DNA of 64,000 nucleotides, taken from contig JAHDWN010000010.1 in assembly GCA_023382675.1 (NCBI GenBank), positions 41,118 to 105,117 of the forward strand, given 5' to 3'. Positions 1-64,000 of this stretch are shown one piece after another. Within the stretch, counting starts at the first letter, position 1. Every line of letters begins with the position of its first letter. The notes under the pieces are model-generated. The model had not been told where the DNA came from, did not search any database, and saw only the letters and a program-made list of their open reading frames with translations. Position numbers and translations under genes: made by a program. This DNA comes from Anaerolineae bacterium (lineage in GTDB: Bacteria > Chloroflexota > Anaerolineae > Aggregatilineales > Phototrophicaceae).

Positions 1-40
1 GTGCGCCAGGGAGCATCCTGACGCAGCCGTAGGCACTGCG

Positions 41-718
41 TCACTCGACCAGATCCTCTTCCCAATCGTCCCATTGCGCTCGACGATTGTCGCGCCACCG
101 GTCATAAACTCTCACTGAAAGTCTCAAAATCAGTACGGCCGGCACCACGAGCCAGAAAGATAGGTTGCGCGATATGTTCGGTTGGTTGCCGAGGGCGATG
201 ATCGCCGCCAGGATGATGAGCACCAGCAGAAATAACAGAGAGTAGCGCACAATACCGGATCGTGTGAGCATGACGGGCTTGCGATCGATCAGGCTGACGA
301 GCGCCCCTGCGAAGGCGCCGATCAATGCTCCATCTACCGCGCCTTGTAAGCCACGAGCGACAAAGTCTTCACGCGCATACGTCGGCAGCAATGGGGTGAT
401 CGCATTGGCGATGCCATAGAGCAACATGCCAAAGACCAATCCCAACTGGACGCTCATCCAGTTGAAATTCAGCACGAAACGCATCCCGCGCGCGCCGAAA
501 ATCAGGTAGAGTCCGCCCAGTACCAACCCAACGACAAACGCGATTGTCAATCCGCTCGAAAGCAGCGCCGGGAGGTCAGCACTCCGATGCCACACAATGG
601 CGCGGAGGCCGAGATAGCCGGAGATCAAGCACGCCAGGATGAGAATGCCTGTCAGCGCCTGAACCAGCCGGTACAGGATACCTCTGGGACGTTCCTGGTA
701 GCGTTGTTCGTCACCCAT
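41..718 (-). CDS. Six-TM integral membrane protein, unknown function
   Basis: A 225-residue protein with about six hydrophobic segments (roughly residues 17-40, 52-75, 85-108, 125-145, 155-178 and 185-200) and a charged, acidic C-terminal tail ending in DDWEEDLVE. I recognise no catalytic motif or family. Its ATG lies only 6 nt after the moaB stop codon, and a GAGG SD sits inside the end of moaB. It is therefore almost certainly co-transcribed with and translated after moaB. The pairing does not by itself show a role in molybdenum cofactor work; it may be simple operon packing. Real gene with good confidence, function unknown. Confidence 0.75.
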   Translation of the reverse strand: MGDEQRYQERPRGILYRLVQALTGILILACLISGYLGLRAIVWHRSADLPALLSSGLTIAFVVGLVLGGLYLIFGARGMRFVLNFNWMSVQLGLVFGMLLYGIANAITPLLPTYAREDFVARGLQGAVDGALIGAFAGALVSLIDRKPVMLTRSGIVRYSLLFLLVLIILAAIIALGNQPNISRNLSFWLVVPAVLILRLSVRVYDRWRDNRRAQWDDWEEDLVE

Positions 719-724
719 AGCCCT

Positions 725-1234
725 CTATTTGCGCACAAGTTCCCAGGCGAAATGATTTAGTTCCGGCAAGATCAGCTTTTCCAGCGCCACTTTGACAGCG
801 TTCGGACTGCCCGGCATGGAGAACACCATGGTGTTCTTGTAAACGCCTGCCGTTGCCCGGCTGAGCATCGCCGCTGCGCCTACCTCCTCGTAGCTGAGCA
901 TACGGAACAATTCGCCAAAGCCGGGCAGATGCTTCTCCAACATCCGGCTTACGACATCGTAAGTCGTATCGCGCGGGCTGATGCCGGTGCCACCATTGAA
1001 CAATACGATACGTATGGCCGGCAGCGCGGTTAGCTCATCCAGAACTTCTGCCACCTGATCCGGTTCATCTTTGATCAACCGATAGGCATCTGCGATGTGC
1101 CCCAGTTCTATGAGCCGCCTTTCGATATAGCGCCGGTTCTCGTCCGTGTCCGGCGTGCGGGTATCGCTGACAGTGACAATCGCAACGTTCACAGGCTTAT
1201 CGCCCGCCTTTTGACGATGCTCATCCGCGCCCAT
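725..1234 (-). CDS. moaB: Molybdenum cofactor biosynthesis protein MoaB/Mog family
   Basis: Family role: MoaB/Mog proteins bind molybdopterin and adenylylate it (MPT adenylyltransferase) before molybdate insertion in the cytoplasm. Visible support is the N-terminal strand with TVSDTR, the central [12 protein letters not shown] motif that forms the molybdopterin-binding loop, and the C-terminal [10 protein letters not shown] segment, over about 169 residues, the usual length. The ORF track begins at a GTG at 1267, but a TATAAT hexamer (minus strand, 1269-1274) sits just upstream of that codon, so it cannot easily be the start. ATG at 1234 has GGAG about 7 nt upstream and is preferred. No other Moa/Moe genes are in the window. 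First gene of a two-gene operon with the membrane protein at 41-718. Confidence 0.9.
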
Positions 1235-1500
1235 TGGGTTCTCCACAAGCTCATCGACCTTTAGCACGATTATACGTGGGTGGGCGTTTGCTAACAGCCT
1301 TGATTGCTGGACAAAGGGACTAGATCATGCCACAATATCGTTAAGACAATGTGGCGGGTATGACGATTTCTTTGAATGGCACATAAATATCAGTTGTTGT
1401 TAGTGATGTATGTAACCGTTGATGTTCCAGTGCGCATGGCCGTGAAGGTCTTTTTGTTTTAGAAGCCACTGGATTGTGCGTTCAGGGAAGGAGTCTGGCC

Positions 1501-2520
1501 GTGGAGATGTGTGTGATTCCCGGCGACGGGGTTGGAGTAGAAGTCATCCCTGCGGCGGTGCGTGTCCTCCAAGAGGCCGTTTCAGGCGTGCAGGTTCATT
1601 ATGCCGATGCGGGATGGGATTACTTTCAGAAGACAGGCAATCCGTTGCCCGATGAAACGGTGGCGCTGGCTCAACAATGCAAGGCCGTGCTCTATGGGGC
1701 TGCTGCTTCGCCCTCGTATCCGGTTGATCACTATTACATCCCCGGTGTTCGCTTACGACGTGTCCTGAAAACGTATGCGAATCTGCGCCCCACGCGTTAT
1801 ATGCCCGTGCCGACATCGCGCCCTGGCGTCGATTTGATCGTCGTCCGCGAAAACACCGAGGATGTCTATGTCGGGCAGGAATACACTCAGGACAGTGGCC
1901 GGGTCGGCATTTCTGAGAAAGTTGTCACCCGTGAGGCCACTGAACGGATTGCGCACAAGGCTTTTCAATTAGCCCGGCGCACAAATCGTCAGAAGATCAC
2001 CATTGTCCATAAAGCCAGCGTGATGACGCAAACGGACGGCCTTTTTCGGAAGGTTGCTTTGGAGGTCGCCCAGGAATATTCCGATATCGTGACCGACGAA
2101 CTGCTGGTTGATACGGCTGCCTACTGGATGGTGAAAAACCCGGCTCGTTTCGATATGATTCTCACATCGAATCTCTACGGCGATATTCTTTCGGATATGG
2201 CTGCTGCCTGGGGTGGTGGACTGGGCATGGCACCCTCTCTCAGTATTGGTGATGGGGTTGCAATCGCAGAGCCGGTGCATGGCTGTGCGCCGGATATTGC
2301 CGGGCAAGGGATCGCCAACCCAACAGCATCTATTTTGAGTGTGGCGATGCTCTTGCGTCATCACTGGGATCGTGAGCAAGAAGCGCGGCAGATCGAAGAG
2401 GCCGTTCATGCTGTCTTGAGCGAAGGCGATCATACGACCGACATCTATAGCGAAGGCGCGATTTCCACGGTCGATTTCACCGACAAGATCTGCGCCCATC
2501 TTTCCGCAACTCGAACGTGA
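1501..2520 (+). CDS. Isocitrate/homoisocitrate-type NAD-dependent beta-decarboxylating dehydrogenase
   Basis: Oxidatively decarboxylates a 2-hydroxy-3-carboxy acid (isocitrate, homoisocitrate or isopropylmalate) with NAD+ and Mg2+ or Mn2+. Seen: N-terminal IPGDGVG; the substrate-loop VRENTEDVYVGQE, which is the isocitrate/homoisocitrate form rather than the isopropylmalate form; the catalytic HKASVMTQTDGLF segment; the metal-binding NLYGDILSDMAA; and NAD-pocket EPVHGCAPDIAGQGIANP. The whole layout resembles Thermus-type homoisocitrate dehydrogenase, which also uses isocitrate, so substrate cannot be settled here. No lysine or leucine pathway genes adjoin it. The track starts at a TTG (1474); I use GTG 1501, preceded 7 nt away by GGGAAGGAG. 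ATG 1507 is a third option. Length 339 residues is normal. Confidence 0.88.
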   Translation: MEMCVIPGDGVGVEVIPAAVRVLQEAVSGVQVHYADAGWDYFQKTGNPLPDETVALAQQCKAVLYGAAASPSYPVDHYYIPGVRLRRVLKTYANLRPTRYMPVPTSRPGVDLIVVRENTEDVYVGQEYTQDSGRVGISEKVVTREATERIAHKAFQLARRTNRQKITIVHKASVMTQTDGLFRKVALEVAQEYSDIVTDELLVDTAAYWMVKNPARFDMILTSNLYGDILSDMAAAWGGGLGMAPSLSIGDGVAIAEPVHGCAPDIAGQGIANPTASILSVAMLLRHHWDREQEARQIEEAVHAVLSEGDHTTDIYSEGAISTVDFTDKICAHLSATRT

Positions 2521-2535
2521 TTGGCTGAAAGGTAA

Positions 2536-2991
2536 ATGATGGACGACGAGCACAACCTGGCGGTCAGCGCAGTCCGCCGCCAAATCGACAGCTTGAGCGC
2601 CAACGAGTTCATGGTGGAACTTGATGGTGTGCGGGTCGGTGGTGTTTTTCGCGTGACAGGTCTGATCCCTTTCAAGCTGGACGTGAAGCCGACATTGACC
2701 AAGCGCGTTCGCGATCCTTTCAAGCTGACCAAAATGGTGCAGCGCGATCCCGAAAATCCATTCAATCGCTGGGTGAAGGATACCGTGGCAGCGCGTGACG
2801 ATATTGTCCGTCCTACGCGCCAGCTTGCGGTGATCGCAGTCGATGATGACACAGAGGTGCGCCGCTGGCTCATCAAAGACGCCTGGATCGCCGAAGTCAG
2901 CTATTCCGATTTCAATTCCGGCTCCAATGAGTTGATTGAAGAAACCCTCGTCATCTACTACGAAGACATCGAAGAACTCTGGATCGGTTAG
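2536..2991 (+). CDS. Orphan protein resembling T4 gp19 phage tail-tube family
   Basis: A 151-residue protein starting 15 nt after the dehydrogenase, so probably in the same transcript. The start of the fold reads FMVELDGVRVGGVFRVTGL, close to the family opening (bind a target, 'sv.G' turn), and the C-terminal half has VRRWLIKDAWIAEVSYSDF followed by NELIEETLVIYYEDIEEL. This W-W-(S/N)-E-I-E layout is characteristic of gp19-like tube proteins of contractile tails and of related contractile injection systems. No sheath, baseplate, LysM or tape-measure gene is adjacent. It could instead be an unrelated beta-barrel protein, because the resemblance is by pattern only. A hairpin with a short T run follows the stop. 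Confidence 0.5.
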   Translation: MMDDEHNLAVSAVRRQIDSLSANEFMVELDGVRVGGVFRVTGLIPFKLDVKPTLTKRVRDPFKLTKMVQRDPENPFNRWVKDTVAARDDIVRPTRQLAVIAVDDDTEVRRWLIKDAWIAEVSYSDFNSGSNELIEETLVIYYEDIEELWIG

Positions 2992-2997
2992 ACATGA

Positions 2998-3026
2998 CAG
3001 GGCGTAGCGAGTGCGCCCTGCCGTTT
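2998..3026 (+). terminator. Hairpin terminator after the gp19-like gene
   Basis: CAGGGCG and CGCCCTG form a perfect 7-bp stem around a 9-nt loop, followed by CCGTTTT. It begins 7 nt after the stop of the gp19-like gene and 56 nt before the end of the converging ppsA, so it ends the dehydrogenase transcript. The T run is short, so efficiency is uncertain. Confidence 0.6.
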
Positions 3027-3075
3027 TCATTCCCGCTTGATTTACCTGTTCGACTCAGAGTGATAGCTTGCGTGC

Positions 3076-5484
3076 TCATGCTGGAACTGCTGCCAGGTGT
3101 GCCTCCTCTTCGGCAATACGATGGCGTGTGCGAATGATGCTGTCCGGGTTGAGCGAGATCGAGTCGATTCCGCATTCGACCAGGAACGCAGCGAAGTCCG
3201 GATAGTCGCTGGGGCCTTGTCCACAAATACCGACCTTTGAACCGACCTCATGCGCGTCATGGATCAGGTTGCGAATGAGGATCTTCACAGCCTCGTTACG
3301 TTCATCAAACAGCGGCGCGAGGATCGACGAATCGCGATCCACGCCCAATGTAAGCTGCGTCAAATCGTTGCTGCCAATTGAGAATCCGTCGAAGCGTCTG
3401 GCAAATTCCTTCGCCAGCAGAATGTTGGATGGGATTTCAGCCATCACATAGACTTCCAGATCGTTGAGTCCGCGTTTTAGCCCGTGTGCTGCCATGACTT
3501 CGAGCACACTGTCAGCTTCGGCAAGTGTCCTGCAGAAGGGGATCATGACGATGACATTCGTCAGTCCCATCTCATCGCGCACGCGCTTGATCGCGCGGCA
3601 TTCGAGCGCGAAACCGTCTCGATAGAGTTCGTGTGCGTAGCGAGATGCTCCCCGGAAGCCAAGCATCGGGTTGGACTCGGCTATCTCGAATTGCGCGCCG
3701 CCGATCAGGTTGGCGTACTCATTGGTCTTGAAGTCGCTCATACGCACGATCACGGGATCAGGATACTGAGAACTGGCAATCTGAGCGATTCCGCGGGCCA
3801 GGTTATCCACAAAGTAGTCGGCCTTGTTTTCATAGCCGCGTGTGAGCTGTTCGATAGTTCGCTGCGCTTTTACGTCGGTAAGCTCATCGAACTTGACCAG
3901 CGCCATAGGGTGAACTTTGATGTGATTGCCGATGATAAACTCCATGCGCGCCAAGCCGATGCCTTCACACGGTAGCCGCCACCAGCGAAAGGCCGCCGCT
4001 GGGTCGCCGATATTCATCATGATGTGCGTATTCGTATCCGGTACGTCGGACAGGTTGACATCATGAATCTCGTATTCGAGGAGTCCCTCATAGACGTATC
4101 CCTGTGTGCCCTCTGCGCACGACAGGGTGATCTTTTGACTGTCTTTCAGTACGTGCGTTGCCTCGCCCGTGCCGACGACGGCCGGAACGCCTAATTCACG
4201 GCTGACGATCGCGGCGTGGCAGGTGCGCCCACCGAAGTCGGTGATAATCCCGGCGGCACGTTGCATGATAGGCACCCAGTCCGGGTCGGTCATGCCGGTC
4301 ACGAGGATACTGCCGTCGATGAAGTGGTCGATCTCGGACGCATCTTTGATCAAGCAGACTTTGCCTGCCGCTACGGCTTCACCGATGCTCAGACCTGTCA
4401 GAAGCCGGGTGCCTTTTTCCTTAAGCTCATATGTCTTGAGCGCGGCCGCCTCACGCTGCGACTGCACAGTCTCTGGACGCGCCTGGACGACAAAGAGTTC
4501 GCCATTTTCACCATCTTTAGCCCACTCGATGTCCATTGGGCGGCCATAATGGCGTTCAATTGTCGTCGCCCAGCGGGCAAGTTGTAAGATCTCGGTGTCG
4601 TCTAGGACGAAACTACGGCGCTCATCTGCTGTGGTCTCGACGTTTTTGGTCGTCTCTGTCCCGCCAACGGCGTAGATCAGCTTCTTCTCTTTCGCGCCAA
4701 GCTTCTTCTCGATGATCGGTGTCAGGCGCATGTCGTCAAGCAGCGGCTTGAAGATGACGAATTCGTCGGGAGTGACTGCGCCCTGAACAACATTCTCACC
4801 GAGACCCCATGCGCCGTTGATGACGACGACATCCCGGAATCCCGTCTCTGTGTCGATAGTGAAGATCACACCGGAGCTAGCCAGGTCAGATCGCACCATT
4901 TTCTGGATGCCGATCGATAGTGCGACCTGCATATGATCAAACCCCTGGGCGATGCGATAGCTGATCGCCCGATCTGTGAACAGCGATGCAAAGCAGCGAC
5001 GGCAGGCGTCGAGCACTTCGGTGTCGCCGGAGATATTCAGGAATGTCTCTTGTTGTCCGGCAAAGCTGGCATGGGGCAGGTCTTCGGCGGTGGCGCTGCT
5101 GCGCACGGCAACGTCGACGTGATCGGTGTCGTAACGCCGGCACAATTCCTGATAAGCAGCGACGATCTGGTCACTCAACGCCTGAGGGAATTGCGCTCTC
5201 AAGAAACGCCGCCGAATGGCCTTGCCCACTTGTTCTAACGTGGCAATGCCTGTTTCCAGATCTTCCAATAGGTGACGGATTTCATCGACCAGATTATTGG
5301 CCTCCAAAAATCCCCAGTAAGCGGGTGCCGTCGTTGCGAAGCCATCCGGCACGCGGATCCCCTGGCTTGTCAGTGCGACATACATCTCACCGAGCGAAGC
5401 GTTTTTCCCTCCTACGTCGCCAACATCATTGATTGTGAGGGTCTCAAACCAGCGGATGTAAGAGCTTTCCCGTGGTTTGGACAT
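3076..5484 (-). CDS. ppsA: Phosphoenolpyruvate synthase
   Basis: Converts pyruvate, ATP and water to phosphoenolpyruvate, AMP and phosphate in gluconeogenesis (cytoplasm). The 802 residues show the three standard modules: an N-terminal ATP-grasp-like nucleotide-binding domain (about 15-345, with VGGKNASLGEM and the DIEWAKDG region), the swivelling phosphohistidine domain (about 375-460, with GGRTCHAAIVSRELGVPAVVG, catalytic His near residue 421), and the PEP-utilising TIM barrel (about 475-790, with FSIGSNDLTQLTLGVDRDS and the catalytic-Cys motif KVGICGQGPSDYP). Length matches the family. ATG start has AGAGGAAGG upstream. Transcribed alone and divergently from the universal stress protein across a 243-nt spacer that contains AT-rich promoter-like DNA (TATAAC within TAAATATAACG on the minus strand). 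Confidence 0.96.
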   Translation of the reverse strand: MSKPRESSYIRWFETLTINDVGDVGGKNASLGEMYVALTSQGIRVPDGFATTAPAYWGFLEANNLVDEIRHLLEDLETGIATLEQVGKAIRRRFLRAQFPQALSDQIVAAYQELCRRYDTDHVDVAVRSSATAEDLPHASFAGQQETFLNISGDTEVLDACRRCFASLFTDRAISYRIAQGFDHMQVALSIGIQKMVRSDLASSGVIFTIDTETGFRDVVVINGAWGLGENVVQGAVTPDEFVIFKPLLDDMRLTPIIEKKLGAKEKKLIYAVGGTETTKNVETTADERRSFVLDDTEILQLARWATTIERHYGRPMDIEWAKDGENGELFVVQARPETVQSQREAAALKTYELKEKGTRLLTGLSIGEAVAAGKVCLIKDASEIDHFIDGSILVTGMTDPDWVPIMQRAAGIITDFGGRTCHAAIVSRELGVPAVVGTGEATHVLKDSQKITLSCAEGTQGYVYEGLLEYEIHDVNLSDVPDTNTHIMMNIGDPAAAFRWWRLPCEGIGLARMEFIIGNHIKVHPMALVKFDELTDVKAQRTIEQLTRGYENKADYFVDNLARGIAQIASSQYPDPVIVRMSDFKTNEYANLIGGAQFEIAESNPMLGFRGASRYAHELYRDGFALECRAIKRVRDEMGLTNVIVMIPFCRTLAEADSVLEVMAAHGLKRGLNDLEVYVMAEIPSNILLAKEFARRFDGFSIGSNDLTQLTLGVDRDSSILAPLFDERNEAVKILIRNLIHDAHEVGSKVGICGQGPSDYPDFAAFLVECGIDSISLNPDSIIRTRHRIAEEEAHLAAVPA

Positions 5485-5727
5485 TGCTGCCTTCCTCTCA
5501 TTTCATTTGGCATGCACGGAATCGGCACACCGTGGTAATGCAATGCAATTCGTTATATTTATTATCAGATGGAAGAAGGCCGCTTTGCAGTGACGAAGAT
5601 CAGCCCTAGGCATGAAACTCGGCATGACCGGGTGTTCGAAAAAGATGTCTTCTATCATGCTCTTCGCATGACCACAAAAAGGCGCGCTTCCTCGACAATA
5701 AGATCAAATTGAGCAAGGGGGGAAATT

Positions 5728-6264
5728 ATGTTGAAACACATCTTGATTCCGTTGGATGGCTCAGAGCTAGCAGAGCAAGCCTTGCCCTGGGCGCGGCAGA
5801 TTCTGAATCCGGATGGGAAAGTCACACTGGTCACAGCCGTGCATGTGCCCGATGCGCTCTCGCCGGCTTTTACAGGGGCGCTGCCGCGAGTGCGTACCGA
5901 AATGGAACTTACGGGCCTGGCCGACTACAGCCGGTGGGAACAAAAAGTTACACAGGATGTTTATCGTTATCTTGAAGACATAGCGCAATCCCTCAAACGG
6001 AGCATAGCACCATCGCTCGCCGTCGAATTTGTGGTTGCCAGCGGCGATCCGGCGAGTTTGATCGTGGAAACTGCGCAAGAAAAAAAGGTTGATGCAATCC
6101 TTATGTCAACACACGGGCGTTCCGGTTTGCAGCGCTGGTTGTTCGGGAGCGTCGCCGTGCGGGTTCTCGAGTCGCGCGTGTGTCCGGTGTTTACGATCCC
6201 TGGTACGCAGGTAGAGACAGTCAAAGACAACGCAGAGTCGCGTGGCGCCGTGCAACCGACCTAG
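5728..6264 (+). CDS. Universal stress protein, UspA family
   Basis: A single-domain Usp of 178 residues. Seen: N-terminal ILIPLDGSELAEQAL (phosphate and ribose strand), the hallmark ATP-binding loop STHGRSGLQRWLFGSVAVRVL at about 127-147, and a final strand VCPVFTIP. The G-x-x-GR-x-GS-V ATP motif is present as HGRSGLQRWLFGSVA, so it is of the nucleotide-binding type. Such proteins are cytoplasmic and respond to starvation, redox or membrane stress; the specific trigger is unknown. The ATG has a strong AAGGGGGG SD. A 20-nt gap separates it from the SRPBCC gene, which is probably co-transcribed. Confidence 0.93.
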   Translation: MLKHILIPLDGSELAEQALPWARQILNPDGKVTLVTAVHVPDALSPAFTGALPRVRTEMELTGLADYSRWEQKVTQDVYRYLEDIAQSLKRSIAPSLAVEFVVASGDPASLIVETAQEKKVDAILMSTHGRSGLQRWLFGSVAVRVLESRVCPVFTIPGTQVETVKDNAESRGAVQPT

Positions 6265-6283
6265 TCTTGCTGAGGAGGCAGTC

Positions 6284-6727
6284 ATGGAGACCGTTATTGA
6301 AGCTGTCGAAAAGTCCATACGCATTGGTGTGTCGGCCAGGAAGGTTTTTGATTACATCAGCGATCCAAAACATCTACCCGACATCTGGGCCAACGTCGTC
6401 CGCGTTCAGCATGTCCAGATGCTTGCTCACGGCCGCCATCGTTATCGTTGGCAGTACAAGCTGTGCGGTGTGCGTTTTGAAGGCGAGAGTGAATGCGTCG
6501 CTCTGAGCGTACCGGATCGCATGACAGAAAAGTGGCGTGGCGGCATCCAGGGCCAGGTCGATTGGGTGATGACCCCGCGCGATGGGGATACCCTGGTGAC
6601 ACTGCGCCTGGAATATGCGTTTCCAACGCCGCTGACGCAGAAGCACACTTGCGAAGACGTTCATGCATCACATGCTCGCGACATCGAGATCACGCTCGAA
6701 AATCTGAAGCACGTCATGGAGGGCTAA
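6284..6727 (+). CDS. SRPBCC (START/Bet v1-like) small ligand-binding protein
   Basis: About 147 residues with the helix-grip pattern of polyketide cyclase/COQ10-type SRPBCC proteins: an opening strand IEAVEKSIRIGVSARKVFDYISDPKHLPDIW, a middle set of beta strands including YRWQYKLCGVRFEGE and RMTEKWRGGIQGQVDWVM, and a long C-terminal helix EDVHASHARDIEITLENLKHVMEG. Members bind hydrophobic ligands or act as cyclases or chaperones; no ligand can be inferred. The ORF track begins 42 nt upstream, but ATG 6284 is directly preceded by TGAGGAGG. It ends 9 nt before the end of the converging histidine phosphatase, with no terminator between. Confidence 0.85.
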   Translation: METVIEAVEKSIRIGVSARKVFDYISDPKHLPDIWANVVRVQHVQMLAHGRHRYRWQYKLCGVRFEGESECVALSVPDRMTEKWRGGIQGQVDWVMTPRDGDTLVTLRLEYAFPTPLTQKHTCEDVHASHARDIEITLENLKHVMEG

Positions 6728-6736
6728 CGAAAGAAC

Positions 6737-7381
6737 TCACTGCGCTTCAATGGTGCCATGGGGCGGGGTGTGCGGCGTAAGGTGTGGCGTTTCGCCCAAC
6801 CGCTCTAACTGCCAGTCACCGTTATCGCGCACAACCGTCGTCAAAGACGTGTTTTCAATCGGCGTTTGCTTCGCCGCTGCACTGCCTGGAAACAGACGGT
6901 GTAAGAGCACGCGCACCACACCACCGTGCGCCACCAATACGACTTCAGGCCCTGGCTCATGTGCTGCAACTTCTTCGAACAGGGCATAGGCGCGCGTTTG
7001 GACCATATGGCGGTTTTCGCCACCTTCGATGCGATGATCGAGCCAATCATCGCGAAGGGAGGCGAGTTCGTGTGCGTAGCGCGCCTGAATCTCGCCGATG
7101 GTAAGCCCTTGCAGCACACCAAGGTGCATCTCACGCAGGCGCGGATCTGTCTGCGGGCGCAGATCGAGAGCGCTGCCGATGGTTTCAGCGGTGACATAGG
7201 CACGCTGAAGATCGCTCGTGTAGATGGCTGTAATTGGGTGCGTTTGCAGGTAGCGCGCCAGCATCTGCGCCTGCTGGAGGCCGCGTTCGTTCAGGGGTGG
7301 ATCAAGTTGCCCTTGCCAGCGCTTTTCGTGATTCCAGTTGGTTTCGCCGTGGCGGATGATGTGAATACGAAGGCTGGGCAT
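6737..7381 (-). CDS. Histidine phosphatase (phosphoglycerate mutase-like) family protein
   Basis: The catalytic RHGETNWN motif lies near the N-terminus (phosphohistidine nucleophile), followed by YTSDLQRAYVTAE, LREMHLGVLQG and the second catalytic histidine in VVLVAHGGVVRVLL. This is the classic two-histidine superfamily layout. It could be a cobalamin-type phosphatase, a 2,3-bisphosphoglycerate phosphatase or a broad sugar phosphatase; true glycolytic mutase activity is less likely because the window also holds apgM. Start set at ATG 7381, since the track GTG at 7393 overlaps the AGGA SD. It follows the deoxyribosyltransferase gene by about 20 nt on the same strand. Confidence 0.92.
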   Translation of the reverse strand: MPSLRIHIIRHGETNWNHEKRWQGQLDPPLNERGLQQAQMLARYLQTHPITAIYTSDLQRAYVTAETIGSALDLRPQTDPRLREMHLGVLQGLTIGEIQARYAHELASLRDDWLDHRIEGGENRHMVQTRAYALFEEVAAHEPGPEVVLVAHGGVVRVLLHRLFPGSAAAKQTPIENTSLTTVVRDNGDWQLERLGETPHLTPHTPPHGTIEAQ

Positions 7382-7401
7382 AGAATTCCTCACGATGATG
7401 C

Positions 7402-7839
7402 TTAAGCTTGGTCGGTGGCGTACTGACGCAAATATGCGGCCAGATCATCTAGCGAGCGGCTGAGATGATGCAGTGAACATTGCAGCATAATATTCAGCGT
7501 TTGATCCGGAAACCGCGCCATACGCGTTCGCCAATCGGTATACACGCCGACGATGTGCTTGCCCCGCGCAAAGCCATAGCCGATTTCCCAGGCGGTGCCA
7601 TCGTCCGTGGCGACCCCGTTAAGATTGGCAACGATGATGTCGCAACTGTCTATCGCGCCGACATCCTCCCGAAAGATCCGTTCCTTAATTCCCGGTAGAT
7701 CTGAACGCGCGGCTTCAAAGCCATCGCGATGCGGCAAGAACGTCGTGAAGCCGGCTTCGCGCACGACGCGGTCGATTTGCTCATCAAACCAGCGCTCACC
7801 TTCATCGAAGAGCGGCCCGGCGATATATGCGTGTGGCAT
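7402..7839 (-). CDS. Nucleoside 2-deoxyribosyltransferase family protein
   Basis: Family enzymes move deoxyribose between bases, or hydrolyse deoxynucleoside monophosphates, in nucleotide salvage. The 145-residue protein begins MPHAYIAGPLFDEGE, the family N-terminal strand and loop, then carries SCDIIVANLNGVATDDGTAWEIGYGFARGK, which holds the D-G-T-A-x-E-x-G catalytic region (Asp and Glu nucleophile area), and VGVYTDWR. Length matches the family. The track ORF is 40 residues longer, but ATG 7839 has AAAGGA right before it and starts exactly at the domain. It lies divergent from the small membrane protein, with a 100-nt promoter spacer between the two. Confidence 0.9.
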   Translation of the reverse strand: MPHAYIAGPLFDEGERWFDEQIDRVVREAGFTTFLPHRDGFEAARSDLPGIKERIFREDVGAIDSCDIIVANLNGVATDDGTAWEIGYGFARGKHIVGVYTDWRTRMARFPDQTLNIMLQCSLHHLSRSLDDLAAYLRQYATDQA

Positions 7840-7939
7840 TCCTTTTCCTTTCGGCTCAGGCTCATGGTTGACGCATGGCTCAGGAAACGGCAGAATCTCT
7901 ATTATGACTTGGAAATCGTCATTTGATGAGGTGAACTTC

Positions 7940-8272
7940 GTGAAAACATCGCGCTTCAAAACCGATAACCCGCTTGTCTTCGGCCTGTCGATGCTCGCCT
8001 ATACCGGTTTGCTTATCATGGCTCTCGCGGTGGCCTATGGCGTCGTCTCTGGCGCGGATGCAAATACCAGTGCTGTCGGATCGTTCTTCGTCTTGGGGCT
8101 GGTGCTGTTCCTGACCGGAGTTCTCGGTTGGGTTGGCGTGGTTCGCCCCTTTGCGAACTTCGACGACATCAACGTGCCGATGGACACAGGGCATGGGCAC
8201 GAGGAGCATCACGAAGATCATGCCGCGCTTCCCGAAACGACCGAAAAGGGCATTGAGCCGGTACATCACTAG
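7940..8272 (+). CDS. Small two-TM protein with His/Glu-rich cytoplasmic or periplasmic tail
   Basis: About 110 residues from GTG 7940 (SD GATGAGGTG); an upstream ATG at 7902 is in frame but has no SD. Two hydrophobic stretches are clear (about residues 10-35 and 45-68), joined by a short loop, followed by a polar tail containing HGHEEHHEDH, which could bind a transition metal. The arrangement recalls accessory subunits of haem-copper oxidases, but no oxidase gene is nearby, so this is only a resemblance. The gene ends 5 nt before the next one, and the pair looks like an operon. Confidence 0.7.
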   Translation: MKTSRFKTDNPLVFGLSMLAYTGLLIMALAVAYGVVSGADANTSAVGSFFVLGLVLFLTGVLGWVGVVRPFANFDDINVPMDTGHGHEEHHEDHAALPETTEKGIEPVHH

Positions 8273-8277
8273 AGGTC

Positions 8278-8772
8278 ATGTCTGCGATCCCGCCACGCAA
8301 TCCTGTCGGCGATGCCTTCACCGGCGCGTTGATGCGCCGCGAAGAAGGCGATTTGCTTTGCGCGCCAGATGTTGATGCAGTGGCGGAGACTCACACCTCT
8401 TTTGTGTTGCGTTACGGAATTCGCTATTTGGGCAAACCTGCGTTGTCCATTGTGCCCGGCCTGGTGGCCGTCGATTATGGGACATTCCTGAATGGCGACG
8501 ACGCCTGGGAATTTCTGACTCGGCGGAGCAATCTTTATCCCCGCGCTGAGGTCTTTGGTTATCGCAACGATGGTCTGGATGAACAGGTGTTTGTGCGCCA
8601 GCTCGATCTTGCGTTGACGCCGGAAACCCTGGTTTATGCAGATGACACAGCGACAGCACCCATCGCCCGGCCTGTCGCCTATCTTGGACCGGCAGAGTCC
8701 GCGCCGCCGCGTCTGATCGAGTACTTACCACATTTCGCGCATCTCGACGAGTGGCTGGCGGCCCGTTCATGA
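8278..8772 (+). CDS. Conserved-looking hypothetical soluble protein
   Basis: A 164-residue soluble protein with no signal, no membrane helix and no motif that I recognise. The ATG follows the preceding stop by 5 nt and is preceded by AGAGGT, so it is translated as the second gene of a short operon. Its codon use and GC resemble the neighbours, supporting a true gene. The protein contains runs such as FVLRYGIRYLGKPALSIVPG and AWEFLTRRSNLYPRAEVFG, which suggest a mixed alpha/beta fold. No function is proposed. It precedes era by 56 nt, and era may have its own promoter there. Confidence 0.65.
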   Translation: MSAIPPRNPVGDAFTGALMRREEGDLLCAPDVDAVAETHTSFVLRYGIRYLGKPALSIVPGLVAVDYGTFLNGDDAWEFLTRRSNLYPRAEVFGYRNDGLDEQVFVRQLDLALTPETLVYADDTATAPIARPVAYLGPAESAPPRLIEYLPHFAHLDEWLAARS

Positions 8773-8828
8773 ATCATCCCGAGCGAGGAAATGTGTGTCG
8801 GCTGTTGTTTTGCGAGAGAAGGTAGTGC

Positions 8829-9782
8829 ATGAGTGATATTGATCCCGAACTCGATAGTGTGTTCGAGGAAACGCCCTCCGATCATCGGTCAGGTATGGTC
8901 GCTGTTGTCGGGCGGCCCAACGTCGGCAAATCGACATTGATTAATCGTATCCTGGGCCAGAAGATTGCCGCTGTTTCGCCCAAGCCGCAAACGACTCGCA
9001 AGCGCCAACTCGGTATTTACACCGGAGAACATGTTCAGATTCTGTTCATCGACACGCCAGGGCTGCATTTGCCGCGCCACAAACTTGGCGAGTATATGGT
9101 CAAACATGCCGAAAGCGCCCTCAAGGATGCCGACGTCATTTTGCTGCTGCACGATGTCTCCCAGCCGCCGGATCGGGGTGATGAACACATCGTTGAGACT
9201 CTGACACGGCTGCGCGGCGATACGCCGGTGCTGCTGGCGCTAAACAAGGCTGACGTTCTCGATGCGGATAAGAAAGATCGCTACGTCGCGGCCCATATCG
9301 AGACGGTCAAACCGGCGCAGGCATTCTTGATCAGTGCGCTCACCGGCGATGGCGTCGATCTGCTACTGCAAGAATTGATCGCTCGCCTGCCATTCGGCCC
9401 GCGTTACTACCCGGCGGAGCAGGTCAGCGAGGTCAATATGCGTTTCATCGCTGCCGAGACTATCCGTGAAAAGGTCATGCTTTACACCGAGGAGGAGATA
9501 CCGCACGCTACCGCCGTCGAAATCGACAGTTATCGCGAGCTGCCCGATCAGACGGTTATCAGCGGCATCTTGTACGTCGAGCGTGACAGCCAGAAGGGAA
9601 TTTTGATCGGCAAGGGTGGATCGATGATCAAGCGGATTGGCATGGAAGCGCGCCAGGACCTGGAAGCCATGACCAAAACACAGGTTCATCTTGATCTGCG
9701 CGTCAAAGTTCTGCAGAACTGGCGCAAGGATGCTCGCCTGATGCAGCGGCTCGGCTACAACGTTGCCGCTGATGAAAGATAG
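8829..9782 (+). CDS. era: GTPase Era
   Basis: Essential ribosome-associated GTPase that binds 16S rRNA and helps mature the 30S subunit. Seen in order: P-loop GRPNVGKSTLINR (about 28-40), a switch region TTRKRQLGIY, the G3 box DTPG followed by LHLPRHKLGEYM, G4 NKAD, then a C-terminal KH domain (about 220-317) with the GILIGKGGSMIKRIG RNA-binding GxxG loop. Length 317 is normal with a short acidic N-terminal extension. AAGG SD lies 7 nt before ATG 8829. It is transcribed towards the metal-binding protein gene, with which it converges. Confidence 0.97.
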   Translation: MSDIDPELDSVFEETPSDHRSGMVAVVGRPNVGKSTLINRILGQKIAAVSPKPQTTRKRQLGIYTGEHVQILFIDTPGLHLPRHKLGEYMVKHAESALKDADVILLLHDVSQPPDRGDEHIVETLTRLRGDTPVLLALNKADVLDADKKDRYVAAHIETVKPAQAFLISALTGDGVDLLLQELIARLPFGPRYYPAEQVSEVNMRFIAAETIREKVMLYTEEEIPHATAVEIDSYRELPDQTVISGILYVERDSQKGILIGKGGSMIKRIGMEARQDLEAMTKTQVHLDLRVKVLQNWRKDARLMQRLGYNVAADER

Positions 9783-9803
9783 GGCATTCGCGACCGAATA
9801 CCC
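9782..9803. terminator. Weak hairpin between era and the metal-binding gene
   Basis: GGGCATTCG and CGAATACCC form a 9-bp stem with one internal mismatch around CGAC. The hairpin starts at the very end of the era stop codon. No strong T run follows on either strand, so it may terminate poorly. Confidence 0.35.
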
Positions 9804-9819
9804 TTGCCTGTGCTGCCGC

Positions 9820-10821
9820 TTAACCCGATAGCGCGTCCGCGATGGAGTGTGCGTTGAAACGCATGAAATCGAGATAAGTGGCAGCCGGGCCGTCGATCTC
9901 GCTCAGCGACTCGCTGTACAGGCTGGTTACGACCTGGATGCCAGCCTCCTGTGCCACCGCTTCTGCTACCTGTGGATTACCGGACACCTCGGCGAAGATG
10001 GCTTTTACATGCTCGGATTGCACCGTGTCAATCAAGTCAATCAACGAACGCGGGTCAAGTTCGGCGAGTGTGCTGGCCGATGGAAATACGGTCGCGATCA
10101 CCTCGAAATCATAGGCGGCGGCAAAATAGCCCAGGAATTCATGGTTGGTCACGACTTTGCGCTGGTCTTGCGGAATAGCCGCCAGGATGTCACTCAGTTC
10201 GCTGTCGAGCGCTTCAAGCTCTGAGATGTACGCATCGGCCTTTGTGCGGAAACTGTCTGTATGTTCTGGTGCCAGGGCGCTGAAGGCATTGGCGATGTTG
10301 TTCGCCCAGATGATCACATTGCGCGGATTCATCCAGACGTGCGGATCACAAACACCGTGGTCTTGCGCGCCCACTGTGCAATCAAGTTCCGGGCTTCCAA
10401 GCACGCCGATGAATTCCGCCGCGTGATGTCCGTCTTCTGTACTTAAATCGCCTTCATGACCGTGGGTGTCCATATAGGCAAGGATGTCGATACCCTCGGA
10501 GACAGCCACAACCTGTGTATCAATGCCTACGAGGTTATCCAGTAAATCGCCTAGAAATGTTTCGTAACCTGCACCCACCATCAGCAGCATGTCGGCATCG
10601 GCGACATGGGTGGCATCGGTGGGGTTGAGGATGAAAGCGTGTGCGTCCGCATCTCTTGGAACGAGCGGTGTGACATCAACGAATTCTCCGCCGACAATCT
10701 GTGCCACGTCGCTGACGATCGATGTCGTCGCCACGACTTGCGGCATGTCTTGTGCGCCCACATTACCGACGGCCACGCCAAGCAGCAGTAGCAAACAGAG
10801 CATCCACATACGCTGTTTCAT
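9820..10821 (-). CDS. znuA: Zinc/manganese-type ABC transporter solute-binding protein (ZnuA/TroA family)
   Basis: Family members capture Zn2+ or Mn2+ in the periplasm or at the membrane for an ABC importer. The 333-residue protein begins with a signal-like segment MWMLCLLLLLGVAVGNVGAQ with no lipobox cysteine. Seen metal ligands: His in DADAHAFILNPTDATHV, His in DPHVWMNPRN, His in KVVTNHEFLGYFAAAYDFEV, and an acidic residue in the late segment SESLSEIDGPAATY. A Histidine-rich loop GHEGDLSTEDGHHAAEF near 140-155 favours zinc, though Mn or Fe cannot be excluded. No permease or ATPase gene adjoins. A palindromic operator lies just upstream of its SD (AAGGA). Confidence 0.92.
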   Translation of the reverse strand: MKQRMWMLCLLLLLGVAVGNVGAQDMPQVVATTSIVSDVAQIVGGEFVDVTPLVPRDADAHAFILNPTDATHVADADMLLMVGAGYETFLGDLLDNLVGIDTQVVAVSEGIDILAYMDTHGHEGDLSTEDGHHAAEFIGVLGSPELDCTVGAQDHGVCDPHVWMNPRNVIIWANNIANAFSALAPEHTDSFRTKADAYISELEALDSELSDILAAIPQDQRKVVTNHEFLGYFAAAYDFEVIATVFPSASTLAELDPRSLIDLIDTVQSEHVKAIFAEVSGNPQVAEAVAQEAGIQVVTSLYSESLSEIDGPAATYLDFMRFNAHSIADALSG

Positions 10822-10830
10822 AACTATCCT

Positions 10831-10851
10831 TATTGATACCGAGTCTCAATA
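10831..10851 (-). promoter_or_regulatory. Palindromic operator, Zur/Fur-like, before znuA
   Basis: TATTGATACCGAGTCTCAATA is an inverted repeat: outer 6-bp arms TATTGA/TCAATA match perfectly and inner positions match partly. It sits 10 nt upstream of the znuA ATG and overlaps the 5' end of the leader just before the AAGGA SD. Size and AT-rich flanks suit a Fur-family (Zur) site, as expected for a zinc uptake gene, but no regulator gene is nearby. Confidence 0.55.
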
Positions 10852-10892
10852 AAGATGATAGCAAGCTGCCTGATGTCTGACAAGTCCTGAAA

Positions 10893-11738
10893 TCAATCGC
10901 GGCCTAGAACGTAGGTGGCGAGCCGCAGCGCACCCAGCGTGATGAGAGGGGGCAGTGCCAGCGGTAACACAATCTCGATGACAAAGCGCTCAGCAGGATT
11001 GAGCGGCATCAGCCGTGGCAGGTTGATCAAGACTGCGTAGGCGAAGCCCAGCGCCAGGGTGGCGAGGATGGCAGGGATGCGCGCACCTGTTAGCGCGCCC
11101 ATCAAGACGCCGAGTCCCGCGATCATAATGGGTTCGATCAATAACCGTATCAGACAGGCTGCGAAGCCCACGATCATAAACAGACGCGAGATGATGGGGA
11201 AATCGGACGGCGAAAAATAGCCAGCATATTGCAGAATGAGGACGGGCAGGCTGAGCAGCGCCGCACTCAATAGAACCAGATCCAGCGTTTCGATGTAGCG
11301 CCACAGCGCTGCGCTGGCTTTGGCGGCCAGGATGTGATTTAGCGGCATCGGGGTCGCCCGCAGCAATGTAAACCGCTGTTTGCGCCTGGCTTCTGCGACT
11401 GATGTCGCTGCGTGTACCCCAATGCGCGCCAGTGCCTCCAGATAGAAATACAGCACCACCGGGATCAACACAATCGGCACCGTGACGATCGGCAGCAGCA
11501 AGTTGAACAGTCCGGGCAGCGGAAATGACATCAGAATGATGAGGCTTTGCGCAATATACAGGCGTACCGGCATCCAGAGATCCGGAGTCATCACCCGGTG
11601 AAACACACCTAGCTCTTGCCGCACAATCGGATACGACCGGCGCGCCCACTCCGGCAGGGTGCGATCCATGCGCTGGGGATCAGTCGCCATCACCTGCGCA
11701 TAGATGCGTTCGGGTAGCGCACGCTCAAGAGAAGACAT
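10893..11738 (-). CDS. Polytopic membrane protein, ABC-2-permease-like
   Basis: A 281-residue protein with about six hydrophobic segments and a soluble N-terminal region of about 60 residues. Between TM2 and TM3 lies a cytoplasmic-type loop, EARRKQRFTLLRATPMPLNHILAAK, similar in style to loops of ABC-2 permeases that read R-x-x-x-T/L-L-x-x-x-P; the family assignment is weak. No ATPase partner is adjacent. It lies upstream of znuA on the same strand with a 71-nt gap that holds the znuA operator, so the two may be expressed separately. Confidence 0.6.
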   Translation of the reverse strand: MSSLERALPERIYAQVMATDPQRMDRTLPEWARRSYPIVRQELGVFHRVMTPDLWMPVRLYIAQSLIILMSFPLPGLFNLLLPIVTVPIVLIPVVLYFYLEALARIGVHAATSVAEARRKQRFTLLRATPMPLNHILAAKASAALWRYIETLDLVLLSAALLSLPVLILQYAGYFSPSDFPIISRLFMIVGFAACLIRLLIEPIMIAGLGVLMGALTGARIPAILATLALGFAYAVLINLPRLMPLNPAERFVIEIVLPLALPPLITLGALRLATYVLGRD

Positions 11739-11874
11739 CGCATTTCCTTCGCTTATTCACCTCTATTCTATCGTTATCTGCGTGTTGTGGTTCAAGGTCT
11801 TCTTTGATTACGGGGCCTATTCGGATAAGAACGTAAATTCTCTCTGTATTTTCATGGACGCTAATTATGCATCA

Positions 11875-11891
11875 TATACAATGGATGTATA
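11875..11891. promoter_or_regulatory. Palindrome TATACA-ATGGA-TGTATA upstream of small-protein promoter
   Basis: A perfect 6-bp inverted repeat with 5-nt spacer, about 42 nt upstream of the -35 hexamer of the 77-residue gene. Position and symmetry suit a dimeric regulator site, but AT-rich DNA makes short palindromes fairly common. Confidence 0.35.
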
Positions 11892-11933
11892 CTTTTAAGT
11901 GTGAAAACTGCACGAATTCAGTAGTAATCCCAA

Positions 11934-11963
11934 TTGACGTAATCGGAGTCGCAACCTTAGAAT
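11934..11963 (+). promoter_or_regulatory. Sigma-70-like promoter of the 77-residue gene
   Basis: TTGACG, 18 nt, TAGAAT: near-consensus -35 and -10 hexamers at acceptable spacing. Predicted transcription start is about 70 nt before the ATG at 12042. Confidence 0.55.
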
Positions 11964-12041
11964 CGTACTCGGATTATGGAAAAACTCACTTTATTGAGAT
12001 GTCCCAACGTGGAACTTAACAATACGACTCGACGGAGCTAA

Positions 12042-12275
12042 ATGACCATGGTCCAATACATGATTGAAACGATTCACCTGTTTCAGGATCAACTGCTGCG
12101 CGAAGCTGAAGCGGAGCGGTTGGTACATGAAGCAATCCAGGAGCGACGCGCGCGCCGCTTCAAGCTGCCTTTGTGGACGAACACAGGCAAAACAGCGCCA
12201 GACAAAGGGCTGGTAGATATTCATGGCAAGGATGCCGAAGGAGAGGCAAACACGACCACGATCAGTCTGAACTGA
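12042..12275 (+). CDS. Small charged protein in a stand-alone cassette
   Basis: A 77-residue cytoplasmic protein with no membrane segment. The first half is predicted helical and rich in charged residues (FQDQLLREAEAERLVHEAIQERRARR); the second half is polar and ends in acidic/Ser-Thr residues. ATG 12042 has GGAG 5 nt upstream, and a second ATG lies two codons later. It has its own promoter and a strong terminator and is isolated from its neighbours, which argues that it is expressed as a monocistronic gene. I recognise no family; a regulatory or structural small protein is possible but not shown. Confidence 0.65.
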   Translation: MTMVQYMIETIHLFQDQLLREAEAERLVHEAIQERRARRFKLPLWTNTGKTAPDKGLVDIHGKDAEGEANTTTISLN

Positions 12276-12302
12276 TCAGGAGCGCTCTCTTCTTAAACAT
12301 TT

Positions 12303-12335
12303 GCGCCGGGTGAAAATCACACCCGGCGCTTTTTT
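12303..12335 (+). terminator. Strong rho-independent terminator
   Basis: GCGCCGGGTG / CACCCGGCGC forms a perfect 10-bp GC-rich stem with a 7-nt loop AAAATCA and is followed by TTTTTT. It ends the small-protein transcript 28 nt after its stop. On the other strand there is no T run, so it serves the rightward gene. Confidence 0.93.
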
Positions 12336-12341
12336 GTCACT

Positions 12342-13550
12342 TTAGATCGGGCGAGTTACCCGGTCAGGGCGTAACGCTTTGAACAACCCGGCCATACCAT
12401 CGCGCAGTTGTTCTCGTGCGGCTTCTCGCCATGCAGGGGAAGTCAATTCTTCGATCTTGAGCGTGGTGTAACCGCTTTCGACGAATCCCTGGCGAACTCG
12501 TGGGTCGCCGTCAGCACTCCAGAAAACAAAGCTGACCTCGCTCTGCAATTCGTGCGCTGATTTTTCGATGGCATCGACGAGCACGCGCACAACCGTAGCA
12601 GCGGGTGCGGCAGGTGAGATATAGAGTTCATCGACGCTAGTGATCAGATTCTCAACTTGCCAGCCCACGACCGCGACAAGCTCGCCACTCTCTTTTTGTG
12701 CCATTAGATAACTCTTCTGGCCAAACCCAAGCATGATGTCCATCCGGCTAATGTCTTTGCCTGTCACCTTCTGGATGAAATCGGCGATTTGCTCGGCGTT
12801 GCTTGGCGTGCCACGTTTCGCCCGAATGCCATCGACCAGCGGCATTTCCTGGGTTTCAGATGGCTTGCTGATCGGCGGCATTGCAGGAGCTACGGGTGCT
12901 GGCGGGGCTGTGCCTGTGCTCACAACTGCCTGTGGCGGCGTCACCGGCTGGGCGAAAATGTTGTTCCAGGCTGTTTGCACTTGTTTCCACGTTTCGTCAA
13001 CATTGCCGTCATTGTGAATGACAACGTTTGCGCGTGCGAGTTTGTCCGCCTGGGGATTCTGGGCTGCAATGCGTTTGCGCGCCTCAGCTTCACTCATGTT
13101 GCGCTTGCTCACGAGACGTTGGATCTGGGCTTCGACCGGCGCATCGACTACCCAGATGGTATCGCACATCTCTGCCAGATTGCCTTCGAGCAGTTTGATA
13201 GCCTCGACAACGACGATGCGCTGGCTGGCGCGGCTGACAAGCGCTTTGACCGCACTGCCGACGACGGGATGTACAATGCGCTCCAAGGCTGTCATTGCAT
13301 CAGGGAGGGCAAAGGCAATGGCACCCAGCTTTGAACGGTTGATCTGTCCGTTGGCGTCCAGAACGTAGCGCCCAAACATCTCGGCCACCGGTCTATAAGC
13401 GGGTGCGCCTGGCATCATGGCCTGATGACTCAAGCCGTCAGCATCGATTGTGTAAGCGCCGAGATGCTGCAGCATCCGCCGCACGACGCTCTTCCCAACG
13501 GCGATATTGCCTGTCAAACCAATGATGTATTTGTTGTCCCCGCGTGTCAC
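12342..13550 (-). CDS. coaE: Dephospho-CoA kinase fused to a GNAT-like domain
   Basis: CoaE phosphorylates dephospho-CoA with ATP, the last step in CoA synthesis. Residues about 8-200 show the P-loop GLTGNIAVGKSVV, DADGLSHQAM, the ERIVHPVV region, the RNMSEAEARKRIAAQ lid helix and VIHNDG, all typical CoaE. After a Pro/Ala-rich linker (about 200-250) comes a C-terminal region of about 150 residues that looks like a GNAT acetyltransferase-type fold (LVAVVGWQVENLITSVDELYISP and the later VRQGFVESGYTT), though a clear R/Q-x-x-G-x-G/A acetyl-CoA loop is not evident. GTG 13550 has TTGGAGG 7 nt upstream; the track GTG at 13601 lacks an SD. Confidence 0.88.
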   Translation of the reverse strand: MTRGDNKYIIGLTGNIAVGKSVVRRMLQHLGAYTIDADGLSHQAMMPGAPAYRPVAEMFGRYVLDANGQINRSKLGAIAFALPDAMTALERIVHPVVGSAVKALVSRASQRIVVVEAIKLLEGNLAEMCDTIWVVDAPVEAQIQRLVSKRNMSEAEARKRIAAQNPQADKLARANVVIHNDGNVDETWKQVQTAWNNIFAQPVTPPQAVVSTGTAPPAPVAPAMPPISKPSETQEMPLVDGIRAKRGTPSNAEQIADFIQKVTGKDISRMDIMLGFGQKSYLMAQKESGELVAVVGWQVENLITSVDELYISPAAPAATVVRVLVDAIEKSAHELQSEVSFVFWSADGDPRVRQGFVESGYTTLKIEELTSPAWREAAREQLRDGMAGLFKALRPDRVTRPI

Positions 13551-13651
13551 CGCGCCGCCTCCAACATTTGCTTTGGCTCTCTGAACAAATTCATAACCCA
13601 CATTGTACCGCTGGTTTGGGTGGAATGACCCGTAAAGGTTGCGCTATTCGC

Positions 13652-13978
13652 TCAACCAGGGCACAACTCGATAATCAAACCGTCGCTCCAATCATATTTT
13701 GTATCCATGAGTGTGCGCACGGCAGCGGCCAGTTCTGGTTCTTGCGACGGATCGATCTGGCGGCCCATGCCGTGGATCTCCGGCTCAGTTCGAGAACCGA
13801 GTCGCCAGCGGATCGCCGGATTCGCGGCAATGTTTTTCACCCAGTGCGATTGCTCGTAGCGTTCAGATACGAGGTAGCAGCACTCCTCATAGGTGACAAA
13901 CCAGATCTCGATCTCATGGGCCTGGCCCGTTTTGTGACCAATCGTTGTTAAATAAAGATACTGCAATTCGCCGGTCAT
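13652..13978 (-). CDS. Deazaflavin (F420)-dependent nitroreductase family protein, short
   Basis: A 108-residue protein with the split-barrel flavin-binding pattern of the DDN/DUF385 family: YLYLTTIGHKTGQAHEIEIWFV (strand-turn-strand with G-x-x-TG), YYLVSERYEQSHWVKNIAANPAIRWRLG, and a short C-terminal helix. Family proteins bind F420 or a flavin, but some members have other cofactors, so the activity is not assigned. It lacks most of the N-terminal helix of longer family members, starting right at the first strand. ATG 13978 has GGA upstream, weak. It sits between coaE and efp on the same strand. Confidence 0.75.
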   Translation of the reverse strand: MTGELQYLYLTTIGHKTGQAHEIEIWFVTYEECCYLVSERYEQSHWVKNIAANPAIRWRLGSRTEPEIHGMGRQIDPSQEPELAAAVRTLMDTKYDWSDGLIIELCPG

Positions 13979-13997
13979 GCAATCTTTTCCGAAACGA

Positions 13998-14026
13998 AAT
14001 CCCCTTTCGGCGCGGGAAAGGGGATT
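13998..14026 (-). terminator. Hairpin downstream of efp
   Basis: AATCCCCTTTC and GAAAGGGGATT form an 11-bp perfect stem around GGCGCGG. Read on the minus strand it lies 23 nt after the efp stop and is followed by TCGTTTCGG, a poor T run. It likely slows or terminates the efp transcript or protects its 3' end. Confidence 0.6.
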
Positions 14027-14049
14027 CGATCTTGTTCTACTTGATGGAG

Positions 14050-14607
14050 TTAGCCGCGCCCGATGTAGGAGCCGTCACGCGTATCAACTTTGATGGTATC
14101 GCCGACATTGACGAAGATTGGTACCTGGACGGAGAGGCCGGTGTTGGTCTTGATCTTCTTGTTCACACTGCCCGCTGTATCCCCGACCACAGCCGCTTCT
14201 GCTTCGACGACAGTGTAAGTGCAGGTGGTCGGCAGTACGTAGTCGATCACTCTGCCTTCGAAAATCCGCAGATCGAGCGCCATATTCTCAACCAAGAACA
14301 GCGCGTCATCGCCGAAGAACGAGACGGGGGTCTCATACTGATCGTAGGTCTGCGTGTTCATGAAGTGCAGCGTGTCGCCATCGCTGTAGAGGTATTCGCA
14401 CGATTCTTGCTCGACATAGAGGTTGTCAACACGTTCTTCCGCGCCAAACACGCGGTTGACCGTATTGCCCGTGCCGAGGTCGAGCAGTTGGGTATCCATG
14501 TATGCAGTGCCACGACCCGGCTTGTTGTATTTCGTTTTGACGACGCGGAAGAGCTTGCCATCCAGACGAAGGGTTGTCCCCTTCTTCAAATCGCCCCCAG
14601 GGATCAC
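14050..14607 (-). CDS. efp: Elongation factor P (Arg at the tip loop)
   Basis: EF-P binds between the P and E sites of the ribosome and relieves stalling at polyproline stretches. The 185 residues hold the three beta domains: KOW-like N-terminal (GTTLRLDGKLFRVV), the OB middle domain and the C-terminal OB domain (SVNKKIKTNTGLSVQVPIFVNVGDTIKVDTRDGSYIGRG, full family ending). The conserved tip reads NKPGRGTAYM, so the modified lysine of E. coli-type EF-P is an arginine here. No earP, epmA or epmB gene is near. GTG 14607 has GGAG about 10 nt upstream and a typical family N-terminus. Confidence 0.95.
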   Translation of the reverse strand: MIPGGDLKKGTTLRLDGKLFRVVKTKYNKPGRGTAYMDTQLLDLGTGNTVNRVFGAEERVDNLYVEQESCEYLYSDGDTLHFMNTQTYDQYETPVSFFGDDALFLVENMALDLRIFEGRVIDYVLPTTCTYTVVEAEAAVVGDTAGSVNKKIKTNTGLSVQVPIFVNVGDTIKVDTRDGSYIGRG

Positions 14608-14652
14608 GTTTTATAGTCTCCGATTGCTTGAACGCTTGATTTTGGCATTATA

Positions 14653-15744
14653 TCAGACGAGATGACGCTGCTTCCAGACCTCAACCACGGGATCGCCCGG
14701 TCGAGCGACGTAGCGATAACCGCCCCAATCGACCCAGGATGCACCACAGCAGGCCACACGAGCGCGCATACTACGCTCACAGGCGGCGATCATGTGCTCA
14801 GCTTCGGCCAGGCAGTGAGCATAAGCGGGATCACGCGGCGCACGCAGCCGCGAGCGCGAACCGGGTGCAGACCACAAGGCGCTTTGTTTTTCGCCTGGAA
14901 TCTTGAGCGAATAATGTAGGTGGCGTTCGATAATCGCGCGCACCTGCGCACGGTCGAACACCGGCGGAGCCAGATGGAACAGCGCCTCATCATCGATCTC
15001 CACGCAGCGCGCTGCGCAGCCAAGTTCGGCGAGTACGCGGTCGATCTCCAGATCATCCTCCCACGTGTGCGTCTCGACCTGGGAAAGCAACGGTTTGCAC
15101 AAGGCAAATGGGATCAAGCCCATCTTGCCCCAGAACCCCTGCCCGCCGGTTTCACAAATCATCTCCAGCGCCACACGATCAAACGCCGCGTTGTGCAAAT
15201 CAACGATCTCCCTCTGTGCGGCACTCATCCCCGGCTGCACGATCTGTACCAACTGTATGTGGGGACTGATAGCACAGGGAATGGCTTGGGTCTGGCTGGC
15301 AGCGACTAGTCTCAGCAGCAGTTCACGCTTGTAGACGGCATCCTGCGCGGGCATGACGAGATACCCCGATGCAGGCTGTTTGATTGCTGCATCGAGGGCA
15401 CAGAGAATGCGCGCCCAGCGGTCGCTTACTGCCATCTGTTGCCAGGTGGCCGGCGTCTCCCATTGGCAGTCGAAAGGGGTTTGACTCGGCTGTGGCTGTG
15501 GCTCTGGATTGGCAATCGCATATTGGATGGTGAGGTGAGAAAAATCAGCGACCAGTGGTTGCAGGCTGTCACGCGTTGCTGCGCTGTTGCAGATAAACAA
15601 AACGCTGTCTTGCGCGGCAAGCGCGCCAAGCCGTGCACGCAGATTGCCATCAAAGATTGCGCGTTCGCGCTCTGTCGTTGGGCGTGTCTGATACATGAAT
15701 TCTGCCGCGAGTAGTGGGTTTTCAGTGGACATCACCTGACTCAT
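14653..15744 (-). CDS. Unknown 363-residue protein
   Basis: No signal peptide or membrane segment is obvious, so it is likely cytoplasmic. A central region (SDRWARILCALDAAIKQ, then GYLVMPAQDAVYKRELLL) followed by WGKMGLIPFALCKPLL and ETHTWEDDLEIDRVLAELG faintly recalls a nucleotide-sugar (GT-A) type fold with an acidic ED pair, but I would not assign it. The C-terminal third is Arg-rich with Cys pairs (RVACCGASW). It lies 46 nt upstream of efp on the same strand. The PBP gene is divergent to it across about 200 nt. Start could also be M5. Confidence 0.65.
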   Translation of the reverse strand: MSQVMSTENPLLAAEFMYQTRPTTERERAIFDGNLRARLGALAAQDSVLFICNSAATRDSLQPLVADFSHLTIQYAIANPEPQPQPSQTPFDCQWETPATWQQMAVSDRWARILCALDAAIKQPASGYLVMPAQDAVYKRELLLRLVAASQTQAIPCAISPHIQLVQIVQPGMSAAQREIVDLHNAAFDRVALEMICETGGQGFWGKMGLIPFALCKPLLSQVETHTWEDDLEIDRVLAELGCAARCVEIDDEALFHLAPPVFDRAQVRAIIERHLHYSLKIPGEKQSALWSAPGSRSRLRAPRDPAYAHCLAEAEHMIAACERSMRARVACCGASWVDWGGYRYVARPGDPVVEVWKQRHLV

Positions 15745-15881
15745 GATCGTTGGAGCGAGGATTTATCGTTCATCTCCCGGTCGAGTTTATTCATGCCACC
15801 GTGATTCGCAACCTTCATTCTCATCAGCAGGGAGTTGCCTGAGGGAATAGTGATCGTCATGCGTGCGTCGGTTATCAAGCA

Positions 15882-15909
15882 TTCAAGCAACCTACTTGTT
15901 TGCTACAAT
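15882..15909 (+). promoter_or_regulatory. Possible extended -10 promoter of the PBP gene
   Basis: TGCTACAAT at 15901-15909 is an extended -10 element; a poor -35 (TTCAAG) lies 16 nt upstream. It would start transcription about 33 nt before the PBP ATG (15949), whose GGAG SD is 10 nt upstream of the codon. Confidence 0.4.
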
Positions 15910-15948
15910 CATGAACGAGACATTGAATGACACCGGAGCACACTGATA

Positions 15949-18900
15949 ATGCCCGATGAGCGCGACCTGCGCGAACCTGAAAAACCAAGCGATCTTCCCG
16001 AAGAACCCCAAGAGGTTGAAGGCGCGAGCGATGTATCGCCGGCAGATGCCGTTCAGATTCCTGAACCAGCACATGCAGACGATGAGACCGCCGACTTGAT
16101 CATCCCGGAGGAATTCGCCGGACTTTTGTATCTGGATGAGCCGGTAACTTCGGAAACGCTGGCGCGCGAAGCCACCGATCCGACACTGCCGCCCGGCGAC
16201 CCGAATACGTTACCAACCATGCCGGGGCAGGGGAGACAGGAAACAGACGCGGCCAAGAAGACGCTGGCGGGCACGAGCGGGTTGGATCCAAATCCCGATT
16301 TCGACCCGCGCGATCAGCCTGCCGCCTACACGGTGCCGCACATCGTGCCTTTTGAGCACACTGTTGTTCACGTGCCGGTGGCCGGAAGTAAAGAGCAACC
16401 TGCTCCGCCGCCTGGTCAATCCAGTCAGTCGACTCAACGGCCCAGGACGCCAACCTCCAAGAGAATGCCGCCGGTCACACGCCAGCCCAAGCCCGGAACG
16501 GATGGTGTGCCGCAGCCGGTGCCGGGTAATCAGATGACGCAGAGCAACGCCGCGCCCCAGCCACCCTATTATCCGCCGCCCCAGTCGCCCGCGAGCTACC
16601 CTCAGCCAGGGCCTGGGCAGCAGCGCGGTGTTCTGCCGGGGCGACCCAGGCAGAAGCGCATTCTAGGGTGCAGACCTGGCTGTCTGGCGCTTATCGCAGG
16701 GATTTTCGTCACTTTCTGTGGCGGTCTGACTCTGATCCTGGTGATCTTGACGGCAACCCTTGGCGCGCAGTTGGAAGAACGCTATCAGGCCCAGGTCGCG
16801 CGCGTCGGGCAGGAACGCAATTTCCAGAGCACCTTCTACTATGATCGCAACGGGAACCTGCTCTACGAAGCCTTTAGCGAAGGACGGCGGACTAACGTTC
16901 GCTTCGAGGATTTTCCCGCCGATCTCATTAACGCGACTGTCGCTATTGAAGATGATTCGTTCTGGACAAATCCAGGCTTTGAAATCCCAGCGAGCGTGCG
17001 CGCCTTCCTGCAATACGTAGGTCTTGCCAGCGGTGGCAGCGGCGGCAGCACGATCACACAGCAGTTGGTGCGCAACGTCCTTTTCGATTTCGAATACCGC
17101 ACGGAACGCAGTATTCAGCGCAAAGTCGAGGAGATCATCCTGGCGGCGCTCCTGACCAACCGGCAGAGCAAGCAAGACATTCTCACGCTCTATCTGAACG
17201 AAATTTACTACGGCAATCTCGCCTACGGGGCACAGGCCGCCGCGCAGACCATGTTCGGCAAAGACGTGAAAGACCTGACGCTCGGTGAGGCTGCGCTGCT
17301 TGCCGGGCTGCCCCAAGTGCCTGCTGAACTCGATCCGCTCAATCCCGACCCCGCCGTGCAGGCAGCCGTTGATGTCCGCTGGCGCACCGTTCTCGACCGG
17401 ATGGTAGACGAAGGCTTCATCACCGATCAACAGCGCCGAGACACCATTGCTCAAGGCCTGACGTTCGATTCCCAGGATGCGCCGCTCCGTGCGCCGCACT
17501 TCACGGTCCACGCCCAGGCAGAACTTGAGCAGTTGATGACCGAGTTGGGCTACAGCCCGGAGCAAATCGCGCGTGGTGGCCTCCGTGTATATACGACGGT
17601 CGATCTGGGCATCAACGACATGGCGCAACAGACGGCGCGCCAGCAGGTTGCGGGTCTCGCCGCCAACAATGTGAGCAATGCAGCGGTGCTCGTGCTCAAG
17701 CCCCTCACCGGGGAGATCCTGGCCATGGTCGGCAGCGTCGATTACAACGCCGACCAGATCGACGGGCGTGTCAATGTCACGATTTCGCCGCGCCAGCCCG
17801 GCAGCACGATGAAGCCATTCACTTATGCTTCTGCGCTCGAACAGGGAATGACGCCTGGCGACATCATCTGGGATACGCCGACGAACATTGCGGGCTACCA
17901 GCCGCTCAACTACGACCGGACATTCCACGGGCCAGTCCGCATGAGAACCGCGCTGGCAAACAGCTACAATGTGCCGGCTGTGCAAACGCTGCGGCGTGTC
18001 GGGGTGGACTACCTGCTCAACGTCATGGCGCGTTTCGGCGTCGAATCTCTGGGCACGGACAGCAGCCGCTATGGGTTGTCACTCACGCTTGGCGGTGGCG
18101 AAATCACGCTCATGGAGCTGACGCGCGGCTATACCGTCTTCGCCAATGGTGGCGCGTTGGTACCTACGACCTCGATCTTGTGTGTGGTCGATAACGACGA
18201 CAATATCCTCTACCAGTACGAAAATAGCTGCCCACGTGGCAACCAGACGGCAACGACGGTCAATCGCGGTGGCTACGGGGTTCAGGTGCTCGATCCACGT
18301 ATCGCCTTCCTGATCAGCGACATCCTGTCAGACGACAACGCACGTCTGTCTGCGTTTGGCGCGAATAACCCGCTCGCTCTGGGCAATATCCCGGCATCCG
18401 TCAAGACGGGCACGACCGATGACTTCAAAGATAACTGGACAGTTGGTTTTACGCGCAACGTCGCTGTCGGCATCTGGGTGGGGAATACACGCGGTGAGCC
18501 AATGGTGAATTCCACCGGCGTTACCGGCGCTGCGCCGATCTGGAATCAGGTCTTCACCAACATCTATAGCGACCAGCGTATGCTCAATCAGTTTGCAGTC
18601 AGTGGCGGACTCCAGCCGGATTCGCAGCAGCCGCCAAATGGTATGTCCCCGCGGGCGCTGTGTGCAATTTCGCAACTACGCGAACCATCGCTTGAATGTG
18701 GGGCCTCTCTCAGTGAATGGTTCCTGGACACACCCGCAGGCTTGCCTGATGGCAGCGGCCAGCTTGCCTATCCCAATCCGCCGCTGCCGACGCCGGACGC
18801 ACCACCCATTTCCGGCCCCTGGCTGCGTGAGGTCGAGCCGGACATCTATCGCGTGCTCGTCCAGCCGATTCCGGCGGACATCGCCAGCGGCATCATCATC

Positions 18901-19434
18901 AGTGTGGCACCAGGGCAGCCGCCACCACCAGCGCCGCTCTATTGTCAGGTGCCGGTCGAATTGTCGAGCAGCGCTGCGGGCGCACGTGAGCAGTTGTTTA
19001 TTGGCCCACCGCCTGTACCTGAAGACGCTGTGCAGGCAGAACTCTATGCGCGCAACAATGGCATGGCTTTCCTGCCGACTATCGCTTGCTCGCCGGAATT
19101 GTTGTCCGTCGGTGGTTATGGCCCTAGCGTGGTGACGGCCTACGTCAGCAGCCCGACGCCCGGCCAGGTCATCACGGAGAATACGCCGATCATCGGTACG
19201 GTACAGTTCACCTACGATCAGGCACAGTTCTACAAGCTGGAGATCATTGGCGGCGGTTTTGGCGACTGGACGACCATCGGCGCGACTCATTCGGAGTCGG
19301 TCGTCAATGGACAGCTCGAAATCCTGCCCGGCCCTGGATTGGTCTCCGGGAACTACCGGCTGCGTCTGGTGGTCGTCGGCAATGATGGCAACTTCGCGCA
19401 AGCGCCGTATGAAGTGCCCTTCGTTGTGCCATAA
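15949..19434 (+). CDS. Class A penicillin-binding protein with long cytoplasmic tail and C-terminal module
   Basis: Bifunctional peptidoglycan synthase: glycosyltransferase (GT51) plus transpeptidase. Order: an acidic then Pro/Gln-rich cytoplasmic tail of about 240 residues (unusually long); one TM (about 244-270); GT51 with IEDDSFWTNPGFEIPASVRA and GGSTITQQLVRNVL (about 332-372); a transpeptidase with SxxK as GSTMKPFTYAS (about 617), SxN as NSYNVPA (about 671), and KTGTTDDFKDNWTVGFT (about 818); then a linker and a C-terminal extracellular segment (about 1064-1161) resembling an Ig-like or beta-sandwich module. Catalytic residues are intact. Monocistronic, with a bidirectional terminator after it. 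Confidence 0.95.
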   Translation: MPDERDLREPEKPSDLPEEPQEVEGASDVSPADAVQIPEPAHADDETADLIIPEEFAGLLYLDEPVTSETLAREATDPTLPPGDPNTLPTMPGQGRQETDAAKKTLAGTSGLDPNPDFDPRDQPAAYTVPHIVPFEHTVVHVPVAGSKEQPAPPPGQSSQSTQRPRTPTSKRMPPVTRQPKPGTDGVPQPVPGNQMTQSNAAPQPPYYPPPQSPASYPQPGPGQQRGVLPGRPRQKRILGCRPGCLALIAGIFVTFCGGLTLILVILTATLGAQLEERYQAQVARVGQERNFQSTFYYDRNGNLLYEAFSEGRRTNVRFEDFPADLINATVAIEDDSFWTNPGFEIPASVRAFLQYVGLASGGSGGSTITQQLVRNVLFDFEYRTERSIQRKVEEIILAALLTNRQSKQDILTLYLNEIYYGNLAYGAQAAAQTMFGKDVKDLTLGEAALLAGLPQVPAELDPLNPDPAVQAAVDVRWRTVLDRMVDEGFITDQQRRDTIAQGLTFDSQDAPLRAPHFTVHAQAELEQLMTELGYSPEQIARGGLRVYTTVDLGINDMAQQTARQQVAGLAANNVSNAAVLVLKPLTGEILAMVGSVDYNADQIDGRVNVTISPRQPGSTMKPFTYASALEQGMTPGDIIWDTPTNIAGYQPLNYDRTFHGPVRMRTALANSYNVPAVQTLRRVGVDYLLNVMARFGVESLGTDSSRYGLSLTLGGGEITLMELTRGYTVFANGGALVPTTSILCVVDNDDNILYQYENSCPRGNQTATTVNRGGYGVQVLDPRIAFLISDILSDDNARLSAFGANNPLALGNIPASVKTGTTDDFKDNWTVGFTRNVAVGIWVGNTRGEPMVNSTGVTGAAPIWNQVFTNIYSDQRMLNQFAVSGGLQPDSQQPPNGMSPRALCAISQLREPSLECGASLSEWFLDTPAGLPDGSGQLAYPNPPLPTPDAPPISGPWLREVEPDIYRVLVQPIPADIASGIIISVAPGQPPPPAPLYCQVPVELSSSAAGAREQLFIGPPPVPEDAVQAELYARNNGMAFLPTIACSPELLSVGGYGPSVVTAYVSSPTPGQVITENTPIIGTVQFTYDQAQFYKLEIIGGGFGDWTTIGATHSESVVNGQLEILPGPGLVSGNYRLRLVVVGNDGNFAQAPYEVPFVVP

Positions 19435-19443
19435 CCAACATAA

Positions 19444-19482
19444 ACGACAGGGGGATTGTCGGTGGCAATCCCCGTCTGTCGT
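19444..19482. terminator. Bidirectional hairpin between PBP and TPR genes
   Basis: ACGACAG-GGGGATTG pairs with CAATCCCC-CTGTCGT around TCGGTGG, forming a long stem that starts 10 nt after the PBP stop and ends 4 nt before the end of the converging TPR gene. Confidence 0.75.
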
Positions 19483-19485
19483 GTG

Positions 19486-20520
19486 TTAGCGAATTCGCAA
19501 TTCGTAATTACCACCGCTGCCAAATGCGCCGACGACAATCGTATAGGTGGCCGCCTGCGAAACAGTGAATTCCACGCGCGAATTTGTGTTCGACGCAAAG
19601 ACGATGTCGTCGTTTTCGGCAATTAACTGGTTGTCATGGTTGTAGATCGCCACCGTGGGATCGAGAACGTTGTCCATAGCGTTGACCTCGATGACATAGC
19701 TTTGTCCTGCATTTCCGTGGAATGTCCAGCTATCGCTGACGAACGAATCAACGGTGGCGCGCACGGATTGGCCCGGCTCGATGCTGCCTCTCGCGCTCAA
19801 CTGGTCGGGTAGTGTGTCGGATGTGCCAAAGCTGAAACTGCCGTCCTGCATCATCGCCGCCACTGTAGGATCGGCCATGGCTGCGATGAATGTCGGGTCG
19901 TTGACGATTTCATCCATCATGTTGTTTACGACACCTGACATTTGCTGACCAAGCTGATTCATCGTTACGTAGACTGCGCCGCAGAGCAAGAACAGGATGC
20001 CGAAGCAGCCAATCGCGCCGAGCGCCCAGGGGTTCCAATGTGCTTTCTCTTGAGGCTTTGCTTTCGGTTTCACTGCCTCCGAGCTATCCGAAGGCCGGCG
20101 TTTTGGCTTCGAGTCGGCCTCAGCAAACGGATCGTCATCTGCATCCGCTCCAGTGCCAAAGGGATCGTCGTCGAAATCAACTGTCGAAAATTTGTTGCTC
20201 GCAGATTTAGTCGGGGATTGTGTTTCTTCCAGGAGGTCGGCGAAGGGATCCTCTTCTTTAACAGGTGCGGGCGGGGGTGGGACGAAACGTGCCAGCATCT
20301 TTTGCGCTTTTTCATCGCCGGGGCGCAGCTTGAGCACTTCTTGCAGGGCTTCCTGCTGTTCGGCAGGCTCGCTCAAAGCGTTGGCTAACAGCCACCACGC
20401 GTCGGCATTTTCTGGATGCTGCTGGATCACGGAGATCAAGAGTTGTTCCGCTTGCTGCTTTTTGCCCGCCTTGATCCAGTTGTAGGCTTGAACTAACTCC
20501 GCTCGATTAGCATCTGGCAT
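19486..20520 (-). CDS. TPR domain protein with one TM and C-terminal PPC-like domain
   Basis: A 344-residue protein: N-terminal tetratricopeptide-type repeats (AELVQAYNWIKAGKKQQAEQLLISVIQQHPENADAWWLLANAL), a Pro/Asp-rich charged linker, a TM at about 165-185 (WALGAIGCFGILFLLCGAVYVTM), and a C-terminal beta-rich segment (SWTFHGNAGQSYVIEVNAMDNVLDPTVAIYN) that resembles pre-peptidase C-terminal (PPC) domains. The topology suggests a cytoplasmic TPR part and an external domain. The track start at 20619 is replaced by ATG 20520 (CAGGAG 8 nt upstream). Specific role unknown. Confidence 0.72.
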   Translation of the reverse strand: MPDANRAELVQAYNWIKAGKKQQAEQLLISVIQQHPENADAWWLLANALSEPAEQQEALQEVLKLRPGDEKAQKMLARFVPPPPAPVKEEDPFADLLEETQSPTKSASNKFSTVDFDDDPFGTGADADDDPFAEADSKPKRRPSDSSEAVKPKAKPQEKAHWNPWALGAIGCFGILFLLCGAVYVTMNQLGQQMSGVVNNMMDEIVNDPTFIAAMADPTVAAMMQDGSFSFGTSDTLPDQLSARGSIEPGQSVRATVDSFVSDSWTFHGNAGQSYVIEVNAMDNVLDPTVAIYNHDNQLIAENDDIVFASNTNSRVEFTVSQAATYTIVVGAFGSGGNYELRIR

Positions 20521-20708
20521 CGGCCATACTCCTGCGTGTGATGTCACTATACCTTCAGTATAGATACGAGCACACCACGACAGGCTTAAGCTCATCCGAA
20601 AAAGGGACATAGACTGCAATGCGCGATAAAGATGTGGCTGTGGACAACGGCAGCAGGCCGCTAGTGTTTGGGTTGAGAGGGGGGGCGGACAGAAAGTAAA
20701 GCGCCCAA

Positions 20709-20751
20709 ACGGGTTCGAGCGGACGGCATGCTTATGAACCGCTCGAACCGT
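20709..20751 (-). terminator. Long hairpin downstream of the M20 peptidase gene
   Basis: ACGGGTTCGAGCGG pairs with CCGCTCGAACCGT with one bulge around a 16-nt loop. It lies 16 nt after the M20 gene stop on the minus strand and is followed by a weak T-containing stretch. Confidence 0.55.
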
Positions 20752-20766
20752 TCGTCAGCTAGTGCG

Positions 20767-21912
20767 CTACATTTGCCAGTCTTTGAGCATCGCGGCCAAC
20801 AGTGTTGCCCGGCGTGGTAGGCTGTTGAGCACGACGTGTTCATGCAGCGCGTGCAGGCCATCGCCCTGCGGCCCCAGGCCATCCAGCACTGGCACGCCCA
20901 ATGACGCGACAGTATTGCCGTCCGAGCCACCGCCACTACTATCTTCGTAGACCGGCACGCCGTATTTCTCGCCGATAGACTTGCACTGCGCGTAGGTCTT
21001 CTGCATCAGCTCATTGCGTTCCATTGGCTGATGACCGTTGATTTGCGTCACTTCGAGCTTCGCGCCGGGGACGAATGGCGTCAGGTTGGTGATCTTGGTG
21101 TTGATCGCTTCCCAGTCACGCACAGTGACCGTGCGCACGTCTACGAAGAAGGATGTGTGCTCCGGGATGACGTTGGTCGCCGTGCCGCCGTTGACCATCG
21201 TCACCGAAACCGATGTGCCGTGCTTGAGATCGTTGAGCGCGTGCAGGCTCATCACCTGCTGTGCCATCTCGATGATCGAGTTGATGCCCTTCTCCGGTGC
21301 ATTGCCCGCGTGCGAGGGCAGACCCGTAATGTCGATGCGATAAGTCGAGACACCCTTGCGCATGGTCTTCAGGGCTTCATCAATCGTGGCTGGTTCCATC
21401 ACCAGGGTTAGTCCGGCTTGCGCTGCACATTCCTTGATGATCGGCTTGGAATAGATGCTGCCGACTTCCTCATCCGTCGTCATAAGGATCCAGATCGGGC
21501 GTTGGGGGAGTTCGCCGCGTTCAACCAATCCGCGAATCGACCACAAAGCGACGGTGATACCGCCTTTCATGTCAATTGCGCCGGGGCCGAACAGTTTGCC
21601 TTCTTCATCGATACGCGCTGGGCGCTGCGCCAGTGTGCCCAGCGGCCATACGGTGTCGATGTGAATCAGAAACATGATCGGCTTGCCCGGCGCGTCCTCA
21701 TGCCACTTGGCGAGCAGAATATCGCCGGCTTCCTGCTGGGCAAAGCGCGTGACTGAGGATGCACCGAGCGCGCGGAACTGGTCTTCCATGAATGTGCCGA
21801 GTTTATCGACCGAGGTTTTGTCGCGCGTCGGCGTTTCGTAATTGACCAGTGTGGTCAAGAAATCGACCATCTCTTGCTTACGGGATTGAAAGTATTGCAG
21901 CAGTTCAGACAT
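20767..21912 (-). CDS. M20-family metallopeptidase (glutamate carboxypeptidase-like)
   Basis: Zinc-dependent exopeptidase or deacylase. The 381 residues contain the family metal-ligand motifs in order: HIDTVWPLG (His-x-Asp), GAIDMKGGI (bridging Asp), TTDEEVGS (Glu-Glu base and ligand), VMEPAT and a C-terminal HALHEHV. The overall shape resembles carboxypeptidase G2-like members, with a dimerisation domain between about residues 185 and 300 (GLPSHAGNAPEKGINSI). No signal peptide, so probably cytoplasmic. GAGGA lies 7 nt before ATG 21912. Substrate (N-acyl amino acid or peptide) unknown. Confidence 0.93.
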   Translation of the reverse strand: MSELLQYFQSRKQEMVDFLTTLVNYETPTRDKTSVDKLGTFMEDQFRALGASSVTRFAQQEAGDILLAKWHEDAPGKPIMFLIHIDTVWPLGTLAQRPARIDEEGKLFGPGAIDMKGGITVALWSIRGLVERGELPQRPIWILMTTDEEVGSIYSKPIIKECAAQAGLTLVMEPATIDEALKTMRKGVSTYRIDITGLPSHAGNAPEKGINSIIEMAQQVMSLHALNDLKHGTSVSVTMVNGGTATNVIPEHTSFFVDVRTVTVRDWEAINTKITNLTPFVPGAKLEVTQINGHQPMERNELMQKTYAQCKSIGEKYGVPVYEDSSGGGSDGNTVASLGVPVLDGLGPQGDGLHALHEHVVLNSLPRRATLLAAMLKDWQM

Positions 21913-21996
21913 CTGAATTTCCTCAGCGAACAGGTATAGATAAACAACAGAGGCAAATTGGTCATTTGTCTCTGTAGATTGCCTTATACCGGGCGA

Positions 21997-23310
21997 CTAG
22001 AACGGACACACGTCAAGAGCGGTGTAGGTTGGACTTTCGCTGCCGTACCGGTTAAGCAGCCCGAGTGTCTCCGGATGAGCAGCGATTATAGTCTCTACTT
22101 CCAGACATGCGCTACGAAGATTATTCGTGATTTGCAGCGCATCCCAGAATGTCTGCGCTATTTGAATGAAGATAGGTGCGGCAGCAGGGTCTGGGTAGTT
22201 CTGCTGCAGGAATTGGTACAGCTCGATACGGCGCTCATCTTCGAGGAAGGCGTAGGTGATCATCAACCGGTAAATCGCGTAAGTCGGCAGGATTTGTTCG
22301 TCGTCATTCTGCCAGTTGCGCAAATTCGCGTCCGCGAGCACCTGCTGGTAAAGCTGGATGGCCTCGTCGTAGGAAGCTGCGCTGAAGGCGGCGTCTGCCT
22401 GATGCACCACTTGAATGCGGTATCGTGGCGGATCGAGCTGTGTCAGCGAGCGTACGTAGCTGCCACCGTTCCAATCGTAAACGTCAAATCCGGTGCGCCG
22501 TGGCCCGGTCTCGGCGTTGCCGTCATCGTCCTGGCGCACAAGCAACTCGAATACCTGATCCTGATCGACATCTTCGATAGTGGGCGGACGACTTGACTCT
22601 ACCGGAGCACCGAGCAGGTTGACCGACTGCCCCAGGCGATCCAGCCAGTTGATCAACTGCGTGCGATAGACGCAGGTATCGTCGGTATTCCCACTGCAAA
22701 CCCGGCTGCTGAACAGCAGGTCGATAGCGCCGTCAAACGTCATGTCATTCGCCCACAAGATTTGTGGGGGTTCTCCGCCGAGTGTCGTCTCGTAAACCGG
22801 GACGACGCGCCCGTCGGCGCAGCTTGTGATCAAGAGCGAGCCACCGCCGTCTGATGCGAGATAGCTGACGATGATTTCTGGCGTGCCCTCACCGCTCAAA
22901 TCGAGATCGGCGCGAACAAATCCACTTGCGCCGAGAACACCCCATTGCGAGCGCAACGCCTCTTCCAGGTCTGGGGCTGAGCCGCCAGCGTCTAGATAGC
23001 GGACGATGGCCGCGTCCATCTCGCGGGCGATGGCAGGTGGCGATTCGAGTTCGATGGCAGCAAGGACGGGGCAGCGGCCATAGCTCGGTGTGGACGTTGC
23101 CTGATTGCCCGCGTTGACGGCCCCAGGATTCAAAGCCAAATCGCCATCCAGTGCCAGCGCGATCTGCGTTGGCATTTCTCCGGCGGCGTAGCGCCCTGGA
23201 GTCATCGTCGGGAAGGGGTTACGTGTGGGCGACACATCCGTCACGGATGCTGTTGCGCAACCCGTGAGAACGATCGCAATCCCACAAACGAGAGTAGAAA
23301 ATCGCCACAT
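21997..23310 (-). CDS. Lipoprotein with FG-GAP-like region, unknown function
   Basis: A 437-residue predicted lipoprotein: N-terminal signal MWRFSTLVCGIAIVLTGCATA with lipobox LTGC, then a Thr/Ser/Pro-rich spacer. The middle contains DLDLSGEGTPEIIVSYL and DVDQDQVFELLVRQDDDGNAE, which look like FG-GAP or calcium-type beta-propeller blade signatures; the last third has a TPR-like helical stretch (AAFSAASYDEAIQLYQQVLAD) and later helices. No enzyme motif. Likely an extracytoplasmic substrate-binding or assembly protein. It lies upstream of M20 and downstream of another lipoprotein gene on the same strand (23-nt gap). Confidence 0.7.
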   Translation of the reverse strand: MWRFSTLVCGIAIVLTGCATASVTDVSPTRNPFPTMTPGRYAAGEMPTQIALALDGDLALNPGAVNAGNQATSTPSYGRCPVLAAIELESPPAIAREMDAAIVRYLDAGGSAPDLEEALRSQWGVLGASGFVRADLDLSGEGTPEIIVSYLASDGGGSLLITSCADGRVVPVYETTLGGEPPQILWANDMTFDGAIDLLFSSRVCSGNTDDTCVYRTQLINWLDRLGQSVNLLGAPVESSRPPTIEDVDQDQVFELLVRQDDDGNAETGPRRTGFDVYDWNGGSYVRSLTQLDPPRYRIQVVHQADAAFSAASYDEAIQLYQQVLADANLRNWQNDDEQILPTYAIYRLMITYAFLEDERRIELYQFLQQNYPDPAAAPIFIQIAQTFWDALQITNNLRSACLEVETIIAAHPETLGLLNRYGSESPTYTALDVCPF

Positions 23311-23333
23311 GCCGCGTAGTATAGCGCCCTGTG

Positions 23334-24044
23334 TCAGCTTTGCTCAACAAGATCAGGGAACACCAGCGGATCAGGTAGGGCATCCGGGAAGGAGGTGCTC
23401 AAATGCTCGTGATTGATGCTTAAGCCCTGCAAAATCGGCGGGATGACGCTCCTTATCCGCGCCGATTCTGTCCTGGGAGACATCACGTTGATGACGATGA
23501 TCTCGCGCCCATGCGTGACGGCGAGAACCATCCCATGAAACCCTTCATGCTCGCCTTGACCATAGGCATAGAGATAATATGCCGCGTCATGTGTACCCCA
23601 ATTGAATGCTTTTGTAGGGCTGATCTCGACGCCTTGCATGTGCTCTGGCGATCCGGAAGCATGATCAAGTACCTCATAGGCGAGATTATCTGACGCTTCA
23701 GTATCTGGGATGAATTCGCTGATGTCCGGGACAAAAATGTAGATAGTAATGCCACTGGAAGGCTGCCCGCTGCCGATCGAACCCATATGCTCGACCACTG
23801 TCAAGCCATTGGTCGTATCTGCTTCCCAGTTGGCGGGTATCCATGCACCAATGTCAAAGTCACCAATCTGCGTTTCGACCCACTTTGTAGGTTCGTCTGG
23901 TTGTACTGGTTGAGTCTGTGGGTTTTCAGCGGCGTCTGGGGTTGTGCTCGGTACAGGAGTAGCTGTAGAGGTAATCTGCCCGCATGATGGCGCGAGAAGC
24001 AAGATAACAATAATGATGGGCAGATGCTTGATCATGCGAATCAT
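23334..24044 (-). CDS. Lipoprotein, unknown function
   Basis: A 236-residue protein with a signal peptide and lipobox (LLLAPSCGQ, cysteine near residue 21), followed by a Pro/Thr-rich spacer with Gln-Pro repeats and a folded domain with WVETQIGDFDIGAWIPANWEADT and later GSPEHMQGVEIS. It has the look of an outer-face anchored domain but I cannot assign it. It forms a likely two-gene operon with the lipoprotein at 21997 (gap 23 nt). The 135 nt upstream of it, before murJ, contain no clear signal. Confidence 0.7.
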   Translation of the reverse strand: MIRMIKHLPIIIVILLLAPSCGQITSTATPVPSTTPDAAENPQTQPVQPDEPTKWVETQIGDFDIGAWIPANWEADTTNGLTVVEHMGSIGSGQPSSGITIYIFVPDISEFIPDTEASDNLAYEVLDHASGSPEHMQGVEISPTKAFNWGTHDAAYYLYAYGQGEHEGFHGMVLAVTHGREIIVINVMSPRTESARIRSVIPPILQGLSINHEHLSTSFPDALPDPLVFPDLVEQS

Positions 24045-24179
24045 ACTGGTGATTTACACTACATTCGGGCATATCTGTCTTACATCACGCCCACTCCTAA
24101 GCCAATACTAGCACAAACCCTGTCACAAGATGTCCGATGCTAAACGACCTCTCATAGACAGTTCACGATTGCAGTCTGC

Positions 24180-25865
24180 TCACTGAGTGACACGCCGCCG
24201 CACCAGATCGTAAAGCCAGCGCAGTTCCTGGATGCGCAGCAGTATCGCCATGCCGACGAAAATCGCTACTGCCAATGCGCCGCCGATGCCGACGACCAGT
24301 ATTTCGCGGATCAACGTCGATGCACCGATGGCGATTTGCAGTGATGGCAGTACCAGCGCCAGCGCCGCTCCCATGGTCAGCGCCGCCAGTCCGGTTTGCG
24401 CCGTCGTCATCGCCAATCTTTGCTCGCCCATGCCGCGCAAGCGCCGGTGCAAAAGGATGGCTGAGATGCAGGTATGCGCGATGTGTTTGACGCTGTCGGC
24501 GATCATCAGGCTGAACAGGCCCAGCGTTGGCAGCAGAAGCAAGGTCACGCTCAGGTAGAGCAGCAGGCTGAAGAAGCCAATCACCGCCGGCGTCAACGTA
24601 TCCTGGCGCGCGTAGAATGCGTAGACGAGCAGCACATCCAGGGCGGCGAACGGCAGCCCGATCAGATATAGCCGCAGCGCATGGGCGGTGATGTCCGTGT
24701 CGATGCTGGTAAACGCGCCGTGTTCAAAGATCAAACCGACGATGGGCTGGGCCATCACGAACAGGCCGATTGTCGCTGGCAGGATCAAGGTGATCACTAA
24801 TCGTAGTCCCAACCCAAGCGTATCCTTGAAGGGGTGCTCGCCTTCCTCGTGCAGCAGCGCTGCCTGCCTGGACAGTGTCGGCAGAATCGCGACGCTGATA
24901 GCTGTACCCACCAGTCCGTGCGGGAACTGGATGAGCGTGGTCGCCCAGTTCATGTAACTGATGCTGCCTGTGCCCGTTTGGCTGGCGAAGTTGTAGCTGA
25001 GCGTGCGCACGAGCGTATCCAGCACCAGCGAGATCATGACCGGCGCATAGAGCCTGGCGATCCGCCGAATACCAGCGTTGCGCCAATTGAGCGTGAACCG
25101 GATCGATGAGAGACGTATGCCTGGCAGTTGCAAAGCGAGCTGCACAAGCGCGCCGATCAACCAGCCAAACGCCGCCGCGATGATGCCGGAGGCCGGGCGC
25201 ATCATCGTCCAATCGATCCAGTAGCCGTGGAAGACAGGTGTGACCTGCTCAGGCGGGGCCAGCAGCAGCGTGCCGATCACGACCGCGCCGTTGAAGACTG
25301 CCCCGGCAAAAGCGGGCAGCGTAAACGCACGCTGAGCATAGAGCGCGCCGCTCGCCAGGGCAAACAGGGCCAGGAACAAGAGGGCAGGCGAAGTCAGGCG
25401 CAGCAGATCGACGGCCAGCGTCTGCGTTTGCACGTCAGCGCCGCTGCTGACCAGCCGGACAGCCGCCGGCGCGAAGATTTGCAGCAACAGGATCAGTACC
25501 GCCATGACCACGGTCGCCAGGCTGAAAAGCACTGACAGCAACTGGTAGAGCGCCTTTTGTCCGTTCTTAGCGGCTGTTTCGCTTAACACCGGCACAATTG
25601 CGCTGTTGACGTGACCCGCGATCAGAAGGTCGTGAAGTGTCTTGGGAATAATCAGAGCGATGTTATAGGCGTCAACCGCGCGCGATGCCCCAAACAGGTT
25701 CGCCAGGACGACATCGCGAGCCATGCCCAGCACACGGCTGACGATATTGCCCAGGGCAAGCACGCCGCTCGCCCGCGCGACGCCCGCGTTCGTTTCCGCC
25801 TGGTCGATAGCAGTTTCCACGCGATGAGGCTCGGAGACAGAAGTATCGATCTGGGTGTGCGTCAA
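24180..25865 (-). CDS. murJ: Lipid II flippase MurJ (MviN)
   Basis: Flips lipid-linked peptidoglycan precursor across the inner membrane (MOP superfamily, 14 TM). The 561 residues show the family opening GNIVSRVLGMARDVVLANLFGASRAVDAYNIALIIP, the repeated hydrophobic helices, and YARQDTLTPAVIGFFSLL near TM10. Length matches. The TTG start at 25865 is supported by an AAGGA SD 8 nt away; the N-terminal 30 residues are polar and unlike typical MurJ starts, so a later start cannot be excluded. Head of a leftward block of surface-polymer genes. Confidence 0.92.
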   Translation of the reverse strand: MTHTQIDTSVSEPHRVETAIDQAETNAGVARASGVLALGNIVSRVLGMARDVVLANLFGASRAVDAYNIALIIPKTLHDLLIAGHVNSAIVPVLSETAAKNGQKALYQLLSVLFSLATVVMAVLILLLQIFAPAAVRLVSSGADVQTQTLAVDLLRLTSPALLFLALFALASGALYAQRAFTLPAFAGAVFNGAVVIGTLLLAPPEQVTPVFHGYWIDWTMMRPASGIIAAAFGWLIGALVQLALQLPGIRLSSIRFTLNWRNAGIRRIARLYAPVMISLVLDTLVRTLSYNFASQTGTGSISYMNWATTLIQFPHGLVGTAISVAILPTLSRQAALLHEEGEHPFKDTLGLGLRLVITLILPATIGLFVMAQPIVGLIFEHGAFTSIDTDITAHALRLYLIGLPFAALDVLLVYAFYARQDTLTPAVIGFFSLLLYLSVTLLLLPTLGLFSLMIADSVKHIAHTCISAILLHRRLRGMGEQRLAMTTAQTGLAALTMGAALALVLPSLQIAIGASTLIREILVVGIGGALAVAIFVGMAILLRIQELRWLYDLVRRRVTQ

Positions 25866-25960
25866 ACAGGCACGTCCTTCGCGTTTCTGCGGTGGCTGCG
25901 CTCGGAAACAGAAGTGCTAAGCATAGCACTGAATGCATCCGACGCCAGCGCGCGATTTGC

Positions 25961-26731
25961 CTACGACTGTGTCGGGCGTGGCGCTAAGACAAAGACAAAT
26001 GCTGCCGCAAACAGACCTGGCATGATGTTTTTGAGACCCGGCGTGCCTTCATAGGGCACTTCGCGAACAATGCTAAATCCGAGCTGTTTTGCCCACCAGT
26101 GAAAATCTGCTCGCGTCCAGTAACGCAAATGCTCGCCGGGCGTGACCACCCATTGCAGCGGGAATCGCCCCAGGAGCAGACGCAGCCGGTGCTGGTGAAA
26201 CCCGGTATTCGGTACGGAGACGATCAGGCCTTTGCGGGCGAAAGGACGCAGGTCGATCAGCAGTTTTTCCGGGTCGGGGATGTGTTCGATGATCTCGGAC
26301 ATGATGATGTAGTCGAACGATTCATGCACAAATTTGCTCACCGGCTCGTTAATGTCGGCCAGCGTGACGTTCAGGCCGTGCGCTTGGCAGAAATCGACCG
26401 CTTTCTGTGAGACATCCAATCCGTAGCCCTCGACGCCCTTTTCTCGGATGATGTATTCGAGCAGTGCGCCATCGCCGACGCCGAGATCAAGCACGCGGTC
26501 GCCTTTGGTGACGATGCTGGCGAAGACCTGGGCGCGTCGCAGTCGCCACGGTGACAGAATACCCAGACCGGATTGCGCTTTGCTGTCCCAGTATTCGTCG
26601 TAATCAACCACGCCGACTCGCGCCGTAGTCGGATAGGCCACGAGGCGGCGTAAGCCTCGATAGCGGTTTGCCAGCCACAGATAGGGAGCACGCAGGGGTG
26701 AATTGCGCAGGGTCGATTTCAGTTCTTGCAT
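25961..26731 (-). CDS. Class I SAM-dependent methyltransferase
   Basis: A 256-residue enzyme with the SAM-binding motif I VLDLGVGDGALLEYI (about 90-104), motif II region YGLDVSQKAV, DINEP, and SFDYIIMSEIIEHIPDPEKLL, an acidic motif III/IV typical of MetW/UbiE-like methyltransferases. C-terminal WVTPGEHLRYWTRADFHWWAKQLGF is common in polysaccharide-cluster methyltransferases. Substrate unknown; sugar or lipid methylation is a reasonable guess from the neighbours. Separated by 95 nt from murJ on the same strand. Confidence 0.88.
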   Translation of the reverse strand: MQELKSTLRNSPLRAPYLWLANRYRGLRRLVAYPTTARVGVVDYDEYWDSKAQSGLGILSPWRLRRAQVFASIVTKGDRVLDLGVGDGALLEYIIREKGVEGYGLDVSQKAVDFCQAHGLNVTLADINEPVSKFVHESFDYIIMSEIIEHIPDPEKLLIDLRPFARKGLIVSVPNTGFHQHRLRLLLGRFPLQWVVTPGEHLRYWTRADFHWWAKQLGFSIVREVPYEGTPGLKNIMPGLFAAAFVFVLAPRPTQS

Positions 26732-26851
26732 GATGATCTTTTGCTCAACTGGCCGCGCTGCTGCGTCCGGTCTTTCCGAAGCTTGCTCAATGAATGGACT
26801 ATCGAGCGAACGCGCCCGATTATACAGGTTGCTGTGAGTGTCTACCGAGGG

Positions 26852-27961
26852 CTATTTCAACACGGCAGACACAATGGTATCTATGTGCTCCGCCAGCCGA
26901 TCTTCGCTGAACAAGCGCGCGCTCTGGGACGCGGCCCCCATTGACAAGCGGGCGCGCAGCACGGGATTGCGCAGCGTGAGCAGTTGTTCCGCGTAGTCAT
27001 GGCCATTGTCGGCGATCACTACATTCACGCCATCGACATAAGGATAACCACCCAGTGCGCTCCGCTGCATGATCGTAGGTATGGTGTTGCAGAGCATTGC
27101 CAGGGCTTGCGGTATTGTCATCAGATGCGTTGTCGGAGGCACGATGGCGATGTCCATGTCCGCCAGAAACGACTCAATGCTGGGAATGTCGGGATCCAAA
27201 ATGATGTTGGGAGACGCAATAGGCAGGGCAGGGGGCGGATTGGCCGGAATGTGGAAGACGAATCCGTTCGGTGCTGCCGAGTCCACACTCGGCGCAATGA
27301 TGTCGTAGAGTGCGCCCAGTGAGTCTGCGTCATCGCCTGGAAGGATGTAGGCCACACGCAATGGGCGGGCAGGAAATGGCGGTCGCGAGGGGCGCAATTG
27401 GTGCGCCAGTGACAGTAGCGGCAGCAAATAGGCTGTTTGCGCTGTGCCCACGTATGATCGCCGCTCAGATGGGCTGGCGGCGGCGAAGATGCTCGTCACG
27501 CCGGTCACCCGCCGGTTGTGACTTGGATCCGTTGTGTCGCCAACCGACCTGATGACAGTGGGTATTCTTCGGCGATGCGCTCGCTCAGCCGCCATCCATA
27601 GGTGGCTGCCGTGACACCAGACTGCGTCGGGCGGCCAATCATTCATCAGGAGTTCGAGGGCACGCAGGAAAGAGGTGACCGACTCCGAGGGGATTCCATA
27701 GTCGTCAGCCTGCATCCGATTGGGCGGACGGCGCGCGCCTGAACGCTGCTTCTCCTCCGCCACCAGAGTGACCGGGATACCCTCGGATGCGTACAAGCTG
27801 CGCGCATCGCTCTCAGTTTGATCTGGCGCAAGACCTGTCAACAGGTACACGTCATGCCCTGACCTGCTGAGGTGCTGCAAACTAAGCAGCAAATCCTGCT
27901 CGAACAGACTCGGACTCGTGAGCGACTTGATCGCCGGGGCAACGGCGAGCAAACGAGCCAT
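26852..27961 (-). CDS. Glycosyltransferase (GT-B type)
   Basis: A 369-residue putative GT4-like enzyme: N-terminal Rossmann fold opening with LLLSLQHLSRSGHDVYLLTG, a later PSAPNGFVFHIPAN region, PDIPSIESFLADMDIAIVPPTTHLMTIPQALAM and PYVDGVNVVIADNGHDYAEQLL, which fits the C-terminal donor-binding domain of retaining glycosyltransferases (E-x7-E-like). The ATG at 27961 overlaps the preceding flippase stop by 1 nt (TGATG), showing translational coupling. Likely acts on the lipid-linked intermediate moved by that flippase. Confidence 0.8.
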   Translation of the reverse strand: MARLLAVAPAIKSLTSPSLFEQDLLLSLQHLSRSGHDVYLLTGLAPDQTESDARSLYASEGIPVTLVAEEKQRSGARRPPNRMQADDYGIPSESVTSFLRALELLMNDWPPDAVWCHGSHLWMAAERAHRRRIPTVIRSVGDTTDPSHNRRVTGVTSIFAAASPSERRSYVGTAQTAYLLPLLSLAHQLRPSRPPFPARPLRVAYILPGDDADSLGALYDIIAPSVDSAAPNGFVFHIPANPPPALPIASPNIILDPDIPSIESFLADMDIAIVPPTTHLMTIPQALAMLCNTIPTIMQRSALGGYPYVDGVNVVIADNGHDYAEQLLTLRNPVLRARLSMGAASQSARLFSEDRLAEHIDTIVSAVLK

Positions 27962-29349
27962 CAGCGTCTCCACAGCTCGCGCAGGGCGACCACGGTAGTC
28001 AGTGTTACCGAAATAATGAAAATCAGATTGATCGTCCATGCGCCGCTTTGCGCAGCATAGGACTCCAGCAAGCTCAGGTAAGGTTCAGGAGTGGCAATGG
28101 CGAACGGCGCGGGTGTGATGTGCCACTGCGTGATCAGACCATAACCGATGGCAAGACCTGCCACGAGACTGACGATCTTAATGGCGATGATCCGCCACAT
28201 AACGTTGAGCGCCCGGTAAAGCGGCCCTAGAACGCCACCCACTGTCGTAACGATGCCCAGAAGCGCAAGCGCCATCACGGCGGGGATCGCCGGTATCCAG
28301 CGGTCTCCCAGCACCGGCGGCATCAACTGTGGCGCGAATAATGCCAGTGCGCCATAGACGAACATGCTGCCCAGTGCCAACACTATCAGTACACGTGGGA
28401 ACGCACGGCGCAAGCGCGCGAATTCTTTGCGTCCCACCATCTGGGGAACGACAGCTTGCATGTTATCGAAGACGGCAGACGTGAGGATAGACAGGTAGCT
28501 GATGCCGTTGAGCGCGAGACCAAGAAACCCGGCTGCGCGCGCGCCCGCCAGTGTGCCGACCAGTTGTAGCGGCAAGTGTGTGAAGTAGGCGGCCAGGTTC
28601 TTATCCACGGCGTTGGCAAAGCCGAACCAGAGATACTTTCGGGTCGGTACGCGCTGCGCACGGCGTGCGACCGTGATCAGAGAGGGGAGCGTCGGTTCGA
28701 CGGCCTGTCGCTCGCGTGCATATATCCACAAGGCCAGCAGCATCGTCGTGTAAGAATATACCAGCCGAGCGCCCACCAGCCCGGCTGCCGATGGTATCAG
28801 GATGACCGCCGCCAACACACATAGGGTAAGTACAAGTTGATTGGCGATACTCATGAACGCAATCGTGCGCATCTGCCTCCGGCTCTGCAAGCCGATGATG
28901 ACGAAATTGTAGAAACTGTCCGCAATTGCGGTAAACGCCAGTCCCGCCGCCAGCACACCGATTTGACTGTCGCCCTCATACAGCCGAGTGGTGACCACAG
29001 GCCCCAACAGCACAATCAACGCTGTGATCGTCAGGTTGACCATCGTCGTCACACGCACGTAAACCGCCAGCGCGTCCAGGATGTCGCGCGCGTCGCGTGT
29101 ACCCACCGCCATTCCCAGGTGTGTGCTGATACTTGTCGGAATACCGGTCAGATCGAGCGTGTGCCACAGCGTTACGAATCCCAGCGCCAGGTTGAAAACG
29201 CCATTGATCTCCGGGCCGAGCACGCGCCATGCGATCAGCGATGAGATCGCCGAAAGCAGGGTCGCGCCGGTTTTTCCAATTTGGAGCACGGCAGTATCGC
29301 GCGCAAATTTACTTTGGCGCAGGCGTCTGAAACTGGTTTGTAGTGTCAT
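27961..29349 (-). CDS. Wzx-like oligosaccharide flippase (MOP family)
   Basis: A 462-residue polytopic protein (about 12-14 TM) with an opening FARDTAVLQIGKTGATLLSAISSLIAWRVLGPEINGVFNLAL, the usual start of polysaccharide biosynthesis flippases that export lipid-linked repeat units or O-antigen-like chains. Stop codon overlaps the start of the glycosyltransferase. Together with the glycosyltransferase and methyltransferase it forms a short surface-polysaccharide operon. No polymerase (Wzy) or initiating transferase is seen in the window. Confidence 0.85.
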   Translation of the reverse strand: MTLQTSFRRLRQSKFARDTAVLQIGKTGATLLSAISSLIAWRVLGPEINGVFNLALGFVTLWHTLDLTGIPTSISTHLGMAVGTRDARDILDALAVYVRVTTMVNLTITALIVLLGPVVTTRLYEGDSQIGVLAAGLAFTAIADSFYNFVIIGLQSRRQMRTIAFMSIANQLVLTLCVLAAVILIPSAAGLVGARLVYSYTTMLLALWIYARERQAVEPTLPSLITVARRAQRVPTRKYLWFGFANAVDKNLAAYFTHLPLQLVGTLAGARAAGFLGLALNGISYLSILTSAVFDNMQAVVPQMVGRKEFARLRRAFPRVLIVLALGSMFVYGALALFAPQLMPPVLGDRWIPAIPAVMALALLGIVTTVGGVLGPLYRALNVMWRIIAIKIVSLVAGLAIGYGLITQWHITPAPFAIATPEPYLSLLESYAAQSGAWTINLIFIISVTLTTVVALRELWRR

Positions 29350-29393
29350 TATGTATTAGTGCCAGAGACGTTCAGGACGTTGCAGCGACGACG

Positions 29394-30545
29394 TCAGTTA
29401 AGCCGCTCAAGGATCGTACCGGTGCCCATGCCGCCGCCGCAGCACATCGTTTGCAAGCCGTAGCGCTTGTCGTGTGTCTCCAGTGCGTAGAGCAGCGTCG
29501 TCATCAAGCGCGCACCGCTTGCGCCAAGCGGATGGCCGAGCGCAATCGCACCACCGTGGACGTTTACCCGGTTCATATCCGGGTTGATTTCGCGCTGCCA
29601 CATGCCAATGACGGCAGCGAAGGCTTCATTGACTTCGAACAGATCGATCTGGTCGAGTGTCATCCCCGCACGCGCCAATACTTTGCGTGTCGCTGCGATT
29701 GGCCCGGTCAGCATCAGATGCGGATCGCTGCCCACGGTGGCGGCGCTGACGAGGCGCGCTTTTGGCTTCAGGCCGAGCTGTTCGGCTTTTTCGCGGCTCA
29801 TCAACACCAGCGCCGCTGCACCATCGCTGATCTGGCTGCTGTTGCCAGCGGTTGTCACGCCGTCTGCGCTGAACGCCGGTTGCAGCGTTGCCATCTTCTC
29901 CAGCGAAGCATTAGCGCGAAACCCCTGATCCTGCGTGACCGTCAGCGCTTGACCTTCGTCGTCAATGCCTTCAATCGGCGTGATTTCATGCGTCAGCCAG
30001 CCTTTGGCGGTGGCCTGGGCGGCCTTGACGTGACTTTCGTAACCGATCTGATCGACCTCGGCGCGTGAAATCTGCCATTTCTGCGCGATCTCGTCAGCAG
30101 CCAGACCCTGAGGGATGATGTTGTACGCATCCATAATTCGGTCGGTGAATGGTTGACCAGTACCCAGGCTTGAACCCATGGGCACACGTGTCATGCTTTC
30201 GACGCCGCCCGCTACGATGATCTCCGCCTGCCCGGACGCGATCATTGCTGCCGCCAGATGGACACTCTGCTGGCTGCTGCCGCATTGAAAATCGACGGTG
30301 GTGCCAGGAACTTCCAACGGCAGACCCGCATCCAGCACCACATTGCGGGCCAGATTGAAGGTTTGTTCGCTCACCTGACTCACGCAGCCCATGATCACGT
30401 GCTCTACCAGTGAAGGATTGAGATTCGCCCTTGCCAGCGCTTCACAAAGCGCCGTCGATCCGAGTCGTACCGGGTGGACTTCACGTAACCAACCATTGCG
30501 CTTGCCGACCGGCGTGCGTGCTGCCGAAACAATGACTACATCCAT
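29394..30545 (-). CDS. Acetyl-CoA acetyltransferase (thiolase)
   Basis: Thiolase of 383 residues: either forms acetoacetyl-CoA from two acetyl-CoA or cleaves longer 3-ketoacyl-CoA. Seen: N-terminal VIVSAARTPVGKRNGWL, nucleophilic cysteine in VDFQCGSSQQSVHLAAAMI (Cys near 89), VNEAFAAVIGMW, the catalytic His in VHGGAIALGHPLGASGARL and the second Cys in MCCGGGMGTGTI. All catalytic residues are intact. GAGG SD before ATG 30545. It has no fatty-acid oxidation neighbours, so chain-length preference cannot be predicted. Confidence 0.95.
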   Translation of the reverse strand: MDVVIVSAARTPVGKRNGWLREVHPVRLGSTALCEALARANLNPSLVEHVIMGCVSQVSEQTFNLARNVVLDAGLPLEVPGTTVDFQCGSSQQSVHLAAAMIASGQAEIIVAGGVESMTRVPMGSSLGTGQPFTDRIMDAYNIIPQGLAADEIAQKWQISRAEVDQIGYESHVKAAQATAKGWLTHEITPIEGIDDEGQALTVTQDQGFRANASLEKMATLQPAFSADGVTTAGNSSQISDGAAALVLMSREKAEQLGLKPKARLVSAATVGSDPHLMLTGPIAATRKVLARAGMTLDQIDLFEVNEAFAAVIGMWQREINPDMNRVNVHGGAIALGHPLGASGARLMTTLLYALETHDKRYGLQTMCCGGGMGTGTILERLN

Positions 30546-30687
30546 CGTCGCCCTCGTGTGATGCTCAGAACCAATCCATTATGCCCATCATACCTGATTT
30601 CACAGTATCGAAGGAAGCGCGTGATTCTGCCTCTAGCGTGCGTGCAATCGTTTCGTTAGGCTTGATGGTCTACGAAAGGAGCGCCCT

Positions 30688-31578
30688 GTGAATGGTAATC
30701 GAAGAATTCCATGGCTCAAGCTTATATTCGATGTCGTCTTGCTTGCTGCCGGGGCGCTTATCTCGGCAGTTGGGGTGATCGTTTTCCAGGTTCCGTTTAA
30801 CATCGCTCCAGGCGGCGTTTCTGGCCTGGCCATCATCATCAGCCACCTGGCTGGTGGGCTGCCAATCGGGTTGCTGGTACTGATCGGCAATATCCCGATT
30901 CAACTGGTTGCGTATCGGATTTTGGGCGGATGGCGTTCGATCATTGCTACACTCTTCGCCGTTATTCTGTATTCGGTGCTAATTGACATTCTCACGCCCG
31001 TGCTGGCAGGCCATGCCCTCAGTGACGATGTCTTTCTCAATGCGCTGTATGCAGGCGTTGTCGGCGGCGTCGGTGGCGGGTTGGTGTACCGGGCAGGGGG
31101 CACTCTCGGCGGTACTTCGACGCTGGGGCGGATCTTGCAGGTGAAGTATGGCACGCCGTTGAGCAGCAGCACGCTCTATACCGACAGTGGTGTGGTCTTG
31201 CTCGCCGGTCTGGTCTTCGGCTGGGAAGGAGCGTTATACGCTATCGTTGCTTTGTTCGTTGGCGGCGCAGTCTCCGATTACATTCTCGAAGGCCCCAGTG
31301 TCATCCGCACCGCCACCATCATCACCGACTACCCGGACACCGTCGCGCAGGCCATCATCCAGCAGATGGGACGCGGCGTGACTTCCTGGCAGGGGACGGG
31401 CATGTTTACGCATAAAGATCGCGGTGTGCTGTTCGTAACGGTGGGACGTCAACAGGTAGGGGCACTGCGGCGCGTGGTGCGCGAGGCTGATGTACACGCA
31501 TTCCTGGTCATAGGGCAGGGGCACGCTGCTTACGGTCAGGGATTCCGCGAAATTAGCGGTGATGAACTCGTCGGATGA
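30688..31578 (+). CDS. YitT family membrane protein
   Basis: A 296-residue protein with N-terminal membrane segments (DUF161-like repeats: LIFDVVLLAAGALISAVGVIVF, GLAIIISHLAGGLPIGLLVLIGN, and later helices) and a C-terminal soluble DUF2179 domain (about 210-290) with GVTSWQGTGMFTHKDRGVLFVTVGRQQVGALRRVV. Family proteins are widespread; their transport or signalling role is not established. GTG 30688 has an AAGGAG SD 6 nt away. Confidence 0.88.
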   Translation: MNGNRRIPWLKLIFDVVLLAAGALISAVGVIVFQVPFNIAPGGVSGLAIIISHLAGGLPIGLLVLIGNIPIQLVAYRILGGWRSIIATLFAVILYSVLIDILTPVLAGHALSDDVFLNALYAGVVGGVGGGLVYRAGGTLGGTSTLGRILQVKYGTPLSSSTLYTDSGVVLLAGLVFGWEGALYAIVALFVGGAVSDYILEGPSVIRTATIITDYPDTVAQAIIQQMGRGVTSWQGTGMFTHKDRGVLFVTVGRQQVGALRRVVREADVHAFLVIGQGHAAYGQGFREISGDELVG

Positions 31579-31598
31579 TCTCGTTTGAGCCAATTTAA

Positions 31599-31624
31599 AA
31601 CGCCCGGTCGATTATCCGGGCGTT
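31599..31624. terminator. Bidirectional hairpin between YitT and the BTAD regulator
   Basis: AACGCCCGG pairs perfectly with CCGGGCGTT around TCGATTAT. On the minus strand it is followed by TTAAATTGG, giving a modest T run; it lies 20 nt after the YitT stop and 23 nt before the regulator stop. Confidence 0.75.
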
Positions 31625-31647
31625 CAAGTCTTGTGTCTTCTCGGTAG

Positions 31648-32949
31648 CTATAGACGCTGTTCGATCAAGCTGTAGAGGTTGCGTGTTTCAAGCGACGGCT
31701 CAATTCCTAATGTGTCTTTGAGCTGCTTCACCAGCCGCTGATAGTGAGCACGCGCGTCTTCTACCATGCCGATGTGAAGGTAGAGCGCCATGACTTCGCG
31801 ATGAATATCCTCTCGTTCAGGCGTCTCTTTGAGTGCGCGCAGGAACAGGCCCAACGCCTTTTCATGTTCTTCGCGGCGCTTCGCAATCCGTCCAATGCTG
31901 ATCAATGCCTGGCCGTACAGGGTGCGCAGACGCGTGCGTCGCTCCACCATCCACGGCATTTCCAGCCCTTGCAGGAAGGGACCTTGATACAGGTCGATGG
32001 CACGGCTGAGGAGCATGACTTCTTCGCGATCATCCATCGTCAACAGCGCGCGTTCAACCGCTGTCTCAAAATCCTCGACATCATAATGACGAACAAGCTT
32101 ATCACTGGGCGTATAGAAACCGCTGCCGTATTGTGTCAATTCGTAGCTGCCCGGTTCCTCTATCTTCATGCCAATGCGCTCGCTAATCTTGCGCTTGGTC
32201 ACATGGAACACATTGGTAGCATCCTTGACCGGCAAGTCCGGCCAAAATGTCGTAAATATTTCATCACGTGTAACGAGCGGATTATCCATAAAATAGAAGA
32301 ACAAGTTACGCGGGAGTGCCCCATCCCAATTCGTGATAGCAACACCATTCACAAGAACGTGACCACGCCCCAGGGCATAGACTTCAAGTTGTGGCTTTAC
32401 CGTTTCCTCGACACGGAAGATGAGATCGTCTTTTCTACGCTCCGTACCCAACACTACCGCATCGCCGCGTTCCACAAAACCATACCAAGGTTGGTGGGTG
32501 AGTAGGCGCGAACTGAGGGCTATTTGTATGTTCGCAGGGACGTTATTGATCAGTTCGGTGAAAAAGGTATTCATCGCGTCGTCGAACGGGATGCGGTCGA
32601 ATTCGTCGATGTAGAAGATCAGAGATGATTTCTTGCTGTGGGCTTTCAGGTCTTCTGCTAGTGCCTGCCCCAGGCGCTTGGCATCGATTCCTTCAAGTGC
32701 AGCATCAAGGTTCTTACCAAAACCTTTAATGGAAGAGCCAAAATCACTAATTAAACCTTGCAACCATAAATGTAATGTATTTTGTTCAGCAGTGATGCGG
32801 TAGTAGAGGAGATCTTCTCCACCTGATTGTAAATAGTAGTTCAAGAAAACATTGCGATAATTAGTCCAGGGGTACAGTAATACTAATTTCTTCCCCTTCG
32901 TCCGTTCGCGAAAAGAGTCTAAGGATACATGTGCAATTTCACGAACGGT
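31648..32949 (-). CDS. BTAD/SARP-type transcriptional regulator with degenerate NTPase-like N-terminus
   Basis: A 433-residue regulator. Residues about 20-190 look like a STAND/AAA-type module with a Walker-B-like IFYIDEFDRI, but the Walker-A position reads LYPWTNYRN and has no GxxxxGK[ST], so ATP binding is doubtful. The C-terminal part is an OmpR-like DNA-binding domain (LPRNLFFYFMDNPLVTRDEIFTTFWPD, then VFHVTKRKIS) plus a TPR-like bacterial transcriptional activation domain (YDVEDFETAVERALL, AHYQRLVKQLKDTLGIEPS). The ATG at 32949 has GAGG 5 nt upstream. Divergent from the histidine kinase. Confidence 0.85.
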   Translation of the reverse strand, partial: TVREIAHVSLDSFRERTKGKKLVLLYPWTNYRNVFLNYYLQSGGEDLLYYRITAEQNTLHLWLQGLISDFGSSIKGFGKNLDAALEGIDAKRLGQALAEDLKAHSKKSSLIFYIDEFDRIPFDDAMNTFFTELINNVPANIQIALSSRLLTHQPWYGFVERGDAVVLGTERRKDDLIFRVEETVKPQLEVYALGRGHVLVNGVAITNWDGALPRNLFFYFMDNPLVTRDEIFTTFWPDLPVKDATNVFHVTKRKISERIGMKIEEPGSYELTQYGSGFYTPSDKLVRHYDVEDFETAVERALLTMDDREEVMLLSRAIDLYQGPFLQGLEMPWMVERRTRLRTLYGQALISIGRIAKRREEHEKALGLFLRALKETPEREDIHREVMALYLHIGMVEDARAHYQRLVKQLKDTLGIEPSLETRNLYSLIEQRL

Positions 32950-33000
32950 CATAATTACCTCAGCTATGTCGTCTATAGCAAAAGCGTATTGGGGCAAATA

Positions 33001-33014
33001 AGCACAAATGTGCT
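33001..33014. promoter_or_regulatory. Palindrome AGCACA-AA-TGTGCT near the regulator promoter
   Basis: Perfect 6-bp inverted repeat with 2-nt spacer, 52 nt upstream of the BTAD regulator ATG and close to the presumed -35 region of that gene. Size suits a dimeric repressor or autoregulatory site. No protein is assigned. Confidence 0.45.
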
Positions 33015-33041
33015 ACTACGAAATCACCCAATACTACATTT

Positions 33042-33070
33042 GCAGACCATATTAGCTATGTATGGTCTGC
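33042..33070. repeat. 9-bp inverted repeat with 11-nt loop
   Basis: GCAGACCAT / ATGGTCTGC, perfect arms around ATTAGCTATGT. It lies about 95 nt upstream of the regulator gene and about 300 nt upstream of the kinase. It could be an operator or a hairpin; neither flank has a clear T run, which argues against a terminator. Confidence 0.5.
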
Positions 33071-33311
33071 TTGTCAATATGTTATCTGGTGGGGAGTGGC
33101 GATTTTTACGTGCTGATTCTCTCGTATAACAGAATAGTGATAAGACTGTAATTCATAAAATCGATTTACATAGTCATCAAATTTATTATATACGAATCAT
33201 CATCTGAATCATTATCTATGGTTAGGAAAATCGAACGGTATAAAGCTACCTGAATGACTATTATCATCTCCTCAAAAGGCTGTCGCACGGATGCGCTCAC
33301 AAAACTAGTGA

Positions 33312-33340
33312 TTGTGATAAGTGTACGATAAATGTATAAT
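33312..33340 (+). promoter_or_regulatory. Promoter of the histidine kinase with 11-bp direct repeat
   Basis: TTGTGA, 17 nt, TATAAT. Between the hexamers lie GATAAGTGTA (33316) and GATAAATGTA (33327), a tandem direct repeat of 11-bp period and 9/10 identity. OmpR/SARP-type DNA-binding domains bind direct repeats of this period, and the adjacent regulator has such a domain, so the pair may be its site. Confidence 0.55.
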
Positions 33341-33376
33341 TGAGCACAGGTATTGCGTTGATTTTAAAACAATTTT

Positions 33377-36300
33377 GTGCTGCCAATAATCGGGGGAAAT
33401 GGCCCTCGTGACGAATCTGAAATCGAGTTCAAATTGGTTCATACTTCATCCGCCGCTCGGCTGAAGCTGTATCTGGGCGGGCTGTTGGCGGCTATAGCCC
33501 TTATCGTCTTGATTATCAGTTATTCCGTAACAGCGGTCACACTGTTGGGATTGCTCGCCTGGACCGTTTGCCTGCTCTTGGCGAGTATCCTGCTCATCGA
33601 AAGCGAACTTGAGCGGCGAGTCGCCTGGTATGGGCTGGCATCATCACTGATGATGGTGATATTGCTGTCTCTGGGGGCTGCGCCTGGGCTTGCATTAGGG
33701 CTTTTCAGCACAACAAGCGCAGGTGTTTTCCAGCGGTTCCGACGCTCGCAATCAGCGCAAATTACGACAAACGACATCATAAAGCTTCTTTGTGAACACT
33801 GGCTCATGATGCTGCCAGGCTTGCTGGTTGCTCTGTTTGTGTTGCAGATGTTGGGCGTCTCACTGCCTGTTAGTACCCTTAACGTCAATAATGGCCTTGG
33901 CATTGTCTTGGCCTTACTTGCCGGGTTCATTGCGCGTCAGATCATCTGGTATTGGCAGCGGCGCGCACCGGCGCCGAAAGAACTTGTTCGGATATATCCT
34001 TTTAATGCCATTATGATTGATAGCGTGCTCCAGGTGTTTCTCCCTTTGGCAGCACTCGCCTTTGATCGGGATTACGGCTGGCTCCTCGCCTGCGGCATTG
34101 TCGTCACCGCGCTTTACATCCTCCGTAGCAGCCAGGATGCCGCGACCCAACGGCAACTTAGAGAAGAAATTTCTGCGCTCAAATACTTCCAGCAGGGCAC
34201 GCAAAATATCCAGGATGCGAGCAGGCGAACGCTCGAATCATTGGAAAGGGAGCAGGCGCTCGAAATTGCGCTTGAAACGGCTTCCAATCTTGTGGCGGCC
34301 AGCGGCGCGGCTGTGTTTTTAATCGCGTATGATCACAATATTTTCAAATTGGAGCAGGCGTCGGGTTCTGCCGCACAGTTTGCTGCGCAATGGTCATCTG
34401 TGCCTTCTTCTGTCGACTTCACGTATGAGTCAATGCGGATTGTCCATAAATCCGCCGGCGATGCGCCCTCCGACTTGCCTGAGTTTGCTCAAGATAGTCC
34501 TTACCAGATGATCGTTGAAACGCCACTGCGATTGTCGAATCGTACTTTGGGGATTTTACGGCTCTATTTTGAACATGAGCGTGTGCTGACCGATGTGGAA
34601 CGTTCACTGGTTGAGCAGTTGACGAGCAATACGGCCCAATTCTATGAAACACTTGGCTGGTTTTCGGTCATGGAAAACTATGCCGTCGAAATGGTGCAAC
34701 TTACGCATCTGGCGCAGATTTCCTCATCCAACCTATCGCTCGATACAGTTCTAGAAGACATGATCCGCGTCCTGCGCCAATTGGTAAACATGAACAAGGT
34801 GACTCTGGCGCTTGCTCACGCTCAAAGCAGCGGGCCGCAGGCACTGGATCTCTATGGCGACGTTGCGAACAGTGGCGTCCTCATGCTTGACAGCGTTCCA
34901 GAATTCGCCATTATGCGGCAGCCTGAGCACCAGCGCCCGCGCTATTTCGAAGAATCCGATGCCGATTTGTCTGCGCCGCTGCGTGAGCTTATTGCTGCCT
35001 ACGGGCATTCGCTCGCAGTTTTTCCGCTCCTGTCTCATTACGATTTGTTGGGGCTGATCATGATGAGCGATGCGAGGGGCGCACGCTTCGCGGATCACCA
35101 GTGGCAGGTACTCGAAATGGCGAGCAATCAGATCGCATCGCATATCCTGAATGCGCGTCTGTTTGTGCTGACACAGGCCGCCCTCAACCTGCGCATGGAG
35201 CAATTGTCGATTCTCTCCACCATTGCACAGCAGATCTCCAGCGCTCTCGACCCTGATTCGATTCTGGCAACAATGCTTGAAATGGCAGTACGTTCTACGG
35301 AAGCCAATACAGGCACAGTCTCACTCCTGCTGGAAAGTGATGATGTCTGGAAGATACTTCAATATCAAGAAGATGGCACCCTGAATCGAATTCAGCGCGC
35401 ACAGACACGCGATGAGGGCGTGATCGGTCAGGTGCTGCGAACCAAAGAGACCGTGACGATCCCAGACACGCGGCAGGTAGCGTCCTACCTATCGAGTTCT
35501 AGCACGAATATTTATCTTTCCGCTGTCGCTATTCCCCTCGTTAGCGAGACAAAGGTCATTGGCGTGTTGCACATGGAAAGCCTGCGCCCTGACTTCTTCA
35601 CCAGGGAAAAGGTGAGTTTTCTCACCAATCTGGCGCGACACGCCGTTATCAGTATTGAAAACGCCCGGCTACTTTCCGAGCGTCAGCGTCAAATCCAGGT
35701 TCTTCGCGAGCTACAAAGTCTGTCCATAAAACTATCCAGCGCTACCGAAACCAAGGTTGTTGCCGAACAGGTATTGGTGACTTCACTCGAATTGTTGGAT
35801 GGACGGGCAGCCATTCTCTTTCGAGTCATCGAGGAGGAAGGCAAGCGTCACCTGGAGGTGTTGGCAGAGGATGTCCGCGAGAAACAAGACGAACAGATCA
35901 ATGTCGCTTTCAAAACCACCAGTCACGCATTGCGGGCGGCGCAAAGTGGTGAAATGCAAATCGTTCCTGATCTTCGCACCATCGGCAGCGGCAGCCAGAA
36001 GGCATTCAGCGCTATATTCGTGCCCATCATGCGGGGTGAACGCACCCGCGAGATCTTGTGCATAGGGTTGCGCACAAAACGCACGCTCGGTAAACGAGAA
36101 TTGGACACTGTCGCGCTCCTGGCAAGCCAGGCGGGCGGTCATCTGGAGAACGCCACCCTACATGAATACATCCACGCGGGCAACGATAGAATGCGAGCAA
36201 TCCTCAATTCTACGCGTGATGGTGTCATTCTACTCGATAAGAGTGGTCGATTGGTGGAAGTCAATCCCTCGGCGCAGCGCCTTCTGGGCATCGACCTCGA

Positions 36301-37279
36301 TGATCACATCGGCCAGGGCCTGGTCGATATCCTGCTGCAATATGCCAGCACCGACGAGTTTCAAAATGCTGGCTATAACCGTGAGGAAGTCACGGTTTTG
36401 GCGCGCCAGTTGCGGTTGGAACCGGAACGCATCTCACGCCGTCAATTCTCACGCACGAGTCCCAAGCAGACAATTTATATCGAGGAAATTGGCTCACCCG
36501 TCGTCGACTCAGAAGGCCAGATCTCTGGTCGGTTGCTCGTGCTGCGCGATGTGACTGAGCAAAAGCAGCTCGCTGATTATCGCGATGAGATCACCCATAT
36601 GGCGGTACACGATCTGCGTGGCCCGCTGGCTTCGATCATCAGCAGCCTGAGTTTTACGTTGGAAGATCCTACTTTCATCTCTGACGAGGATGCGCTGCGC
36701 AAAACGCTAGGGTTGTCCCTGGAGAGCGCCAACAACTTGATGCGTTTGGTGGAGAGCTTGCTCGACATAGCGCGACTTGAAAAACGACAGATGCCGCTGC
36801 ATTTCATGCCGACAACGGTAGATATTCTGGTTGCGGAGACGATCATCACGCTAACCAGCTCCATTCAAAACGCGAATGTCACAGTGGAGCGTGATATAAC
36901 GCCAGACATCCCATCTCTGACTGTTGATCACGATATTATTCGCCGCGTTCTTGTCAACCTGGTCGATAATGCGCTCCGTTTTACCCCGGCGGACAGCAAA
37001 ATCCTGATCCAGGCCAGAGATTTTCCCGAATATGTCATGATTCGCGTCGCTGATAGCGGCCCAGGCATTCCGCCGGAAGAACGTGAGCGCATCTTCGAAA
37101 GATTCCGCCAGGTCAAAGCGAATCAGCCCTTACGCGGCGCACGTGGTGTAGGGCTTGGCTTGACCTTCTGCAAACTGGCCGTCGAAAACCATGGTGGTCG
37201 CATCTGGGTAGAAAACGATAGTCCTTTGTCTGGCGCTTGTTTTGCGCTGACATTGCCCCGTAAACCGGCGAACCACTGA
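33377..37279 (+). CDS. Large membrane-bound histidine kinase with four GAF domains and a PAS
   Basis: A 1300-residue sensor kinase. Order: N-terminal region of about six or more TM helices (about 30-240); a series of GAF-like domains (about 290-440, 445-600, 610-770, 775-935; the third, with STIAQQISSALDPDSIL and GVIGQVLRTKETVTIPDTR, is the clearest); a PAS domain (about 936-1065, AILNSTRDGVILLDKSGRLVEVNPSA); a HisKA H-box ITHMAVHDLRGPLASI (His near 1081); and a HATPase with VDNALRFTP, ADSGPGIPPEE and GVGLGLTFCKLAVENHGG. All kinase motifs look intact. GTG 33377 is the track start but has no SD; the true start is uncertain. No adjacent response regulator. Confidence 0.9.
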   Translation: MLPIIGGNGPRDESEIEFKLVHTSSAARLKLYLGGLLAAIALIVLIISYSVTAVTLLGLLAWTVCLLLASILLIESELERRVAWYGLASSLMMVILLSLGAAPGLALGLFSTTSAGVFQRFRRSQSAQITTNDIIKLLCEHWLMMLPGLLVALFVLQMLGVSLPVSTLNVNNGLGIVLALLAGFIARQIIWYWQRRAPAPKELVRIYPFNAIMIDSVLQVFLPLAALAFDRDYGWLLACGIVVTALYILRSSQDAATQRQLREEISALKYFQQGTQNIQDASRRTLESLEREQALEIALETASNLVAASGAAVFLIAYDHNIFKLEQASGSAAQFAAQWSSVPSSVDFTYESMRIVHKSAGDAPSDLPEFAQDSPYQMIVETPLRLSNRTLGILRLYFEHERVLTDVERSLVEQLTSNTAQFYETLGWFSVMENYAVEMVQLTHLAQISSSNLSLDTVLEDMIRVLRQLVNMNKVTLALAHAQSSGPQALDLYGDVANSGVLMLDSVPEFAIMRQPEHQRPRYFEESDADLSAPLRELIAAYGHSLAVFPLLSHYDLLGLIMMSDARGARFADHQWQVLEMASNQIASHILNARLFVLTQAALNLRMEQLSILSTIAQQISSALDPDSILATMLEMAVRSTEANTGTVSLLLESDDVWKILQYQEDGTLNRIQRAQTRDEGVIGQVLRTKETVTIPDTRQVASYLSSSSTNIYLSAVAIPLVSETKVIGVLHMESLRPDFFTREKVSFLTNLARHAVISIENARLLSERQRQIQVLRELQSLSIKLSSATETKVVAEQVLVTSLELLDGRAAILFRVIEEEGKRHLEVLAEDVREKQDEQINVAFKTTSHALRAAQSGEMQIVPDLRTIGSGSQKAFSAIFVPIMRGERTREILCIGLRTKRTLGKRELDTVALLASQAGGHLENATLHEYIHAGNDRMRAILNSTRDGVILLDKSGRLVEVNPSAQRLLGIDLDDHIGQGLVDILLQYASTDEFQNAGYNREEVTVLARQLRLEPERISRRQFSRTSPKQTIYIEEIGSPVVDSEGQISGRLLVLRDVTEQKQLADYRDEITHMAVHDLRGPLASIISSLSFTLEDPTFISDEDALRKTLGLSLESANNLMRLVESLLDIARLEKRQMPLHFMPTTVDILVAETIITLTSSIQNANVTVERDITPDIPSLTVDHDIIRRVLVNLVDNALRFTPADSKILIQARDFPEYVMIRVADSGPGIPPEERERIFERFRQVKANQPLRGARGVGLGLTFCKLAVENHGGRIWVENDSPLSGACFALTLPRKPANH

Positions 37280-37358
37280 CGCGGGTTCTGTGCATTTCTG
37301 ATAGGAATAGGGCACAATCGACAGTACACTGCTGAGACTAAAACAGGAGTTTGAAACA

Positions 37359-38918
37359 ATGCTGCCACCTTTCCGTACCGAACCATTCACAGATTTTTCT
37401 AAACCTGAGAATGAAGCAGCATTTCGCGCTGCGCTCGAAAAGGTCAAAGCTGAAATGGGGCGTAGCTTCCCGCTCGTTATCGGCGACCGGCGTCTGCTGC
37501 TTGATCAAACATTCACGTCGATCAATCCTTCACGCCCATCTGAAGTTCTGGGAATATTTTCCAAGGGAGATGTATCCCACGCCGATATGGCGGTCGCAAC
37601 AGCGTTGGAGGCCTTCAAAACCTGGCAGTACACCTCTGTGGCTGACCGCGCGCGTTATCTGCTGCGTGCCGCCACCGAACTGCGCCGGCGCAAGCACGAA
37701 TTCAGCGCGACGATGGTGCTTGAAGTCGGCAAGAGTTGGGTGGAGGCGGACGCTGATACGGCGGAAGCCATCGACTTCATGGAATACTATGCGCGCCAGG
37801 CGATGCGCGTAGCGGATAGCAGCCACTTGCTGGTGCCAAATCCTGGCGAGCAGGTCGGCCTGTACTATATACCCCTTGGCGTCGGCATCGTCATTCCGCC
37901 CTGGAATTTCCCGCTCGCGATTCCTACGGGTATGTTGACGGCGGCGCTGGTTGCCGGCAATGCGGTTATCCTCAAGCCTGCGCAACCCAGCCCGTGGGTG
38001 GCCTGGAAGCTGTGTGAGCTGTTCTGGAATCAGGGTCTGCCACCCGGCGTGCTTAATTTCGTGTCTGGTCCCGGCAGTTCGACCGGCGCGCAGATGGTCG
38101 CGCATCCGAAAACGCGCTTCATTGCTTTTACTGGCTCGCGCGATGTCGGCCTCAATATCTTCGAGCAGGCTTCCAAAGTTCCCCCAGGGCAAATCTGGCT
38201 TAAGCGCACAATTCTGGAAATGGGTGGCAAAGACGCCGTCGTAGTCGATGAGACGGCGGATCTTGAAGCTGCTGCGCAAGGCATCGTGGCCGGCGCGTTT
38301 GGCTTCCAGGGACAAAAATGCTCGGCAGGCTCGCGCGCGATCATCGTCGGTGATGTTTACGACCAGGTAGCTAACCGCGTGGTTGATCTCACCCGCAAAC
38401 TTCAGATCGGCGCGCCTGACATTGGCCCTCACATTGATATGGGGCCGGTCGTCAATCTCGATTCGATGCAGAAGATCATGGGCTATATCGAGGTTGGCAC
38501 GCAAGAAGGCGAGTTACTCCTGGGGGGCAGCCCCGTCGAGACGGCAGAAGGCGGCTATTTCCTCCCACCAACGATCTTCGGCGATGTGACATCGAATGCA
38601 CGCATTGCGCAAGAGGAAATCTTTGGCCCCGTGTTGGCGCTGATGCGCGCGCGCGATTATGACGATGCGCTCGACATCGCCAATGGCACGGAGTATGGGC
38701 TGACCGGCGCGGTCTACAGCCATGATCGGGCGCGGTTGGAACAGGCGCGGCGAGAATTCCACGTGGGCAATCTGTATCTCAACCGCAAATGTACCGGCGC
38801 GCTGGTAGGCATCCATCCCTTCGGCGGTTTCAACATGAGTGGCACGGATAGCAAAACCGGTGGCCCAGACTATCTACTGCTGTATACCCAGGCCAAAAGC
38901 GTGGCGGAGCGGTTGTAA
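37359..38918 (+). CDS. pruA: 1-pyrroline-5-carboxylate dehydrogenase (glutamate semialdehyde dehydrogenase)
   Basis: Oxidises glutamate-gamma-semialdehyde to glutamate with NAD+, the last step of proline degradation. The 519 residues carry the aldehyde dehydrogenase motifs: [31 protein letters not shown], the catalytic Glu in [13 protein letters not shown], the catalytic Cys in [23 protein letters not shown] and [17 protein letters not shown]. Length and the final motif resemble Bacillus-type RocA/PruA. AGGAG SD before ATG 37359. No proline dehydrogenase (putA/ prodh) gene is adjacent. Confidence 0.93.
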
Positions 38919-38985
38919 CGCCGACCGTTGCCGAATCGAACTTCGCGATGGGGGTAGGCTGTCTCCAACGCGATTTTCGCCTATG

Positions 38986-39015
38986 TTGACGCCAATGCTG
39001 CTGTCGTCTTATAAT
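38986..39015 (+). promoter_or_regulatory. Promoter of the phosphoribosyltransferase gene
   Basis: TTGACG, 18 nt, TATAAT: near-consensus hexamers. The predicted start is about 100 nt before the ATG at 39122, leaving a leader with a hairpin. Confidence 0.65.
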
Positions 39016-39057
39016 CCTCTCATCTTGTCCATAGAATTCAGACAGCACGCGAACTGC

Positions 39058-39082
39058 ATGGGGGCGCAACGAGCGCCCCTAT
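39058..39082 (+). promoter_or_regulatory. Leader hairpin in the phosphoribosyltransferase 5' UTR
   Basis: GGGGCGC pairs with GCGCCCC around AACGA with flanking CAT/TATG pairs. It lies between the promoter and the gene, so it is part of the leader. Followed by TATGTTTAACC; the T content is low. It could be an attenuator or a stabilising structure; it could also terminate a readthrough transcript from pruA. Confidence 0.45.
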
Positions 39083-39121
39083 GTTTAACCTCATTCTCTA
39101 GGTAGCGGAAGGCATGTAACC

Positions 39122-39652
39122 ATGCGTGGCAGCGAGGGTGGACCTATTCGTCACGAAGTATTAACGTGGACAGATGTCGACAAGCTCATCGACATCCTCG
39201 TTCCGCAAATTCGTAGCGCAGGCTCCTTTGATGGTATGGTGATGATTACGAGGGGCGGTGTCATTCCGGGGGGGATGCTGTCAGAAGCACTGGGAATCTT
39301 TCATCTCTTGACGGCTGCCGTCGATTTCCCAGCCAAAGAGGCCGCGGTAGGTTTAATGGCCTTGCCGACGTTTATTCAGTTTCCAGAACCAGTACAACTT
39401 GCTGCTCGCCGCCTCCTGATCGTGGATGATGTTTGGGGGAGTGGGCGAACCAGCATTTCTGTGCGCGAACGCATCATTGCGGCTGGTGGCAAACCCATGA
39501 CCTGTGTCATGCACTTCAATCCCTACCGCTCGCTTTTCACCAAAGAACAGCCAAACTTCTACGGTGCGATCACCGATGCTTACATCGTTTATCCCTGGGA
39601 AGCTGATCGTGGGTTGCGCAACATCGGTATGGGTATGCCTGAAGCGAACTAG
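39122..39652 (+). CDS. Type I phosphoribosyltransferase (purine-type)
   Basis: A 176-residue PRTase. The PRPP-binding motif is LLIVDDVWGSGRTS (about 98-111); the N-terminal IRHEVLTWTDVDKLIDILVPQIRSA and ITRGGVIPGGMLSEAL segments resemble Gpt/xanthine-hypoxanthine PRTases that transfer phosphoribose to a purine base in salvage. The exact base is not predicted. The ATG has a GGAAGG SD at about 10 nt. It has its own promoter and a hairpin after it. Confidence 0.85.
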   Translation: MRGSEGGPIRHEVLTWTDVDKLIDILVPQIRSAGSFDGMVMITRGGVIPGGMLSEALGIFHLLTAAVDFPAKEAAVGLMALPTFIQFPEPVQLAARRLLIVDDVWGSGRTSISVRERIIAAGGKPMTCVMHFNPYRSLFTKEQPNFYGAITDAYIVYPWEADRGLRNIGMGMPEAN

Positions 39653-39710
39653 AAGCCGTCGTTATCGCGGGCGGCGATTATCGCTCCCATGCATCTGAGA
39701 ATCTAGATCT

Positions 39711-39733
39711 GGGGCGCACTTGTGATGCGCCCC
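39711..39733. terminator. Bidirectional hairpin between the PRTase and DUF4139 genes
   Basis: GGGGCGC / GCGCCCC (7-bp perfect stem) around ACTTGTGAT, about 60 nt after the PRTase stop and 13 nt before the end of the converging DUF4139 gene; followed by TTGTGATT. Confidence 0.65.
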
Positions 39734-39745
39734 TTGTGATTCAGG

Positions 39746-41218
39746 TTAGTAGGGGAAGGTATAGCGCACGGTGTAGGTAATCACCGTCTCACCGCCGGGC
39801 GGGACCTGAGGCCGGAACTCAATCGTCGCTGAGTCCATTTTGGTATACTCCGCGCTGGCATTCAGAATTTCCCAATTGCTCCAGCGATAGAGGTGTTCAG
39901 GCACGCGAATTTCGACCGTGTCGCTGTCCTTGCGGTTGCGCAGGCGGATCTCGAATGTCTCTTCAACCACATTGCTGGCAATGATCCTGAAATCGGTTTG
40001 TGTCCGCTCGCCCACCAGATCAAAAGCATTGCCCAGATAGATGCGGATAGATTCGCCTGATGGAGTATGGTCGATCCGGTTTTCACCGATCAACAACGCA
40101 GCACCGTCTACGTCTTCCTGGTAAACGCGCACACGACCCGCAGGCAGATCTGCGCCCAGGCCACTTTCTTCGCCGGTGCTGAACTCAAGATAGTTCTGAA
40201 CGTCGGTGATGCCCGTCTGCCCATAGTACTGGTCGTTGATTGGCCCGTAGTAGCCATAGAAGGGGCCGCCGCCTTCATAGACGAAGAATGTGTTGGCGGC
40301 AACGCCTGCGCCGTTGACGAATTCAACCTGCTTCGTCTCATTGTTGCCGACCGTCACTGGCCGCGCGATTTCGTAGAGTTGATATTCGAAGAATTCGCGC
40401 TGTTCGACCGCTCGTGTCGGTGCTGGTGCAGCCATGGCTTCCATAACCATGTCATTGGCGACCTGCGGCTGTGGCAGCCGGTTGACATCGCCCGCCACCA
40501 GCTTGACCTGAGCGTCACGATAGGTCGTGCCGCTGCTGTTGCTGAGCGTGATCCAGCCGTTCAGATCGAGCGAATGGTTATCGGTGGCGAGCAGCAGGTT
40601 ATAGTCTGCCGTCCACGATACGCCGCCCGTCAAATAGGTCAACTCGACCTGCTGGTCGCCGCCAGTGGCACTTTCCAGCAGCCAGCGCAGTGTTGGACGT
40701 GTGATCAGGCCGCCGGGCAAATTCGGGAAGCGAATGTCGCGCACTTCGTTCAGCCGCACGACGAACACCTGTCCATCATCTGCACGGATGATCAATTCGC
40801 CGCGTCCGCTCAAAAGCTGACCGCGATATTCTGTACCATCCGTCGTCACGATCTCGATATTTTCGTCCAGATAGCGGTTGAGCAGCGCCGCGCTATCCAC
40901 CAGGTCATAGACATAATTCTGTTCCAGAACGACCGTGCCCTGCGGATCGGTGATCGACGTGAAGCTGACCGAAGTCGCGTCGATGGATGAAGCCACGTCG
41001 GTAAAATCGACCGTGTTCAGCCCAGTCGTCAGGGGGAAGGTGCGCCGGTCGCGGACAAGCGCTGTCCCCTGGTTGTATACCGTCAGGCTCACCGAGTCGC
41101 TGTCGAGTTCGCCTGTGTCCTGTGCCTGCACAGGCGTCCTGAGACCTGCAACGCCGAGCCAGAGCGCCACCAGCGTAAAAACGGCCAGCGTCATCAAAAC
41201 AGCCTTACCTTTTTTCAT
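39746..41218 (-). CDS. DUF4139 domain secreted protein
   Basis: A 490-residue protein with an N-terminal signal peptide (KAVLMTLAVFTLVALWLGVAGL...VQAQ). The rest is beta-rich and follows the DUF4139/N-terminal-DUF4140-like layout: YNQGTALVRDRRTFPLTTGLNTVDFTDV at the N-terminus, LTYLTGGVSWTADYNLLL, NWEILNASAEYTKMDSATIEFRPQVPPGGETVITYTVRY at the C-terminus. No lipobox. Function of the family is not known; often secreted or periplasmic. Strong SD AAGGAG. Confidence 0.85.
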   Translation of the reverse strand: MKKGKAVLMTLAVFTLVALWLGVAGLRTPVQAQDTGELDSDSVSLTVYNQGTALVRDRRTFPLTTGLNTVDFTDVASSIDATSVSFTSITDPQGTVVLEQNYVYDLVDSAALLNRYLDENIEIVTTDGTEYRGQLLSGRGELIIRADDGQVFVVRLNEVRDIRFPNLPGGLITRPTLRWLLESATGGDQQVELTYLTGGVSWTADYNLLLATDNHSLDLNGWITLSNSSGTTYRDAQVKLVAGDVNRLPQPQVANDMVMEAMAAPAPTRAVEQREFFEYQLYEIARPVTVGNNETKQVEFVNGAGVAANTFFVYEGGGPFYGYYGPINDQYYGQTGITDVQNYLEFSTGEESGLGADLPAGRVRVYQEDVDGAALLIGENRIDHTPSGESIRIYLGNAFDLVGERTQTDFRIIASNVVEETFEIRLRNRKDSDTVEIRVPEHLYRWSNWEILNASAEYTKMDSATIEFRPQVPPGGETVITYTVRYTFPY

Positions 41219-41327
41219 CGTCTGTACTCCTTCCGAGTCCCATGATCGATTGTAGTGCCATTGTGATGACGTTCAGATGGATGATTTTGTTCCCAACTGG
41301 ACGCTCTGCTTGCGCCCGTGCCTATTG

Positions 41328-42191
41328 TTAGCTCTTGATTGCGCTCACACCGAAGGCCTCCGGGCGGCGTGTCACACGGGTGAAGCCTGCCGCTTCCAGC
41401 CGCCGGATGACACCGGGCGTGTATTTCGCACCGTGCCCACTGTTGGGGTCGCCGATGTAGTGGAACAGCCGTCCACCGCGCTGGCAAACGCGGTACAGCT
41501 CGCGGTAAAACTCGGCGCTGTAGAGATCGCCTGCCAGTTGGATCGTCGGCGGGTCGTGGATGATCCGCGCGAAGGTTTCGGTTTCCATCTCTGCCACCTC
41601 ATCGAAGCTGTCCCCGACAATACGCCGGATACATGGGTTGGTGAACAATTCGCGCGACCAGGGATTCTGTTCTGCCATCTCAACAACTGCCGGATCGAGT
41701 TCGATGGTGATGACTTCCTGTGCTGTCCGCGCCGCTAGAATTGCCGTGTAGCCCAGTCCCATGTTGGTGTCCAGCACGCGCCCGCTCATCGGTGCGATGG
41801 CCTTGATTTTGGCCTGTGTGTCGCGCATTGGATTGGTGTTTTTGATGCGGTGCATCGGGAACCCGGCGATCAGCATTGTCGGTGCGCTGTGGGTTGGCAC
41901 CAGGCTGACGTGGCGGTTCGTGACTTCGCTGAACGTCTGGATTTTGCGGATCTCGCCCGCCTCCAGCGCATAACAACCGATTTCGTCCTGGCGAATGATC
42001 TCCGCGTCCGGCCAGCGCAGGCGTTCGCCCCCGGCGAATTTCAGCCCATCGTCATCCAGCGCGATCTCGATTGTCTTCAGCCCCAGATCGACAGACATCT
42101 CGCATTGAGCATGTCCACGCTTTCGGGCATCAAAAGCGGCTGCCAGGCTGTATGACGAAAGCACAATCATCGGTTGCACATTTTTACCCAT
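41328..42191 (-). CDS. SAM-dependent methyltransferase, predicted
   Basis: A 287-residue protein with a C-terminal class I fold: VLDTNMGLGYTAILAA (SAM motif I, Asn-Met replaced for Gly), VITIELDPAVVEMAEQNPWSRE (motif II), GDSFDEVAEMETETFARIIHDPPTIQLAGDLYS (DPPT-like motif IV), and HGAKYTPGVIRRLEAAGFTRV. The N-terminal 140 residues are separate and unassigned. DPPT-type motifs occur in nucleic-acid or small-molecule methyltransferases, so target is open. Followed on the same strand after 247 nt by nothing obvious before the kinase gene. Confidence 0.8.
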   Translation of the reverse strand: MGKNVQPMIVLSSYSLAAAFDARKRGHAQCEMSVDLGLKTIEIALDDDGLKFAGGERLRWPDAEIIRQDEIGCYALEAGEIRKIQTFSEVTNRHVSLVPTHSAPTMLIAGFPMHRIKNTNPMRDTQAKIKAIAPMSGRVLDTNMGLGYTAILAARTAQEVITIELDPAVVEMAEQNPWSRELFTNPCIRRIVGDSFDEVAEMETETFARIIHDPPTIQLAGDLYSAEFYRELYRVCQRGGRLFHYIGDPNSGHGAKYTPGVIRRLEAAGFTRVTRRPEAFGVSAIKS

Positions 42192-42438
42192 CCTGTACAG
42201 TCCTTCGCGCCCGCGATCAGGTGTCAGAGTACAACTCTACCATGGATTGCTTGCCGCCCAACGTTGCTGGTCATGGCGACGTGACCAACAGTGTATTGCA
42301 CTCGCAGCGGCAGCAGTCGGGCGATGGCTGCGAGGCAATCAGAAATTCGCGCGCGTGCAGCAGTACGGCGCGGGCACGGTCTATATTGGATTAGGAGTGT
42401 CGGCTACTCTGGTGAGCGGACGGCAGCGCTGACTGATC

Positions 42439-43347
42439 TCAGGTCAGCATTTGCAGCAGACCAGGCTGGATCGAAAATGCCAGTTCATGTCCGCCGAACA
42501 TTTCGCCATCGAGTTCGAAGCTCATCGATGTTTGCGACTCGATTCGCACTTCGCGGGCCTGCTGATAGTTCACCTTGGGATGATTCAGATGAGCACCTCG
42601 GTACACTTGCTCGAACGCCATCAATATCCGTGGACGCGACATGCCTTTAACCAGTACCACGTCAAACAGTCCGTCGTTCGTCTTGGCCTGTGGCGCGATT
42701 TTCATGCCGCGTCCGAAAGTCGTGCCATTGGCGACCGCCAGCAGATAAGCTGCGCCGTTGTACCAGGCCGATCCGTCAAGGGCGATCCGCACTGCCTGTG
42801 GGCGATAGCGCAGCATGGTTGCGATGGTCGCTTGCAAAAACGTCCATGAACGGCGCTGAGGATCGCGATTGATCCGTTGGGCCACTTCGCCGCTGATGCC
42901 TGCGCTGGCAATGTTGAGGAAAAATCGCTCCTGGCCGTCGTAATTGACCGCGCCAATATCGACAGGCTTTGGTGTTGCCTCTGCAATCCAACGCGCTGCC
43001 GCCTGTACGTCGCGGAAAGGGATGCCTGCGCCACGTGCCCAATCGCGCCCTGTGCCGACCGGCAAATTGCCGTAAATCATCGGCGGGCCATCCGGGTTGC
43101 GCGCATTGAGATGTGCCAGCGCGTTGATCAGTGAGTGATTGGTGCCGTCACCGCCAATCGCAATCACGCGTGTCAGGCCGCTGGCATAGGCTTTGTCCAG
43201 GTGCTCGGCCACTTCTTCCGGATGCTGGGTGACGGCGACCACCAACTCTCCCAGGCGCTCCCAAAGCAGCGGCTCCAGATCTGTCCAAACTGCGCCCGCC
43301 TTGCCGCCGGCGGCGTTGGGATTAAGGATGATCAGTGTCTTGGTCAT
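42439..43347 (-). CDS. Diacylglycerol/lipid kinase (YegS/DgkB-like)
   Basis: A 302-residue diacylglycerol kinase catalytic-domain protein: LIILNPNAAGGKAGAVW at the N-terminus, the conserved VIAIGGDGTNHSLINALAH nucleotide-binding motif (GGDGT), YGNLPVGTGRDWARG, and the C-terminal MSFELDGEMFGGHELAFSI. Likely phosphorylates a lipid substrate such as diacylglycerol or sphingosine-like lipid; the substrate cannot be told from sequence. Its ATG overlaps the 3' end of the upstream response-regulator gene by 26 nt, so the two are translated together. Confidence 0.9.
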   Translation of the reverse strand: MTKTLIILNPNAAGGKAGAVWTDLEPLLWERLGELVVAVTQHPEEVAEHLDKAYASGLTRVIAIGGDGTNHSLINALAHLNARNPDGPPMIYGNLPVGTGRDWARGAGIPFRDVQAAARWIAEATPKPVDIGAVNYDGQERFFLNIASAGISGEVAQRINRDPQRRSWTFLQATIATMLRYRPQAVRIALDGSAWYNGAAYLLAVANGTTFGRGMKIAPQAKTNDGLFDVVLVKGMSRPRILMAFEQVYRGAHLNHPKVNYQQAREVRIESQTSMSFELDGEMFGGHELAFSIQPGLLQMLT

Positions 43348-43720
43348 TGTCGCTGCTTCGTTTCAAACATTTGTCGAGATGTCCCCGAAGTTGACTGATA
43401 TTGAAAGGTTTGCTGAGGTAAGCATCTGCGCCGTGCTCAAGCGCAGGTTCGAGGTCGTCCTTTGCGCCGCTGGATGCGATCAGACACAGGTGTTGCCAAT
43501 CCGGGTTTTCACGGACGCGCGTCAGGAATGTCAGGCCGTCCATGTCTGGCATTCGAATGTCGCAGATAATGACATCCGGTAGCACGTCGTGTGTCTGGAG
43601 ATATTCAAGACCGGAAAGGCCGTTATCGAGAGCCTTGACTTGATAACCGAGTGCTTCCAATAACTCCTTTAAGACGTTGCGAAAATCAATATTATCGTCC
43701 AGCAGAAGCACCGACTGCAT
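43322..43720 (-). CDS. Response regulator, single receiver domain
   Basis: A 132-residue stand-alone receiver with no output domain. Seen: acidic pair in LLLDDNIDF, phosphoacceptor Asp in VIICDIRMPDMDGL, Ser/Thr switch in LIASSGAKDD, and conserved Lys in AYLSKPFNISQL. Such CheY-like proteins act by protein-protein contact. The track start at 43765 lacks support; ATG 43720 has AGGAG 6 nt upstream. The 3' end overlaps the lipid kinase gene. No cognate histidine kinase nearby in the operon; the large kinase at 33377 is a candidate by function only. Confidence 0.9.
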   Translation of the reverse strand: MQSVLLLDDNIDFRNVLKELLEALGYQVKALDNGLSGLEYLQTHDVLPDVIICDIRMPDMDGLTFLTRVRENPDWQHLCLIASSGAKDDLEPALEHGADAYLSKPFNISQLRGHLDKCLKRSSDNDQDTDHP

Positions 43721-43838
43721 AACGTCTCCTAAGTGCGGGGGCACATTTGTCGCACGCCAACTCAACTGAGCATTCCATAGAGAAGCGACAAGGATGCAAT
43801 GTCTGACTATAGAGTATGGGCAAATCAGTGATTAGATC

Positions 43839-45101
43839 CTAAACACGTATTTGTCCATCACCAATCACGACCCATTTGTACGTCGTTAGTTCCTCCAACC
43901 CCATCGGGCCGCGCGCGTGCAGCTTCTGTGTGCTTACAGCGATTTCTGCGCCCAAACCAAACTGAGCGCCATCATTAAACCGGGTACTGGCATTGACGAA
44001 CACCGCCGACGAATCGACTTCATTCAAGAAGCGCTCTGCATCCGCCATGTTGTGGGTGAGGATGCTGTCGCTGTGATTCTGGCTGTGTGTATTGATGTGT
44101 TCAATGGCCTCATCCAGGGTATCCACAACTTTCAGACCCAGAACCAGCGACATCCATTCTGTATCGAAATCCTCAGGCCGTGCCGCCTGGACACCCTTTT
44201 GGGTGATGCCGTTCAAGGCCGCCAGCGCGCGCGGTTCGGCACGAAAGGTCACACCCCCCGCTGACAGAAAATCGACCACACGGGGTAGGAATTCGGCGGC
44301 GATTTTCTCGTTGACAAGCACTGTATCCAGCGAGTTACACACCGATGGGCGCGACGTTTTAGCGTTATAGATAATTTCGAGGGCACGTTCCTGATCTGCG
44401 GTTTCATCCACGTAGATGTGGCAGACGCCAATACCCCCCGTGATCACAGGGATCATGCTGTTTTCGCGACAGAGCTTGTGCAGTGCCGCGCCTCCACGCG
44501 GAATGATCATGTCGATGTACTCATACATGTGCAGCATAGCGAGGATCAAATCACGGTCGGTGCTTTCGATCAGCTGGATACCATCCGTAGGGACGGCTGT
44601 CTGTGCCAGCGCTGCTTTCATCACGCGCACGAGTGCCGTGTTGCTTTCGATGGTCTCTGAGCCGCCGCGCAGCAGAACGGCATTGCCACTCTTGATGCAC
44701 AACGTCACAACATCGACCGTGACATTAGGGCGCGCTTCGTAAATGACACCAATGACGCCAATTGGCGTTGTTCGCCGGGCAATGCGCAGTCCGTTTTCCA
44801 GCACCCGCTGATCATATTCACAACCCACCGGGTCGGGCAAAGCCACGATCTTACGGACATCGGCAACGATTCCCGTCAGCCGCCCCTGAAGATTCAGTCT
44901 ATCAACCAGTGCATCGGTCAAGCCCTTGGCGCGCGCAGCCTCTACATCTTTGGCATTCGCCGCCAGGATTTCATCGGTATGCGCCTCCAGGGCGTCGGCG
45001 ATTGCCAGCAACGCCTCATTGCGTTGTTGAGTGTTCAGACGTGCGAGTTTTGGCGCGGCAATTTTGGCTCTGCGCCCCAACGCCTGTAAGTCGACTGACA
45101 T
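43839..45101 (-). CDS. proA: Glutamate-5-semialdehyde dehydrogenase (gamma-glutamyl phosphate reductase)
   Basis: Reduces gamma-glutamyl phosphate to glutamate-5-semialdehyde with NADPH, step two of proline synthesis. The 420 residues show the family motifs GVIGVIYEARPNVTVDV, LLRGGSETIESN, IIPRGGAALHKLC, CNSLDTVLVNE (catalytic Cys) and the C-terminal RGPMGLEELTTYKWVV. GGGGGG SD before ATG 45101. Third gene of a ppk1-proB-proA operon with 8-nt and 14-nt gaps. Confidence 0.97.
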   Translation of the reverse strand: MSVDLQALGRRAKIAAPKLARLNTQQRNEALLAIADALEAHTDEILAANAKDVEAARAKGLTDALVDRLNLQGRLTGIVADVRKIVALPDPVGCEYDQRVLENGLRIARRTTPIGVIGVIYEARPNVTVDVVTLCIKSGNAVLLRGGSETIESNTALVRVMKAALAQTAVPTDGIQLIESTDRDLILAMLHMYEYIDMIIPRGGAALHKLCRENSMIPVITGGIGVCHIYVDETADQERALEIIYNAKTSRPSVCNSLDTVLVNEKIAAEFLPRVVDFLSAGGVTFRAEPRALAALNGITQKGVQAARPEDFDTEWMSLVLGLKVVDTLDEAIEHINTHSQNHSDSILTHNMADAERFLNEVDSSAVFVNASTRFNDGAQFGLGAEIAVSTQKLHARGPMGLEELTTYKWVVIGDGQIRV

Positions 45102-45109
45102 CGCCCCCC

Positions 45110-46213
45110 CTATGTCAAGACCACCATATTATTACGATGAATAACTGCATCGCCATAACTATACCCCAGAATATCGATAATCTGAGGTGACTTGACACCG
45201 CAGATCTTGCGCAGATCGGTGCTGTCGTAGTTCGTCAGACCGTGTGCGATGCTGCGTCCTGAAGGTGCAATGACCGAGACTACAGCCCCACGCTCGAATT
45301 CGCGCGCGATGCGAACGATGCCCACAGGCAGCAAACTTGCACCGCCAGTCAGCAGTTTTTTGGCCGCGCCGTCATCCACGTATACTGTCCCACGTGGCTT
45401 TTCCATCATCAGCCAGCGTTTGCGGCTCTCCATATGAGTTGTTGATGCTGGGAAGCGCGTGCCGAGCTGCTCGCCTATGATCAACCGCGTGATCACGTCT
45501 GGCAGGCTTCCGCTGGAGATCACGGTCATGACACCGCTGCGCCCGGCCAGTTGCGCTGCTTGAAGTTTGGTCGTCATGCCGCCAGTGCCGAGGTCGCTGT
45601 TCGTGCCGCTCGCCACCGCCCAGGTGCTGTCGTCGATTTTCGCCACCTCGCCAATCAACTGCGCATCCGCATGGGTGCGCGGGTCAGCGGTGAACAAGCC
45701 GGGCTGGTCGGTCAGCATGATCAGCAGGTCTGCCTCGACCAGCGTCGCCACCAGCGCTGAGAGATTGTCGTTGTCGCCAACGCGGATCTCGTGCGTGGCA
45801 GTGGTGTCATTTTCGTTGATGATCGGGATGATCCGATGTTCAAGCAGGGTCGCAATGGTATCGCGTGCATTCAGGTGCCGGCGGCGATCACTGAGATCGT
45901 CACGGGTGAGGAGCACCTGCGCGACGATGATCTGAAAGATGTCGAACAACTCGTTGTACTGCTGCATCAGACGGCTCTGGCCGACGGCACTGAACATCTG
46001 CTTGTGTGGCAGTGAACGTCCTAATTCTGGAAAGCCCAGGCGTTCGCGCCCAGCCGCAACCGCGCCCGAAGTAACCAGGATGACTTCGTGCCCTTCCTGG
46101 TGCGCCCGCGCGATTTGCCGCACGATTTCCAGTATTCGCTGGCGATTCAAACTCGGCGTGCCCGCCGTCAACACACTGGTGCCCAGTTTGACGACAATAC
46201 GCATCGCAGTCAT
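45110..46213 (-). CDS. proB: Glutamate 5-kinase with PUA domain
   Basis: Phosphorylates glutamate at the gamma carboxylate, the first and feedback-regulated step of proline synthesis. Amino-acid kinase domain (about 1-255): IVVKLGTSVLTAGTPSLNR, TSGAVAAGRERLG, RDDLSDRRRHLNARDTIATLL, PIINENDTTATHEIRVGDNDNLSALVA, GTGGMTTKLQAAQLAG. A C-terminal PUA domain (about 275-360) includes GTVYVDDGAAKKLLTGGASLLPVG. Length 367 is typical for the PUA-containing form, which in other bacteria is proline-inhibited. AGGGA SD 6 nt before ATG 46213. Confidence 0.97.
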   Translation of the reverse strand: MTAMRIVVKLGTSVLTAGTPSLNRQRILEIVRQIARAHQEGHEVILVTSGAVAAGRERLGFPELGRSLPHKQMFSAVGQSRLMQQYNELFDIFQIIVAQVLLTRDDLSDRRRHLNARDTIATLLEHRIIPIINENDTTATHEIRVGDNDNLSALVATLVEADLLIMLTDQPGLFTADPRTHADAQLIGEVAKIDDSTWAVASGTNSDLGTGGMTTKLQAAQLAGRSGVMTVISSGSLPDVITRLIIGEQLGTRFPASTTHMESRKRWLMMEKPRGTVYVDDGAAKKLLTGGASLLPVGIVRIAREFERGAVVSVIAPSGRSIAHGLTNYDSTDLRKICGVKSPQIIDILGYSYGDAVIHRNNMVVLT

Positions 46214-46227
46214 GCAATGTCCCTGGA

Positions 46228-48360
46228 TTATGTCAGATTGAAAGTGCCCATGCTTTCGCGCATAAATTCTTCTTGCGAAACAATGGCCGGTTCTCCCGCA
46301 CCGGGCTGAAGATGCACATAGCGACCATCAGATTGTAGTTCCCAGGCCTGAGTATTGTCGGCCAGGCATGTCGCCAACATGTTCAGCGCTTGCTCTTGAA
46401 GCCGCACATCCAAAACGGGGAAAACAACTTCCACACGATTGTACAGATTACGGCGCATGAGATCTGCGCTTCCCATGTAGACCCGTTGATCTTCCGGGGC
46501 GTTGTGAAAATAGAAAATGCGACTGTGTTCGAGATAGCGCCCGACGATGCTGCGCACGCGGATATTTTCGCTCATGCCCGGCAGTCCTGGACGCAAGCAG
46601 CACAGCCCACGGATGATCAGATCGACGTGCACGCCCGCCTGCGATGCCTGATACAGCTTGCGGATTGTCATATCCTCTTCAAGCTGGTTCATCTTGAAGA
46701 CCAACCGCGCTGGTCTGCCTGCGCGCGCCGCGGCGATTTCGTTATCGATCAAGTCGAAAAATCGGTTGCGCAGGTATTCTGGCGCGACGAGCAGCCGAGA
46801 GTAAGTTGTGCCTGGCGCAAACCCGGTCAAACGATTGAACAGTCGCGACGCGTCATCGCCGATCTGGGGATGGCACGTGAACATTCCCAGATCGCTATAA
46901 AGTCGCGCTGTGCCGGCGTTGTAATTGCCCGTACCGAGATGAACGTAGCGGCGCACACCATCTTCGTCACGCCGGACGACCATGCCAACCTTGGCGTGAG
47001 TCTTGATGGGAAGTTCTTCTACCCCATAGAGCACGTGGACGCCTGTTTCTTCCAGCGCGCGCGCCCATTCAAGGTTGTTTTCTTCGTCGAAACGCGCCTT
47101 GAGTTCTACGAGCGCTGTCACCTGCTTGCCGTTTTCCCGCGCTGCCATCAATGATTGGACGACTGGCGAACGCTGCCCAACACGATAAAGCGTCACTTTG
47201 ATGGCGAGTACGTGTTCATCGCGCGCTGCCTGCTCAAAGAACGCTTCGACCGGGGAAAACGAATCGTAGGGATGATGCACAAGCCAGTCACGGTCACGAA
47301 TCGCAGAGAAAATATCCGGGTATTCGGTCACGATTGGCGATACGCGCGGCACATAAATCGGATATTTGAGGTCGGGTCTCTGGACGCTCATTAGCTCAAA
47401 AAAACTGCTGCCGCCTAACGCGCCATTCACGTGATACACATCGCGTTCGGGATCGACCTCGAATTCCCCAATCAGCTTGTCCAGCGCCGTCGTGCTTGTG
47501 CCTTCCATCACCGCCAGTCGGACAATAGACCCAAACTGGCGCTCCTTCAAACTCTCCTCAATGAAGTGGCTGATGTCTAGATCGCGGTACTCGCGCTCGT
47601 TTTCGTAGTCGATGTCGGCATTGCGGGTGACACGGAAGGGCGTGCATTCGGTCACATCCATCCCTGGGAAAAGCAGATCGAGATTGCTGCTGACGACATC
47701 CTCCAGCCAGACGAATGTATCTCGCACCTCAATCCCCGCGTAGCGCTTGAGCACTTGTTCCAGATTGACCAACCGTGGGAGCGAGTCGGGTATTTTCAGG
47801 CGCACGAATTCGTCTTCGCTGCCGTTCATGTCGGCACGTCGTAGTCGGATGGCTAGATTGAGACTCAGATTGGAGATAAATGGAAACGGACGGGTATAGT
47901 CAACTGCCAGCGGCGTCAACACAGGGAAGACTTCGTTCTCGAAATAAGTCCGCAGTGCCGCGCGCCATGCGGCTGGAATATCATCGATTGCTTTGATAGC
48001 GACGCCTTGCTCGGCAAGCTGATCGAGAAGATCGTGCATGAGAACACGTTGTTCGCGCATCAACGTTGTGATTCGGGTGCGTATTTCGTCCAGCAACGCC
48101 GCCGACTGATAACCATCCGGGCGCTTCGCGCGACCCTCAATCTTGAGCTTCGTATGCACGGACGCAACCCGAACCATAAAGAATTCGTCGGTATTGTTAC
48201 TGACAATCGCTAGAAACTTGATCCGCTCAAGCAGGGGAATAGCAGAATCTTTTGCCTGTGCCAGAACACGGTAATTAAAGTCGATCCAACTTAACTCCCG
48301 GTTGATGTAATTTTCACTGTTCAACTTGGGAAGTGCAGAGTCGTTAGAATGACTGTCCAT
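46228..48360 (-). CDS. ppk1: Polyphosphate kinase 1
   Basis: Synthesises polyphosphate from ATP reversibly. The 710 residues fit the family: N-terminal NYINRELSWIDFNYRVLAQA, a middle head domain, and the C-terminal catalytic halves with the phospholipase-D-like histidine motifs (ARFDEENNLEWARALEETGVHVLYGVEELPIKTHAKVGMVVRR, and YVHLGTGNYNAGTARLYSDLGMFTC), and MGSADLMRRNLYNRVEVVFPV. The track start is 114 nt upstream, in a polar extension; the ATG at 48360 begins at the family N-terminus and has GGCGGA upstream. First gene of an operon with proB and proA. Confidence 0.95.
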   Translation of the reverse strand: MDSHSNDSALPKLNSENYINRELSWIDFNYRVLAQAKDSAIPLLERIKFLAIVSNNTDEFFMVRVASVHTKLKIEGRAKRPDGYQSAALLDEIRTRITTLMREQRVLMHDLLDQLAEQGVAIKAIDDIPAAWRAALRTYFENEVFPVLTPLAVDYTRPFPFISNLSLNLAIRLRRADMNGSEDEFVRLKIPDSLPRLVNLEQVLKRYAGIEVRDTFVWLEDVVSSNLDLLFPGMDVTECTPFRVTRNADIDYENEREYRDLDISHFIEESLKERQFGSIVRLAVMEGTSTTALDKLIGEFEVDPERDVYHVNGALGGSSFFELMSVQRPDLKYPIYVPRVSPIVTEYPDIFSAIRDRDWLVHHPYDSFSPVEAFFEQAARDEHVLAIKVTLYRVGQRSPVVQSLMAARENGKQVTALVELKARFDEENNLEWARALEETGVHVLYGVEELPIKTHAKVGMVVRRDEDGVRRYVHLGTGNYNAGTARLYSDLGMFTCHPQIGDDASRLFNRLTGFAPGTTYSRLLVAPEYLRNRFFDLIDNEIAAARAGRPARLVFKMNQLEEDMTIRKLYQASQAGVHVDLIIRGLCCLRPGLPGMSENIRVRSIVGRYLEHSRIFYFHNAPEDQRVYMGSADLMRRNLYNRVEVVFPVLDVRLQEQALNMLATCLADNTQAWELQSDGRYVHLQPGAGEPAIVSQEEFMRESMGTFNLT

Positions 48361-48490
48361 AATATCCGCCACAATGCTGAAATAGGTAAGCTTGTGCCTG
48401 CCAATGAGTATGCCTGAAACAGTCTCGGTTTGCCCAATACCGCCGGGTAAATCGTGACTATTTAACACATTCATAATGTGAAGAGAAACC

Positions 48491-48513
48491 GCTTTCCCGC
48501 GTGAGCCGGGAGC
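48491..48513 (-). ncRNA. Relic right-end hairpin / omega-RNA-like structure
   Basis: Read on the minus strand this is GCTCCCGGCTCACGCGGGAAAGC: a short GC-rich hairpin (TCCCG/CGGGA stem plus GC pair) right after the TnpB coding remnant, followed by TTTCTCTTCACATTATG. IS200/IS605 elements end in this kind of hairpin, whose 3' part forms the reRNA/omega RNA guide scaffold. Based on shape and position; unlikely to be functional now. Confidence 0.45.
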
Positions 48514-48539
48514 TCTTCGGACTACGCATAACCTGACTG

Positions 48540-48945
48540 TTAGCGCTCGCTGCTCGATCTGAGACGCTTTTGATCTAGGGATAGAATATTCTGGGCTGCA
48601 TTGCCATCTCGGTCAAGCGTCAACCCTTGTTGTGGAGAATTGCACACTCGGGGATTATGCACACGGTCAATGACTATGGGGAATTGTAACGGCGTAAGCG
48701 ACTGCGCGAGAGGGATACTCCGATCTTGAATGTGCTCGAATTCCGGTAATCGACAGGTCAGAACACGAATGTGTGGCGAGGAACAAGAAATTGGAACGAA
48801 GGACACAAACAGATAGGCAGGATGCTGACGACGATTGTGTAGGTTGTGTCAAACAGTTATGACATACGCGGCTCGACTTGACATTTGCAGCTAGAATCCT
48901 GGCGCTTGGCCCATCTTCTAGGTGCGGATCAAATGAAATATTCAA
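48540..48945 (-). pseudogene. Decayed TnpB (IS200/IS605-type) C-terminal remnant
   Basis: In one minus-strand frame the region encodes RVHNPRVCNSPQQGLTLDRDGNAAQNIL, matching the TnpB zinc-ribbon/RuvC ending 'RVH-C-x-x-CGLxLDRDxNAAxNIL'. A second frame just upstream encodes LAANVKSSRVCHNC, similar to the first zinc-ribbon half (TS-x-x-C-x-x-C). The two parts are in different frames, and the second Cys pair is lost (NSPQQG), so this is a frameshifted dead remnant. No tnpA and no left end are visible. Confidence 0.65.
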
Positions 48946-48982
48946 TAACGTGGCTTAGATGCTGCTGACAGTATTTTCTCAT

Positions 48983-51709
48983 TCACTGATTATCCGTGTG
49001 ACGGAGGCTTGCGATTGTGAAGATCATGAGCAGCAGCCAGGGCAGCCCTGCCAGCGGTAGCCAATCTAACCAGTCTGGGTGATATTCAAAGACCACCTCG
49101 CTTGTGCCTGCCGGGATCGAAACTGCACGGAACATGACATCAGCGCGATAAATCAGCACGGGTTCAGCATTGACTGTCGCCCGCCAACCGGGATAGTAAG
49201 CGTCGGTCAACAGCAAATAACCTGGACGTGCCGACTCCACATCAACGACCACCCGCTCCGGCGTGTATTCGCGGACAGATGCCGGAGTGAAGCCTTCGTT
49301 CGAAGCGGTTGCAGCTTCCGGCGGCAGCCCCATGATCAGCGCCGTTCGCGCCGGATCGAAGTCGGCGCTGCGCATGATGTTGAGTGCATCTTCCGTCCCG
49401 TAAATATCGTCAATCAATGACAGGCTATCGTAAAGGGCAAAGGCGCGCGGCAGCACAGCTTTGTTTTCATAGAGTTTTATGTCGCTCGAAAGCACCCGTG
49501 ACCAGGGCGTGACGGTCAACTGCTGGAAGTCGCCGCTACGCTCATCAACCAGCGTCGCTGCGCGAATCACCTGTGGGTTCTCTGCCTCAATCGTGATTGC
49601 CGTGACGGTATTCGCTGAATCCGCGCGAAATTTCGCCAGGCGGTCACTATCGAGAAACTCGGCCGTAGCCGCCGCCAGAGTGATTTGGCTCCCGTTCTCA
49701 TAAGTGAAAATGACGTTGGGCGTGCAGTTAGAAGACTCCAGACACAAAAGATAGAGCGCATCCGCATCGAATGCTGGTTCTGGCATAAGCGTCAGGCGCT
49801 GACCATTCTCAAGGCTGGTTGTAAAGGCGGTGTCATAGGCGACATCCTCATGCCAGACATCATAAATCTTATCCAGCAGCAGATAGCGCACGTTCGTCAG
49901 ATCCAGCCAGCGCCGGTCGGGGATGCACGCACCAGCGCAATCAGTGCGTGCAAGCACTTCCCTCAGTCGTCCATCGATGGTGCGTAGTTCACCCGGCGGG
50001 AGCAGCAGCGACGTGAATGCCGTGTAATAGCTGGTGGGGAGCACGCCGCCGTCGAAGCCGTCAATCGTCGGAATGCCCCAATAAAGCGGCAGATTCGCCG
50101 CCAGAACCTCCTGGTGTTTGATCGCCACCAGGGCGATCTCGATCTCTTCCTCGCTCATGCCCAGCCGTTGATAGCGCGCAATCAGCGCCGCTTTGTCACC
50201 CGGATCGAACAAGAGATCCGTGATGCTGAGGAGGCGCCCGGGCGGCGTTTCGCGCTCGGCGTAGATCTCCATTTGACTGACTGTGAATCGCTGCTCGTTG
50301 AAGGTGTCAGGCGGGGTCAGCCGGTTATAAGGCAGCGCATGGGCAGCCAGAAGCAATTCTAGAATCGTGATTCCAACGGCAGCGGTGGGCGCACGACTTC
50401 TTAGACCCAGTAAGATCAACAACGCAGCGATCAGCGCCACTCCCCACCCAATCAACGAGCGCGTCTCAGGCGGATAAAATGGGATCGGCTCAGGATTTCG
50501 GGCAGTGAGCGTGACCGCTCCGAGCGCGAGCGCCGCAGTGATGACGAGCAATACGCCGCTGGCCCACATGCGATTGCGCTTGATGTACACGCTCAACGCT
50601 TGAGTACCCAACCCGGCCAGCATGGAGCCACCCAGCGTAAACAAGACCAGCCAGCGTGCCGGCACACGGAACAGGTTGAAGCCCGGCAGTGCCGCCAGTT
50701 GCCAGTAGATGGGGTTGTACTGCCCGAAGGCAAAGAGCAAGCCGATGATCGCCAGCACTATCCAGGGGAGCTGTGGCGTGCGCAAAATCGCAGCCAATCT
50801 TGTGCGTGCATGGCGTGCTTCAGGCATAGCCAGCAATCCCAGCAGCGCCAATCCGAGCGCCATCACGCCGGGATACGCGATGTATTCGGCAAAGATCGGT
50901 TGGTCGTAATTGGGCAGCAGAGCGCGCGCGGCGAGGAACGGGTTGAACGAAAAAGCTGTCGCTTCGTTCTGATTCAGCCCGCCGTGCCTGTTCGAGACGT
51001 TCGTCAGCTCCAACGTCGGCACGATCTGTGGCAGCGCCAGCAGCAGCGCACCCGCGCCTGCCAGGGCCAGCCAGATAAGCCGCCGCGTGCGCTGGGGCAG
51101 CATCAAGGCATATATTCCCATCCCCACGCCGCCGATGAACACGGTTTGCGTATGGCCGGTGAAGAACTGGAGCGCCAGTGTTGCTGCCAGCAGCGCAGCG
51201 TAACGCGCCGGACGCTTATCCAACTTGTGTACCAGCCAGAAAAGCCATGGCAGCCAGGCCAGACCTTGAAGCTGGTTGATCTGCTCGACGCGCCCGCCCA
51301 GGTAGCCGCCGAATGTGAAGATCACAGCCGCCAGGAATGCTGGAAGCTTGCCAACACCGAGCGCCGAACGCGCCAGCAGATACGCCCCCACAGCCATCCA
51401 TGTGATGTGCGCCAGCAGACTGATACGGATACCGTCTGGTGGAGCAAGGGGCGCTGCCAGCCAGTTGGGTGGATAGAACATGCCAAGCTGGCTGTTGGCA
51501 AGCAGGGGCACACCGGCGAACAATTCGGGCGACCAGAGCGGCAGTCTTCCAGCCATGAACGCCGTGTTGCGCGCATGCCAGTAGGGGTAGAAATACGCAA
51601 AAGTATCGCCACGTGCCAGAATGAAATCGCTGAATGCATGGCGATAGAAAAACAGCAGCGTGAGCGCAAACAGCGCCAGAATCGGCCAATGGCTTCGGAT
51701 AGTTTTCAT
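48983..51709 (-). CDS. YfhO-family polytopic membrane protein
   Basis: A 908-residue protein with about 14 N-terminal to central TM segments and a large soluble C-terminal part, ending with a final TM (DWLPLAGLPWLLLMIFTIASL). The YfhO family (bacterial membrane protein, GT-C-like) is involved in glycosylation or lipoteichoic acid decoration in Firmicutes. Supporting segments: HSFSDFILARGDTFAYFYPYW at the start, ATVNAEPVLIYRADVMFRAVSIPAGTSEVVFEYHPDWL at the end, with SARPGYLLLTDAYYPGWRATVN being the family signature. ATG 51709 matches the family N-terminus, but a TTG at 51748 is also possible and neither has a strong SD. Confidence 0.85.
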   Translation of the reverse strand: MKTIRSHWPILALFALTLLFFYRHAFSDFILARGDTFAYFYPYWHARNTAFMAGRLPLWSPELFAGVPLLANSQLGMFYPPNWLAAPLAPPDGIRISLLAHITWMAVGAYLLARSALGVGKLPAFLAAVIFTFGGYLGGRVEQINQLQGLAWLPWLFWLVHKLDKRPARYAALLAATLALQFFTGHTQTVFIGGVGMGIYALMLPQRTRRLIWLALAGAGALLLALPQIVPTLELTNVSNRHGGLNQNEATAFSFNPFLAARALLPNYDQPIFAEYIAYPGVMALGLALLGLLAMPEARHARTRLAAILRTPQLPWIVLAIIGLLFAFGQYNPIYWQLAALPGFNLFRVPARWLVLFTLGGSMLAGLGTQALSVYIKRNRMWASGVLLVITAALALGAVTLTARNPEPIPFYPPETRSLIGWGVALIAALLILLGLRSRAPTAAVGITILELLLAAHALPYNRLTPPDTFNEQRFTVSQMEIYAERETPPGRLLSITDLLFDPGDKAALIARYQRLGMSEEEIEIALVAIKHQEVLAANLPLYWGIPTIDGFDGGVLPTSYYTAFTSLLLPPGELRTIDGRLREVLARTDCAGACIPDRRWLDLTNVRYLLLDKIYDVWHEDVAYDTAFTTSLENGQRLTLMPEPAFDADALYLLCLESSNCTPNVIFTYENGSQITLAAATAEFLDSDRLAKFRADSANTVTAITIEAENPQVIRAATLVDERSGDFQQLTVTPWSRVLSSDIKLYENKAVLPRAFALYDSLSLIDDIYGTEDALNIMRSADFDPARTALIMGLPPEAATASNEGFTPASVREYTPERVVVDVESARPGYLLLTDAYYPGWRATVNAEPVLIYRADVMFRAVSIPAGTSEVVFEYHPDWLDWLPLAGLPWLLLMIFTIASLRHTDNQ

Positions 51710-51777
51710 ACAACAGTGACGGGGTGATCGGCGTTGCAGGCTTGCCAAAAGCAGATTTGAACGCCGAAAAGGACCCG

Positions 51778-52113
51778 CTATACAAAATCCTCTTCTGAGA
51801 GCAGTGGTAATAGATAAAGCATCGGCTCCTCATATGGATGCGCGGCGCGGATCGCGGCGACGACCTGTTTGACCTTCTCTCGATCACAGATCGTTTCGAC
51901 GCGCACTTCGGGAACTTCGTTGAGCTGCTCTTTGGCACCCAGGACGGGGTTCGCGGCGGCGCTCGGCTTGAAGCGACCGATGCCGTCGCTTGTATAGGAA
52001 CAGTGCGTGTACTCGCCGAGTTGTCCCGCGCCTGCGGCGGCCATTGCGCCCAGCAACTGATAAAGATGCGTATGCGGTACGCCGACCACGATCTGAATGC
52101 GTTTGAAGTCCAT
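51778..52113 (-). CDS. YqfO/NIF3-insert-like (CutA-fold) small protein
   Basis: A 111-residue stand-alone protein equal to the CutA-like insert domain found in YqfO-type NIF3 proteins: IVVGVPHTHLYQLLGAMAAAGAGQLGEYTHCSY, then GRFKPSAAANP, VETICDREKVKQVVAAIRAAHPYEEP (HPYEEP is the hallmark end). The fold probably trimerises; function is unknown. The track ORF extends 114 residues upstream in low-complexity sequence; ATG 52113 begins at the domain with AGGCG upstream. Divergent from the FtsX permease. Confidence 0.85.
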   Translation of the reverse strand: MDFKRIQIVVGVPHTHLYQLLGAMAAAGAGQLGEYTHCSYTSDGIGRFKPSAAANPVLGAKEQLNEVPEVRVETICDREKVKQVVAAIRAAHPYEEPMLYLLPLLSEEDFV

Positions 52114-52248
52114 ATCGATAGCGCCTGCGGATAAAATGCCTTGACAGGCGCACAGCTTAGCGCAAACCTGCGAAGGCGCAAGAGGTACACCTGCGAACCT
52201 CAGGCTGCGAGTCTTTCTTGCGTTTGGTTGCAGAGACTCAGCGGCTGA

Positions 52249-52279
52249 TTGAGAATTTACACCCGCGCGGGCATATAAT
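52249..52279 (+). promoter_or_regulatory. Possible promoter of the FtsX-type permease
   Basis: TTGAGA, 19 nt, TATAAT, about 115 nt upstream of ATG 52395. The spacing is 2 nt longer than ideal, so the call is tentative. Confidence 0.4.
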
Positions 52280-52394
52280 CTGCTGTAGGGTTCTCTCGCA
52301 TACTTTTGGAAGCAGCCTCGATATCTATTCCTACAACAAACCGCGATCAATTGCGTATAGTGGATAGGATCGAAGGTCTCACCAGGAACAAAAC

Positions 52395-55052
52395 ATGACG
52401 CAATTGCTCTTTTATTTGCGCTATGCCGCCCGTAACTTGCGCCGCAATCTACGCTGGACACTCTTCGCTATATTCAGCATCGGCGCAGGTGTTGCCGCTA
52501 TCGTCGCTCTCCGTACCCTGGGCCTGGCGATTGGCGACTCGCTCATCGATACGGCCCGTGTCAGCAATCATGGTGACATCACCATTTCGACTGCGAACTT
52601 CGGCAGTGGCTTTGCCGGCTTTGTCGATGATGGCGGTAGCGGCAACGGTTTGTCAGAGGGAACACTCGACAGGCTCCGCCAGCGTGCGGCAGATCTGGGT
52701 GGGCAGTCAACTGCCTACATCATCGCCAGCAACATGCAGATCACTACGGTTGATGCGGTTACGGTTGGGCGTCCACAGTTCGTAAGTGCATTATTGGTCG
52801 ATCCGGAGACATTTCCCGTCACCGATGGGCTGCTGATCCAGGAGCCTGCCGGTGCGAGCCTGCGCGATCTTCTCGGCGAGAACGAAGTCGTCATCAGCCG
52901 CAACCTCGCACGTGATCAAGGGCTGAACGTCGGCGATACGGTGCGTGTAAGCGGCACTGAAGCGATATTCACTGTGACCGGCATCGTCGCTACTGAGCAA
53001 GAAGCCAGCCTGCGCAACTTGTTTGCGTCGTTTTTCGGCTTCGCTTATTTGAATATCGCTCAGGCTGAACAGTTGCAGATCAGCCCGCAGCCAAATTCGA
53101 TCAGCATTGTGCTGCCCGAAGGATCGGACATTGACACGATAGCCAATGAAATGGGTGCGCTCGCCCCTCGCGCCGATGTCACCAATGTCAATCGCCTTTT
53201 GCGCCAGAATCAGCAGTTCTCGGACATCATTGGGCGCTTTATCGTCATCATGGGTCTGGGTGCGCTGCTCATCGGTGGCGTCGGCATCATCAACACGATG
53301 CTGGTTATGGTTGGGCGCAGGACGATGGAGATCGCATCGTTCAAGACCTTTGGCCTGAAAGGCCGCCAGATTGGCGCGCTATTTCTGGCCGAAGCCTTTT
53401 TCCTCGGCCTGTTCGGCAGCCTGATCGGCTGTGTGATGGGTATCCTGCTCAGCGCAGTCGTCAATGCCTATGGCGAAACCTTCTTGCAGCAGCACCTCAC
53501 CTGGCGCATCTACCCTGAGGCGATGCTCTATGGCATTGCTCTGGGGATGGTCGTGACGATGGTGTTTGCCATACTCCCGGTGTTGACCGCCAATCGCGTG
53601 CGCCCGGCCATCATTTTGCGCCCCAACGAAATGTCCATTCCCGGCACGAGCATCTTCCATTCGCTGCTTGTGCTCCTGTTGGTCGTCATCGTTATTGGCG
53701 GTGTTGCCGGGCGCATCCTCGGTAGCGCTGTGGCGGGCATGATCGGCGTGGCACTGACGCTGCTCTTCATGGGCATTCTGGTCGGCATCCTCTGGCTGCT
53801 AGTCTGGTTGATTGGGAAGCTGCCTGCCTTTGGCAATGTCGATCTCAAGCTGGCGCTGCGCAATCTGTCATCGCGCAGGATTCGTACAGCCACGACACTG
53901 TTGGCATTGAGCGGGGGCATGTTCGCTTTGAGCAGCATCACTTTTGCCGGGGTTGGCGCGCGGGAAGTCATGAACTTCCAGCTTGCCAACCAGCTTGGCG
54001 GCAACGTGCTTATCTTTCCGTTCACCAGTCTGGTGTCGGCTCAGGTCGGGCGCGGGCTGCTCAATGCGCAGTTGAACCAGATTGACGGCATCCTCTACCG
54101 AACGGAACTTCAAAACTACTCGGCCACCATCGTGGCAGTGAATGGCGAGCCGCCGAACTATGTCATTCCAGTGCCAGACTTCGTGCTCAACAGTATGCCA
54201 GAGCGGGCACGGCGTGAGATGATGGAGGAGATGCGCGATATCACTGTACCTATGCAAGCGCGTGACACTGACAATCCGAATTCGCTTACCGGCATCGTGG
54301 CCGGACGCGGGCTGACACCCGATGATGCCGATCAAGCTGTCATTGTCGTGCCCGAAGGCGATCTTACCAGCCAATTGGGCCTGACCGTCGGTTCGACCCT
54401 CACACTGCGAGAAGATGGGCAATTGCACGATTTCAAAGTCGTGGGTGTCAGTGCCGCGCCAACGGTCGGGTTCAGTACTGGCGCATTCTATGTGCCGCCG
54501 AACGCCTTCGGCGCGCAGCCGGATTTCAGCTTCTACGTCCTGCAAACCGAGCCGGATAAGCTGAACGAGGTGCTGCTGGCGCTGACCGCCAACCCGCTCA
54601 ATTTCACTATCGACATATCTTTTATAGACGGCCTGCTCAAACGCTTCATCGATCAGTTCAGCGCGATTCCGACCGTGGTCGGGTTACTTTCGCTGTTGGC
54701 TGCGGCGGTGACAATGGCGAACACCGTCTCACTGGCGACGTTGGAGCGGCGGCGGCAGATCGGTATTCTCAAGACGGTTGGCCTGAAGGGCAATCGCGTG
54801 CTCGGCGTCATGCTTCTGGAGAATACGCTGATTGGTTTGCTGGGTGGGGTGTTGGGCATCGGCCTGAGCGCGCTTGGCGTGGCAATCGCCACACAGCTTG
54901 GCGTCGGCGAAGCCATCCCGATTCCGCGCGAGGCGCTTCCGGTCGCGATTGCCCTGATTGTGGCCTCGATTGTGATTGCCTGGATAGCGACGTTTCTCAG
55001 CGCGCGCCCGGCCATCGCCGAGCAGGTGACGCACGTGCTACGCTACGAATGA
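52395..55052 (+). CDS. ABC transporter permease, MacB/FtsX type, double module
   Basis: An 885-residue protein with two FtsX modules. Module 1: a first TM near 20-45, an extracytoplasmic MacB-type domain, then three TM (about 285-310, 335-365 and 380-400) with MVMVGRRTMEIASFKTFGLKGRQIGALFLAEAFFLG, the coupling-helix loop. Module 2 repeats this from about 500: LALRNLSSRRIRTATTLLALSGGMFALSS, then periplasmic domain and MANTVSLATLERRRQIGILKTVGLKGNRVLGVMLLENT. Such proteins need a separate ATPase (LolD/MacB type), but none is adjacent. AGGA SD before ATG 52395. Confidence 0.9.
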   Translation: MTQLLFYLRYAARNLRRNLRWTLFAIFSIGAGVAAIVALRTLGLAIGDSLIDTARVSNHGDITISTANFGSGFAGFVDDGGSGNGLSEGTLDRLRQRAADLGGQSTAYIIASNMQITTVDAVTVGRPQFVSALLVDPETFPVTDGLLIQEPAGASLRDLLGENEVVISRNLARDQGLNVGDTVRVSGTEAIFTVTGIVATEQEASLRNLFASFFGFAYLNIAQAEQLQISPQPNSISIVLPEGSDIDTIANEMGALAPRADVTNVNRLLRQNQQFSDIIGRFIVIMGLGALLIGGVGIINTMLVMVGRRTMEIASFKTFGLKGRQIGALFLAEAFFLGLFGSLIGCVMGILLSAVVNAYGETFLQQHLTWRIYPEAMLYGIALGMVVTMVFAILPVLTANRVRPAIILRPNEMSIPGTSIFHSLLVLLLVVIVIGGVAGRILGSAVAGMIGVALTLLFMGILVGILWLLVWLIGKLPAFGNVDLKLALRNLSSRRIRTATTLLALSGGMFALSSITFAGVGAREVMNFQLANQLGGNVLIFPFTSLVSAQVGRGLLNAQLNQIDGILYRTELQNYSATIVAVNGEPPNYVIPVPDFVLNSMPERARREMMEEMRDITVPMQARDTDNPNSLTGIVAGRGLTPDDADQAVIVVPEGDLTSQLGLTVGSTLTLREDGQLHDFKVVGVSAAPTVGFSTGAFYVPPNAFGAQPDFSFYVLQTEPDKLNEVLLALTANPLNFTIDISFIDGLLKRFIDQFSAIPTVVGLLSLLAAAVTMANTVSLATLERRRQIGILKTVGLKGNRVLGVMLLENTLIGLLGGVLGIGLSALGVAIATQLGVGEAIPIPREALPVAIALIVASIVIAWIATFLSARPAIAEQVTHVLRYE

Positions 55053-55086
55053 TAGTCAATGCGGGTGATGGGCAGCAACAGCACCA

Positions 55087-55488
55087 TCACCCGCGCTTAT
55101 ACTTGGCCTGTGTGTCGTCCCATTCTGCCGCGTCGAAGTCGATCAGCGCGTCATCTTCACGCCGATGATCGAACGTGTCGCGCTTGGCTTTGCTGTAGGC
55201 GTCCATCATCTGCGCCGCTTTTCGCTCGCGCTCGATCTCTTTGCGGATCGCCCGATCGCGCGTTTCACTAAAGATCCAGTAGCCGCCATGGATCATGAGC
55301 AAGATGAACCAGACGACAGACCCGACCTCGATCAGCGGCGTGCCTTTCCAGAACGGGTTGTACATAAAGGTCATCGAGACAAACGTGAAAATAAGCAGAT
55401 GTGTGAAGAATGCGATGCGCCGGGCAAGCCTTCGTTCGACCCGCACGCGGATTGCCTGGTAATCGATGAAATTCTCGTAGTTGTCCAT
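55087..55488 (-). CDS. 2TM-domain small protein A
   Basis: A 133-residue protein with two TM segments (about 24-45, LARRIAFFTHLLIFTFVSMTFM, and 55-75, VGSVVWFILLMIHGGYWIF), flanked by a basic region RDRAIRKEIERERKAAQMMDAYSKAKR and a C-terminal motif ALIDFDAAEWDDTQAKYKRG. It resembles 2TM-domain (PF13239-type) proteins seen beside regulators. The neighbour at 55491 is a paralog with the same C-terminal motif. A 2-nt gap separates the two. Confidence 0.72.
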   Translation of the reverse strand: MDNYENFIDYQAIRVRVERRLARRIAFFTHLLIFTFVSMTFMYNPFWKGTPLIEVGSVVWFILLMIHGGYWIFSETRDRAIRKEIERERKAAQMMDAYSKAKRDTFDHRREDDALIDFDAAEWDDTQAKYKRG

Positions 55489-55490
55489 GT

Positions 55491-55898
55491 TCAGCCTCGC
55501 TTCCGTTTGACATTTTCTGCCCAGGCTTCAGCATCAAAGTCGATCAGTTCACCATCCGGCGCATCAGCCAGCCGCAAAATCCGCTCGCGGGCATATGGAT
55601 CGGCTTCTTCAAGCTGTTCGAGCAGCCGCCATTTGCGTTCGCGCTCAATTTCCCGGCGGATGGCGTCATCGCGCAGCTCGGCAATCACCGCCCACAAAAG
55701 ATGAAAGCCCAGCACGATGAACCAAATGGTTTGAACGCTTCCGGTGTACCAGGCAGTTCGTTCCCAGATCATCAGGTACGCGGCGAAAAATGCAAACACG
55801 TGCGCCATTGCTAAGAGTCTACGTCGCCAGCGCCCACGAACGGCTTTCGCTACGGCTTGATAAGTGGGATCTGTATCTTTCATAATCGATGTTTCCAC
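55491..55898 (-). CDS. 2TM-domain small protein B, paralog of the neighbour
   Basis: A 135-residue protein with two TM segments (LLAMAHVFAFFAAYLMIWE and SVQTIWFIVLGFHLLWAVI), the same basic helix RREIERERKWRLLEQLEEA and the same C-terminal motif as its neighbour (ELIDFDAEAWAENVKRKRG). Alternative start ATG 55883. The tandem pair arose by duplication; both probably expressed from one transcript. Function unknown. Confidence 0.72.
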   Translation of the reverse strand: METSIMKDTDPTYQAVAKAVRGRWRRRLLAMAHVFAFFAAYLMIWERTAWYTGSVQTIWFIVLGFHLLWAVIAELRDDAIRREIERERKWRLLEQLEEADPYARERILRLADAPDGELIDFDAEAWAENVKRKRG

Positions 55899-56029
55899 TA
55901 TTCACCTGTCACTGAATACGCAGTTGTCCCGGCCAGCGTTGCAGGGTTGGATGGTTGTGTTCAGATGCCCCACATAGGATAGCGTGCGGGTCGCCTCGTC
56001 CGGTTTGGCATTGATTGACACCCCCTGTC

Positions 56030-56038
56030 TGCTATAAT
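56030..56038 (+). promoter_or_regulatory. Extended -10 promoter of rpsO
   Basis: TGCTATAAT: an extended -10 (TGn-TATAAT) upstream of rpsO by about 80 nt. A TTGATT hexamer lies 16 nt upstream and could serve as -35. Confidence 0.6.
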
Positions 56039-56116
56039 GCTTCCATTAATCTTGACCTGCGTGCCTTTGTCCGGTGCGCATGGTGTCTGTATGAATGTCG
56101 TAAGGGCAACAGCACA

Positions 56117-56386
56117 ATGAGTCTCACGAAGAACGAGAAGAACACCATCATTTCCAAGTACGGTCGGCATCAGGGCGATACCGGTTCGCCGGAAGTTCAA
56201 ATCGCACTGCTTACCACCCGTATCCACCAGTTGACCGAGCATCTCAAGCAGCATCCGCAGGACCAGCATTCGAAGGTTGGTCTGCTCAAGCTCGTCGGCG
56301 CGCGTCGGCGTCATCTGCGCTATCTCGCCAAGACGAATGCGGACGGCTATCATCAGATTCTGCAAGACCTCGGTCTGCGTAAATAA
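56117..56386 (+). CDS. rpsO: 30S ribosomal protein S15
   Basis: Binds 16S rRNA helices 20-22 early in 30S assembly. The 89 residues show [61 protein letters not shown], all typical. The track ORF begins upstream at 56015; ATG 56117 is the family start and has AAGGG 10 nt upstream. Its 5' leader is about 80 nt, so autogenous control as in other bacteria is possible. Confidence 0.98.
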
Positions 56387-56399
56387 GTCGGACATACAA

Positions 56400-56419
56400 G
56401 GGTGTCGAACTGGACACCC
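56400..56419 (+). terminator. Hairpin between rpsO and pnp
   Basis: GGGTGTC / GACACCC (7-bp stem, loop GAACTG) 13 nt after the rpsO stop, followed by GTTTGTGTGTTT. It may terminate some rpsO transcripts or stabilise the 3' end; T-run content is moderate. Confidence 0.55.
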
Positions 56420-56438
56420 GTTTGTGTGTTTATGAGGA

Positions 56439-56519
56439 AACGCCCGGCAGCGCAGAGATTGGCAAGCCTTGCTAAACGTGCTTTTGGCGCGGCTTGCCAG
56501 TCGCTGGGTGTCGGGCGTT
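56439..56519 (+). promoter_or_regulatory. Long three-helix leader hairpin before pnp
   Basis: Three nested perfect helices: AACGCCCG/CGGGCGTT, CAGCG/CGCTG, and GGCAAGCC/GGCTTGCC, in nested order across 81 nt. It ends 39 nt before the pnp ATG. In E. coli the pnp leader folds into a long stem-loop cut by RNase III, after which PNPase represses its own message; this structure fits that mechanism by shape and place. Confidence 0.6.
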
Positions 56520-56558
56520 GTCTTTGTCGCCAAATTCGAGACAACAAGGAGATAACAC

Positions 56559-58790
56559 ATGTCTACTGAGACGAGCATGGACAACGTCCACCGGTATGTC
56601 GTGCAACTCGGCGGTCAGGAATTGATCATCGAAACGGGCAAGTTTGCCGAACAGGCCGGCGGCGCAGTCACTGTTCAGGTAGGGCAGACGGTCGTTTTTG
56701 CCACTGCCACGATGAGCAAGTCCGCCCGCGAAGGGATCGATTTCTTCCCACTCAGCGTCGATTACGAAGAGAAACTCTATGCCGCCGGGCGCATTCCCGG
56801 AAGCTATTTCCGCCGTGAAGGCCGGCCATCCGAGAGCGCGATCTTGATTTCGCGTGTCGTTGACCGCCCGCTGCGCCCACTTTTCCCGGAATACATGCGT
56901 AACGAGGTCCAAATCATCTTCTCGGCGCTCAGCCACGACCAGGAAAACCAGGTCGATATGATCGGCATTATCGCTGCCAGCACTGCGCTCATGATCAGCG
57001 ATATCCCCTGGGAAGGGCCTGTTGCTGCCGTGCGCATCGGCCTGATTGACGGTGAGTTCGTGGTCAACCCGACCATCCCGCAGATGGAAGACAGCATCCT
57101 CGATCTGCGCGTGGCGGGCACTGCCGATGCCATCAACATGGTCGAATGCGCGGCGGTCGAGATCGACGAAGAAACGATGATCCGGGCGCTGATGTTTGCC
57201 CACGAAACGATGCAGCCGATCATCGAACTGCAGAAGCAGATCGCGGCGGAGATTGGCAAGACGAAGTCCGAATTCATCAGCAGCCAGATCGATGAGTCCG
57301 TCGAGACTCAGGTGGCTGAACGCGCGCGTGAGACTGTGCGCCAGGCATTGATCGAGACGACTGACCGCACGGAGCGCAACGAACGCCTCGACGCCATCCG
57401 TGATGAACTGCTCGCTGCTTTTGAAGCTCAAAATGCGACGCTCTCTGAGGGCCAGACTCCTGTCGAAGCCAAGGCGGTCAAGCAGGCCTTCGATGACGTC
57501 ATCTACGAAGAAGTGCGCCGCCGCATTGTCAGCGATGGTGTGCGGCCCGATGGCCGCGATTACACGACCATTCGCCCGCTGGCGGCGGAGGTCGGCATCA
57601 TCCCGCGTGTGCATGGCTCCGGCCTGTTCAAGCGCGGGCAGACCCAGGTGATGACGATTGCGACGCTCGGCACGCCGCGCGATGCGCAGTCGATTGAGAC
57701 CGTCAGCCCGGAAGAATCGCGCCGCTACATGCACCACTACAACTTCCCGCCCTACAGCACCGGCGAAACGTCGCCGCTGCGTGGTCCCAAGCGTCGCGAG
57801 ATCGGCCATGGTGCGCTGGCGGAAGCTGCTCTGCGCGCGATGATCCCGTCCGAGGACAAGTTCCCCTACACGATCCGCCTCGTCAGCGAAGTGCTCAGCT
57901 CCAACGGCAGCACGTCGATGGCGAGCGTCTGCGGCAGCACCCTGGCATTGATGGACGCGGGCGTACCGATTGTGCGCCCGGTCGCCGGTATCGCCATGGG
58001 ACTGGTCAAAGAAGGCGATCAGATGGCCGTCCTGACCGACATTCAAGGTCTTGAAGATCACCTTGGCGACATGGACTTCAAGGTCGCAGGGACGGAGCAG
58101 GGCATCACGGCCTTGCAGATGGACATCAAGATCAAGGGCGTGAGCGAGGACGTGCTGCGCAAGGCGCTCGCCCAGGCGAAGGATGCGCGTATGCAAATCC
58201 TCGAACTGATCCTCAACACGATCGCGGAACCGCGCGCCGAAATCAGCGAATTTGCCCCTCGTATGACGAGCATCAAGATCAACCCCGAAAAGATCGGCGC
58301 GGTGATTGGCCCCGGCGGCAAGGTCATTCGTGGCATTCAGGATCGTACTGGCGTCAAGATCGACATCCAGGAAGACGGCACGGTCTTCGTCGCGGGCGTC
58401 GACGGTGCAACTGTTGCGCTCGCCATCGATGAGATACGCGGTCTGACGGAGGACCTTGAAGTCGGGCGCATCTATACGGGCAAAGTGACACGCATCGAAT
58501 CTTACGGCGCGTTCGTCGAAATCATGCCCGGCAAAGAAGGCATGGTACACATTTCGCAGCTTGCCGATTACCGTGTCAACCGCGTCGAGGACGAAGTTCA
58601 GGTCGGCGACGAGGTCATGGTTATGGTCACCGATGTTGATCCCGGCGGACGTGTGCGTCTCAGCCGCCAGGCAGTTCTAGCCGGCTGGACGGCTGAAGAA
58701 GCGCGTGAGCGTGATCGTCGCCCACCGAGCGGCGGCGGTGATCGTCGCGGCGGCGGTGATCGCCGTGGCGGTTACGGCGGTCGTCGCTAG
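56559..58790 (+). CDS. pnp: Polyribonucleotide nucleotidyltransferase (PNPase)
   Basis: 3'-5' phosphorolytic exoribonuclease. The 743 residues carry two RNase PH domains (about 10-220 with [31 protein letters not shown], and about 320-560 with [35 protein letters not shown]), an intervening helical domain, a KH domain ([20 protein letters not shown], about 590), and an S1 domain ([21 protein letters not shown], about 648). The C-terminus ends in an Arg/Gly-rich repeat [21 protein letters not shown] at ATG 56559. Downstream of rpsO as in many bacteria. Confidence 0.98.
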
Positions 58791-58811
58791 CGTCGAGTGC
58801 CACACAGCATA

Positions 58812-58848
58812 AAAACGGGCGGTACATGTGTATCGCCCGTTTTGATTT
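58812..58848. terminator. Bidirectional terminator between pnp and the anti-sigma gene
   Basis: AAAACGGGCG / CGCCCGTTTT with an inner TAC/GTA pair around ATGT, then GATTTT. On the minus strand the same hairpin is followed by TTTTTATG, so it serves both converging genes. Confidence 0.85.
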
Positions 58849-58896
58849 TCCGTGAATGTATCGAAGTGCGTCGCCAGTAATGAGACTCGGCGCTTG

Positions 58897-59709
58897 TCAG
58901 AAGCGTGCCACCGCAACAGGCGGGGTGGTGGGGAACTGGCTGCCCGCAACCGGTTCGACGCTGATCCCAAAAGCGGTATAGCGGTCGAAAGACTGGCCCG
59001 CGTGGAAGACGAGCATGCCCGTCCCATCTGGTTTGACCTGAAAAACGCCCGCACTTTCCCGATCTTCACCCTGCAAGAGCCACAACTGGTAGGCCTGCTC
59101 CGGTGTCAGTGTCGGCAGCCGGTCAGTATAGAGAACCGCGTAGCGCGTTTGCGGATCGTAGACCACTGTCGCATAACCGCTATCTTCGGTGTTTTCTGGT
59201 GAATACATCTCAACGCGGACAGCGCTGCCGGCGCTCAAGGCCAGCAAGAGATCGTTTTGCTGCTGAAGCGAAGCGGCGATCTGATTCTGATCTTCTCGCA
59301 TACGGTTGACCTGCGAGAACCAGAAGGCGTTCGTCAAGATGAGCGCCGCAACCACGGCGGCAGCCAGCCAGCCCAGAGGATAGTTGCGTCTGCGACCGCC
59401 GCCTGCCAGCTTGGCGACTGGAGCTGGCTCTGCCTCAATCGCGCGCAGGATGTTGGCACGTAGGGCAGGTGGCGGCTCTACGGCTGGAGCGGTGCCCAGC
59501 ATCGCCGTTTTGAGCGAACGATATGTCTTGACCTCAGCGAGCACCTCTGGGCAGCGAAACAGCGCCGCCTCGACCAGTCGCGTCTCATCGATGTCGGTTG
59601 CGCCCACGGTGTATGCAGGAACAAGCGCCAACGCCTCAGAACAGTCGATCTCGACTGCCGTTTCTGAGGATTCAGTGTTTTCATCGGAAGTTGGAAACTG
59701 TGTGTTCAT
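58897..59709 (-). CDS. Membrane anti-sigma factor, RskA-like
   Basis: A 270-residue protein: an N-terminal cytoplasmic helical part (CSEALALVPAYTVGATDIDETRLVEAALF), a single TM at about 120-140 (WLAAAVVAALILTNAFWFSQ), and a C-terminal RskA-type domain (AVLYTDRLPTLTPEQAYQLWLL, and AGSQFPTTPPVAVARF). No HxxxCxxC zinc motif is present, unlike ZAS-type anti-sigmas. It sits just after the ECF sigma gene and is expected to hold the sigma factor inactive at the membrane. Start ATG 59709 chosen; track GTG 59724 is possible. Confidence 0.88.
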   Translation of the reverse strand: MNTQFPTSDENTESSETAVEIDCSEALALVPAYTVGATDIDETRLVEAALFRCPEVLAEVKTYRSLKTAMLGTAPAVEPPPALRANILRAIEAEPAPVAKLAGGGRRRNYPLGWLAAAVVAALILTNAFWFSQVNRMREDQNQIAASLQQQNDLLLALSAGSAVRVEMYSPENTEDSGYATVVYDPQTRYAVLYTDRLPTLTPEQAYQLWLLQGEDRESAGVFQVKPDGTGMLVFHAGQSFDRYTAFGISVEPVAGSQFPTTPPVAVARF

Positions 59710-59811
59710 GTCCTCGAATGTCACTCAGCGGATCGTCACCGATCCGCAGCATCTTATCTACTACTATAACGTTGGATTACAGGCAGTTGGATGTGACTTT
59801 GCTCAATTTCA

Positions 59812-60393
59812 TTACGAATTCTCATCCTCAGCCGGGTGCTCTGCCTGCCACATGTGCCTGAGACGCTGCACACCCAGACGCAGGCGCGTTTTGACCGTCC
59901 CCAGCGGTATGTTGGTCTTGTCAGCGATTTCACTATGAGACATGCCCTGAAAGAACGCCAGTTGCAGCATTGCCTGCTGCTCATCCGGCAGGGCAGCTAT
60001 CATGCCGCGCAGTGCTGTGCTGTCGAGATGCAGGTTTTCATCCGCGCTGTCGCTGTCTGGGAGCAGATCATAAAGACTGTCGATGGATGATGAATTGCGC
60101 AGCGGGCGGCGTTGCTCTTTGCGCAGTCTATCAATGGCCGTGTAGCGCGTCATTGTCAGCAGCCAACTGACCAGCTTGCCACGCTCCTCATCCCACGTCA
60201 CTGCTTGCTGCCAGACCTTGAGGAAGACATCCTGGACGACTTCTTCAGCCATGCCATCGTCTTGTAAGACGTGCCGCGCCAAACTGAAGACCAGCGCGCC
60301 GTATCTGTCATAGAGTGACGCAAAGGCAGACTGATCGCGTTGCAGAATGCGTGACATTAAATCACTGTCGGCTATGAGCGTTGCTTCGGGCAT
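59812..60393 (-). CDS. ECF-type RNA polymerase sigma factor
   Basis: A 193-residue sigma-70 family (ECF) protein. Sigma-2: DQSAFASLYDRYGALVFSLARHVLQDDGMAEEVVQDVFLKVWQQA, KLVSWLLTMTRYTAIDRLRKEQRR (DNA-binding 2.4). Sigma-4: GMIAALPDEQQAMLQLAFFQGMSHSEIADKTNIPLGTVKTRLRLGVQRLR. ATG 60393 is chosen; the track ORF starts 34 codons upstream in a region that does not look like sigma. Only a weak SD. Paired with the RskA-like gene downstream (gap about 100 nt), so control by membrane stress is likely. Divergent from apgM. Confidence 0.93.
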   Translation of the reverse strand: MPEATLIADSDLMSRILQRDQSAFASLYDRYGALVFSLARHVLQDDGMAEEVVQDVFLKVWQQAVTWDEERGKLVSWLLTMTRYTAIDRLRKEQRRPLRNSSSIDSLYDLLPDSDSADENLHLDSTALRGMIAALPDEQQAMLQLAFFQGMSHSEIADKTNIPLGTVKTRLRLGVQRLRHMWQAEHPAEDENS

Positions 60394-60544
60394 TGAGTCA
60401 GATGCATGTGGCTTGACGATTGCGGTATGAAGTGTATCACAGACTCGAATTGGTGGGCAGTAGCTCACGAACGCTATGTCCGCAGGCGCGCGCACGTGTT
60501 ACACTCTAAAGCCGCCTTATCCATATCAAAAAGGGAAGATCGAC

Positions 60545-61759
60545 ATGGCAGACTTCGATCTCATGCGTCGCTTGACGGTTGCCGAGGGCGGCAAAATCAT
60601 CTTGCTCGTCATGGATGGTTTGGGCGGGTTGCCCCGTGAGCAGGGCGGGCTGACCGAATTGGAAACGGCCAATACGCCGAATATGGATCGTCTGGCACGT
60701 GAGGGTAGCACCGGCCTAAGCATCCCGGTCACACGCGGGGTTGCTCCAGGCAGCGGCCCGGCACATCTAGGACTGTTCGGCTACGACCCCCTCGTCTACG
60801 ACATTGGTCGCGGCGTTCTGGAAGCAATTGGTATTGGCCTTGACGTTGGCGCAGGTGATGTCGCCATTCGCGGCAATTTTTGCACAGTCGATGCTTCCGG
60901 CAACATCACCGACCGCCGCGCCGGACGCATCCCGACAGAAGAAGGCGAAAAGCGCGTTGAACTCCTCAAGGACATCAAACTCGATGGCATCGACATTCAA
61001 ATCGCCGCCGGTGAAGGCTATCGTTTCGCCATGGTTTTGCGCGGTGAAGGTCTGAACGATGACGTTCAGGACACCGACCCGCAGGCGACCGGCGTGCCGC
61101 CGCTGCCCGCTGTCGCATCCAGCCCGGCAGCCGAACGCACGGCTGCGCTTGCCAACCAATGGCTTGCTGCCGCGCGCGAACGCTTGCGCGGTCACGAACC
61201 TGCTAACATGGTCACACTGCGCGGCTTCGCCACCGACCCCAACCTGCCCAAGTATGCCGATGTCTACAAGCTGAAGGCGGCCTGCGTCGCCACGTACCCG
61301 ATGTACAAGGGCGTCAGCCGTCTTGTCGGCATGAAAACCATCGAGACCGACCTGCACTTCTCGATCCAGGACGAGTTCGATACAGTGGCCGAAATCTGGA
61401 ATAGCTACGATTTCGTCTTCTGCCACGTCAAGTACACCGACAGCCGTGGCGAAGACGGCAACTTCGACGCCAAAGTCAAGGTTATCGAAGAGGTTGATGC
61501 CGCTCTGCCGATCCTGCTCAACCTCAACCCGGCTGTCATGATCATCACTGGCGACCACTCGACGCCCGCGACGTATCGTGCGCATAGCTGGCATCCTGTG
61601 CCGACGCTTCTCTGGGCACCCGGCACGCATATGACCGACCGTGCGCAGGCGTTCGGTGAGCGCGACTGTATGGGCGGCGCGCTGGGGCAGTTCCTCGCAG
61701 TTGACCTGATGCCGATGGCGCTGGCTCATGCCAAACGCCTGGTCAAGTACGGCGCGTAA
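60545..61759 (+). CDS. apgM: Archaeal-type 2,3-bisphosphoglycerate-independent phosphoglycerate mutase
   Basis: Interconverts 3- and 2-phosphoglycerate in glycolysis and gluconeogenesis, in the alkaline phosphatase superfamily. The 404-residue enzyme: N-terminal IILLVMDGLGGLP (metal-binding Asp), LETANTPNMDRLAREG (Ser-like region TPNMD), PGSGPAHLGLFGYDP, RGNFCTVD, KYTDSRGEDGNFDAKVKVIEEVDAAL and TGDHSTPATYRAHSWHPVP (metal ligands D-H and H). ATG 60545 with AAGGGAAG SD; the track start is upstream and unsupported. Such enzymes are found in many Chloroflexota. Confidence 0.95.
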   Translation: MADFDLMRRLTVAEGGKIILLVMDGLGGLPREQGGLTELETANTPNMDRLAREGSTGLSIPVTRGVAPGSGPAHLGLFGYDPLVYDIGRGVLEAIGIGLDVGAGDVAIRGNFCTVDASGNITDRRAGRIPTEEGEKRVELLKDIKLDGIDIQIAAGEGYRFAMVLRGEGLNDDVQDTDPQATGVPPLPAVASSPAAERTAALANQWLAAARERLRGHEPANMVTLRGFATDPNLPKYADVYKLKAACVATYPMYKGVSRLVGMKTIETDLHFSIQDEFDTVAEIWNSYDFVFCHVKYTDSRGEDGNFDAKVKVIEEVDAALPILLNLNPAVMIITGDHSTPATYRAHSWHPVPTLLWAPGTHMTDRAQAFGERDCMGGALGQFLAVDLMPMALAHAKRLVKYGA

Positions 61760-61789
61760 GTTGCTGAGCGCCGCTAATGCGGATCGCTT

Positions 61790-62725
61790 ATGTCTGATGT
61801 TATCGTCATCGGCGGCGGATTATCGGGCTTGTCCGCCGCCTGGGAACTCCAACGCCTGGGCATAGCCTACACCCTGATTGAGGTGAAGCCGCGCCTGGGC
61901 GGCAGCATCCAGACGGAGTACACCGAGGGCTTCATCATCGATCATGGCCCATTCGTGTTGGAGAAGTACGGCGATTGGCCGTTCCTGGCCGAACTGGGCC
62001 TTCCGGACTCGCTGATGACGATGGGGCGCTATCGCGATGGCGAGCTGGTGGTCTTTGCCGAGGGGACGCAAACGCTGGTTGACGCTTTGGCAAGCCGTCT
62101 GACTGCGCCGATCATGCAGCGCATGGCTGTCAGCAGCCTGGGCTTGATCGATGATCGGCGTTATGGTGTCTGCCTGGAAAATGGCGTCATGCTCGAAGCG
62201 CGGGGCATCGTTGTCGCTGTGCCCGCCCGCTATGCCGATCACATGCTGCGGACGCTCGCGCCGGAAGCCGCGCTCTTGCTCAATGACTACCGTTACGATC
62301 CGGTCGCACGTGTGCATCTCGGCTTTCAGGCGCAGGCTGTCCCGCGCGAACTGCCCATTGCTACCGGCGGCCTGTTCAAATTCGCCGAAAGCTACGGGCT
62401 GCCCGGACGTGTGCCTGCTGATCACGTGCTGGTGCGCGCCGGGGTGCGCCTGGATGTTGAACCGAGCGTCGCCACGCCCGACCAGGCGTTGGCAGGGGCG
62501 CGTATGCATTTCGACGCCGAGCCCGTGTTGGCGCGCGTACACTATTGGCCGGAAGCCGATCCCCTGACGCGCTATCTGCCAGAGCATAGCGCCATCATGG
62601 ATGCCATGGATGCCGCCCTGCCGCCCGGTATCGTGCTCGTGGGCAGCGACTACCGTGCCCGACGGCTGCCCGATCAGGTGGCGCAGGGGCGTTTAGCCGC
62701 GCGCAAGATCGCAGATGTGCTGTGA
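61790..62725 (+). CDS. Compact FAD-dependent amine oxidoreductase-like protein
   Basis: A 311-residue protein with an N-terminal FAD-binding Rossmann fold (VIVIGGGLSGLSAAWELQRLGIAYTLIEVKPRLGGSIQT) and a C-terminal ending PGIVLVGSDYRARRLPDQVAQGRLAARKI that is also typical of the protoporphyrinogen/phytoene oxidase group. It is about 130 residues shorter than usual members (around 450); the usual middle substrate domain between about residues 75 and 100 is reduced. It overlaps the next gene by GTGA, so it is translationally coupled. Role unknown. Confidence 0.8.
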   Translation: MSDVIVIGGGLSGLSAAWELQRLGIAYTLIEVKPRLGGSIQTEYTEGFIIDHGPFVLEKYGDWPFLAELGLPDSLMTMGRYRDGELVVFAEGTQTLVDALASRLTAPIMQRMAVSSLGLIDDRRYGVCLENGVMLEARGIVVAVPARYADHMLRTLAPEAALLLNDYRYDPVARVHLGFQAQAVPRELPIATGGLFKFAESYGLPGRVPADHVLVRAGVRLDVEPSVATPDQALAGARMHFDAEPVLARVHYWPEADPLTRYLPEHSAIMDAMDAALPPGIVLVGSDYRARRLPDQVAQGRLAARKIADVL

Positions 62726-63237
62726 AGGCGGTTTTACTCACCGGCAGGCCGGGCGTGGGCAAGACGACGACAATCCGCACCATCGTGGCGCAGTTGGGGC
62801 TGCCTGCGGGCGGTTTCTACTCGGAGGAGATCATTGAGGCCGGGCAGCGCGTCGGCTTCCGCATCGTCACGCTGGATGGGCGCAGCGGGTTGCTCGCTCG
62901 CTTCAAGCTGCCTGGCGCGAAGATCTGCATCGGCAAGTATGGCGTCACGCTGGAGGCGCTCGAAACCATCGGCATCAACAGTATCCGCCAGGGCATCGCC
63001 GCCGGGTTGGTCGTGATCGATGAGATCGGGCCGATGGAGATCAAGTCCGCCGCGTTTTGTGCCGCTGTCGATGTGGCGCTCGCCAGCCCGGCTCGCATTC
63101 TGGGCACGATCGTCAAACGCAGCACGCCCTTTACCGACGCGATCAAAGTTCGTGCGGATGTCGAGGTAATCGAGATCACACCGCAGAACCGGGATGTGTT
63201 GACACAATCATTGTGCCAGCGCTTCAAGAGTGCCTGA
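62722..63237 (+). CDS. THEP1-type nucleoside triphosphatase
   Basis: A 171-residue NTPase: P-loop LLTGRPGVGKTTTIRTI at the N-terminus, Walker B VIDEIGPMEIKSAAFCAAV (DEIGPME is the family signature), and a C-terminal region AILGTIVKRSTPFTDAIKVRADVEVIEIT. Known THEP1 proteins hydrolyse NTPs to NDPs, with a still unclear cellular role; some may be kinases. GTG start overlaps the stop of the FAD gene. Confidence 0.92.
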   Translation: MKAVLLTGRPGVGKTTTIRTIVAQLGLPAGGFYSEEIIEAGQRVGFRIVTLDGRSGLLARFKLPGAKICIGKYGVTLEALETIGINSIRQGIAAGLVVIDEIGPMEIKSAAFCAAVDVALASPARILGTIVKRSTPFTDAIKVRADVEVIEITPQNRDVLTQSLCQRFKSA

Positions 63238-63270
63238 TACAATGGCGGCAACACCACAGACGAGGATGAT

Positions 63271-63900
63271 ATGACCAATCCCCAATGGCTCGATTGGGCG
63301 CAGCGCTTGCAGATGATTGCCCAGGACGGTCTGAGTTACGACCCGCGACCGTTTGATCAGATGCGCTTCGAGCAGATACGCGATATTGCTGCCGAGATCA
63401 TCGCTCACTATGGTGGCGCAGATTTCCAGACTGTCCACGCATTATTTGCCGGTGAAAAAGGTCATGCCACCCCTAAGGTCGATTCGCGCGGCGTCGTCTT
63501 TCGCGGCGACGAAATCCTGCTCGTGCAGGAGAAAGCCGACGGCAACCGCTGGACGCTGCCGGGCGGCTGGGTCGATATTAACGAACCGCCGAGTCTGGCG
63601 GTCGAGCGCGAAGTCTGGGAGGAGAGCGGCTACCGCGTGCGCGCGACGAAGTTGCTGGCACTCTATGACCGCAACCAGCATGATCATCCGCCGCACATCT
63701 ATCATATCTACAAGATCTTTTTTCGCTGTGAACTGCTCAGCGATGAACGCGCCGAGGGCGACAATCTGGAGACGGCGGGCGTTGGCTTCTTCAAACTGGA
63801 CGCGCTTCCAGAGTTGTCCCTCGGTCGTGTAACCCCGGCGCAGATTGCCCGCTTTTTCGAGCATCGCCTGCATCCAGACTGGCCGACGGATTTCGATTAA
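63271..63900 (+). CDS. Nudix hydrolase with N-terminal domain
   Basis: A 209-residue protein: an N-terminal helical Nudix-N-type domain (LDWAQRLQMIAQDGLSYDPRPFDQMRFEQIRDIA, about 1-65) and a Nudix domain with the exact box GGWVDINEPPSLAVEREVWEESGY, the G-x5-E-x7-REUxEExGU pattern. Members with this architecture hydrolyse nucleoside-diphosphate-linked compounds such as ADP-ribose or NADH; the substrate is not predicted. GAGG SD directly upstream of ATG 63271. Last full gene of the window. Confidence 0.92.
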   Translation: MTNPQWLDWAQRLQMIAQDGLSYDPRPFDQMRFEQIRDIAAEIIAHYGGADFQTVHALFAGEKGHATPKVDSRGVVFRGDEILLVQEKADGNRWTLPGGWVDINEPPSLAVEREVWEESGYRVRATKLLALYDRNQHDHPPHIYHIYKIFFRCELLSDERAEGDNLETAGVGFFKLDALPELSLGRVTPAQIARFFEHRLHPDWPTDFD

Positions 63901-64000
63901 TTGACTCTCTACAAAAGCGAAAACTGCTGTAGAATCTTGAAGGTTTGCATCTACCCCATTTGAAAAGGCTTGCTGGCAAAGATGATGCATGTTCCTCTGT

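Follow-up and report, generated by a model that had tools for sequence, protein, structure and literature searches.

Polynucleotide phosphorylase (PNPase) is a central RNA-decay enzyme, and control of its gene, pnp, through a hairpin is already known in E. coli, where the cut leader lets PNPase repress its own production, and in actinomycetes. In E. coli, the spacer between rpsO and pnp contains a pnp promoter, and processing of the leader hairpin by RNase III matters for pnp expression (PMC5872136). In Streptomyces coelicolor, RNase III cuts the rpsO-pnp intergenic hairpin at an internal loop (PMC10126417), features of which have been proposed to set the cut site; PNPase rises 2-4-fold when RNase III is absent (PMC10126417; PMC5872136). 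Actinomycetes also have a described RNA family at this place, the Actino-pnp RNA (Rfam RF01688; Weinberg et al. 2010, PMC2864571).

Here we analyse a hairpin in the rpsO-pnp interval of an Anaerolineae bacterium of the phylum Chloroflexota, found in a 64-kb stretch of DNA that was examined as a whole (the window). It shares with the E. coli pnp leader a long duplex, placed after the rpsO terminator and before pnp. As in S. coelicolor, an rpsO terminator is followed by an intergenic hairpin in which an internal loop is a key feature. S. coelicolor differs in having two promoters in the spacer and an internal loop of the [4/4] type; in the Chloroflexota element the loop is a 1x1 mismatch next to a fixed U·G wobble. 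The nearest known kind is Actino-pnp, which also lies between rpsO and pnp and is likewise a hairpin conserved in sequence and interrupted by small symmetric internal loops. The two differ in phylum and in their cores, GGUCCUCGGUAGUGG ... CUUCGAUCGAAGACC in Actino-pnp versus CAGGNAUUGG ... CCAGUNCCUG in Chloroflexota. In design the Actino-pnp loci (L395-L414) resemble the Chloroflexota element: a G·U wobble and several 1x1 mismatches are kept, but the bases are different.

Model searches in both directions, with a positive control, led us to reject membership in Actino-pnp. The RF01688 model, which found Actino-pnp in 57 of 60 sampled actinomycete genomes, gave no match at the pnp locus of 41 Chloroflexota genomes (cut-off 47.7 bits), and the window leader had none even with E values up to 10 admitted. 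In the other direction, our model R2 matched none of 20 Actino-pnp loci, and R3 matched none of 98 actinomycete genomes. R2 also had no match in the rpsO-pnp region of E. coli K-12 (NC_000913) at E up to 10, although a model of this sort detects its own kind only and could miss a very distant homologue. No Rfam 15 family reached its gathering threshold in the window; the window leader, searched at E up to 10, gave only chance-type matches, mostly to microRNA precursors, and nothing relevant was found in searches of the relatives against Rfam. A search of the open-access literature found no paper on a Chloroflexota pnp element. We rate the element as a new RNA family of the pnp-leader hairpin kind, with an unusual core that is near-invariant and double-stranded.

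Results

Folded as plus-strand RNA, positions 56439-56519 form a single long hairpin of 81 nt and 34 pairs (-57.2 kcal/mol, z = -7.75), and none of 200 shuffled sequences was as stable. When 12,784 segments of 81 nt were taken from both strands of the window at 10-nt steps, this site ranked first in stability (-55.2 versus -46.5 for the runner-up). The fold, a covariance model match of 75.2 bits and covariation together identify it as a conserved pnp-leader hairpin. The first-pass annotation had seen three nested perfect helices in these 81 nt. Three uninterrupted helices are indeed present on the plus strand, of 11 bp (helix 1, 56439-56449/56509-56519), 12 bp (helix 2, 56457-56468/56491-56502) and 7 bp (helix 3, 56470-56476/56483-56489), but they are perfect only when wobbles are allowed, several of the pairs being G·U. 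A short piece of 4 pairs lies between helices 1 and 2, and single mismatches also part the helices.

The placement between rpsO and pnp given at first pass was correct: the hairpin is flanked by the plus-strand open reading frames of rpsO (ribosomal protein S15, 56117-56386) and pnp (743 aa, 56559-58790). It ends about 40 nt 5′ of the pnp start codon, and the window fold leaves the pnp ribosome-binding site (AAGGAG, 56546-56551, plus strand) outside. In nearly all relatives examined rpsO precedes pnp. The PNPase encoded in the window carries a Gly/Arg-rich tail after the S1 domain at its C-terminal end (58717-58790), and a strong terminator-like inverted repeat, AAAACGGGCG...CGCCCGTTTT, lies 3′ of pnp (58812-58843).

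A promoter-like site, TTGATT-16-TATAAT with a TG (56011-56038, plus strand), lies before rpsO; with 10 of 12 matches in a scan for the consensus only, it is likely the operon promoter. Between the rpsO stop codon and the hairpin the consensus scan showed no sigma-70-like site, in contrast to the E. coli spacer with its pnp promoter; one weak site lies within rpsO. After rpsO stands a terminator-like hairpin with a T-rich tail, GGGTGTC-GAACTG-GACACCC (56400-56419, plus strand). Similar T-tailed hairpins were found in 11 of 45 spacers of the family, compared with 0.2% in shuffles; in several relatives, hairpins of the GGATGTC...GACATCC type stand just 5′ of the element. Since the terminator-like hairpin lies upstream of the element and the sole good promoter-like site precedes rpsO, the element is probably transcribed within the rpsO-pnp readthrough message.

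This arrangement bears on whether the element is itself an intrinsic terminator or attenuator before pnp, a reading that its GC-rich stem might invite. Counted generously, elements with a U-rich stretch close to the base of the stem on its 3′ side number from 12 of 65 to 20 of 73. The U run after the stem, however, is missing in the window and in most relatives, a separate terminator-like hairpin already stands upstream, and a terminator does not require a conserved core. We rejected termination as the function of the element, and regard it as very improbable.

In the family, pnp is closely matched in 96 of 98 genomes. To follow the element there, we compared rpsO-pnp spacers. The motif CAGG-N-ATTGG ... 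CCAGT-N-CCTG was present in 45 spacers, and these 45 elements gave an alignment and the covariance model R1. The alignment supports 30 pairs, which are formed in 91% of cells; 24 of them show changes on both sides. The cells with two-sided changes numbered 124, versus 39 in shuffles, a value that none of 500 shuffles reached. In the class-wide alignment A3 there were 401 such cells versus 145 in shuffles, and 85% of cells were paired, versus 46% and 48% when the structure was slid by one column; the phylum-wide alignment gave 444 versus 164. As a control for relatedness, compensatory changes were counted in disjoint pairs of nearest relatives. They numbered 36, 104 and 94 in the family, class and phylum alignments, where slid structures gave no more than 6, 25 and 22, and thus exceed what chance and shared ancestry would give. 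The first-pass annotation had suggested a conserved pnp-leader element in a phylum distant from E. coli and had named a lack of covariation in orthologous leaders as the refuting outcome; covariation is clearly present at all three levels.

In the family alignment, paired columns with the fixed wobble left out held 101 G·U cells and 20 A·C cells. The sense-strand RNA is therefore the folded molecule. The same excess stands against a palindromic element acting at the DNA level, whether a REP- or MITE-like repeat or a DNA palindrome bound by a protein. The element is near-palindromic, and the model scores the reverse strand too, as such an element would lead one to expect. Yet the hairpin sequence is single-copy in the whole 6.4-Mb genome, the locus is constant across the phylum, and those non-pnp matches that were examined are mostly simple inverted repeats lacking the mismatch. 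With no further copies in the genome, a repeat or mobile element was rejected, and we give this reading hardly any credence.

Covariation is heavy in the outer and apical stems, and the apical part is very variable in length among the class loci while the core is nearly constant. The core helix has the consensus CAGG-A-AUUGG / CCAGU-C-CCUG, in which the U·G wobble is almost invariant and a 1x1 mismatch is retained (alignments A1, A3 and A4). In the window, its 5′ strand is CAGAGATTGG (56453-56462, plus strand; consensus CAGG-A-ATTGG) and its 3′ strand CCAGTCGCTG (56497-56506, plus strand; consensus CCAGT-C-CCTG). The wobble is U56459·G56500, and the mismatch, A56456 x G56503, is shifted one position outward of its consensus place, so the window copy is a slightly shifted variant of the core. 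In classes outside Anaerolineae, compensating changes turn the lower core pairs CAGG/CCUG into UAGG/CCUA or UCGG/CCGA, but the AUUGG/CCAGU part and its U·G wobble are unchanged. The mismatch persists with other bases, A x C being replaced by G x G, A x G or G x A. A standard pair occupies its place in only 4 of 65 sequences, and in three of these, the genome of the window included, the mismatch has instead moved one step sideways. The element is thus kept by selection on its pairing and on a near-invariant core.

A core whose two strands are both near-invariant, whose wobble is fixed and whose mismatch is retained resembles a specific recognition site. The operon's two products, PNPase and S15, would be candidate ligands in a scheme without cutting, in which the core would be bound by PNPase, by means of its KH/S1 domains, or by S15, or else by a dsRNA-binding protein particular to the lineage, with direct control of pnp translation or stability as the result. 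We consider such an operator unlikely, although it deserves more weight than termination or a DNA-level repeat: the hairpin fold does not enclose the pnp ribosome-binding site, the distance from the element to pnp ranges from about 0 to more than 400 nt, and the Rfam S15 leader model does not match the element. The S15 leader (RF00114) belongs to the same operon but lies at the start of rpsO, not in the pnp leader. We observed a sub-threshold RF00114 match of 25.6 bits at the rpsO start of one relative (L106:342-457), and none in the window.

Searches with R1 found the element in 55 of the 98 family genomes, 10 of them outside the set from which the model was built, and comparison of coordinates placed these matches at the pnp leader. 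In the class, a covariance model matched 219 of 396 genomes. Among 77 class loci that were searched again, 72 adjoin pnp and are correctly oriented to it, rpsO lying upstream in most; the remaining five comprise one at a contig end (L169) and four without pnp, two of which are second matches in genomes whose other match is at pnp. In a phylum sample of 400 genomes, R2 found the element in 68 and R3 in 89. The R3 matches include 44 genomes from other classes, among them G782, whose match is a perfect inverted repeat without pnp; the contexts checked in the other classes were rpsO-pnp save for a few weak matches. Nearly all matches whose surroundings were checked thus lie just 5′ of pnp, the rest being accounted for by contig ends or chance palindromes. 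Further copies distant from pnp (in G535, G697, G444 and others) were rejected as simple palindromic repeats in which the mismatch is missing. In some Chloroflexota, long palindromic arrays of the GGGTTGGGG or GGAGATTGGAGA type (L438-L441, L443, L444-L446) mimic the model without the mismatch.

Beyond the phylum, we scanned one genome per species for the exact pattern and obtained at least 119 loci, with titles for 80. Among these 80 named matches listed, 62 adjoin pnp, and their titles assign them to Chloroflexota, apart from one that reads just "bacterium"; the other 18 come from other phyla, and none of the 18 has pnp nearby. We took the latter as chance and rejected an occurrence outside Chloroflexota among the matches listed.

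Within the phylum the element is not universal. Two members of the window's own genus (L022 in G029 and L033 in G025) have a nearly identical rpsO-pnp spacer of 51 nt without the element, which has apparently been lost or replaced there. In genus g22 (L060-L099), 34 genomes lack it save for a weak match in G062, although pnp is kept, and the g22 spacers inspected contain no consistently stable structure in its place. The element is therefore dispensable in some lineages.

These data also bear on a simpler role, that of a stability or processing hairpin at the 3′ end of rpsO or the 5′ end of pnp, cut or guarded by another RNase (Y, J or E/G) and having no part in PNPase feedback. The position between two co-oriented genes would suit this role, as would the terminator-like hairpin that rpsO owns in part of the genomes. 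Plain stability, however, needs neither a fixed core, nor a retained mismatch, nor an exclusive link to pnp, and we judge it improbable.

Discussion

The exclusive association with pnp, the covariation and the conserved core point to the hairpin being a specific control site for PNPase production. By analogy with E. coli and Streptomyces, the best explanation, which we consider probable though far from assured, is that the element is a cis-acting RNA of the rpsO-pnp transcript and that its cutting by RNase III limits the level of PNPase. In such a scheme the rpsO promoter would drive both rpsO and pnp, some transcripts terminating after rpsO. RNase III would then cut the long duplex, guided by the core with its mismatch and wobble, which would part the rpsO and pnp messages and leave a short paired leader end on the pnp mRNA. 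When PNPase is plentiful, it would attack this paired end and so destabilise the pnp message, the net effect being that PNPase is held at a set level. RNase III is encoded in all 31 genomes tested, and a duplex of about 30 bp offers ample length to this enzyme.

RNase III usually needs little sequence, so RNase III alone does not explain some 10 near-invariant bases per strand. This near-fixed core sequence is the most interesting point beyond the analogy with E. coli and Streptomyces. We tentatively put forward, as a possibility with the odds against it, that the element is a phylum-wide operator whose core, GG-N-AUUG / CAGU-N-CC, is read base by base by a protein, and that hairpin control of pnp has arisen or been rebuilt at least three times. 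The core might be read by an RNase III whose sequence specificity in Chloroflexota is unusual, or by a distinct regulator that binds dsRNA. If this proposal is true, there would have been at least three origins or rebuilds with new recognition sequences, in gamma-Proteobacteria, Actinomycetota and Chloroflexota.

The near-invariant duplex core with its mismatch allows a direct test of whether RNase III or another protein reads the sequence of a duplex. From the Chloroflexota alignments a new Rfam family could be modelled directly, and they can serve to annotate a phylum with few studied regulatory RNAs. To the hairpins of E. coli and the actinomycetes is now added a third, deeply conserved in Chloroflexota and with no detectable sequence relation to them, which suggests that a processing hairpin in the rpsO-pnp interval is a solution that recurs.
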